A stretch of DNA of 36,094 nt from contig CAMBFA010000018.1 in the NCBI GenBank assembly GCA_945865325.1, forward strand, positions 1-36,094, given 5' to 3'. Below are positions 1 through 36,094 of this stretch, piece by piece. The position numbers and the translations under genes were made by a program. Numbering within the stretch: position 1 is the first letter of the stretch; every line of letters starts with the position of its first letter. The notes below the pieces were generated by a model, which ran no database searches, was not told the DNA's origin, and saw only the letters and a list, made by a program, of their open reading frames with translations. The DNA is from Candidatus Kuenenia stuttgartensis (GTDB lineage: Bacteria > Planctomycetota > Planctomycetia > Pirellulales > UBA1268).

Positions 1-743
1 CGATGGCTCTGTTCTCCCGCGCCTCCCGCGCCACCCAGCGACTGATTGCCGAAGGCCATCCCGACGACGCGCTGCTCGCCGAAATCCAAGGCTCGCTGCG
101 TTCGGCGATCGACTGGGCGCCCTTGGCCGCGGGCATCGACGCCTTCGAACGGCTGTCAGCCCTCGACGCGATCACCTCCATGTTCGCCAACCCGTCCAAA
201 CCGGCATCGTTGTTTTCCTGGGGCCCGATCCGCATCCTCGCGGTCGAGCCAAACGTGCCGCTTACCGACTCCAATCGGTACCTGGCCACCATGGTCGACG
301 CGGCCAACCAGCCGACCCGGGACGCACGTAGGCGGGCGTCGCAGGAGATCGAGGAAGAACTCAAGGCCCACAGGAACGCCCCGCGGGGCCGCCGGCAGTG
401 GTTCCAGCCCTGGCATGAGGTCGTTTCGGAGGGAGTGAGCAGGAAAACGTTGGGCTTGCTGCTCCCAGGCCTCAAATACCCACTCGAAGACGACGATCGT
501 GCCCATGCGGCGCTGGTCCTCGCCAACTGCTTTGCCGCAATCGAGCGGTATCGCCTCGCGACGGGCCAGCCGCCAGCGAGCCTCGCCGACCTCGTTCCCA
601 CGTTTCTCACCGAAGTCCCCGTCGATCCGCTCACTGATGCGCCGCTGGGCTACCGGATCGAGACCGGCCGCTGGACGCTGTGGAGCGGTGCGGACCCGGA
701 GGAAGACGCCGTCGATGAGCTCGTCATCCGTGGTCGCTCCTGA
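1..743 (+). CDS. Hypothetical planctomycete protein, 5' end outside window (tandem paralogue 1)
   Basis: This is the C-terminal part of a protein of unknown function. The track starts it at an ATG at base 3, but in the paralogue just downstream the same segment (MALLSSASRATQ) is internal, preceded by about 255 residues, so the true start lies left of the window. The last ~75 residues hold a pattern (AALVLANCFAAIERYRLATG, then a Pro-rich loop and YR..GRWTLWS) that I associate with planctomycete secreted or membrane hypothetical proteins; this is from memory, not a search. It is collinear with the downstream gene over its whole visible length and shares runs of identical DNA with it, including about 30 bp starting CGTGCCCATGCGGCGC. 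Only 43 bases separate the two genes, so they are probably co-transcribed. Confidence 0.75.
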   Translation, partial: MALFSRASRATQRLIAEGHPDDALLAEIQGSLRSAIDWAPLAAGIDAFERLSALDAITSMFANPSKPASLFSWGPIRILAVEPNVPLTDSNRYLATMVDAANQPTRDARRRASQEIEEELKAHRNAPRGRRQWFQPWHEVVSEGVSRKTLGLLLPGLKYPLEDDDRAHAALVLANCFAAIERYRLATGQPPASLADLVPTFLTEVPVDPLTDAPLGYRIETGRWTLWSGADPEEDAVDELVIRGRS

Positions 744-786
744 ATCGGATCACCATCCAACGGTCTCAGATAGCTGGAGATTCGCC

Positions 787-2370
787 ATGCTGAAGGCTCG
801 ACTGATCCGTTGGATCAAATGGCCCTTGATCGTGTCGGCGGTCGGGTTCGTCGTCGGGGAGAAGCTGTGGGCGCTTCTCGCCCCGACTCCCGCCCTGGTG
901 ATCTCCGCAGAGACCACGTGGATCGCCGAACCGCTCGCCGCCGATGGCCTCCCCGATTATTTCCAAGCGGTCATCGATCTGGGGCCGCGCGGCATTCCGC
1001 CGGAGAAGAACGCCGCCGCCGCCGTCTGGGAGCTGATCCCGAGCAATGGATCCGCCGACAGCGCTATCGACTACTCGCCGGCCCACCTCTCGGCCGCCGA
1101 CCAGCGGCCCGAGTCGGAGCGGCTCGCCGTGCCGCCACCTTCGCCGGAAGGGATGGATGACGCCGAAGCCGGGCGGATTCTCGGGGAATGCTCGCGCACG
1201 CCGTGGCGCACCGCCGATCAGCCCTGGCTGGCCCGTTGGCTCGAGGAGAACCAAGCGGCTCTCGACACGCTCGCCGCTGGTGCCCGCCGCGAAGGCTGGT
1301 GCCCCCCCCGCACCCTCCCTCCCGACACGCTGCCAACGGAACGATTCGGACCGACGCCCGCGCTCATCTCGCTCGAGATCCCTGTCGAAGGGGCGTTCCG
1401 ATCATTTTCCAAGGCCCTGCTCGCCCGATCGATGCTCCGACTCGGCGAGGGAGACACCCCCGGCGCCTGGCACGATCTCGACTCGCTCCTCCGTTACGGC
1501 GACAAGATCGCCGACACGCCAGGCCCGCTCGTCTGCCGGCTCGTGGCGATGGCGTTGTTGTCCAGTGCCTCCAGGGCCACACAGACGCTCATTCGCGATG
1601 GCCACCCTGACGACACGCTGCTCGCGGAGATGCAGCGATCGCTCCGCTCGGCCATCGACTGGGCCCCCTTGGCCGAGAGCGTCAACACCTTCGAACGACT
1701 CAACGCCCTTGACGCGATCACCGCCAAGTTCACGAACCCTTCCAAACCGATGGCGTTGTTTTTTCCGATCAACTTTCCGTTTCGGATCCTCGCGGTCGAC
1801 CCCAACGTGCCGCTTCGCGCGGCCAATCATTTTCTGGACACCATCGTTGATGCGGTCAGTGAGCCGACCCGGGATGACCGTCGACTGGCCTGGCAGGTCA
1901 TCGCTGACGCCCTCGAAGATCTCCCGAACTCCCAGGCGCCGCGGCGAAAGCTGTTCCAACCCTGTCATGAAACGATATCGGAGCGACTCTGCCGGAGGTC
2001 GCTGAGCTCGTTCCTCCCCGACCTCAAAGCCTCACTCGACACCAGCGACCGTGCCCATGCGGCGCTGGTCCTCGCCAACTGTGTTGCCGCGATCGAGCGG
2101 CATCGCCTCGCGACGGGTCAGCCGCCGCCGAGCCTCGCCGACCTCGTCCCGGCGTTTCTCGCCGAAGTTCCCCTCGATCCGTTCACCGATGCGCCGATCG
2201 GTTACCGGAGCGAGAACGGCCGCTGGACGCTGTGGAGCGGCACAGAACCGTCTGACGACGACGTCGATGAGCTCGTCCTCCGCGGGCCCGCGGATCGCAA
2301 ATCGCCCGAATCGAAATCGCCCGATCCCCCGCCACCCGATCCCTCTCCGGAAGCGCCTTCGCCCCCGTGA
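787..2370 (+). CDS. Membrane-anchored hypothetical protein (tandem paralogue 2)
   Basis: A 527-residue protein of unknown function. The track ORF opens at 499 in frame, but the first ~95 residues only shadow the end of the previous gene. The ATG at 787 starts a normal signal-anchor (MLKARLIRWIKWPLIVSAV followed by FVVGEKLWALL), so I use that start. After one N-terminal membrane segment the rest should lie in the periplasm or outside the cell. The C-terminal 270 residues align with the upstream gene, ending in the same AIERHRLATG...YR..GRWTLWSG block. A Pro/Ser/Asp-rich tail (SPDPPPPDPSPEAPSPP) is unique to this copy. It is followed immediately by the short repeat and the broken kinase gene. 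Confidence 0.8.
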   Translation: MLKARLIRWIKWPLIVSAVGFVVGEKLWALLAPTPALVISAETTWIAEPLAADGLPDYFQAVIDLGPRGIPPEKNAAAAVWELIPSNGSADSAIDYSPAHLSAADQRPESERLAVPPPSPEGMDDAEAGRILGECSRTPWRTADQPWLARWLEENQAALDTLAAGARREGWCPPRTLPPDTLPTERFGPTPALISLEIPVEGAFRSFSKALLARSMLRLGEGDTPGAWHDLDSLLRYGDKIADTPGPLVCRLVAMALLSSASRATQTLIRDGHPDDTLLAEMQRSLRSAIDWAPLAESVNTFERLNALDAITAKFTNPSKPMALFFPINFPFRILAVDPNVPLRAANHFLDTIVDAVSEPTRDDRRLAWQVIADALEDLPNSQAPRRKLFQPCHETISERLCRRSLSSFLPDLKASLDTSDRAHAALVLANCVAAIERHRLATGQPPPSLADLVPAFLAEVPLDPFTDAPIGYRSENGRWTLWSGTEPSDDDVDELVLRGPADRKSPESKSPDPPPPDPSPEAPSPP

Positions 2371-2443
2371 CGCCCCGCTCGCCTCGCAGCCCGGCCTGAA
2401 CAACGAGCTCGTGTCGCACCGGGACGGTCACACGCACTTCCCT
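2371..2443 (-). pseudogene. Remnant of the 3' end of a paralogue of the gene at 3834-5081
   Basis: The minus strand here encodes VRVTVPVRHELVVQAGL followed by a stop, which closely matches the last residues of the minus-strand gene at 3834-5081 (ERVTVPVRHEFLSGAGL, stop). The DNA similarity also runs past the stop codon: 2371-2443 aligns without gaps to 3821-3893 at about three quarters identity by my hand count. Nothing else of that gene precedes it, so it is a tail fragment. It lies exactly between the preceding gene and the kinase homology, and so marks a recombination or deletion junction. Confidence 0.65.
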
Positions 2444-2461
2444 CATCGGCCCGTGGCTGGG

Positions 2462-3773
2462 GGGTCTCGATCCCGATGGCTCAAGGCATCTCCCCTGCGC
2501 CGCCGTCCATCGAGCCGAGGTCTGCGATGCCGTCGCGCACGGTCACTCCCTGGGAATCGTCCACCGCGATCTCAAGCCGGGGAACATCCTCGTCGGTGAA
2601 TCGGGCGAGCCGAAAGTCATCGACTTCGGCGTCGCGCGCGGAATATCGAGGGGGATACGAGAATCGACGCTCACCGCGCCGGGCGGATTCGTCGGCACGC
2701 TCCAGTACATGAGCCCCGAGCAGGTAGAGAGCGACGGCGCTACCGTCGACGCCCGCAGCGACGTCCATGCCCTCGGCGCGATCCTCCATGAGCTCCTCAC
2801 CGGCCGGCCCCCTTGGGATGTCGCCGGGATGCCGGTCGTGGAGGCGGCACGCACGATCCGAGAGTCGCCCGCCCCCCGCGCCACCGCAGCCCCCCCGCAC
2901 CTCGCCGCCGTGATCGCCCGCTGCCTGGAAAAGGATCCGAAGCGTCGCTACCGCGATGCCGGTGAGCTCGCCGCGGCCCTGCGAGCCACCGCCGGTGCCG
3001 GCGGACGCTGGAGGTTTCCCTCATGGCCCCGTTTCCCCCGGCTTGCCGGAAAGCCGGCGCGAAGACGCGAAATCGTGCGCGGGACGTTTCTCGGGCTTCT
3101 CGTCGGGGCGGCCCTCCTGTTTGCCATTCAAGCGGTGCGCGACTGGGGAGGCATGGAGCGATCCCTCGGGGCGATCGTCGACGGCACCGCGGCGCTCACC
3201 GCCCGGCTGCAGGCAAGCGAGTCGCTCGTCTTCGAGCATGGCTTTCGCACCGTCGAACAAGCCGACGCAGGCCGGTGGCTCGTGTCATCCGACGGGATGC
3301 GGATCTGGAGCGAGGACTTCTCCACACCGCGCACCAGCTACTGGGGTCCGGTAGAGAACGGTGCCGAGGGAACGCTCGTCTATCGCTTCCAGTTCCCGGT
3401 CGTCGCGGAGCGGATCGAGCTCCATGCCAATGCGACCTGCTGGGATTTCGCTTCCTGCCCCGAGCTGGGGCATGGTCGTGGCGCAGCGAAAGTCGAGGTG
3501 TCGGCAGACGGCGACCACTGGATCACCCTCCACGATGGCATCGGCGCCGGCACCTGGGGAGGCGTGAGCTGGTGGAACTCTGGCGATCTCCCCGCCGCGG
3601 CAACCGGGACGCGCAGCCTGTGCCTGCGGGTCAGGCTCGTCACCGACGGCGTCGACGACCCCGACTACACCGTCGCGCAGTTCGCCCGCTCCCACGCCGC
3701 CACCACGGCCGACGCGTTCTCCATCAAGGCCTTTGCCCGGGGCGTTCCCGACACGCGGCGCATCGGGCGATGA
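2462..3773 (+). pseudogene. Hanks-type Ser/Thr protein kinase, 5'-truncated, with transmembrane and extracellular domain
   Basis: The large kinase lobe is clear: catalytic loop HRDLKPGNIL, metal-binding DFG in KVIDFGVARG, the GTLQYMSPEQ segment, the DARSDVHALGAIL helix and the conserved Arg in CLEKDPKRRYRDAGELAAAL. A membrane helix follows (GTFLGLLVGAALLFAIQAV), then about 210 residues that look like an extracellular beta-rich, discoidin-like domain. The small lobe with the ATP glycine loop and catalytic lysine is missing. The frame has a stop at 2397 and no ATG, GTG or TTG before the ATG at 2709, which lies past HRD and DFG. Kinase-like sequence (SRWLKASPLRRRPS) just upstream is in another frame, so there is also a frameshift near 2505-2517. 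If translated from 2709, the 354-residue product could not be an active kinase. Confidence 0.8.
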
Positions 3774-3794
3774 GGGGCCGCGACATCGGGCCCC
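3774..3794. terminator. Possible stem-loop between convergent genes
   Basis: A perfect 6-bp inverted repeat (GGGGCC, 9-base loop, GGCCCC) starts right after the kinase stop codon and lies between two genes that point towards each other. There is no T-run on either side, so it is not a classical intrinsic terminator. In such GC-rich DNA a short stem can arise by chance. Confidence 0.25.
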
Positions 3795-3833
3795 CGAAAA
3801 GCTTACCCCCCGACGGGATCGGCCCCGCTCGCT

Positions 3834-5081
3834 TCACAGCCCGGCGCCAGAAAGAAACTCGTGCCGCACCGGCACAGTCACCCGCTCACCCCCTTCGGCA
3901 ACGAACGTCACGGCGCCGGGGGCATATTCGGCGGCCACCACCTTGCCAAAGCCGTCGGGCACCCGCGTCACCCCCTGGATGTAGCGAATCTCCGTCGGCT
4001 TGTCGGCCGTAAACTCGATCACCGTCGGCACGCCACGGCGGGTGAGAAGATTGGCGCCCGCCGAGGCGGCCAGGCCATCGGCAAAGAAGCTCGTCACATC
4101 CTCGAGGCCGAGGCAGTTGTTGCGGCCGTTCCACGGGCTGCCGTGCCGGCCCCGGTTCTCGATCCACAACAGCGTCGACCGCAGCACCCGCGGATCCTTG
4201 AGGGCATACCACAGCCAGCCCTCGTCAGTGCGCGTGGCGCAGGTCCAGGCGGTCGCCTCCTGCTTGCCAACCATCTGCAGATCTTGCTTGTTGACCACCT
4301 GGACGAGATCAGCATAGCCCTGTCGGGCCGGCAGGCGCGTCAGATCGGCATCGCCGGTTCCCTTCTCCAGAAGCGAGACATGGGCCAGATCGGTGAACGG
4401 GGCCGCGATCGCGAGCGACTGGTATTCCCGCTTCGTCGGGTCGCTGAAGCGCGAGGGATTGGTCATCCCGAAATCGATCGGGCTCGTCGACACCCGAAAC
4501 ACCCCCGGCTCATCAGGCATGGCGAGCGTGGCATGATGGCCGCAGGGGGCCGGGCCGGCGAAGCCGGTGACGATGTGCCGCGAATAGACGGCGTTGTGCC
4601 CCTCGACGAGCGACAGCTCCTTGACGATCTTCCCCTGGCGAGCCTGCGGCTCGAAGGCGAGGACGAGCGTGTGCCGGCCGCCGCCGTGCTTGGTGTCGAC
4701 ATAGGTCCACTCCGCTCCCGCCACCTCGCCATGGGGCGGATGCTTTTCCTGTCGGTACTCCGCTCCGTTGCCGCCGAAGGGGATGCAAAACCAATCCCCG
4801 CGCAGCGCCGTGAGCACCGGCGCCGGCAGATCCTGCAGGCTTTCGTTCTGCCACGGGCTGATGTGGTAGGGCTGAACCGGCTTCCCCGAATCCCGCAGGA
4901 ATGTCACCGGCGCCATCTGCCCGCCGATCTTTGTCACGGCGAGGCGCACCTGCGGGCTCTCGAGAATCCACGACGGCTGCGAGTCGATCGTTTCAAGCTT
5001 TGCCGGTTCGGCGGCGGTGGCCGGGATCGCAGTGGCCAGGCAGAGGATCGAGAGGATCGAGGCCAACGCACGAAGCGACAT
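3834..5081 (-). CDS. Secreted protein of unknown function
   Basis: A 415-residue exported protein. The N-terminus MSLRALASILSILCLATAIPATAAEP is a standard signal peptide with an ATAAEP-type cleavage site, so the mature protein is periplasmic or outer-surface. The start is supported by AGGAG about nine bases upstream. The body is beta-rich with phrases such as ISPWQNESLQDLP, WFCIPFGGNG and GRHGSPWNGRNNCLGLEDV that recall aldose-epimerase-like folds (an inference only). The end ERVTVPVRHEFLSGAGL is duplicated as a remnant at 2371-2443. The next minus-strand gene upstream is aroE, whose stop lies 35 bases from this start, so co-transcription is possible. I do not recognise a function. Confidence 0.8.
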   Translation of the reverse strand: MSLRALASILSILCLATAIPATAAEPAKLETIDSQPSWILESPQVRLAVTKIGGQMAPVTFLRDSGKPVQPYHISPWQNESLQDLPAPVLTALRGDWFCIPFGGNGAEYRQEKHPPHGEVAGAEWTYVDTKHGGGRHTLVLAFEPQARQGKIVKELSLVEGHNAVYSRHIVTGFAGPAPCGHHATLAMPDEPGVFRVSTSPIDFGMTNPSRFSDPTKREYQSLAIAAPFTDLAHVSLLEKGTGDADLTRLPARQGYADLVQVVNKQDLQMVGKQEATAWTCATRTDEGWLWYALKDPRVLRSTLLWIENRGRHGSPWNGRNNCLGLEDVTSFFADGLAASAGANLLTRRGVPTVIEFTADKPTEIRYIQGVTRVPDGFGKVVAAEYAPGAVTFVAEGGERVTVPVRHEFLSGAGL

Positions 5082-5116
5082 CGAGGAGACTCCTGCAGGA
5101 AAACGGACGGATATTT

Positions 5117-5986
5117 TCAGGCGATCGATACACCCAGCGCCGCGGCGAGGGCCCGGCGCATCGCCGGCACATCGGGGGAAACGCCGGTCCAGTGCCGGAC
5201 GCCGATCACCCCCTGATTGACGAGCATGCCGAGGCCGTCGATGCAGGTGCAGCCGCGGGCCTTCGCTTCGCGGAGGAAAGCCGTGTCGGGGGGGCTGAAG
5301 ACGACGTCGGCGGCGACAAGTCCGGGGCGAAGGGACTCCATCGCCACCGGCACCCGAGCCGCGCCGTCATAGAGCCCGATCGAGGTACCATTGATGACGA
5401 CGTCGGCCGTGGCTGGAACGGCGTAGTCGCCCGTCCACTCGACAAACTCGGCGGTGGCAGAGGTCTGCTCGCGGAGCACGCCGACAAGCTCCTCGCCGCG
5501 GGCCCGCGAGCGGTTGACTATTGCGATTTTTTTGGCACCGGCGAGAGCGAGCTCGACGGCGACGGCGCGGGCCGCGCCGCCGGCGCCGAAGAGAATGATC
5601 TCCTTGCCGGCAGGGGGCAGAACCTCGGTCAGGCTCTCCAAAAAGCCCTTGCCGTCGGTGTTTTCACCGATGAGGCGATCCCCCCGCCGGACCACGCAAT
5701 TCACGGCGCCGATGACGCGGGCAGAATCCCCCAGCCCGTCGAGGAGCGGGATCACCGTCACCTTGTGGGGCATCGAGAGGTTGAAGCCCTGAAATCCCAT
5801 CGCCTTGGCGCCGGCGACCGCGGCAGCGAGATCCGCCGGAGCAACCTCCATGTTGACATAACGCCAGGGGAGATCGTGATGGCGAAAGGCGGCCTCGACC
5901 ATGGCGACGGTCGGGTTGCCGGCCGCCCCCTGCGACATCGAGCCGACAAGCGCCGGGCAGAAGTTGTTGGTGTCGGGAGTGCCCAT
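5117..5986 (-). CDS. aroE: Shikimate 5-dehydrogenase
   Basis: Catalyses the NADPH-dependent reduction of 3-dehydroshikimate to shikimate in aromatic amino acid synthesis, in the cytoplasm. The 289 residues match the family's usual length. The substrate domain has the Ser pair in LVGSMSQ (about residues 14-18) and the catalytic lysine in NLSMPHK (Lys75). The catalytic aspartate is in GENTDGKGF (Asp111). The nucleotide domain has the glycine loop FGAGGAARA (about 133-141), and NRSRAR (158-163) is the usual NADP-phosphate clamp. A C-terminal DGLGMLVNQG segment is also typical. It sits 20 bases downstream of an ABC sugar-binding lipoprotein gene and is probably co-transcribed with it, without an obvious shared pathway. 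A quinate/shikimate dehydrogenase role cannot be excluded from sequence. Confidence 0.93.
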   Translation of the reverse strand: MGTPDTNNFCPALVGSMSQGAAGNPTVAMVEAAFRHHDLPWRYVNMEVAPADLAAAVAGAKAMGFQGFNLSMPHKVTVIPLLDGLGDSARVIGAVNCVVRRGDRLIGENTDGKGFLESLTEVLPPAGKEIILFGAGGAARAVAVELALAGAKKIAIVNRSRARGEELVGVLREQTSATAEFVEWTGDYAVPATADVVINGTSIGLYDGAARVPVAMESLRPGLVAADVVFSPPDTAFLREAKARGCTCIDGLGMLVNQGVIGVRHWTGVSPDVPAMRRALAAALGVSIA

Positions 5987-6006
5987 GGGAGTCGTGCTCG
6001 CGTTCT

Positions 6007-7101
6007 TCAGTTGGCAGGCGCCGGCTCGCCGGCGGGGCGGAGGTCGGGGTCGTTCATGGCGTCGGCCTTCCGGTAGAGGCTCGTGGGGATGAACATCTCG
6101 GGGGGCAGTTCCTCTCCCTTGGAGTGGCGCACGATCGCGTCGACGATCTGCTCACCCATTTTCACCGGGAACTGGATCGGGTCGGCGTAGATCTTGCCGT
6201 CGCGGATCGCTTCCTTCCCCTCGGGCTGGCCATCAAAGCCGACGACGACGACCTGCGCCGTCTTCCCCGCCTTTTCGAGGGCCCCGACGGCGCCGAGCGC
6301 CGAGGGGTCATTGATGGCGAAGATGCCGCGCAAATCGCCATGGGCCTGGAGGGCATCCTCGGCGGCCTTGTAGCCGGAGTCGCGGGCGCCACCGGCCTCG
6401 AGCTCGGCGATGATCTCGATCGCCGCATGCCCGGCGGGGAGGGCCGCATTGTGGGCGTCGATCGACTCACGGAAGCCGCCGACGCGGAGCAGACAGCTCT
6501 CGGCCTGCTTAAAGTGGAGAATGGCTACCTTCCCCCCTCCGGCCCCGAGGGCCTCGATCATCGCGGTGGCTGCTTCCTTGCCGCCGCCGAAGTTGTCGGT
6601 GGCGATCTGCGTGACGACCTTGGCATCGCTGCCGCGGTAGGGGATATCGACGGTGAAAACGGGAATGCCGGCAGCATTGGCCTCGGCGATGATCGGGCCG
6701 ATCGCCTTGGAGTCGCAGGGGGAGAGGACGATCGCCGCGACCTTGCGGACGATGAAGTCCTTGACCTGGTTCCCCTGCTTGGCGACATCCTTGTCGGCGC
6801 TGACGACCTGGGCGTAGAGCGTCTTCTCGCGTGCCTTGGCGGCGATCGTGTCGCCGATGAGCTTGAAGAACGGATTGTCGAGCGTCAGCAGCGAGACGCC
6901 GATCGTGCCGGCCGACATCCCGCTGGTGGCTCCAGCCGGTGGCCCGCCTGACGACGTATCCGCCTCGGGGCGCTGCGGCCGTTGCGGCCGGCCCGGTGCG
7001 GCCGACTTCGAACAGCCGGCCGGCATCAACACCAGCGCCGCCATGCCGACACCGAGGCTGGTGACGAGCCGACGACGGGGCAGAAAAGAGAAGCGAGCCA
7101 T
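6007..7101 (-). CDS. Sugar ABC transporter substrate-binding lipoprotein
   Basis: A 364-residue member of the periplasmic-binding-protein type I family (ribose/galactose-binding type), expected to bind a sugar or polyol outside the inner membrane. The track ORF begins at 7332, but the ATG at 7101 gives a lipoprotein signal (MARFSFLPRRRLVTSLGVGMAALVLMPAGC) with the lipid-accepting Cys at residue 30, so I choose it. A Ser/Gly/Pro linker follows. Family hallmarks are TIGVSLLTLDNPFFKLIGD, DFIVRKVAAIVLSPCDSKAI, AGIPVFTVDIP, IFAINDPSALGAV and VVVGFDGQPEGKEAIRDGKIYA. No permease or ATPase gene is present in the window, so the rest of the transporter must be elsewhere, or the protein works as a sensor. 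Confidence 0.88.
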   Translation of the reverse strand: MARFSFLPRRRLVTSLGVGMAALVLMPAGCSKSAAPGRPQRPQRPEADTSSGGPPAGATSGMSAGTIGVSLLTLDNPFFKLIGDTIAAKAREKTLYAQVVSADKDVAKQGNQVKDFIVRKVAAIVLSPCDSKAIGPIIAEANAAGIPVFTVDIPYRGSDAKVVTQIATDNFGGGKEAATAMIEALGAGGGKVAILHFKQAESCLLRVGGFRESIDAHNAALPAGHAAIEIIAELEAGGARDSGYKAAEDALQAHGDLRGIFAINDPSALGAVGALEKAGKTAQVVVVGFDGQPEGKEAIRDGKIYADPIQFPVKMGEQIVDAIVRHSKGEELPPEMFIPTSLYRKADAMNDPDLRPAGEPAPAN

Positions 7102-7425
7102 GCTGAAAAACCCCCGGGGACCGCAGCAGCGTCCGGATGACACCACCAACAGGACCACCATCTTCGCCCAAGCCCGAGCGTTCCGCCAGCCCTGGCGGCG
7201 CTCGGCGGCAAAGCGTCCGCGGCCCGGTGCGATGAACCTCTGGGTCGAAGGCGTCTGGTTCGCCTCCATCACGACCTCCGTCCGCCCCCGTGGCTCCCTT
7301 GCTGGACCGGGCGTGGCGGTCACGATCGGCAACTGCCCAAACGGAAACCGTCAGACCTTCGACGGCCTCATCGACGAGGTGAGAATCTCCAACGGACTGG
7401 TTCTCCCGGCTGCCCCGCAGCCGGT
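7102..7425. other. Intergenic stretch with decayed coding sequence
   Basis: This 324-base stretch separates the lipoprotein gene from the first DUF1552 gene. Its left part must hold the promoter of the lipoprotein gene (reading left), but I see no convincing -35/-10 pair. Its right part carries a LamG-like remnant on the plus strand (separate entry). No intact gene is evident. Confidence 0.5.
7310..7417 (+). pseudogene. Remnant of a LamG/concanavalin-like domain
   Basis: Read in the plus frame, this segment gives GVAVTIGNCPNGNRQTFDGLIDEVRISNGLVLP. The FDGLIDEVRI core, preceded by an IG.....G.R strand, is the typical end of a LamG/laminin-G-like jelly-roll domain. There is no start codon or upstream domain body; the frame is open only because of chance GC bias. 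In planctomycetes such domains often occur in large secreted cytochrome-type proteins (DUF1549/DUF1553 families), so it may be a scrap of such a gene lost when the adjacent DUF1592/DUF1552 block arrived or was rearranged. That origin is an inference. Confidence 0.5.
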
Positions 7426-8727
7426 TCAAATGCCTGTCAACCGCTCGGTCGAATCACCGAAGCGGTCGAGTTCCAAACCGCCCCACTCCATCAGGCTGAG
7501 AAACAGGCTACACATCCGCCGGTTGGAAGCATCGAGGTAGTCGAGCACGCGGCCGCCGCGGAGCTTGCCGCCGGCCCCACCGAGCAGGACAATCGGCAAT
7601 TGATTGGCGTCGTGACTGCCGTGCAGCATGCTCGAGCAGTGCGCGATAGTCGTATTGTCGAGTAATGTGCGGTCCCCTTCCTTGACCTCTGACATTCGCT
7701 CGCAGAGGTAAGCCAGCTGGGCCATGAAGAACTGGTTGAGTGGTATGAGTTCCGGCGGCTGCGTGTGGCTCATCTGATGATGCTGATCCTTGGCGCCGCA
7801 GTGCGTGTGCGTTTCGGCGGAGCCATCGTTACAATACTTGAGGGTCGCGATCCGGGTGGTGTCGGTGCGGAAGGCCAGAAGCACGATGTCGTTCATGAGT
7901 TTCCAGTAGTCCGGGATCTCAGCGGGAATGCCATCGGCGGGTCGCGGGCGATCGGGGGCGGCCAGGCTCGGGGTCCAGCCGTCGGCCTCGCGCTCCCGGC
8001 CGGCCCGCTTGACGCGTCCCTCGATCTCGTGAACGCTGCCCAGGTACTCCTCGAACCGCTGTCGGTCCGAGACGGAGAGCCGCTGACGAAGCGACCGAGC
8101 GTCTTCAAGCACGGCATCGACAACTCGGCGGTCTCCCCGGTTGGGCTCGGTGCGGAACAGCTGGTCGAAGGCCAGCGCCGGGCGCGTTTCCGTCCAGGTC
8201 GGCGACACCGCCGTGCTCCACGAAATGTGCGAGCTATAGAGCAAGGGAAGCCCGTCCTGGAGTCCAGGAATCGGTCCTTCGCAGCCTAGCACCAGCGAGG
8301 GGATGCGCGTGCGGTCGCCAATCCGTTGAGCCATCAACTGATCAAAACTCACGCCCGTACGGACTTCGGCCCCCGACAACGGCGCGCCGCTGAGCATGTT
8401 CCCTGTCTGCATGCAGTGGATGGCGCCCTTGTTGGCCTGCTCGTTCCACAAGCCGCGGAGGAACACCATCCGCTCCTTCCACGGCTCGAGCGGCTTCAGA
8501 CACGGCCCGAGTTCCATGCCCGCTCCCTCGCCCTTGGCCCACCAATGCTGCGAGTGAAAGCCCATGCCCGTGAAAGTGATGAGCGTGCGGGTCGGCGGTT
8601 GAGAGGCTGTGTCGGTTCCCCCGCCCGCAGCGAAGGAGAGCGATTCCAGCCAAGGCAGGGCCATCGAAACGCCGAGCCCATGCAGCAGGGTACGTCGCGA
8701 AACGTTGGGGGCCGGTCCGGTGCGCAT
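7426..8727 (-). CDS. DUF1552 family protein (first copy)
   Basis: A 433-residue exported protein of the DUF1552 family, which in planctomycetes is typically encoded beside DUF1592-type cytochrome-like genes. Its reaction is unknown. The N-terminus has a twin-arginine-type leader (SRRTLLHGLGVSMALPWLESLSFA; arginines at 11-12), so it is probably exported folded. Family phrases include TFTGMGFHSQHWW, NMLSGAPLSG, VLEDARSLRQRLSVSDR, DIVLLAFRTDTTRIATLKY, TIAHCSSMLHGSHDANQLPIVLLGG and SLMEWGGLELDRFGDS. Several His/Asp/Ser-rich stretches (THCGAKDQHHQMSH) suggest metal binding or a sulfatase-like (alkaline-phosphatase superfamily) fold, but that is not shown. Its start lies 21 bases after the stop of the large DUF1592-type gene, so the two form one operon. 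Confidence 0.9.
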   Translation of the reverse strand: MRTGPAPNVSRRTLLHGLGVSMALPWLESLSFAAGGGTDTASQPPTRTLITFTGMGFHSQHWWAKGEGAGMELGPCLKPLEPWKERMVFLRGLWNEQANKGAIHCMQTGNMLSGAPLSGAEVRTGVSFDQLMAQRIGDRTRIPSLVLGCEGPIPGLQDGLPLLYSSHISWSTAVSPTWTETRPALAFDQLFRTEPNRGDRRVVDAVLEDARSLRQRLSVSDRQRFEEYLGSVHEIEGRVKRAGREREADGWTPSLAAPDRPRPADGIPAEIPDYWKLMNDIVLLAFRTDTTRIATLKYCNDGSAETHTHCGAKDQHHQMSHTQPPELIPLNQFFMAQLAYLCERMSEVKEGDRTLLDNTTIAHCSSMLHGSHDANQLPIVLLGGAGGKLRGGRVLDYLDASNRRMCSLFLSLMEWGGLELDRFGDSTERLTGI

Positions 8728-8748
8728 AGGAACGTCCTTTCGTGAGGG

Positions 8749-11700
8749 TCAGGGGGATGTGGCAGCCGCAGTGGACGCTGGGCGAATGCAGCGAAACTGT
8801 TCGCTACGAACCAAGATGAGCAAGACATCCGACCAGTGGCCGCCGTCGACCATGGCTCTCGTCAGCTCGTCGACCAGCTTCCGATCGGAAAGCTGCACAG
8901 CGCGGCCCAGCGCGTAACCGGTCAGTTTGTGAGCGAGCTCCCGCAACAAATCCTCGCGCCGCGGGCCGGCGATGTAGTCTCGCAGGCCGGCGAAGCCATC
9001 GATCTCGACCCCGTCACGCGTGGTTGCCCTGGCATCGCCAGGCTTCAGATCTTTGCCGGGCCGCAGTCGGCCGAGGGCGTCGAATTGTTCAAGCGTCATG
9101 CCATAGGGATCGATGCGAACGTGGCACCCGGCACAGGCGGCATCCTGTCGATGCCGCTCGGTGATCTCGCGCACGCTCAGTCCGTCGGGTGGAGTCTCCG
9201 GCAGCGGTGGCACGCCAGGCGGGACCTTGGGTAGCCGCTCGCCAACCAATTGAACCACCCACGCGCCACGCTTGACCGGGCTTGTACGGGACGACGCTGA
9301 CTGCTTGGCGAGTATCGCACCAAAGCCGAGCAACCCGCCGCGACCGTAGGTTGAAACGTTCTCGATGCGACGCCACTGCGGACCGGTCACGCCGGGGATT
9401 CCGTAGTACTGGGCGAGAACATCGTTGGCGACCACTGCATCGGCGGCAATGACGTCGGCGACCGGTCGGTCATTTACGAGCATATCGGCGAAAAACCGCA
9501 CCGGCTCTTCAGCCAACGCGTCGCGCACGGCCGGCGTGAACTCGGGGAATTGCTTCAGGTTCCGACCGTGGTTGGTGACGAAGTCGCGCACTCCGAGCCA
9601 CCGGGCACCGAACTCCGCGCCCATGCCCCGCATCCGGGCGTCCTTCAACATGCGGCGCAGCTGCTCCTCCATGACCGGAGGCTCGTGGAGCCGCGCGGTA
9701 TTGGCCCGCAACTCGTCGTCGGGAATCGAATCCCACAGCAGGAAACTCAGCCGCGTCGCCAACTCGTCACCCGATACCGGCTGCCAGCGAGGCCCCGACG
9801 CGGGTTGTTCCACTCGATAGAGAAACCAGGGCGAAGACAGGACCCGGCCCAGAGCGGCACGGAACGCCGGATCATGTTTGACACCCTCAGTACGGTCGGC
9901 ACGGTAGGAAGCGAGAATCGCCTCGCTTTCATCGGCGGCAAGCGGCCGTCGCCAGGCGCGCGCGGCGAAGGCGAGCAGCGCCTCAAGGTGCCTCGATTCC
10001 GCGAATATCTGAGCCGTGAGAAAGTCTCGCTGCTCCCGCTTGATCTGTTCCTCGAACAGCTGGATATAGAAGAACATGATCCGCGCGCCGTCGTTCGGCT
10101 TGCGGTAATACTGCACGAGTCCCTCGTACGCGATCGGGGTGGCGAGCGCTTGCTCGCTGACAAACTCCAGCTCGCTCCACAGCCGGTCGAGCTCGGCCCG
10201 GCCCACTTCATCGAGCAGCAGCCGACGCAACGGATCGTCCTCTCGGCGGTACAAGAACACGCTCCCCTGGGCGTCTCGCGGGATGATCGGCTGAAAGAGG
10301 ACGGCCGGCGGAAAGAGATCGCGAAACTCCGCGGTCTGCCGGGCTTGTTCGGTGGCGACGCGCGGATGCACGATCTGCGCGGCATGCGGGTCGCCCACCT
10401 CAGCGTTTGCGATTGGCTCGGCCAGATTGCCGCCCCCACCTGTCGCAGCAATCAGGAAAGCCTGTAACGAGGCGGTTTCTGGACTCGCTTCGTCGAGGCT
10501 CACATCGGCGCGGAGAAACCGAGGCAGCGTGAGCGCTTTTAACAGATCTGCAGGGAGTTTCGTCAGATCGATGATGACTTCGGTACCGGCGGCCGTGACC
10601 AAGGCAGACTTCGGCACCGGTCGACCCTGCGGATGCTCGCCGAACTTCAATCCCGATGCTTGCTCAACGACTCCCGCCAACTCTGGATGTTCCGCAAACA
10701 CCAGCGGTGGACCGTCACCCCCCTCCAATCGCAGCCGGTCCCAGATCACAACGGTGTCGGGTTGAGCTGGCAATGCGACCATGCGGAAGAGCGGCTCCCG
10801 CGCAGCACCTTGAACCCGCTCGCGCGCGACCACGCGGCGCAGGTCCTCCCAAGCAGGAAAGCCGTTGCCGACCGCGAGGGCCGCATTCTTTTTGTAGTTG
10901 CCTTGAAACAACTGGTCCTGCGCGGCCTTGATCGCTTCCAGGACCGGTGCCGGATCGGTGGTTGCCACCCGCCACGTATCCCGAATGCTGTCGAGTATGG
11001 CCGGCGCCAGACCGGGATCCGCCACATCCGTGGACGCACTGCCCAGATCAGCCAGCGCCTGCCCCAAGTCCGGAGTCGCGACATGCGACAGCTCGAACGA
11101 GACCCCATCACCACCGCCGGGGTGAGCGTCGGCGACGCGGCCTGAGACCGATAACTCACCATCGATCGGACTCGTCCAGGCGACAGCCACGGGGCGTTTC
11201 GGTCCCGGATGCACAAAAACCGATCGAGCGGGCAACTTCGTCCAGACCTGCAACTCCTCTGCGGCAGAATTCACGAAGACCGAGGGTTCGGAACCCAGGC
11301 TCCACGATTTCACCTCGGCCCGTCCCGCGCTGCTGTCGCGTCGCTCGTTGAGGAACACCGGAGCAGATGTGGTTTCCAGAAAGCTCCAACAGGCCCCGTG
11401 CTTGTCCAACCACGGGTTCCCCTTCAGCAGATTGGGCACCAGATCGGCGACGCTCCACGTTCGCTGATCGCCGCTGGTTTCGCAGATCGTCCATTCGATG
11501 AGCGTGCTGTCGGCCCCGTGATTTTCGTTCGGAAGCACGGTCAGGAGGAGAAGTTCGCCGCGCTCAACCGAGACCTTGTGTTCGAAGGGAACAGAGCTCC
11601 CTTCTGCAACCTGGGACTCCGCGAGAACGCGTTTTGCCGATGCCCAAAGGGACTCGACTTTTTGCAAAGAGGCCTGCCGTCTTTGCTGATCGGCTTCCCA

Positions 11701-12654
11701 CTCGGCTGTCTTCTCCCGCCACCTCTTCATTCGAGCATCGACGTCCGCTGAGGGTAACGACGAGGATGTCGAGCCGCAGAGCCCCGCCCAAAGCGCGCTC
11801 AGGTACGTGGCGTTGAGTTGTTCCTCGGCGGCCACCGCAGCGATGTCGGCGGCGTTGCCACGACTGAGCCTGTCGCGATGCTTCAAGGTCGCCGCGAGAT
11901 GCGCTGCCAGCGGCGGCTCTCCATTGGGTCCGGCATGGCGAGCGTGGAAAGTGCGGAGAGGCTCGAGAGTCTCTTCCGTCCAATCCGGGCGATCGGTGGA
12001 AGGGGAAAAGCGAAACCCACTGGGCAGGAGCACGGCCCGCGCGGCAACGTCACGAGCAGTCTGGTGATAGCGTTCGACAAGCTCGGGAGTGACAGGCATC
12101 GCCTCCCCGACATTCGCAAACCCCTCTCCGCCGACGCTGTCGACGGGAAACTCGCGAGCCTGGGTTGGCCGCATGTCCACGCCGGTCAGATCGCGGACGG
12201 CGTTGTCGTACTCCGTGTTGCTCAGCCGACGCAGCGTGACCTGCCCGGGATCACCGGCCCTCGACGCCGACTCGGCATCGAGCGCCGCAGAGATCCAATC
12301 CAGCAGTTGTTCGCGCTCGGCCTCGCTTGGCTGCGGCGCATCCTTCGGCGGCATGTCGCCGTGCCGCAACCGCTCGGCGACATCGCCCAACAGCTTGGGC
12401 TTGGCGAGGATCACTTGGGCAGAGCCAAAGCTCGTGAGATCGAGGTCGTTGTCCGTGGGAACTTTGCCATGGCAGTTCCCACAGGTCTTCACAAGCAGCG
12501 GCTGGATCTGCTTGGCAAACGATTGCGCGAGGTCGTCCGCCCCGTAGGCCGAGGCCGCGAAGACCATGAGACACGTAAGGAGCGACAGAGCGGAAAGGGA
12601 TTTCTCCAGCCGTCGTACCCGAAACTCGCCATTCGCATTTTGCGCGCAAATCAT
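8749..12654 (-). CDS. Large planctomycete cytochrome-like protein (PSCyt1-DUF1587-DUF1592-DUF1588-DUF1585)
   Basis: A 1301-residue exported protein. A hydrophobic segment (LSALSLLTCLMVFAASAYGADD) serves as a signal peptide; the start could also be a little downstream of the track ATG. A c-type heme motif CGNCH (about residues 58-62) lies in the planctomycete cytochrome domain. DUF1587 follows (LRRLSNTEYDNAVRDLTGVD), and after a very long middle section come DUF1595 (AFAARAWRRPLAADE), DUF1592 (ATRLSFLLWDSIPDDEL), DUF1588 (GLLGFGAILAKQSASSRTSPVKRG, then CAGCHVRIDPYGM) and DUF1585 (HKLTGYALGRAVQLSDR). The section between DUF1587 and DUF1595 (roughly 500 residues) is absent from the 750-residue relative at 15442-17869. 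A periplasmic heme-linked role, perhaps with the DUF1552 partner, is inferred; substrate unknown. Confidence 0.9.
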   Translation of the reverse strand: MICAQNANGEFRVRRLEKSLSALSLLTCLMVFAASAYGADDLAQSFAKQIQPLLVKTCGNCHGKVPTDNDLDLTSFGSAQVILAKPKLLGDVAERLRHGDMPPKDAPQPSEAEREQLLDWISAALDAESASRAGDPGQVTLRRLSNTEYDNAVRDLTGVDMRPTQAREFPVDSVGGEGFANVGEAMPVTPELVERYHQTARDVAARAVLLPSGFRFSPSTDRPDWTEETLEPLRTFHARHAGPNGEPPLAAHLAATLKHRDRLSRGNAADIAAVAAEEQLNATYLSALWAGLCGSTSSSLPSADVDARMKRWREKTAEWEADQQRRQASLQKVESLWASAKRVLAESQVAEGSSVPFEHKVSVERGELLLLTVLPNENHGADSTLIEWTICETSGDQRTWSVADLVPNLLKGNPWLDKHGACWSFLETTSAPVFLNERRDSSAGRAEVKSWSLGSEPSVFVNSAAEELQVWTKLPARSVFVHPGPKRPVAVAWTSPIDGELSVSGRVADAHPGGGDGVSFELSHVATPDLGQALADLGSASTDVADPGLAPAILDSIRDTWRVATTDPAPVLEAIKAAQDQLFQGNYKKNAALAVGNGFPAWEDLRRVVARERVQGAAREPLFRMVALPAQPDTVVIWDRLRLEGGDGPPLVFAEHPELAGVVEQASGLKFGEHPQGRPVPKSALVTAAGTEVIIDLTKLPADLLKALTLPRFLRADVSLDEASPETASLQAFLIAATGGGGNLAEPIANAEVGDPHAAQIVHPRVATEQARQTAEFRDLFPPAVLFQPIIPRDAQGSVFLYRREDDPLRRLLLDEVGRAELDRLWSELEFVSEQALATPIAYEGLVQYYRKPNDGARIMFFYIQLFEEQIKREQRDFLTAQIFAESRHLEALLAFAARAWRRPLAADESEAILASYRADRTEGVKHDPAFRAALGRVLSSPWFLYRVEQPASGPRWQPVSGDELATRLSFLLWDSIPDDELRANTARLHEPPVMEEQLRRMLKDARMRGMGAEFGARWLGVRDFVTNHGRNLKQFPEFTPAVRDALAEEPVRFFADMLVNDRPVADVIAADAVVANDVLAQYYGIPGVTGPQWRRIENVSTYGRGGLLGFGAILAKQSASSRTSPVKRGAWVVQLVGERLPKVPPGVPPLPETPPDGLSVREITERHRQDAACAGCHVRIDPYGMTLEQFDALGRLRPGKDLKPGDARATTRDGVEIDGFAGLRDYIAGPRREDLLRELAHKLTGYALGRAVQLSDRKLVDELTRAMVDGGHWSDVLLILVRSEQFRCIRPASTAAATSP

Positions 12655-12712
12655 CTGATCGGCTCCAGATCGTGTTCGATGACTTTATCTTCCCCACGGA
12701 CTCTCGAGGAGG

Positions 12713-13936
12713 TTAATACTTCGGGAAGATGTTGGGGCCGGGAAAGCGCTCCTCGATGCTGTCTCTGAGATATTCATCACGAGATAAATTGACCAACGGC
12801 CAACTCGTGGGTCGAACACGGACGACGCGGCCGGGGCGAATGCCTTCGATGATCTGGTCCGTCTCGAAACGGATCTGAATGCCGCTGCTGCCCAGAGGGA
12901 TGGCTCCTGGAAGCCGGGTGAGTTCGAGGATCGCTCCGCCGGAGGCCATGTGTGCGGGGCTGTAATCGCCGTGGGTGTGCTTCAACGTGTTCTCGACCGA
13001 GTTCATCTGGGCTGGGCTGCCAGCCTTAAAGTCAGCGTAGAGCGAGGGTTCCATGCCGCCAAACAAGGTCGCGGTCACCTTCGCTCGGCCGAACTTACCG
13101 TACTCAACCGCATCCACCCAGGCAGGCATCCAGCGGGTGCGAATCAGAGCTTTGTGGGTCTCGGTTTGATTCCTGGTGGCTCGCTGAATGGCAGCCTCGT
13201 CGAGCCAGATGTCGGAGATGTGATACCGGAGGAACACCCCGTTGGGCGTTGGCTGCCACGTCAGCCCGAGCAGAGCCGCCTGATCGCCGAGGGCTTTCTT
13301 TCCGCTCGCAGGCCAAATGCCTTCTCCGATCAAGTCCTCAAGATTGAGACACTCGCGGCCGCGCCACACTCGCGTACCGGCGTCGACCGTCAGACTTTCA
13401 ACGTTGGCTTTGCCGTCGCCAACGGCTTGCGGCTCACGGGTGGCCGAGATCATCGCTTGATTCGCTTGAACCTCGACCTCCTTCAGCTTCCACACCAAGC
13501 CTTCCCGAAGGCAGAAACTTGGCTCGTCTTCGAGGTGAAGAACGTGATTCTCAGCCGGCCGCTCGGGGTTCCCGTTCTGAACGACCGGCACGGAAGAGGT
13601 CTCCGGGTCGGGGGGAAGGAACGCGCGCACATGCATGACGGTGCCCAGCGGGACGTCCCGTAGATCCGCCGGCGCTCCGTGATACCTCACGATGCCGTAC
13701 GGAAGCATGGCGAATGGATGCGGGGCATTTCGAAAGAACTCGCCGGGCGTTTCCACGCGAAGGCTGCCGCGCCGATTGGCATGGTCTACAAACGCCAGCA
13801 CGCCCCGGTAGGCGTGTGCCTTTTCCAGCGCCGGAAACTTCCCTGTCTCGGGACGAAACGTCTCATCAGCAGCAGCAAGACTGCTGAGAAAGGAGAGGCC
13901 GATGGAGAGGGCCGCGAGCCGCAGTAAGTTGTGCAT
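12713..13936 (-). CDS. Secreted protein of unknown function between two DUF1592/DUF1552 pairs
   Basis: A 407-residue protein with a clean signal peptide (MHNLLRLAALSIGLSFLSSLAAADE), so exported. I do not recognise its family. The body mixes short beta segments: HAYRGVLAFVDHANRRGSLRVETPGEFF, a YGIVRYHGAPADLRDVPLGTVMHVRAFLPPDP segment that resembles an OB-like or KOW-like strand set, and a C-terminal GIRPGRVVRVRPTSW. It lies 58 bases upstream of the large DUF1592-type gene on the same strand and 122 bases downstream of the second DUF1552 gene, so it is probably expressed with one or both pairs. Its place inside the block suggests a shared extracellular process. Confidence 0.8.
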   Translation of the reverse strand: MHNLLRLAALSIGLSFLSSLAAADETFRPETGKFPALEKAHAYRGVLAFVDHANRRGSLRVETPGEFFRNAPHPFAMLPYGIVRYHGAPADLRDVPLGTVMHVRAFLPPDPETSSVPVVQNGNPERPAENHVLHLEDEPSFCLREGLVWKLKEVEVQANQAMISATREPQAVGDGKANVESLTVDAGTRVWRGRECLNLEDLIGEGIWPASGKKALGDQAALLGLTWQPTPNGVFLRYHISDIWLDEAAIQRATRNQTETHKALIRTRWMPAWVDAVEYGKFGRAKVTATLFGGMEPSLYADFKAGSPAQMNSVENTLKHTHGDYSPAHMASGGAILELTRLPGAIPLGSSGIQIRFETDQIIEGIRPGRVVRVRPTSWPLVNLSRDEYLRDSIEERFPGPNIFPKY

Positions 13937-14058
13937 TATTTTCTCGTGCCAGAACTATGGTGCGAAGTGGCTCGGCTCCTCGCTTGTTGCCCCGCCTTTC
14001 GGCGAAGCACGGAGCCAAACGGCAGCAAATGAACCTGAGGGCTGGATGAAGCACTTGA

Positions 14059-15417
14059 TCACAGCTCGATGACCTTATTGCTATCGCCAAAGTTATCGCT
14101 CTCGACGCCCATTCGCCGCGCCATCAGCAGCAGCAGGTTGCTCATGTGCGCGTCTGGATCGGCGGGCCGGCTACAGAGCGAGTAGTGCTCGCCGGGGTTC
14201 TCCAGTTGATAGCCGTTGAAATGGCCTTGATTGAAATCGAGATGAATGCCGTGCTTCAGGCCGAGATCCGACCCACCCGCGAGCACAAGCGGTAGATTCG
14301 CGTTGCCATGGCTGTGGCCGTAGGACATGCCGCTGCCGAAGAGCGACATCGTCGAGCTCAACAGCGGCTTGCCGTTGAGATCTTTCGTCTCCGCGAGACG
14401 GGTGAGAAAGTAGCTGAATTGCTCGATGGCGAAGGTGTCATATTTCGTCAGCTTCTCCATGTAGCCCGCATCGCCGCCGTGATGGCTCAGTTGATGCCGC
14501 GATTCGGTGATGCCAATCTCTGGGATCGCAAACGCATCGCCTTCGCCACCCAAACTGAACGTCGCCACTCGTGTCGCGTCGGTCTGAAACGCGAGCACGA
14601 TCAAGTCATAGACGGTGCGGAAGTAGTCGCCTGCTTGCGTGTGGGGAATGTCGCGATTGGTTCGCTTGCGATCGTCGTCAGCGATGCTCGGAAGAGGAGT
14701 ATCAAGCCACGCATCGGCTCGACGCGTGCGAACTTCTGCTTCTCGAACCGAGGTCAGGTATTGATCGAGCCGTCCTTTATCCGCCGCTCCCATAGCCTGT
14801 TCAAGCCGCCGCACTTCCGCGAGGTTGGCGTCGAGCACGCTCCCCTTGTGACGCAGTGCGCGCCGCTGAGCTGGCTTGCCACCTTTGGGTGCTTCGAACA
14901 GCGAGGCGAAGATCTCGCTGCAACGACGCATCGAAGGCAGCCGCACGCCGTCCGCCGTCCAGCCGAGCGAATCTCCGGTGAGGGCGATTTCCATCGACGG
15001 ATAGCGCGTGTGCTGAGCGGTAATCTCGGCCATCTTCTGGTCCACGGAGATCGTGTTCTTGTCCGAGGGCCCGAGTTTGCCGCCGGTCAGCCACACCGAA
15101 ATGCAGTTGTGGTGATGGCTCAGGGCACCGGGATGATACAGCCCGCTGATCGGCGTGATCACTTCCCGATGCTTTTCCAAAGGCTTCAGCGAACGCGAGA
15201 ATTGGTAATCCCGCCCCGGTGTGGTGATCTGGTAGTTCAACGAATGCACACCGTTGGCGAGATAGATGAACGCAGTGCGTTTCGGCGTCTCTGTCTTCGC
15301 TTCAGCCCCCCGCAACGGCACCATGCATTCCAGGAACGGCAGCGAGATGCAAGAGCCCAAGGCCCGCAGTGCGCGGCGCCGATCGATCAACCAGGACTGT
15401 GAAAGAAAATGGCCCAT
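14059..15417 (-). CDS. DUF1552 family protein (second copy)
   Basis: A 452-residue exported DUF1552 protein. The leader [32 protein letters not shown] has an arginine pair before a hydrophobic stretch, consistent with Tat export. Diagnostic phrases are [104 protein letters not shown] and [18 protein letters not shown]. It differs enough from the copy at 7426-8727 that the two pairs look like separate members of the family, not a fresh duplication. It lies 24 bases downstream of the stop of the frameshifted DUF1592-type gene, giving the usual DUF1592-then-DUF1552 order. Confidence 0.9.
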
Positions 15418-15441
15418 CGAGATTCTCCTTGGCAGAGCTTG

Positions 15442-17869
15442 CTAGCGTTTGCGGATCAAGTCAGACATTGCCACGGCGCGGATGATGTCCCTGATCCGGT
15501 ATTCGCTGTTCTTCGCGTCGGCTTCGATCTGCTTCAGGTCGGCTTGATCGTCGACCGTGAGCACGCGGCGGAGGGCGTAGGTGCAGAGGTGCTCAATGAA
15601 GGCTCGGGCGATGTGGCTACGGTCTTCGATGAGCAGCGTTTTGAATTCCATCGAGTCTTGAAACGAGCGACCGTCGGGCATCTCTCCCGAAGCGTCCACC
15701 AACGGATTCTCGCCGATGCCCGTCGGCACCAGTTCGCGCGCGCCATTGGCCCACGGCGTCATAGTGGTCGAACGCCAATCCCAGCGGGTCGATGTTGCGA
15801 TGGCACGCGGCACAACTGGCATTCTTGGCGTGAGCTTCGATTCGCTGGCGGATCGTGATCTTGTTTCCCGTCGGAGGAATCGGTTCGATCGGATCGACGT
15901 TGGCCGGAGGAGGAGGAGGGGTCTTGTTAAAGATCGCCTCGCTAACCCACACGCCCCGATGCACCGGTCGATGGCGAGTCCCATCCGACGTCAACCCGAG
16001 CACCGCGCCCATCGTCAGCAGTCCGCCCCGATGATCTTCCGGCTTGAGAGCGACTCGCTGAAAGCCGCCCGAAATCGGTTCGGGCAGCCCGTAGAAGTCA
16101 CAGAGCCGCGCGTTGGCCATCGTCCAATCGGAATCAATGAAACGGTCGACCGGCATGTTCTCTGCGAACATTACGCGAAAGAACTCGGCGGGCTCGGCAC
16201 GTAGGCTCGTTTCGAGCCATGCGTCGTAATTCGGGTACAGCTTCTTGTCCGGCGGGAACATGCCGAGCCGATGCAGTTGCAGCCATTGACGCACGAAATC
16301 GTTGATGAATCGATTTGTCTTGCCGTCGGCGAGCATCCGGTCGACTTCTTTCAACAGCCCTTCGCCTTGCAGAGCACCACGTCGCGCCGCAGCGAACAGC
16401 CCATCGTCAGGCATCGAACTCCAGAGGAAGTACGACAGCCGCGACGCGAGCTCCGTATCGTTGAGCCGGTCGCGCGCGATCGGGTCGCCTTCGACGAGAT
16501 AGATAAAGTGCCGCGATGTCAGCACTCCCTGCAGCGCAACTCGATAGGCGTCGGCAGGCTTCTCACCGGCATCACATTCCGAGCGAAATGTCCGTACGTA
16601 ATCCGACAGTTCCTCCTTCTTGACAGCCCGCCGCCATGCTCGCTCGGCGAACCGCTGCAAGTGTTCGGCGACCACTTCGATCGTCGCGTCATCAGGCGGC
16701 AGCAGACCGTTGCGTCGCGATCTTTCCGCCTCGGTTTCGAGCGGTCCTTCCCACTCGATCCAATCCAGCAGCACCGTGCCAAAGAGTCCATTTCCCTTGT
16801 CATCGAACATCTGCGGAGCGTTCGGCTCGAGCAGTCGCGATTCGCTGCTATGCGTGAAAATGTAGCTGCCGCTGTTGAGGGCGTTGCGGAAGGCTGCCCC
16901 AGCTCGACGATCAACGACATCGGTCGCGACGACGCAAAAGTCGAGCGACATTGGCATTTCCAGAAAGACTTCACACTCGTGCACCTGCGGGCTGTCCTCG
17001 GGAGCCGTGATGTCGAAATCGATGAGGCCATCGACAGTCTCTTCGCCGGTCCGCTTGCCGATGCTGAGGTGCGCCGTCTGGCCGCCGATCGGACGAATGC
17101 CGCTCGCCTGAATGCGGACTTTGTAAAGCCCGCTGTGCTCCGGACCGCTGTCGCCAAACCAGTTCGGCGAAAGCGCCTCATGCACGTTGCCGGGATAAAG
17201 CAGATGCCGCAGAGGTCGCTTGATACCGAACCGGTCCATCACTTCCTGCTGAGCCTTCCCGCCGTTGTAACGCAGCTCGGCAGCGGTCTTGCGAACCTTG
17301 CGAGCCTCGCCCGACGAAACAGGAAAGGCACGATCCAGCACGAGCCCCGCCGCGCGGTAGTAGCGATCGATATGGGACGCCGAAAGCGACAGCTCGGACC
17401 CAATCCTCTCGAAGCCGTGCCACAGCGTGTCTTCGTTCAGTTCGCCCGGTTTGGCCGGATCGTAGCGCACGCCGAGCAGGTCATAGACCGTATTTTGGTA
17501 TTCCTTGCGACTGAGCCGATAGTGTGCCACCGCCGGCCGCGCTGCCATGCGCGCTGCCTGACCCTCTTGAAGGAGCGAAGCGAGATTCGAGACGAACGCT
17601 GCAATCTCCGCCTGTGTTGGCCGGGGCTCTGTCTGCGGAGGCATTTCGCCACGGTTGACCCTCTCGAGGGCTTCTGCCCAGTTGTGGCTATCCAAGCCCC
17701 CCTTGAAGTCGCGCGACAGCCGGTCGATCCGGATATCTCCCTCTTCCTTCTGCGGGCCATGACAGCAAACGCAGTGCTTCTCCAAAAACGCTTCAAACGG
17801 CTCGGCCCCGTGAACGGCACGACCGAAGCCGAGGCAAGCGGCAAAAAGGAGCCAGTTTCGGACAAGCAT
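15442..17869 (-). pseudogene. Planctomycete cytochrome-like DUF1587/1592/1588/1585 protein with a frameshift
   Basis: The second DUF1592-type gene. I use the ATG at 17869, which gives a signal peptide ([25 protein letters not shown]) directly before the heme motif CVCCH (residues 33-37). Domains in order are PSCyt1, DUF1587 ([21 protein letters not shown]), DUF1595 ([15 protein letters not shown]), DUF1592 ([18 protein letters not shown]) and DUF1588 ([26 protein letters not shown]). There the frame leaves the family pattern and ends at 15617. The missing end ([22 protein letters not shown], then [18 protein letters not shown]1585) continues in another minus frame down to 15442. The break falls in a CGCGCGCG run (about 15735-15743); adding one GC unit restores QWRARELVP. 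It may be a true lesion, slippage or a sequencing error. Confidence 0.8.
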
Positions 17870-18033
17870 CGGATTCGGTCCTTGCGGGCTGGGGTGAGGC
17901 CCGGCCCAAAAACCCGCTGCACGGCTCCCCACCCCGTGAGTGGTGACGCTGCCGGGCAATGACATCGTGCCAGACGGCGGCCGATCCTTTTCGGGTAAGA
18001 TGAGTGTACTGAGTTCGCACGGAGGCTTGCCGC
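17870..18033. promoter_or_regulatory. Divergent intergenic region with start-site RBS for the chaperone operon
   Basis: This 164-base region separates the minus-strand cytochrome block from the plus-strand chaperone operon and must carry both promoters. On the plus side CGGAGG about nine bases before the ATG at 18034 is a strong ribosome binding site and fixes that start. I see no clear -35/-10 pair, and no inverted repeat of the CIRCE type that would point to HrcA control. Confidence 0.5.
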
Positions 18034-20385
18034 ATGGGCTCGAAGAAGCAATCCGATCAGAAACGTCGCCAGGCAGAACTTGCCCGCCGGCGAAAAAACA
18101 GGCTCCACAGTCTCGAGGGCTGGCAGCCTCGTCCGCCCGCGGAGGCCGAGCTGTTGGATCTCGCGCCCATCGCGTCGCCGGATGAGCCGGGGGAAGACAG
18201 GGCGCTGTTCGATCCGGCGGCTCGCCACGCCCTGTCGGCTGATCTTCAGGGCGAGTTGGCCCTCGTCCTGGAGGCGTTCGACCTCTGTGCGCGAGGCGAG
18301 CCGCACGCTGCCCTCGATCGTCTCACGGCGATCGCGCGGAAAAGCCCCTATGCCGACTGGCGGCTGTTCATCCGCGGGCTTGTTCCTTTCCAGCGCGGCG
18401 ATCGCGCTGCCGCCCGGGAGGCCTGGCACCGACTGGAGGCCGGGCGGCGCCCGGCCCGGATCGCCACCACGCTCGACCGCGCGTGAGACGCGGCTACCAG
18501 TGAAGCCGCAGCGCCGGCTGATAGCACGTCGGGGATAGAGGCTGCCGCCGTCAGCCTGATGCGGAGAGCTTCCCTGTGGACCGCTGCCCGTGAGATCGCG
18601 GCGGTCCGGCATCGCGACGGGGAACGTACGTTTTCGGCCTCGCAGGCCGCGCTCGCGATCCGCCTCGAGAAGCACTGTCGCCCGCTCGATCCCGATTTCG
18701 TGAGCGAGTTCTCCGCCGCCTGCCGTGCTCTGGCCTTCCCCCAGTCGAATGACGAACCGTTTCTGGCCCTCTGCCGGAGCACCGCGGGACCGGCCGACGA
18801 TCCCCGCAATACCCGGCTGCAGTTCCTGCATCTCCAGCGGTTCGTCGACGCCGACGATGAGGTTCGGCAGGGCGCGCGGGAGTATGTGGATCGTGATCTG
18901 CCCGGGCTCACGCATCTCCCCGAGCCGCTTCGTGCGGCACTCGCCAGTGTGACCCTCGAGCGGGCCGCCTCTTCGCTCCTCGATCGGGAAGACGGGTTCC
19001 TACGCGATTTGACCCCGCAAGAAGAACGGGTCTGCCAACGGCTGCTGTGCGAGTCGCTCCAGCGCCATCCTCGCAATCGTCGGGCCCACGAGACTCTGAT
19101 CGACCTGCTCGCGACGCTGGCGGAGGAGGACGATTCGCGCGGTGATGCCGGCCGGGCGCTGATCGATGCCAAGCTGGCGTTCGTCGGCCTGTTTCCCGAC
19201 CAGTATCAGCATGTCCGCGACCTCATCGATCGGTTCATCGCCGCGGGAGAGTTCGCGCGGGCCGAGCCGCTGGTGAAAAGCCTCACGGATCAGCGGACCG
19301 GCGACATGGGGTCGAAGGCCACACCCTGGCGATTCGAGCTTCTTCGGGCATCATCGCGGGCGGCGGCGGAGGACTCGCTCCCGGAGGCCCGGGGGGCACT
19401 TGAGGCGGCCATCGCCGCCTGGCCCAACTGGATGCCCCGGAGGTGGATCCCGTTCCTGGAGGCGGCACTGCTGCTCCGCGAAGGGAACGAGGCCGGCGTT
19501 GCGGCGGCGTTGGATGCCGGCCGGCGGGAGTCGCCGGACGACCTGACCAGCGACATGATGCTCCATGAGGCGTTGGTGCGACTGAAGTGCCCGGCGGCGA
19601 GAATCGAGCCGATCCGCATGCGAATTCAACACGCCGCAAAGAATGTGGCGATCGACTCCACGATCGCGCCGCTGGCGCATGTCGCCTGCTTCTTCATGGA
19701 GCTTCAACGATGTGGGATTCCGCTCGCCGGCGAGGATCACCCCGCGTTCGCCATCGGCCGGGCATTCAGTCGACGACTGGGGCTGGATGGCACATGGACG
19801 CTGGGCAGCTTGTTCGGCGGGGTGAGCGACCTGCCGGTCAACGATCCCGGGTTCTGGGCCGCGTTCCGCTGGCTCACGACCCATGATTTCTTCGGCACGG
19901 TGAATCCTAAGCGCGAGCCCAAGGGCATCGCCCGACTGGCCGACAACCAGCCCCGGGCAGCCGCGGAAGTGCTCGAGTGGCTGACTCGGACCGCCCCCAG
20001 TTCGCTGACGACCCGGAAGGCTGAGAAACGGCTCACCCTCGTGGAAAAGTTCATCGCGACCGAGCAGAATCCGGCGACGGCCCAACGACTGCGTGGAATC
20101 GTCACGGCAGCCCGGCAGGCGATCGAAGCGGCCAAGGACCAGAAGCGACAGGCACGGTTTCGGTCCGCAGGCCGTGGCTTTGCCCCGCCGGGGGGCGCCC
20201 TCGGCTCGTCCAATTTGCCCCCTTTGCTGCAGGTCATCCTCGAGCGCGGCGGCCCGGAAGCGGTGGCCGAAATCGTCCCGCTGCTCATGGGGCCGATGAA
20301 CGAAAAAAACGCGAGGCGAATCGCGAGCCTCGCGGCCCGGCTGGGGATCTCACCAGACGAGATGATCGATTTGTCGGAGCTTTGA
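18034..20385 (+). pseudogene. Large helical repeat protein of the Hsp70 operon, interrupted by an in-frame UGA
   Basis: Two track ORFs, 18034-18486 (150 residues) and 18559-20385 (608 residues), lie in the same frame, separated only by a TGA at 18484-18486 and 24 open codons. Read through, they give one ~783-residue protein. It has a Lys/Arg-rich start ([21 protein letters not shown]), then helical repeat-like stretches ([63 protein letters not shown]) that resemble TPR-like folds, and a C-terminal block LPPLLQVILERGGPEAVAEIVPLL. The second ORF has no ribosome binding site before its ATG, so it is unlikely to be a separate gene. It leads the chaperone operon, 38 bases before the J-like gene, and may bring substrate to the Hsp70. 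CGA to TGA is the simplest change. Confidence 0.65.
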
Positions 20386-20423
20386 CAGCACCTGCAGCAG
20401 CCTTTGACCGGAGGGTTTCCACC

Positions 20424-20756
20424 ATGGCCGACAACATGCCGTTCAACGGGCTCCCACCGGCGGCCCATCTCGCCCTCGGACTGCCCGCCACGGCTACGCC
20501 GGAGGAGGCCCGCGCCGCATATCTCGAGGCAGTCAGGCAGCATCCACCCGACCGCGAACCGGAGCGGTTTCGGGAATTGCACACCGCCATGCAGGCTTTC
20601 TGCGACCCGCTGCCGCTGGCAGAATCGGCCTTCCAGCCACCACAGCCGCGGGCTGCCCTCGAGGCGATCATCGTCGCCGCAGCCTCGCGGCCGCCGCGGC
20701 TCCCCACGCGCGTGCTCCTGGCCCTTGGCAACGCCCCCCAGGATCGCGACGGATGA
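20424..20756 (+). CDS. J-domain-like protein with HPP in place of HPD
   Basis: A 110-residue cytoplasmic protein. Residues about 12-55 follow the J-domain plan: HLALGLPATATPEEARAAYLEAVRQHP, a short loop, then ERFRELHTAMQAFCDP, which mimics the usual F.....AY..L.DP of helix III. The loop that normally reads HPD reads HPPDRE, so the Asp needed to stimulate DnaK ATPase in classical J-proteins is displaced by one residue. The C-terminal half (LEAIIVAAASRPPRLPTRVLLALG) is helical and unrecognised. GGAGGG eight bases upstream fixes the ATG at 20424. Its stop overlaps the start of the GrpE-like gene (ATGA), implying translational coupling. The role as an Hsp70 partner is inferred from fold and context. 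Confidence 0.7.
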   Translation: MADNMPFNGLPPAAHLALGLPATATPEEARAAYLEAVRQHPPDREPERFRELHTAMQAFCDPLPLAESAFQPPQPRAALEAIIVAAASRPPRLPTRVLLALGNAPQDRDG

Positions 20757-21598
20757 GCAGCGCCCCCATCGATCATGAGCCGGAGGACGAATCCAATCTT
20801 GTCGGCGCCGCTGACATCGTCGCGGAGTTCACCGCCCTGCGGCACGAGCTCAAGCTCCAAGTCAGGGCGGGCCGGGATCTGACCGCGGGGCTCGAGGGCC
20901 TCGTCGACGGCTGTCTCGACCGCCGCCTCGGCATTGTGGCCGAACGGCTGTCGCGATTGGAAACCGCACTGCAGTCGGTCGTCGCTGGCACTCCGGCCAG
21001 GCTCGCGGCCGCCGGGAGCACCGAGGCGATCCGCCCGTTGGCCATGGCACTCTCGGAAGTCGAGGAAAGCCTGGAGCGGGCAGTGATCGCCATCGCCACC
21101 GAGGGCGAAACGATCACTGCCAGCGCGACGGATACCGACGAATCGACCGCTCGCGAAACCGCCGACGCAGCGCCGCCGGAACCGGCCGCTGCCTGGGATT
21201 CCTGCCTCGCCGAATCCTCATGGCTGGTGCGCACGCTCGCGGCCGGCCTTGTCGGCCGACTGCGGCAGGTCTTCGACGCGCACGTGCGCCGGGCCACAGG
21301 GGACGGTGAGCGGCGTGCCGGCATGCCGCGGGAGGCGGTCGCCGCGGCCGCGACGTCGCTGGCCGATGCGGGGCAGGGGCTCGAGCTCGTGCTCGTGAGG
21401 ACGCGGCGGCTGATGGAGCAGGCGGAGATCCGACGGATCGACGTGCTTCACGAGCCGTTCGATGCGGACCGGATGCGGGCGATCGACATCGCGGAGGATC
21501 CAGCGGTGCCGGCGGGGCACGTGGCCAAGCAGTACCGGCCCGGATATCTGCTCCGCGACGTGGTGCTGCGGCCGGCCGAGGTGGGAGTGTCCCGTTGA
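20753..21598 (+). CDS. GrpE-like nucleotide exchange factor with long N-terminal region
   Basis: A 281-residue protein, longer than ordinary GrpE (about 180-200). The last ~60 residues carry the GrpE beta-wing pattern: AEIRRIDVLHEPFDADRMRAIDIAEDPAVPAGHVAKQYRPGYLLRDVVLRPAEVGVS, matching the family's G.EPFDP...HEAV, then P.GTV....RGY...DRVLRPA.V.V. Residues about 20-115 are helical and could form the dimerising helix. They are followed by an acidic, Thr/Ala-rich linker (TASATDTDESTARETADAAPPEP) and another helical section. It should release ADP from the Hsp70 encoded directly downstream. The start overlaps the J-like gene by ATGA, and the stop overlaps a TTG in the next gene's frame. Confidence 0.8.
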   Translation: MSSAPIDHEPEDESNLVGAADIVAEFTALRHELKLQVRAGRDLTAGLEGLVDGCLDRRLGIVAERLSRLETALQSVVAGTPARLAAAGSTEAIRPLAMALSEVEESLERAVIAIATEGETITASATDTDESTARETADAAPPEPAAAWDSCLAESSWLVRTLAAGLVGRLRQVFDAHVRRATGDGERRAGMPREAVAAAATSLADAGQGLELVLVRTRRLMEQAEIRRIDVLHEPFDADRMRAIDIAEDPAVPAGHVAKQYRPGYLLRDVVLRPAEVGVSR

Positions 21599-21601
21599 TC
21601 G

Positions 21602-21614
21602 GGAGGGAGAGGAG
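21602..21614 (+). promoter_or_regulatory. Ribosome binding site of the Hsp70 gene
   Basis: GGAGGGAGAGGAG is the strongest Shine-Dalgarno-like sequence in the operon. Its last GGAG lies ten bases before the ATG at 21625 and supports that start over the overlapping TTG at 21595. A further GGAAG six bases before the ATG at 21652 would support that shorter start, which also fits Hsp70 N-termini. Confidence 0.5.
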
Positions 21615-21624
21615 TGACCACACT

Positions 21625-23415
21625 ATGGACACGTCAGATCGGAAGCAAGCCATGACGGACGACTCGCCGGTGATCGGCATCGATCTGGGGACGACCAACA
21701 GCGTCGTCGCCATCTCCATCGACGGGCGGGTGCGGGTGCTCGAGGAAGGCGGCACGGCCCTGGTGCCGTCGGTCGTCGGCATCGGAGCCGACGGCCGCCT
21801 GCTCGTGGGGCAAGCCGCCCGCAACCAGCTCGCCGCCTTTCCGGACCGCACGATCGCCTCGGTGAAGCGGCGCATGGGCCAGGCCGTGACGCTCCCCATG
21901 GCCGGCACGTCCTACACGCCGCAGGAGATCAGCGGCGTCATCCTCCAAGCGCTGAAGGCTCGTGCCGAGCGTGCCCTCGGCCGCCCGGTGAGCCGGGCCG
22001 TGATCACGGTACCCGCCTTCTTCGACGAGCCGCAGCGACAGGCCACGCTGGAGGCGGGGCGGCTCGCCGGGCTGACCGTCGAGCGGATCATCAACGAGCC
22101 GACCGCCGCCAGTCTCGTCTATGACGCCGGCTCCGATGAACGTCGGCACGTCATGATCTATGACCTCGGCGGCGGCACGTTCGACGTGTCGATCGTGCGG
22201 ATGGAGCGGGGCGTCGTGGAGGTGCTCTCCAGCAAGGGAGACACGAGCCTCGGTGGCGACGACTTCGACGAACTGCTGGCCCGGTATGTCGCCGATCGAT
22301 TTCTCCAGGAGCATGGCCACGACCTCATGGCCCACGGGAGCACCCGCTGGCGTTTGCTCACCGGCTGCGAACGGGCGAAGTGCGAGCTTTCGACCGCCGC
22401 CACGGCGCGGATCGTCGAGGAGTTCATCGCCACGGTCAAGGGCCGACAGGTCAGTCTCGACATTGATGTCAGCCGCGACGAGTACGAGCGGTTGATTCGC
22501 ACGCTCGTGGACCGGACGATCGTCTGCGTCGACATGGCGATTGTCGATGCCGGGCTCTCGCTCTCCCAGATCGACGAATTGATCCTCGTCGGCGGCTCGT
22601 CCCGCACGCCGCTGGTGCAGCGTCGGCTCCGCGAGGAATTCAGGCGCGAGCCGCGGTGGAGCGTCGATCCCGATCTCGCCGTCGCGCTCGGCGCGGGCAC
22701 GCAGGCCGCGGCGATCGCCGGGCTGGCGATCGGCCCGGTGCTCGTCGACGTCGCCACGCACACGCTGGGGATCGCGGCCATGACCGACGGCCCCCACGGC
22801 GCGCACCTCGCCTTCTGCCCGATTCTGCACCGCAACGCACCGCTTCCGGCCCGCTTCGAGGATCTTTTTTTCACCCACGACGACATGCAGGACATGGCCG
22901 CCATCGAGGTCTTCCAGGGGGAGAGCCCGCGACTGGAGGAGAACCGCAAGATCGGTCACTTCATGCTCGAGGGGCTCAACGCCTCGTCCGATTGCGACGG
23001 GCGGATCCACGTGCGGTTCGAACTCTCGCTCGATGGCACGCTCGAGGTCACCGCCATCGAGAGCAAGTCTGGCATCTCGCAGCGACTGGCGATCGTCGAT
23101 GCACTCTCGACGATGAAAAACGCGGCGGGGGCGGCCGAACGACTCGGGCGGCTCCCCGGTTTCTCGTCAGCGGTCGCTGCGACCGCAGCCCATCAGGCCG
23201 GCGGCGGCGTTGCGAGCGATCCGGCCCCTGCCGATCCACATGCTCCGATCCTCCACCGGGCCAAGCGGGCACTTGCGACCCTCGGCCCGGAGGATGCGGC
23301 CGACGTGGAACGACTGCTGCAGCTGGTCGCCGAGGCGCGGGCTGAGGGCGACGAATCGCTCCTCGGCGGGCTCGTGGCGGAGCTCGACGATCTCTTGTTC
23401 TATGCAGCCGGTTGA
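21625..23415 (+). CDS. Hsp70/DnaK-family chaperone (accessory paralogue)
   Basis: An ATP-driven folding chaperone of the cytoplasm, 596 residues from the chosen ATG. The ATPase domain is complete: phosphate-1 IGIDLGTTNS (from about residue 17), AVITVPAFFDEPQRQATLEAGRLAGL, connect-1 IINEPTAAS, phosphate-2 IYDLGGGTFDVSI, SLGGDDFD and the adenosine motif LILVGGSSRTPLV. The substrate domain is recognisable (VDVATHTLGIA..., NAPLPAR, IEVFQGESPRLEENRKIGHFMLEGL). The lid is short and Ala-rich, so the protein is a little smaller than housekeeping DnaK (~640). The genetic company (GrpE-like, J-like, zinc ribbon, repeat protein) points to a dedicated system. Starts at 21595 (TTG) and 21652 are possible. 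Because it deviates in the lid and its partners are unusual, I do not call it dnaK. Confidence 0.9.
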   Translation: MDTSDRKQAMTDDSPVIGIDLGTTNSVVAISIDGRVRVLEEGGTALVPSVVGIGADGRLLVGQAARNQLAAFPDRTIASVKRRMGQAVTLPMAGTSYTPQEISGVILQALKARAERALGRPVSRAVITVPAFFDEPQRQATLEAGRLAGLTVERIINEPTAASLVYDAGSDERRHVMIYDLGGGTFDVSIVRMERGVVEVLSSKGDTSLGGDDFDELLARYVADRFLQEHGHDLMAHGSTRWRLLTGCERAKCELSTAATARIVEEFIATVKGRQVSLDIDVSRDEYERLIRTLVDRTIVCVDMAIVDAGLSLSQIDELILVGGSSRTPLVQRRLREEFRREPRWSVDPDLAVALGAGTQAAAIAGLAIGPVLVDVATHTLGIAAMTDGPHGAHLAFCPILHRNAPLPARFEDLFFTHDDMQDMAAIEVFQGESPRLEENRKIGHFMLEGLNASSDCDGRIHVRFELSLDGTLEVTAIESKSGISQRLAIVDALSTMKNAAGAAERLGRLPGFSSAVAATAAHQAGGGVASDPAPADPHAPILHRAKRALATLGPEDAADVERLLQLVAEARAEGDESLLGGLVAELDDLLFYAAG

Positions 23416-23434
23416 GCGGATCGGAGGAGCCAGG

Positions 23435-23665
23435 ATGACCGCCGACCAGCCCCGCAACGAAGGGCCCATCATCCAGTGCCCGGTCTGCCGAGCCACCCAG
23501 ACCGCCCGCCAGGTCTGCCGCCGCTGCAGCGCCGACTTGGCGCTCTTTGTGCGCACACGAATCAGCGGTCTGGCCGCGCGGCGGCGTCTCGCGGAGGCCG
23601 TTGCCGCCGGCGACGCCGTGGCACAGGCCCGGCTGCAGGGATACCTGCGCTGGCTGCACGGATGA
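23435..23665 (+). CDS. Small double-CxxC zinc-ribbon protein of the Hsp70 operon
   Basis: A 76-residue protein missed as a separate line in the track (it is the end of the ORF 23210-23665). GGAGGAG just upstream fixes the ATG at 23435, 19 bases after the Hsp70 stop. CPVCRATQTARQVCRRC carries two CxxC knuckles about 13 residues apart, as in zinc ribbons. The rest is an Arg/Ala-rich helix (AARRRLAEAVAAGDAVAQARLQGYLRWLHG). A client-binding or assembly role, like the zinc domain of DnaJ, which is separate here from the J-like domain, is a reasonable guess from position. Function is not shown. Confidence 0.75.
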   Translation: MTADQPRNEGPIIQCPVCRATQTARQVCRRCSADLALFVRTRISGLAARRRLAEAVAAGDAVAQARLQGYLRWLHG

Positions 23666-23743
23666 CCTTGGTTTTTCCTGCGGAACGCGTCAATGACTTT
23701 GAGACACCTGCGTGACGAAATGAGTGTCGCTCGGTAGCGCGAC

Positions 23744-23941
23744 GTGATCGCCGCCGATGCGCGGCGGTTTCAAACGCTGCCGGCCGCCGAGCGTTGGCGG
23801 GAGATCTTCGCCCTGCGGCACTGGGCCGCGCGGCTGGAACGGTCATCCTCGCGCGGCGATGCGATCCGGCGGCTCGAAGACCTCGAAGAGACGCGCTGGC
23901 AGGCCATCCAGAAGGATCTGTTTGCTCGCCATGGCGGATGA
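23744..23941 (+). CDS. Small ORF of unknown function
   Basis: A 65-residue reading frame with a GTG start and a helical, Arg/Glu-rich product (TLPAAERWREIFALRHWAARLERSSSRGDAIRRLEDLEETRWQAIQKDLFARHGG). The composition looks like a real soluble protein rather than a shadow frame, but I do not recognise it and the ribosome binding site is weak. It could be the start or the tail of a decayed gene, since a broken toxin gene follows on the other strand. Confidence 0.4.
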   Translation: MIAADARRFQTLPAAERWREIFALRHWAARLERSSSRGDAIRRLEDLEETRWQAIQKDLFARHGG

Positions 23942-24056
23942 TGCCTTCGAATCCAGCGTACAACGCTCCGAGCATGGTCACAGGGAGCAGCACTTCGTCC
24001 GCGGCCTCGAGCCGTGCCTGGAGTTTCGGCTGACCGCGCATCAACCGGTCACCGCC
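23934..24056 (-). pseudogene. PIN-domain (VapC-like) toxin remnant
   Basis: The minus strand reads GDRLMRGQPKLQARLEAADEVLLPVTMLGALYAGFEGI, which follows the early part of VapC PIN domains (a helix, then ...EEVLLPVTVLGELYAGF). In intact toxins a conserved Glu lies in the GEL position; here it reads GAL. The first strand with its catalytic Asp (M.DTN) is not in frame, and the downstream half with the other acidic residues is missing. It is therefore an inactive scrap of a toxin-antitoxin module, and no antitoxin gene is seen beside it. Confidence 0.5.
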
Positions 24057-24275
24057 AAACCTCCTCGTCGACCGACTCGAAGGGCGCCTCAAAGCAACAA
24101 GACCCTTGCCGATCCGAGACCGTCCAGCGGCAGTCGGAGGACCGGCTTCGATGCGCGACCACCGACGCCAATCCCGATTCCATTTGGGAAAAAAGGAGAC
24201 GGCGGCTGACGTGCGGGGATCAACAACGCCACGACTGGCTTGCATTTCAAAACTTCAGGTTTTATTCTGCAAGGC
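23942..24275. other. Non-coding stretch before the DUF4143 ATPase gene
   Basis: About 330 bases with no intact gene. The left third holds the PIN-domain remnant on the minus strand. The right part has lower GC (CATTTCAAAACTTCAGGTTTTATTCTG) just before the ATPase gene, a plausible promoter zone, but I cannot point to a convincing -35/-10 pair. Confidence 0.4.
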
Positions 24276-25502
24276 ATGAAACGAGCCTGTGAGCCCCTTT
24301 TTGCCGAGTATCTCGCGGCGTTTCCCTGCATTGCCATCATTGGCCCTCGGCAGTGCGGCAAGACCACGCTGGCTGGGTCTCTGCCTGCCGATTGGCGCCG
24401 GTTCGACCTGGAGAGAGGGAGCGACCGGGATCTCGTGGCCCGCGATCCAGACCTTTTTTTTCGCCTCCATCCCCGGCGGGTCGTGATCGATGAGGCCCAA
24501 CTCCTGCCCGACCTCTTTCCGGCCCTGCGGGTCGCCATCGATGCCGATCGTTCGTCGGCCGGGCGGTTCGTGATCACCGGTTCGAGTTCTCCCTCACTCC
24601 TGCGGCGCGTGTCGGAGACGCTGGCCGGCCGGATCGCCACGATCGAATTGGCGCCCTTCGCATGGAGCGAGGTGCATCCATCTCACGGGGGTCCGAACTT
24701 CGCCGATCTTCTGGCCGACCGTTCTGCGACAGCCGCCCAGTTCCTTGCGCTGCGGGCCCGCGGCAACATCCAGCAGGTGCACGACTACTGGCTCCGCGGA
24801 GGCTATCCCGAGCCCTGGCTCAAGCCGGCAGACCGATTTCGGGCCATGTGGATGTCGCAGTACGTCAAGACCTACGTCGAACGTGACATCGGCCGACTCT
24901 TTCCCGGGCTCGACCAGGACCGATTTCGGCTTTTTCTGCAGCACCTCGCCGGCCTCTCCGGAACCATCATCAATCATGCCGATGTCGCCCGCGGTCTGGG
25001 CGTCTCCCCTCCGACCGCGCGGGACTATTTTGAGATCGCCCACGGCACGTTTCTCTGGCGCAGGCTTCCGCCCTATGTGAAGCAGGCGACGAAGCGGCTC
25101 GTCAAGCATTCCAAGGGACATCTGCGGGACAGCGGCCTGCTGCACCGCCTGCTCCATCTCGCCAACCTCGACGCCCTGCTCGGCCACCCGCAGGCGGGCC
25201 GATCATGGGAGGCGATGGTGAGCGAGGAGATTCTCCGGCAGCTGGAATGGCGAGGGCTCGACTGCGGCGCCTTCTTTTATCGCACCTCGGCCGGCGCGGA
25301 GATCGACCTCATCCTCGAGGGGGACGTCGGGCTCGTGCCGATCGAGATCAAGTCCACGCACACGATTGACCGCCGTCGTCTGGCGGCCCTGCGCGAATTC
25401 GTCGCCGACCGCCGGTGCCGGTATGGCCTCGTGATCACTAACGACACCGAGCCGCGGCTGCTCGACGAGGCGATCGTCGCGATTCCGTTCTCGCACCTGT
25501 GA
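24276..25502 (+). CDS. AAA ATPase with DUF4143 C-terminal domain
   Basis: A 408-residue cytoplasmic protein of the widespread AAA_14/DUF4143 group. Walker A is AIIGPRQCGKTTL (about residues 22-34), Walker B RRVVIDEAQLLPDLF, and VITGSSSPSLL is the sensor-like stretch. Further on come WMSQYVKTYVERDIGRL and a winged-helix-like part (INHADVARGLGVSPPTARDYFEI). The C-terminus GAEIDLILEGDVGLVPIEIKST has the D...E.K pattern of a PD-(D/E)XK nuclease-like fold. Genes of this group are scattered in bacterial genomes, often near toxin-antitoxin or mobile regions, and their role is not settled. The track ORF starts at a TTG (24240); the ATG at 24276 is closer to the family N-terminus. It is flanked by the decayed PIN toxin. 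Confidence 0.85.
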   Translation: MKRACEPLFAEYLAAFPCIAIIGPRQCGKTTLAGSLPADWRRFDLERGSDRDLVARDPDLFFRLHPRRVVIDEAQLLPDLFPALRVAIDADRSSAGRFVITGSSSPSLLRRVSETLAGRIATIELAPFAWSEVHPSHGGPNFADLLADRSATAAQFLALRARGNIQQVHDYWLRGGYPEPWLKPADRFRAMWMSQYVKTYVERDIGRLFPGLDQDRFRLFLQHLAGLSGTIINHADVARGLGVSPPTARDYFEIAHGTFLWRRLPPYVKQATKRLVKHSKGHLRDSGLLHRLLHLANLDALLGHPQAGRSWEAMVSEEILRQLEWRGLDCGAFFYRTSAGAEIDLILEGDVGLVPIEIKSTHTIDRRRLAALREFVADRRCRYGLVITNDTEPRLLDEAIVAIPFSHL

Positions 25503-25521
25503 GTGTCTCGGAGCTTTGTGG

Positions 25522-26049
25522 CTACCGAACCGCCGGCCGCTCATCCGTGGACCGTGCACCGCCGCGGCTCAATCGCCACACCAGCGGCGTGTCGAGATCG
25601 ATGTCGGGCGACGAATACTTCGGAGGGGCGCAGGTCAACCGATAAGGCCCGCCATTGAGTCGCAGATAGACCGACAAGTCACTTGCCGTGCCGCTGTAGG
25701 TGCTGATGGCGCTCTCACGCGACCACTCGAAGCAGAAGACGACTGCAATCCTGCCAACGGTGTCGGCTTCCGCAACATCGTGCACGAGCGTCTCGATCGG
25801 CGACACGGTCTCCGAGAGGAAGCACTCGAACGCCGCCGCAACCAGGCCGCCGGAATGCCTGTCGGCAGCGGCGATGGAAACCTGCAACAAGCGTTCCCAC
25901 GCAAACGCCGCTTTCGCAGCCGACAATCCCGCCGCGATCTCGCCATCCCCCTCGCCAGAGCCGATCACGAACAGGCCGACGTGCTGGATGACCCTACGAA
26001 TCGCCTCTTCGTCCGTCGCATTCCCGAGGGCTATCGCCACCGCGTCCAT
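25522..26049 (-). CDS. Protein of unknown function
   Basis: A 175-residue protein with no signal peptide. AGGCAGG upstream supports the ATG at 26049. Visible features are a helical first half (TDEEAIRRVIQHVGLFVIGSGEGDGEIAAGLSAAKAAFAWERLLQVSIAAAD) and a beta-rich second half with Tyr/Trp (FCFEWSRESAISTYSGTASDLSVYLRLNGGPYRLTCAPP). The end, with DTPLVWRLSRGG, is convergent with the ATPase gene 19 bases away. I do not recognise a family. It probably belongs with the small ORFs upstream on the same strand. Confidence 0.6.
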   Translation of the reverse strand: MDAVAIALGNATDEEAIRRVIQHVGLFVIGSGEGDGEIAAGLSAAKAAFAWERLLQVSIAAADRHSGGLVAAAFECFLSETVSPIETLVHDVAEADTVGRIAVVFCFEWSRESAISTYSGTASDLSVYLRLNGGPYRLTCAPPKYSSPDIDLDTPLVWRLSRGGARSTDERPAVR

Positions 26050-26115
26050 CGTGTCACCTGCCTTTCATCGGCTTTTGGGAACTGCCTCCGCGGAGCCTCC
26101 AGGTCGCTCGCCCGG

Positions 26116-26250
26116 CTAAACCGGGATTGCTGAAAGTCCTGGGCCATACCCAACGTGCTCCTCGGGAACATCCACCTCGATCCCATCGCCAAGGACAGGA
26201 AGGCTGCCGATAGGCGAATCGCTGACACCGGGATCTTCACGAATCTTCAA
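26116..26250 (-). CDS. Possible very small ORF or frameshifted tail of the next gene
   Basis: A minus-strand frame not in the track gives KIREDPGVSDSPIGSLPVLGDGIEVDVPEEHVGYGPGLSAIPV and then a stop. Its acidic, Gly/Pro-rich composition looks more like protein than the competing Arg-rich frame (track ORF 26031-26240). It could start at a TTG (26250) overlapping the end of the gene at 26237-26572, or be a continuation of that gene after a one-base shift at LFEDS/EDPGVSD. There is no separate ribosome binding site. Confidence 0.25.
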   Translation of the reverse strand: MKIREDPGVSDSPIGSLPVLGDGIEVDVPEEHVGYGPGLSAIPV

Positions 26251-26572
26251 AGAGGACGAGAAACTCGCTCTGCAGGTCGCCGCTTACGACATCGCGGCCG
26301 CAGGTCATGACAACCTCTCCCTCCTGGCCATCGAGGACCGACACGCCGTCAACGATCGCGAGGACACTCGACACCGAATCGATGACGGCATTGCGAACGA
26401 AGGCCATGAAAGCGGCCTGATCCTCTGCGGACAGGGACCGAAACAGCCTCATACCGTCGATCCACACCGGCTCGGTCGCGGCCCCGTTCGTCGCAAGCAG
26501 CGAAGCGTAGAGGCCGACGTTGTCGTCGACCACCCGTTGCTTGAGTCCGCGAGCCATCGCGCAGGCATTCAT
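26237..26572 (-). CDS. Small protein of unknown function
   Basis: A 111-residue soluble protein. It has a helical N-terminus (MNACAMARGLKQRVVDDNVGLYASLLATN), a central helix pair (FRSLSAEDQAAFMAFVRNAVIDSVSSVLAIVDGVS) and an acidic end (SGDLQSEFLVLFEDS). The layout resembles small immunity-type or regulatory proteins of other bacteria, but I cannot name a family. GGGAG about ten bases upstream supports the start. Its stop lies 188 bases before the next recognised start, with a possible tiny ORF in between. It follows the Lys-rich protein gene by 44 bases and may be in the same transcript. Confidence 0.6.
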   Translation of the reverse strand: MNACAMARGLKQRVVDDNVGLYASLLATNGAATEPVWIDGMRLFRSLSAEDQAAFMAFVRNAVIDSVSSVLAIVDGVSVLDGQEGEVVMTCGRDVVSGDLQSEFLVLFEDS

Positions 26573-26616
26573 CAGGCGGCACTCCCGGAACGTTGAACGC
26601 GGCCCGGAAGACTGCT

Positions 26617-27144
26617 TCAGCGTGCCCGCTTGGCAGGCTTCTTCGCTGCGAGCTTCTTTGCTGCGAGCTTCTTGGCGACAGCGGCAGGCTTCGCCACGCG
26701 CTTCACGGCAGGCTTCTTCGCCACCGGCTTCTTGGCAGAGACCTTCTTCGCCGGCTTCACGCTCTTCTTCGGGGGAGCCTTCCGGCTACCAGCACTGCGG
26801 CGCGCGGCCCGGGCGGCCTCGACCTCGTCGAGGAACTCGTTGGCCTGCTCCTCGAGATCGGCCGCCGAGACCGGCTCCACCTCGTCGATGACAAACAGCG
26901 AAAGTTCGCCACGGCGCTGCTGATCCATCAGCGCCTGATACTCGACGAGCGAGAGATCGTCGTGGTCGTCGTCCTCGCTGCTGAGATACTCAAATCCGAC
27001 GCGGGCCTTCGGATCCCAGCCGTCGACATGGAACTCGACGCCGTATTCCCGGAACTGGAGATTGCGGGCGATCGTGTAGCCCCGGGCCCGGAAGACTTTC
27101 GCGAGGAGATCACAGCCAGCGGCTTCGGAGAGCGAGTCGAACAT
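26617..27144 (-). CDS. Protein with lysine/alanine-rich histone-H1-like tail
   Basis: A 175-residue protein in two parts. Residues 1 to about 115 are globular and acidic (LAKVFRARGYTIARNLQFREYGVEFHVDGWDPKARVGFEYLSSEDDDHDD), a fold I do not recognise. The last ~60 residues are repeats such as KKPVAKKPAVKRVAKPAAVAKKLAAKK, like eukaryotic H1 tails and bacterial H1-like or HU-tail DNA binders. The track ORF begins at 27213, but the ATG at 27144 (MFDSLSEAAGCDLLAKVF) follows AGGAAG and fits the folded start better. The tail should bind nucleic acid or polyanions. A nucleoid or RNA-associated role is an inference. Confidence 0.75.
   Translation of the reverse strand: MFDSLSEAAGCDLLAKVFRARGYTIARNLQFREYGVEFHVDGWDPKARVGFEYLSSEDDDHDDLSLVEYQALMDQQRRGELSLFVIDEVEPVSAADLEEQANEFLDEVEAARAARRSAGSRKAPPKKSVKPAKKVSAKKPVAKKPAVKRVAKPAAVAKKLAAKKLAAKKPAKRAR
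26620..26790 (-). repeat. Degenerate AAGAAG-type repeat encoding the KKPAAK tail
   Basis: The DNA for the tail repeats short units, for example GCTGCGAGCTTCTT on the plus strand, which appears several times with small changes. This is coding repetition, not an independent element, and copy number could vary between strains. Confidence 0.6.
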
Positions 27145-27230
27145 GGCAGGGCGGGCTTCCTGGGACAGGCGAAAAGGGGCAGGGCAGAGGGGATCAAAAA
27201 GGGCTAGGAACAAGAAGGATACGACCGCAG

Positions 27231-27298
27231 GATAGCCGATCCGGGGGGAGCCGATCCGAGGGCAATCGATCCGGGAGGATAGCCGATCCGGGCGGGGA
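27231..27298. repeat. Degenerate short tandem repeat
   Basis: About four copies of a 14-17-base unit with core CGATCCGGG (GATAGCCGATCCGGG occurs almost unchanged twice; the other copies read CCGATCCGAGGG and TCGATCCGGGAGG). It lies between the Lys-rich protein gene and the end of ffh, in what is either the ffh 3' region or the leader of the Lys-rich gene. Its role is unknown. Confidence 0.6.
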
Positions 27299-27318
27299 GG
27301 ACACGCCCCCGCAGCCCG

Positions 27319-28788
27319 TCAGTCGCCGCGGCGCTTGCGGCGGAGGTCCTTCTCCCGCTGCTTCTTCTGCTTGCGGCGCTCGTCGGCCGTCAGCCGCCGG
27401 CCGGTATCCCCCTTCGGCTTCCCCAGCCGCATGCCGGGATTGGCCATCTGCCCCTGCATCGCCTGCATCTGCTGGACGCGCTCGCGCATCCCCATCCCCG
27501 CCATCCCCTTCATCATCGCCGACATCCCGTCGAACTGCTTGACCAGATCGCTCACCTCCTGGAGCTCCACGCCGGCCCCGGTGGCGATCCGGCGGCGACG
27601 CTGCTGGTCGATCACCTTGCTCGGATTGCGGCGCTCTTGCGGGGTCATCGAGTCGATGATCCCGAACAGCCGCCCCATGTCCTTGTCGAGGTCGGCATCA
27701 CCGACGAGCTCCTTGAGCTGCCCCATGCCGGGGATCATTCCCAGCACCTTGCCGATCGGCCCGAGACGGCGCGTCTGCTGGAGCATCTTCTTGAAGTCGT
27801 CGAGCGTGAACTCCCCCGTCCGGAGGCGCTCCTCCTGCCGAGCCATCTCGTCTTGGTCAAACTTCCGCTGCGCCTCTTCGACGAGCGTGACGACGTCCCC
27901 CATCCCCAGGATCCGCCCCGCCATCCGCTCGGCGTGGAAATCTTCGAGGGCCTCGATCTGCTCTCCGGTGCCGATGAACTTGATCGGCACCCCCGTGACG
28001 CTCTTGACGGAGAGCGCGGCGCCGCCGCGGGCGTCGCCGTCGAGCTTCGTCATGATCACGCCGTCGAGCTCGAGGGCGTCGTTGAAGGCCTTGGCACTGC
28101 GGACCGCGTCCTGGCCGGTCATCGCGTCGACGACGAGGTAGACCTGGTCGGGGCCGACGGTGTGGTCGATGCGCTTGAGCTCGTCCATGAGCGCCTGGTC
28201 GATCGCCAAGCGACCGGCGGTGTCGAGGATGACGACGCTCGCCCCCTCCTTCCGCGCCCGGTCCACGCCGAGCTTGCAGACGGCGACCGGATCAGTGACC
28301 CCGTCGGGGGTGTGGACCGGCACGCCGAGTTGCCGGCCGAGGATGGCCAGTTGCTCGATGGCGGCAGGTCGCTGGAGGTCAGCCGCGACGAGCATCACGG
28401 CTCGCCCCTCCTCTTTGAGGCGCCGGGCGAGCTTGGCGCAGGAGGTCGTCTTGCCGGAGCCCTGCAGGCCGCAGAGCATGATTACCGTCACCCGCCCCGC
28501 CTGGAGGTGGAGCGAGTGATCGACCGGCCCCATCAGGTTGACCAGCTCGCGGTGGACGACACCGACGAGTTGCTGGGCCGGGTCGAGCGTCTCGAGGACC
28601 TTCGCCCCGATCGCCCCCTCGACGACCTTGTCGAGGAAGGTGTCGACGACGTCATAGGCGACGTCGGCCTCGAGGAGCGCCGTGCGCACCGCGCCGAGCC
28701 CCTCGCGCATGTTCGACTCGGTCAGCTTGCCCCGGCCCCGCAGGGAGGCGAGGGCACTGGTCAGCGAGGCCGAGAGCGATTCGAACAT
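27319..28788 (-). CDS. ffh: Signal recognition particle GTPase Ffh/SRP54
   Basis: The protein part of the signal recognition particle. It binds 4.5S/SRP RNA and emerging signal peptides and hands the ribosome to FtsY at the membrane. The 489 residues are near the family's usual ~450-480. The N-domain is residues 1-85. The G-domain has the P-loop [16 protein letters not shown], the DTAGRLAID switch, [15 protein letters not shown], and [18 protein letters not shown] before the M-domain. The M-domain has the methionine-rich binding groove pattern ([33 protein letters not shown]) and [16 protein letters not shown] for RNA binding. The Lys/Arg-rich end ([15 protein letters not shown]) is an extension. 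A near-perfect -10 box lies just upstream. Confidence 0.97.
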
Positions 28789-28817
28789 GACGGCTCCAGG
28801 GTGGGGTGGGAGCCGGG

Positions 28818-28823
28818 ATTATA
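28818..28823 (-). promoter_or_regulatory. -10 box TATAAT upstream of ffh
   Basis: Reading the minus strand, TATAAT is a perfect sigma-70 -10 hexamer ending about 29 bases before the ffh ATG, with CTGGAG as ribosome binding site between them. A matching -35 is poor: the sequence about 17 bases further upstream is CGGGAA rather than TTGACA. A real -10 is likely in such GC-rich DNA because AT hexamers are rare there. Confidence 0.5.
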
Positions 28824-28912
28824 GGCCAGAACGGATCGGTTTCCCGTTCCCAACCCGGAAGCCGGCCGCGGCCCTGCCCGCAGGCCCCTGCGGCGGGGGC
28901 ACCGCCGGGGGA

Positions 28913-29188
28913 TCAGTGGATCATCCCGGCGTCGTTGCAGCAGGGGGCCGCCGCCGCCCCGCCACAGCTCTCGCACCCGTTGCCGCAGGCCGGCGCCGAG
29001 CAGGGGGCGGCCATCGGGGCGGCGTAAACCGGCGCGGGAGCGGAGGAACCGCAGCCCCCCAGGCAGCCACCGAATTCCATGAACGAGGGGCGCCGCGAGG
29101 AGGAGCAGTTGCTCCCCCCCATGCAGTTGCAGCCGGGAGCCGCCACAAGCCCAGCGACGATCGCGACCAGGCAGAATGCACGAGCCAT
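28913..29188 (-). CDS. Small cysteine-rich lipoprotein
   Basis: A 91-residue protein with 12 cysteines. The ATG at 29188 is preceded by GGTGGAGA. MARAFCLVAIVAGLVAAPGC is a lipoprotein signal with the lipid-accepting Cys at residue 20. The mature part is Gly/Ala/Cys-rich (CGNGCESCGGAAAAPCC), as in small metal-binding or disulfide-rich surface proteins of planctomycetes. The track line 28913-29404 starts too early, in non-coding DNA. It lies upstream of ffh on the same strand, 124 bases before the ffh start, with its own promoter likely. Function unknown. Confidence 0.75.
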   Translation of the reverse strand: MARAFCLVAIVAGLVAAPGCNCMGGSNCSSSRRPSFMEFGGCLGGCGSSAPAPVYAAPMAAPCSAPACGNGCESCGGAAAAPCCNDAGMIH

Positions 29189-29586
29189 CGGATGAGTCTC
29201 CACCACAGACGAAGCGGTCCCGCTCCGAAGTCGCTCGGAGAGGTGCGGCGCCAGAGGACGCCGTCGGTGAAAACCTAGCTCACGGATCGGGCGCGCGACC
29301 CGGGAAATGCAGAATCCCGTCGGCTCGCCCCCCCGGTGGGATTCATCCGCTGCCAATCGTGCCGATGGTAGCTTTTGCACGGTCTGCGGGCGTTGCCCCC
29401 TCACCTTGCGCGGCGGAGTGACGAAGAGAGGAAAGCTGCACAGCGAGGGTCGGGGTTCCGGAGGACGTCGGCGAGCGGAAATGGGGTCCGCCTGCCGTCC
29501 ACCACCCCCCCGTGCACAGGGATATGCGCCTGGACATCCTCACCGTCATCCGCGCCAACGCCTCACCCCGCCGGCCCGCCACCGCC
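29189..29586. other. Divergent intergenic region
   Basis: About 400 bases between the Cys-rich lipoprotein gene (reading left) and the hydrolase gene (reading right). No intact gene is visible; track ORFs across it are GC-bias shadows. It must carry both promoters, and I see no clear -35/-10 pair. The exact right end depends on whether the hydrolase starts at 29512, 29524 or 29587. Confidence 0.4.
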
Positions 29587-30738
29587 ATGCTCCCCATCCG
29601 CGCCGTCGCCTGGCTCGCCGCCCTGATGGCGCTCCTCCTTCCGGCATCGCGGGGGGCCACCGCCGAACTCCCCTGGTGCGCGGCGCCGGCCCTGGACGAC
29701 GTCTTCCCCCGCGCCGGGGAAGGGCTTTCGGAGGCCGGCCTGACCAGCGGAGAAGAGGCCGATGTGCCCGGTTCACCCCCCGCTCCCTGCGGCGAGCGCG
29801 ACGTCTGGTCGGTGATCACCCGTGGGCTCCCCGAGATCGGCCGGATGCCGCAGCACGCCCGTCCGGCCGTCGAAAGCCTCGACGCCCGTGGATGCTGGAG
29901 GAAGACCGACCTCGACGGGCTCCTCTCGACGCCGGGGCAACCGCTCCTCGTCTTCGTCCATGGCAATCGCTACGACCACGACTCGGCGCGGGAACAAGGG
30001 CTTCTGCTAGCCGCTCGGACCCGCGCTACCTGCCCGAGCACCGCCAATGTCCGGACCGTGATCTTCTCCTGGCCGAGCGACAAGCAGGGGATCCTCCTCC
30101 GTGACAGCCGGGTGAAGTACGAACGGGCCGTCACCGATGGGCACTACCTCGCCTGGCTCCTTTCGCAGGTGGAGCCAGACCGGCCGGTGGCGATCGTCGG
30201 CTACAGCTACGGGGCGCTCATCGCCCTGGAGGCCCTCGAGGACCTCGTCCACGCTGAGGCTGCCGGTCGGAGCGATGTCCGCTCATGGACCAACCGCTCC
30301 GCACCGCTCCATCTCGTCCTCGTGGCGGCGGCGGTCCGCCAGGATGCCTTCGCCCCCCGCGGCCCCTATCGCGAAATCCTCCCCTGCATCGACCGCCTCA
30401 CGATCCTCTCCAACTCCTCTGACATCGCCCTGCGGTTCTTCGAGCACGTCGACCGCTCGCTGCGGACCGAGGCCCTCGGGAACATCGGCATGCCCGCGGC
30501 CTGGATCCCCCGTGGGATCGAGTTCAGCCAGGTCGACTGTGCGGAGATCGTCGGCCCCAGCCACCGGCTGAAGCATTACCTCAACTCGCCGCTTTTGATG
30601 CGCCGGATCTGCTCCGCTGCTGGTAGGGGGCTGTACCACGATGCCTGCCCCACCGCCTGCCTGAACGGGACGGGGTCCGACGCGGCGGAAGCTCCCCCAG
30701 TGGAGCTGTCCGGGACCGCCTGCCCAGGCAACCGGTGA
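29587..30738 (+). CDS. Secreted alpha/beta-hydrolase-like protein
   Basis: A 383-residue exported protein. The track begins at 29512, but the ATG at 29587 gives the best signal peptide (MLPIRAVAWLAALMALLLPASRGATAE); ATGs at 29512 and 29524 would add an odd N-terminal extension, and no start has a clear ribosome binding site. The fold is alpha/beta-hydrolase: oxyanion-region motif LLVFVHGNRYD, then VIFSWPSD, and the nucleophile elbow GYSYGAL (Ser), with VAAAVR and LTILSNSSDIALRF as later strands. The catalytic His is probably in GPSHRLKHY. Spacing and phrases recall DUF900-type hydrolases of bacteria. Substrate is unknown; ester or lipid hydrolysis in the periplasm is the broad expectation. 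It ends 40 bases before the convergent gmd gene. Confidence 0.8.
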   Translation: MLPIRAVAWLAALMALLLPASRGATAELPWCAAPALDDVFPRAGEGLSEAGLTSGEEADVPGSPPAPCGERDVWSVITRGLPEIGRMPQHARPAVESLDARGCWRKTDLDGLLSTPGQPLLVFVHGNRYDHDSAREQGLLLAARTRATCPSTANVRTVIFSWPSDKQGILLRDSRVKYERAVTDGHYLAWLLSQVEPDRPVAIVGYSYGALIALEALEDLVHAEAAGRSDVRSWTNRSAPLHLVLVAAAVRQDAFAPRGPYREILPCIDRLTILSNSSDIALRFFEHVDRSLRTEALGNIGMPAAWIPRGIEFSQVDCAEIVGPSHRLKHYLNSPLLMRRICSAAGRGLYHDACPTACLNGTGSDAAEAPPVELSGTACPGNR

Positions 30739-30778
30739 GCCCGCCAGGTGAGGACGGCTGACGACTCCGGCCGGGGTG

Positions 30779-31783
30779 TTAGGCGGCCCGCCGGATCGTG
30801 GCGCGGTCGCTGAACAGCTTCGCTTCGACCATTCTCCGGGCCACGTCGCCGATCATCGTCTCGGCCCGCCAGCCGAGATGCTCGGCCGCCCGACCGGGAT
30901 CGGCCTGCAGCCGACGAACCTCGCCGCGCCGCAGCAGTCGCTCGTCGCGGACAACGTGGTCGCGCCAATCGAGCCCAAGCCGCGCGAACACCTCGGCGAC
31001 GAATGTCTCCAGGGGTACCGAGACGCCGGTGGCGATCACGAAATCCTCCGGACGCTCGGCCCGGAGCATGGCGTGCATGGCGACGACATACTCTGGCGCC
31101 CAGCCCCAGTCGCGCTCGACGGAAAGGTCACCCAGCGCCAGCGGCTGCGTGTCCCCGGCGGCGATCCGGCAGGCCGCGGCGGTGATCTTCTGCGTCACAA
31201 ACCGCTCCGGCCGCAACGGGCTCTCGTGGTTGGAGAGGATCCCCGTGCAGGCCCACAGACCGTGGAGACGACGGTATTGCTCGACCTGCGCGAAGGCCGC
31301 CGCCTTGGCCAGCGCGTAGGGATCGCCCGGATGAGCGGCCGTCGACTCGTCGACCGGCTCGCCACCGTTCTCGCCGTACATCGCCGTCGATCCGGCGAAA
31401 AACAGCCGCGTCGGCAGTTGGGCCACCCGGACGGACTCGAGGAGATTGACCGTGGCGACCGTGATGCTTTGGAAGGTCAGACCCGGCTGCTCGAACGACA
31501 GCGCGATCGACGACTGGCCGGAGAGGTTGTAGACCTCGTCGGGGCGGACCGACTCCAGGAGCGCGACGGTGGCAGCGAGGTCGTTGGGAGCGAGCGCTCT
31601 GATCACCACCCGTCGCTCGATGCCGAGGGTGGCGAGGCCGTGGCGGTCGCACGCCGAAGGATCCCGGCTCGTCCCCACGACGCGATACCCTTGGTCGAGG
31701 AGATGCGCGGCGAGGTAAGCGCCGTCCTGGCCGCTAATGCCGCAGACGAGTGCCGTCGGTTCCGGACGATGGATGCGTGCCAT
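30779..31783 (-). CDS. gmd: GDP-mannose 4,6-dehydratase
   Basis: Converts GDP-D-mannose to GDP-4-keto-6-deoxy-D-mannose, the precursor of GDP-fucose, GDP-rhamnose and related sugars, in the cytoplasm. The ATG at 31783 gives 334 residues; the track start at 31942 adds an unlikely tail. The NADP loop is CGISGQDGAYLAAHLL, the catalytic Ser/Thr region is FFAGSTAMYGENGG, and the Tyr-Lys pair is in DPYALAKAAAF (YxxxK). NHESPLRPERFVTQKI and ERDWGWAPEYVVAMHAML are near-diagnostic of Gmd. It is a little shorter than E. coli Gmd (~373). It is the last gene of the glycan operon, 31 bases after the epimerase gene. Confidence 0.9.
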   Translation of the reverse strand: MARIHRPEPTALVCGISGQDGAYLAAHLLDQGYRVVGTSRDPSACDRHGLATLGIERRVVIRALAPNDLAATVALLESVRPDEVYNLSGQSSIALSFEQPGLTFQSITVATVNLLESVRVAQLPTRLFFAGSTAMYGENGGEPVDESTAAHPGDPYALAKAAAFAQVEQYRRLHGLWACTGILSNHESPLRPERFVTQKITAAACRIAAGDTQPLALGDLSVERDWGWAPEYVVAMHAMLRAERPEDFVIATGVSVPLETFVAEVFARLGLDWRDHVVRDERLLRRGEVRRLQADPGRAAEHLGWRAETMIGDVARRMVEAKLFSDRATIRRAA

Positions 31784-31814
31784 GCTTGATTTTTTCAAAG
31801 GTCTGGTGACCGTG

Positions 31815-32795
31815 TCAGTTCGACTTCCGCGCGGCGAACCAGGCCGCCGTCCGACCAATCCCGTCCTCGAGATCGACCTCGGGGCGCCAGCCGAGAACCG
31901 TCCCGGCACGCGTGGCGTCGACGACGTTCGAACGCAGATCACCGGGGCGGGCGGGGCCGTGGAGCGGCTCGGGATACGCGACAGCCCCGCTCCTCCCGGT
32001 CACCTCGACGAGTCCCCGGCGGATCCGGCTCTCGAGCTCCACGACGTCGGTGCCGATCCCGGTGCCGATGTTGAGGCTCGTGAGTTGCCCGCGGGGGACC
32101 GACTCGTCGGCCACCGTGAGGGCGAGGACGTTGGCCCGGGCGACGTCGCCCCCGTAGACGTAGTCGCGGACATACCGGCCGTCGCCGTTGATCGTGGCCG
32201 GTTGGCCGGCGAGGTAGCGATTGAGGAAGATCGCCACCACCCCCGCCTCGCCATGCGGATTTTGCCGCGGACCGTAGACGTTGGCGTAGCGCAGCGCTAT
32301 CGCCCCCAAACCATGCTCGGCCGCGTAGAACTTCAAGTAGCGCTCGCCGACCCACTTTGTGATCCCGTACGGGCTGACCGGATCGGCCGGGGTGTGCTCG
32401 GGGGCGGGGGTCGTCTGCTCGCCGTAGAGGACCCCTCCCGACGAGGCGAACACGACCCGCCGGCATGCCTGGGCCACCGCCGCATCGAGAACGTTGATCA
32501 GACCGATGCCGTTCACCTCGGCATCGAACAGCGGCTCGCGCACCGACCGGCTCACCGACATCTGCGCCGCCTGATGGCAGACAACCTCGGGGCGGAAGGC
32601 GGCGAAGGCGGCGGCCACCGCGCCACGATCGCGGATGTCGACGACGTGGAGCGGAACCGTGGCAGGGAGATTGTCGCGCGACCCGGTCGAGAGGTCGTCG
32701 ATCACCCCCACCTCGTGCCCGGCGGCCAGGAGCGCATCGGTGATGTGACTGCCGATGAAGCCCGCGCCACCCGTGACCATCACACGCATGCTCAT
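31815..32795 (-). CDS. NAD-dependent nucleotide-sugar epimerase/dehydratase
   Basis: A 326-residue extended short-chain dehydrogenase, of the kind that epimerises UDP-glucose, UDP-glucuronate or their N-acetyl forms. The NAD loop is VTGGAGFIGSHI near the N-terminus. Further motifs are VVCHQAAQMSVSRSV, VFASSGGVLYG (catalytic Ser/Thr) and SPYGITKWVGERYLKFY (Tyr-Lys pair), then ALRYANVYGPRQNPHGEAGVVAIF. DGRYVRDYVYGGDVA is the usual C-terminal motif. The ATG at 32795 overlaps the stop of the glycosyltransferase gene by an ATGA arrangement; an ATG two codons later is also possible. The exact sugar cannot be told from sequence alone. Confidence 0.9.
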   Translation of the reverse strand: MSMRVMVTGGAGFIGSHITDALLAAGHEVGVIDDLSTGSRDNLPATVPLHVVDIRDRGAVAAAFAAFRPEVVCHQAAQMSVSRSVREPLFDAEVNGIGLINVLDAAVAQACRRVVFASSGGVLYGEQTTPAPEHTPADPVSPYGITKWVGERYLKFYAAEHGLGAIALRYANVYGPRQNPHGEAGVVAIFLNRYLAGQPATINGDGRYVRDYVYGGDVARANVLALTVADESVPRGQLTSLNIGTGIGTDVVELESRIRRGLVEVTGRSGAVAYPEPLHGPARPGDLRSNVVDATRAGTVLGWRPEVDLEDGIGRTAAWFAARKSN

Positions 32796-33958
32796 GCCAC
32801 CTTCCGCTTGAGGATTTCGTCGTACACGTCGAGATACGCAGCAGCAGCCCGTTCCCACGTGTACGTGGCGGCGTGAGCCGCTTGAGCCGCGGCGAATCCG
32901 GGCGTCGAGCGGGAGGACTCAAGTCCTTCGCGCACCGTGCGGAGCATCGCGTCGGGTTCGAACGAGTCCCACCAGCCGGCCCGGTCGCCGGCGATCTCGG
33001 GAAGACTCGTCCGCCGCGCGGCAAACACCGGCCGACCGCACTGCATCGCCTCGAGGACGGGGAATCCGAAGCCCTCGGTGAGCGAGGGGAAAAGGAAGCC
33101 GTCGCAGTGCTCGTAGAGCCACTGCCGGTCACCGTCGGACACCTCTCCCGGCATGAGCACGCGGCCGCTCAGACCGAGCCGGACCACCTCCTCCTCCAGA
33201 AACGCGCCGTAGGGCGTCGCCTTGCGGCCGGCAATCACCAGTCGCAGGTCGTTGGTTCGCGCGATCATCCCGAGGAGCACATGGCAATTCTTGTGCGGCA
33301 GCGCAGCCCCGACAGTGAGGAGGAACGGGCCCGGCGTGAGGAATGACGGCCGCTGCAGGGAGGCCGTGGCCGCAGGCGGCAGACCATTGGGGACGACATG
33401 GAGCGGCTTGCCTCGGAGCTCGAGCCATGCCCGCACGTCGGCGGCGACGAACCGGGAGATCGTGACCACCGCCGCTGCCCGGTCGACCTTCGCCTGGACG
33501 GCCGCCAGCTTGCGACGGACCGCCGCCGGCCGGCTCCGGTGCCGCTCGTCGTGGAGAAAGTTGAGATCGTGGATCGTGAGTACGACCGGCACACGCGGGT
33601 CGAGCGGAAGGTATTTCGACGACTGGCTGGTGACATGCCACAGGTCGTAGCCGCCGTCGGTGCGGAACGGCCGCACCAGCGGCCGGAGGAAGCGGGCGAA
33701 CGACTCCTTGCGCCAAGGACTGACGTCGATGTGCTCCACCGCGCCGTCGTGGAAATGGCGCACCGTCGGCCGGCTTGCATCGCCGCGCGGCGGAAGGAAG
33801 AGCACCGGCTCGATGCCCCGGCCGGACGCCGACAGGATCCCCTCGGCGAGATACCGGCAGAACCTCCCCAGGCCGCAGTTGGCATGCCGCACCTTTTCAA
33901 GGTCGATGACGACCCGGGGGCGGGCGGCGCGATCGCTGGGCTGGAGGAGACGCGGCAT
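32792..33958 (-). CDS. Family 4-type glycosyltransferase
   Basis: A 388-residue retaining glycosyltransferase of the GT-B fold, adding a sugar from a nucleotide donor to a growing surface glycan at the inner membrane. The ATG at 33958 starts just before the first strand (RVVIDLEKVRHANCGLGRFCRYLAEGIL). The longer track ORF adds about 85 Arg/Pro-rich residues that look non-coding. Key C-terminal motifs are LLTVGAALPHKNCHVLL (nucleotide-sugar loop), GRVLMPGEVSDGDRQWLYEHCDGFLFPSLTEGFGFPVLEAMQCGRPV, which contains the E(x7)E motif, and TSLPEIAGDRAGWWD. Its stop overlaps the epimerase start (ATGA), so the two are translated together. Confidence 0.9.
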   Translation of the reverse strand: MPRLLQPSDRAARPRVVIDLEKVRHANCGLGRFCRYLAEGILSASGRGIEPVLFLPPRGDASRPTVRHFHDGAVEHIDVSPWRKESFARFLRPLVRPFRTDGGYDLWHVTSQSSKYLPLDPRVPVVLTIHDLNFLHDERHRSRPAAVRRKLAAVQAKVDRAAAVVTISRFVAADVRAWLELRGKPLHVVPNGLPPAATASLQRPSFLTPGPFLLTVGAALPHKNCHVLLGMIARTNDLRLVIAGRKATPYGAFLEEEVVRLGLSGRVLMPGEVSDGDRQWLYEHCDGFLFPSLTEGFGFPVLEAMQCGRPVFAARRTSLPEIAGDRAGWWDSFEPDAMLRTVREGLESSRSTPGFAAAQAAHAATYTWERAAAAYLDVYDEILKRKVA

Positions 33959-34200
33959 GACGACGGGGTCCGACGAGCGGGCGCGGGGCGACACGTCGAA
34001 CGTGTCAGCCGAATCCCGTGGAGGGGATATCGACCGGAGACCCACGTTTCGTTGCGTCGACCCGGAGCCGATCACAAGCGCGCGAGAAGCCGGGTAAGCC
34101 GGGCAGACGGGGGCATTCATCGCTCGAGCGCGGCGGCAGGAGGGGAGAGCTGGCGAGGATGGGGCACGCGCCGCGGACTTGCCAGCCACGACAGGGAACC
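33959..34200. other. Gap between glycosyltransferase genes
   Basis: A 242-base gap on the operon strand. The track extends the glycosyltransferase ORF through it (MPGGVRFPVVAGKSAARAPSS...), but the composition is Arg/Ser/Pro-rich shadow. It probably holds an internal promoter or leader; I see no certain signals. Confidence 0.35.
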
Positions 34201-36094
34201 TTACGCCACCCGGCATCCGGACAGCGTGTGATCGGCCTGGCCCCGCTCCCCATCGGCGATCCCCAGCGCCGTGAGCAGGCCGGCGACGTAGTTTTCCATC
34301 GAGTGCTCGGCGCCGTAGCGAACCCGGGTGACCTCGTCACGCCCGCCGCCGCGGGAGAGCAGCCCCTCGAGCGCCGTCGCGACCTCGGCCGCGGTGAAAG
34401 CATCGCCGACGCGAGCGACCGTCGACGGGGCGTCGAGCGCCGCGGCCAGATCCTCGTTGGCCACCGTCGGCACCCCGGCGGCGATGCAGTCCATCAGCGC
34501 GCCGGAGATCCCGCCGAAGCGGTGGGTGCGGAGTTGGATCGCGCCGTCCGCGGCGAGGAGCCAGGTGCGCCAGGTCTCGTCGTCGATCCACTCGGCGGTA
34601 AAGTGAACCGCGCCGCCGGCGCCGGAGGCCGCCGCGCGCCGCAGAACCGGCTCGGCGGAGCGACCCGCGTCCCCCACGAACACCAGGTGCGCGTCGCGCC
34701 CCGTTCCCCGCATCCGGGCGATCGCCTCCGCACACACCTCCGGAGCCTTCTTGGAGTCATAGATCCCGAGCGTGACGATCACCGTTCGCCCCTCCGGAAT
34801 CCCCAGCGCTTGCCGGGCGCGCTGCCGCGATGGAGCGGCGGTTTCACGAGGCGTGAACTCCCGCAGGAGGGCGAAGGGGAGATGGACCGCCTCGACCCCG
34901 TAGAGCCGGGCGACATGAGCGGCCAGCGCCCGGCTGTGGACGAACAGCGGCGCCGAAGCCCGCGCCACTTCGGAGAGGAAGAGCGTGGGAATCTCCCCCT
35001 GGTGGCGCGTCCAATGCCGCACCTCGGCCTCCGACACCGGACGACGCAATTCGGCCTCGGCAAGCAGGCGCGTGCGCTCGATGCCATGCCACCAGGCATT
35101 GAGATCGAGGAGGCGGGAATCGTGGAGGATGCAGGGGCCGCCATGGCGGAGATGCCCGGCGAGGATCGGGGCGTGGAAGTGGGAATTGCCCAGAACCGCC
35201 ACCGTGGCGTCGTAATCGGGGCGCAGCCAAGCCCCGCTGCCAATGGCGTGGAAGGCCCGCACATGGGCATCGCCCACCGGCTGTGGTTGATCGGTCCAGA
35301 CGTCGACGTCGGCCCGCGCCGACAGCGCCGCCACCGTGCGCCGTGTATAGTCGGCAACACCGGAACGGTCAGGAGGAAAGGGCGAGACCAGCGCGATCAC
35401 CGGGCGCCGTGCCGCCACGGCCTTCCGTGCCCGGCGGGCATGCCCCGGCATCCGCAGCTCGAGCGCTGCGGCAAACCGCTCCCCGACGCGCGCGGCGGTG
35501 AATCGCTCTGGCGTCGGTCGCTGCGCCGCGACGAGCCGCTCCCGTGCCCGGGAATCGACCATCACGGCCCGGAGCCGGGCGGCAAGATCGTCGGGAGCCT
35601 CGGGATTGAAGCGCGCGGCAGGATCGGCGACAAGCTCGCGGTGGCAGGGGATGTCGGAGGCGATCACCGGCGAGCCGCAGGCCATCGCCTCGATCACCGG
35701 CATGGAAAAACCCTCCGCCCGCGAGGCGACGACGGTCGCCACCGCATGCCCGTACCAGCCGGCAAGCTCGGCGTCGCTGACATGGTCGAGGAACTCAAGC
35801 CGGACCGCCCGGCCGCCGGCCCTGGCTACCGTCCGTGCGACGCGGGCTCGCCAACGATCGGGATAGCCGCCGGCGATCACCAGAGCGGGATCGGGGCTCC
35901 CGGTCCTTAAGAGCGCCAACACGACCGTCTCGAGATTCTTGCGCGGGTCGGGGCCACCGACAAACATGACGTAGTTTTCGGGCGCCGTGGCTGGCCGCGG
36001 CGCCGGCATTCCACCGGATTGGAGCGCAGCGAACGCTCCCCGGAGGGCGACGCCGGTGACTTCCACGCTCTGGGGATCGACCCCCAGCCGGGCG
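34201..36094 (-). CDS. Tandem glycosyltransferase (two GT-B type domains), 5' end outside window
   Basis: At least 630 residues; the frame stays open to the right edge (LGVDPQSVEVTGVALRG), so the true start is beyond it and the track's GTG is internal. The first domain seen is a C-terminal half: NYVMFVGGPDPRKNLETVVLAL, GHAVATVVASRAEGFSMPVIEAMACGSPVIASDI. A second, complete glycosyltransferase of the same fold follows from about 230 residues on: RRPVIALVSPFPPDRSGVADYTRRTVAALS ... RTVIVTLGIYDSKKAPEVCAEAI ... WLLAADGAIQLRTHRFGGISGALMDCIAAGVPTVANED. In that domain the usual E(x7)E motif is replaced by GGISGALMD. It is the first gene of the operon within the window. Bifunctional chain-building enzymes of this kind often make two consecutive linkages. 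Confidence 0.85.
   Translation of the reverse strand, partial: ARLGVDPQSVEVTGVALRGAFAALQSGGMPAPRPATAPENYVMFVGGPDPRKNLETVVLALLRTGSPDPALVIAGGYPDRWRARVARTVARAGGRAVRLEFLDHVSDAELAGWYGHAVATVVASRAEGFSMPVIEAMACGSPVIASDIPCHRELVADPAARFNPEAPDDLAARLRAVMVDSRARERLVAAQRPTPERFTAARVGERFAAALELRMPGHARRARKAVAARRPVIALVSPFPPDRSGVADYTRRTVAALSARADVDVWTDQPQPVGDAHVRAFHAIGSGAWLRPDYDATVAVLGNSHFHAPILAGHLRHGGPCILHDSRLLDLNAWWHGIERTRLLAEAELRRPVSEAEVRHWTRHQGEIPTLFLSEVARASAPLFVHSRALAAHVARLYGVEAVHLPFALLREFTPRETAAPSRQRARQALGIPEGRTVIVTLGIYDSKKAPEVCAEAIARMRGTGRDAHLVFVGDAGRSAEPVLRRAAASGAGGAVHFTAEWIDDETWRTWLLAADGAIQLRTHRFGGISGALMDCIAAGVPTVANEDLAAALDAPSTVARVGDAFTAAEVATALEGLLSRGGGRDEVTRVRYGAEHSMENYVAGLLTALGIADGERGQADHTLSGCRVA

What the first reader, a model, noticed from the sequence alone, without database searches (positions are those of the whole stretch)
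18034..23665. Self-contained accessory Hsp70 operon with unusual partners
Five plus-strand genes form one unit: a large helical repeat-like protein, a J-like protein, a GrpE-like protein, an Hsp70 and a 76-residue double-CxxC protein. They have short gaps or ATGA/TTGA overlaps. Each piece of a chaperone cycle is present but altered: J-like protein with HPP, GrpE extended at the N-terminus, Hsp70 with a short lid, zinc ribbon split off from the J-protein. This looks like a dedicated client-specific system, distinct from housekeeping dnaK-grpE-dnaJ. Established: motif identities of Hsp70 and GrpE. Inference: the genes act together and serve a particular client.
Basis: partly seen in the sequence, partly recalled or inferred. 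Interest (0 to 1): 0.8.

Follow-up and report, generated by a model that had tools for sequence, protein, structure and literature searches.

The report
Five-gene self-contained Hsp70 chaperone machine
This stretch encodes a complete second Hsp70 protein-folding machine (Hsp70, exchange factor, J-like helper, helical-repeat scaffold and zinc protein) that travels as one unit through several bacterial phyla, and its helper protein always lacks the histidine thought essential for switching Hsp70 on.

Summary
The operon is real. Five plus-strand genes encode a TPR-solenoid protein (A), a J-like protein, a GrpE-like protein, an Hsp70 and a small zinc-ribbon protein (ZR). The window's gene A is cut by one in-frame TGA where its closest relative has Trp.

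The order A-J-GrpE-Hsp70-ZR recurs in 80 of 95 related loci; most of the rest are contig-truncated. They come from Planctomycetota, Acidobacteriota, Thermodesulfobacteriota/Myxococcota, Lentisphaerota, Riflebacteria and Pseudomonadota. No sixth gene is conserved. All five proteins diverge in step (pairwise r 0.85-0.94).

The Hsp70 groups apart from housekeeping DnaK, which this genome also has, with its own grpE and dnaJ. Its ATPase and J-docking residues are conserved, but it lacks the 76-101 insert and has an altered linker and a reduced lid.

'HPP' was a register slip: the motif is P-P-D/E in the place of H-P-D. The catalytic His is absent in 95 of 95 loci; Pro and Asp/Glu are kept.

Best reading: an autonomous, horizontally spread Hsp70 machine in which the TPR protein recruits an unknown client through the J-like protein. 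It is a new variant of a known kind; I found no description in the open-access library. The client and the activity of the His-less J protein are unknown.

The parts
18034..20385 (+).
   Evidence: Full-length homology to the uninterrupted L034 ortholog. TPR Pfam families match several of 26 relatives, at most 9 for one family and none for the closest ortholog. All-helical model, pLDDT 83, with TPR scaffolds as PDB matches
18484..18486 (+). In-frame TGA inside gene A (Trp in L034): nonsense mutation or sequencing/assembly error
   Evidence: purifying selection on both sides of the stop, dN/dS 0.23 and 0.29
20424..20756 (+). J-like protein, 110 aa: J-domain with shortened II-III loop, His-less motif, conserved C-terminal tail
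   Evidence: GGAGG at 20410-20414
20544..20552 (+). P-P-D codons at the place of H33-P34-D35 of DnaJ
   Evidence: (His absent in 95 of 95 loci)
20753..21598 (+). GrpE-like nucleotide exchange factor, 281 aa; only the C-terminal half matches GrpE, N-terminal half divergent
   Evidence: Pfam GrpE E 7e-15 at residues 200-280; below all NCBIfam GrpE cut-offs
21625..23415 (+). Hsp70, about 596 aa, lacking the 76-101 insert, altered linker, reduced lid
   Evidence: alternative starts TTG 21595 and ATG 21652
23435..23665 (+). ZR: 76-aa zinc-ribbon protein, CxxC-x9-CxxC plus helical tail
   Evidence: CxxC-CxxC in 91 of 91 relatives; GGAGGAG at 23423-23429

Best explanation
A dedicated, self-contained Hsp70 machine inherited as one five-gene block. 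SHOWN by sequence: an Hsp70 outside the DnaK clade with intact ATPase residues; its own GrpE-type exchange factor; a J-like protein that keeps the Pro and Asp/Glu but not the His of HPD; a TPR solenoid; a zinc-ribbon protein; all co-inherited. INFERRED: the TPR protein binds or presents the client, or fixes the machine to a surface through its basic tails. The J-like protein docks on the Hsp70 through the kept Asp/Glu35-Arg167 and Pro34-Pro419 contacts and links TPR protein and client to it through its conserved tail. ATP hydrolysis traps a client segment in a substrate-binding domain with a reduced lid, and the operon's GrpE then releases ADP. The zinc ribbon is an adaptor or redox switch. 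The missing His implies that hydrolysis is triggered weakly or differently, perhaps only when client and TPR protein are bound.
For: Order conserved in 80 of 95 loci in several phyla; no shared sixth gene; co-divergence r 0.85-0.94 against a shuffled maximum of 0.25; separate housekeeping set; Hsp70 clade; ATPase and J-docking residues conserved, linker, pocket and lid changed; His33 absent but Pro34 and Asp/Glu35 kept in 95 of 95, with the contact roles of these residues taken from PMC8215388; conserved J tail, compare AtcJ, whose tail binds an operon partner (PMC6715715); TPR solenoid.
Against: No client, expression or interaction data. Replacing the HPD His with Gln abolished stimulation in every system tested (PMC8215388), so the J-like protein may not stimulate at all. 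In this window gene A carries a stop codon, so this particular copy may be partly dead. Q378, the second partner of Asp35, is Leu in about half of the Hsp70s. Co-divergence also reflects shared descent.
Confidence: 0.6

Rival explanations
1. The J-like protein is a non-stimulating tether or brake, comparable to the His-less mitochondrial Pam16. Housekeeping DnaJ-type proteins supply the ATPase stimulation, and the J-like protein only holds the Hsp70 on the TPR protein or restrains it.
For: His of HPD absent in 95 of 95. The Hsp70 keeps R167, L391, D393 and P419, so an ordinary DnaJ could dock. Housekeeping DnaJ is present in the genome.
Against: Asp/Glu35 and Pro34 are kept in 95 of 95, which a pure tether would not need. 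Each operon brings its own GrpE, as if the whole cycle were private. No second, HPD-bearing J gene accompanies the operon.
Confidence: 0.25
2. A spare general-purpose DnaK system for stress, without a particular client, kept for proteome complexity as proposed for duplicated DnaKs.
For: DnaK duplication correlates with proteome complexity (PMC11019930); the fold and ATPase residues are DnaK-like.
Against: The Hsp70 is not a recent DnaK duplicate. It is always tied to the same TPR and ZR proteins. Pocket and lid are altered. Distribution is patchy within genera.
Confidence: 0.08
3. A conflict or anti-phage system like the GAP1-N2 GTPase neighbourhoods that include HSP70, GrpE and DnaJ- or TPR-fused proteins.
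For: Similar kinds of part (PMC7159879); patchy distribution and transfer between phyla.
Against: No GTPase, effector or other conserved partner beside the five genes; no PADLOC match above noise.
Confidence: 0.05

Closest known systems
Housekeeping DnaK-DnaJ-GrpE
   Same: Hsp70 with intact ATPase and J-docking residues, a GrpE-type exchange factor and a J-domain protein
   Different: Separate Hsp70 clade, altered linker and pocket, reduced lid, no 76-101 insert; J-like protein without the HPD His; obligatory TPR and zinc-ribbon partners; present beside the housekeeping set
HscA/HscB and HscC/DjlC specialised Hsp70 systems
   Same: Accessory Hsp70 with dedicated J-protein; HscC also lacks the 76-101 region
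   Different: Those work without GrpE (PMC8215388), whereas this operon has its own GrpE; different clade in the tree
AtcJABC of Shewanella (PMC6715715)
   Same: Short J-protein with a C-terminal tail encoded next to its partners; the tail binds an operon partner
   Different: AtcJ keeps HPD and uses the housekeeping DnaK; no Hsp70 or GrpE in that operon
MxDnaK2/SglK with MXAN_6672 GrpE in Myxococcus (PMC11019930)
   Same: Second Hsp70 with its own GrpE in one operon
   Different: SglK is a true DnaK (62% identical to E. coli DnaK) and the operon is bicistronic
Pam16-type J-like proteins
   Same: J-domain without a proper HPD motif (general knowledge, not tested here)
   Different: Mitochondrial, membrane translocase, works paired with Pam18
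Ruc/Rv0991c zinc-ribbon chaperone (PMC7448276)
   Same: Small CxxC-CxxC protein near Hsp70 genes
   Different: 17 residues between the CxxC pairs and a disordered tail, against 9 and a helical tail here
GAP1-N2 GTPase conflict neighbourhoods (PMC7159879)
   Same: HSP70, GrpE and DnaJ- or TPR-fused proteins together
   Different: Defined by GTPases, which are absent here

Membership tests
Hsp70 superfamily | Nucleotide-binding domain with conserved ATPase residues plus beta substrate-binding domain | tested here: met
   Pfam HSP70 1e-128; conserved D8, K70, E171, T199, D201; model
DnaK (housekeeping equivalog) | Score above the curated DnaK cut-offs and place in the DnaK clade | tested here: not met
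   456.7 against 648 and 446 against 822.55 bits; outside the clade of E. coli and Planctomycetota DnaK
HscA / HscC | Score above the HscA cut-off, or grouping with HscA or HscC | tested here: not met
   Below both main HscA cut-offs; separate in the tree, though HscA and HscC are long branches
GrpE | GrpE domain above the Pfam cut-off | tested here: met
   55.5 bits against 25.8; only profile positions 84-164
J-domain proteins | J-domain sequence similarity | tested here: met
   Family profile matches PDB J-domains, E 3e-12; the window protein alone is below the Pfam cut-off
J-domain proteins (functional co-chaperone) | HPD motif | tested here: not met
   His33 replaced in 95 of 95; Pro34 and Asp/Glu35 kept
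J-domain proteins (functional co-chaperone) | Stimulation of Hsp70 ATPase | not testable with these tools
   needs biochemistry
TPR proteins | TPR repeats or alpha-solenoid | tested here: met
   TPR families in relatives, model and structure matches, PDB TPR profile matches; the window and L034 proteins alone have no significant TPR hit
Ruc redox chaperone | CxxC-x17-CxxC with disordered tail | tested here: not met
   Spacing 9 in the window protein; Ruc spacing from PMC7448276
Known anti-phage systems | Match to PADLOC models | tested here: not met
   Only two matches near E 0.007

The most novel reading that the evidence does not exclude
A whole Hsp70 machine, spread across several phyla, in which a J-like protein with P-P-D/E instead of H-P-D is still the productive trigger of its cognate Hsp70. 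The His-to-linker contact would be replaced by other chemistry or made conditional on the TPR-bound client: an HPD-independent mode of Hsp70 activation.
Probability: 0.35. Interest if true: 0.8.

Novelty: new variant of a known kind. Interest (0 to 1): 0.62.

Why it matters
Activation of Hsp70 by the His-Pro-Asp motif of J-domains is treated as universal, and replacing the His or Asp abolished it in every system tested (PMC8215388). A naturally His-less J protein, strictly co-inherited with an Hsp70 that keeps the docking arginine and with its own exchange factor, is a ready-made experiment on how the trigger works. The finding also suggests that bacteria pass on complete Hsp70 machines as five-gene units, including in named hosts with a complete genome such as Sulfidibacter corallicola, so the role can be tested by gene removal.

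Tried and rejected
'HPP' as the J motif: rejected, because two alignments (to E. coli DnaJ; to PDB J-domains) put the first Pro on His33. A separate small gene upstream of gene A (ORF 18034-18486): rejected; it is the N-terminus of gene A cut by a TGA. A zinc ribbon derived from DnaJ: no evidence. Ruc-family membership: rejected on cysteine spacing. Defence system: nothing above noise in PADLOC, no effector neighbour. Conserved sixth gene or client beside the operon: none. Fusions that would name the client: apparent open-frame read-throughs, plus one ZR-proA-like fusion in L112 that looks local. SglK as a homologue: rejected, since it is 62% identical to E. coli DnaK (PMC11019930). The first genome-contig query (all 30 J-like sequences) had no stretch conserved enough. 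Frequency counts centred on Acidobacteriota and Pseudomonadota were not possible. Two key J-protein papers are not in the library. Gene A start codons in relatives were chosen partly by basic-residue content, so I do not count the basic N-terminus as evidence; the C-terminal count is free of that bias.

Full report
WHAT IS IN THE SEQUENCE. The window is contig C18 of a draft genome of about 4.4 Mb, 89% complete. Between 18034 and 23665 lie five collinear plus-strand genes: A, a J-like protein, a GrpE-like protein, an Hsp70 and a 76-residue zinc-ribbon protein (ZR). J and GrpE overlap by ATGA. The best starts, judged by GGAGG-type ribosome sites, are ATG 20424 (J), ATG 21625 (Hsp70) and ATG 23435 (ZR). 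Gene A is split in this copy by a TGA at 18484-18486. The ortholog in L034, about 70% identical, reads Trp there and homology continues on both sides. Selection on the part after the stop looks like that on the part before (dN/dS 0.29 and 0.23), so the stop is recent or an artefact. The neighbouring PSD/DUF1592-DUF1588 gene (15617-17965, minus) has its DUF1585 end in another frame, a second lesion within 3 kb that makes a base-calling or assembly error more likely.

CONSERVATION. Searches with the Hsp70 alone found the lineage in 29 of 347 genomes of the order and 26 of 392 of the phylum. It is patchy: in the window's own genus only its own genome of 12 searched had it, and three other genomes of its family. 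I fetched about 40 of these loci. Profiles grown from the window's five proteins found the same five genes in the same order and strand in nearly all loci long enough to show it. A named-genome scan with the J-like protein returned 67 loci, a few of them repeats of contigs already held. The complete operon is in Acidobacteriota (Bryobacterales/Solibacter and others), Thermodesulfobacteriota and other 'Deltaproteobacteria', Lentisphaerota, Riflebacteria, Magnetococcales, Candidatus Accumulibacter and the complete genome of Sulfidibacter corallicola M133, where a second copy exists (L245). Of 95 loci with J, GrpE and Hsp70, 82 have all five genes and 80 have the order A-J-GrpE-Hsp70-ZR. One Planctomycetota contig, seen twice, has Hsp70-ZR-A-J-GrpE. 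A few contigs are counted twice; 77 of the 82 are distinct. No sixth gene is shared: the commonest flank family is in 11 of 98 loci. The pairwise divergence of the five proteins is tightly correlated, r 0.85-0.94 against a shuffled maximum of 0.25.

SEPARATE FROM HOUSEKEEPING. The same genome has DnaK on C94 and grpE and dnaJ on C133. All seven operon-bearing genomes tested, several of them single-contig, have a separate high-scoring DnaK. In a tree of 65 Hsp70s (IQ-TREE, quick mode, SH-aLRT support) the operon proteins form one group (93%; 99% for the 42-row core), while housekeeping Planctomycetota DnaKs, E. coli DnaK and HscA group at 100%. Planctomycetota, Acidobacteriota and Desulfobacterota sequences interleave, which points to horizontal transfer. 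Caveats: the quick method was used, HscA, HscC and L187 are long branches, and L187 (Myxococcota, J-GrpE-Hsp70 only) falls outside. The window protein scores below every NCBIfam DnaK, HscA and GrpE cut-off it was compared with.

HSP70. In 94 operon Hsp70s the ATPase residues (D8, K70, R151, E171, T199, D201) and the docking residues R167, T173, L391, D393 and P419 are invariant (D8 and K70 are gapped in one row), and N170 is kept in 90. The 76-101 insert is absent in all, whereas all 29 housekeeping DnaKs used have it. The linker reads mainly [R/P]-V-L-V-D-V/I instead of V-L-L-L-D-V. Several peptide-pocket positions (397, 403, 404, 429) are changed. The AlphaFold2 model (pLDDT 89) shows nucleotide-binding domain and beta-sandwich, then a poorly ordered stretch and three short helices, without the long lid helices of DnaK. 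The closest solved structures are DnaKs: Geobacillus 2v7y is first by sequence and second by fold.

J-LIKE PROTEIN. Sequence profiles recognise a J-domain. Its loop between helices II and III is six residues shorter than in E. coli DnaJ. Position 33 is Pro 84, Ser 6, Thr 3, Gly 1, Arg 1 and never His; Pro34 is 95 of 95; position 35 is Asp 62 or Glu 33. Many of these loci were found through the Hsp70, and the scan patterns do not include this motif, so the result is not a search artefact. In the DnaK-DnaJ structure His33 bonds the backbone of linker residue L391, Pro34 packs on P419 and Asp35 bonds R167 and Q378; replacing His by Gln or Asp by Asn abolished stimulation in every tested system (PMC8215388). 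The operon family keeps two of the three contacts, with R167 and P419 invariant on the Hsp70 side (Q378 is kept in about half), and loses the third, next to an altered linker. A conserved C-terminal tail follows the J-domain, as in AtcJ of Shewanella, whose tail binds an operon partner (PMC6715715).

GENE A AND ZR. Gene A is a TPR-type superhelix with a conserved early repeat around SP-L/Y-A-x-W-R/K. Thirty-three of 89 copies end in a strongly basic tail; the other four gene products almost never do. The solved-structure matches are generic TPR scaffolds, so they do not name a partner. ZR keeps CxxC-CxxC in 91 of 91 and in many relatives carries TPR-like helices (judged by eye). Its 9-residue spacing excludes the Ruc family (17 residues; PMC7448276).

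HOW IT MOST LIKELY WORKS. Shown by sequence: five co-inherited parts; an Hsp70 with intact ATPase residues; its own exchange factor; a J-like protein with Pro-Asp/Glu but no His. Inferred: the TPR protein recruits the client and the J-like tail joins it to the Hsp70; the J-domain aligns on R167 and P419; hydrolysis is triggered weakly or only with client and TPR present; GrpE resets the cycle; ZR is an adaptor or redox switch. The main rival is that the J-like protein only tethers or restrains the Hsp70, as Pam16 is thought to do (general knowledge; the papers were not read in detail), and ordinary DnaJ does the triggering. A defence role has no support here.

NOVELTY. The parts belong to known families, but the five-gene combination, its spread and the uniform loss of the HPD His were not found described in the open-access library. 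Two papers on bacterial J-proteins could not be read, so prior mention there is possible. I file it as a new variant of a known kind.

Noticed in passing
window 15442-17965 (minus strand): A planctomycete PSD/PSCyt (DUF1587/1592/1588) protein has its DUF1585 end in a different frame (ORF 15442-15984): a frameshift about 3 kb from the TGA in gene A, which suggests base-calling or assembly errors on this contig.
   Followed up: partly
window 24240-25502: AAA_14/DUF4143 ATPase just downstream of the operon; not conserved beside other copies.
   Followed up: no
L245 (Sulfidibacter corallicola, G727:C1 3555000-3569500): Second copy of the five-gene operon in the same complete genome as L192; its J-like protein has TPD in the place of HPD.
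   Followed up: partly
L187:7987-10487 (Myxococcota MAG): J (PPD motif)-GrpE-Hsp70 without the TPR and zinc-ribbon genes; the Hsp70 falls outside the operon clade. It may be a stripped or sister system.
   Followed up: partly
L242:3834-8601 (G709): Another accessory Hsp70 followed by a coiled-coil/TM protein and a larger J-like protein whose motif reads KPEK instead of HPDK: a second kind of His-less J partner.
   Followed up: no
L112:3747-5483 (minus strand): The zinc-ribbon gene reads in frame into a gamma-glutamyl phosphate reductase (ProA)-like protein; a fusion or a missed stop.
   Followed up: no
L116:7808-9874 (minus strand): The GrpE reading frame is preceded by a long degenerate tandem repeat (units like TEKDETENIVAEENYSLNQ), a possible repeat-extended N-terminus.
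   Followed up: no
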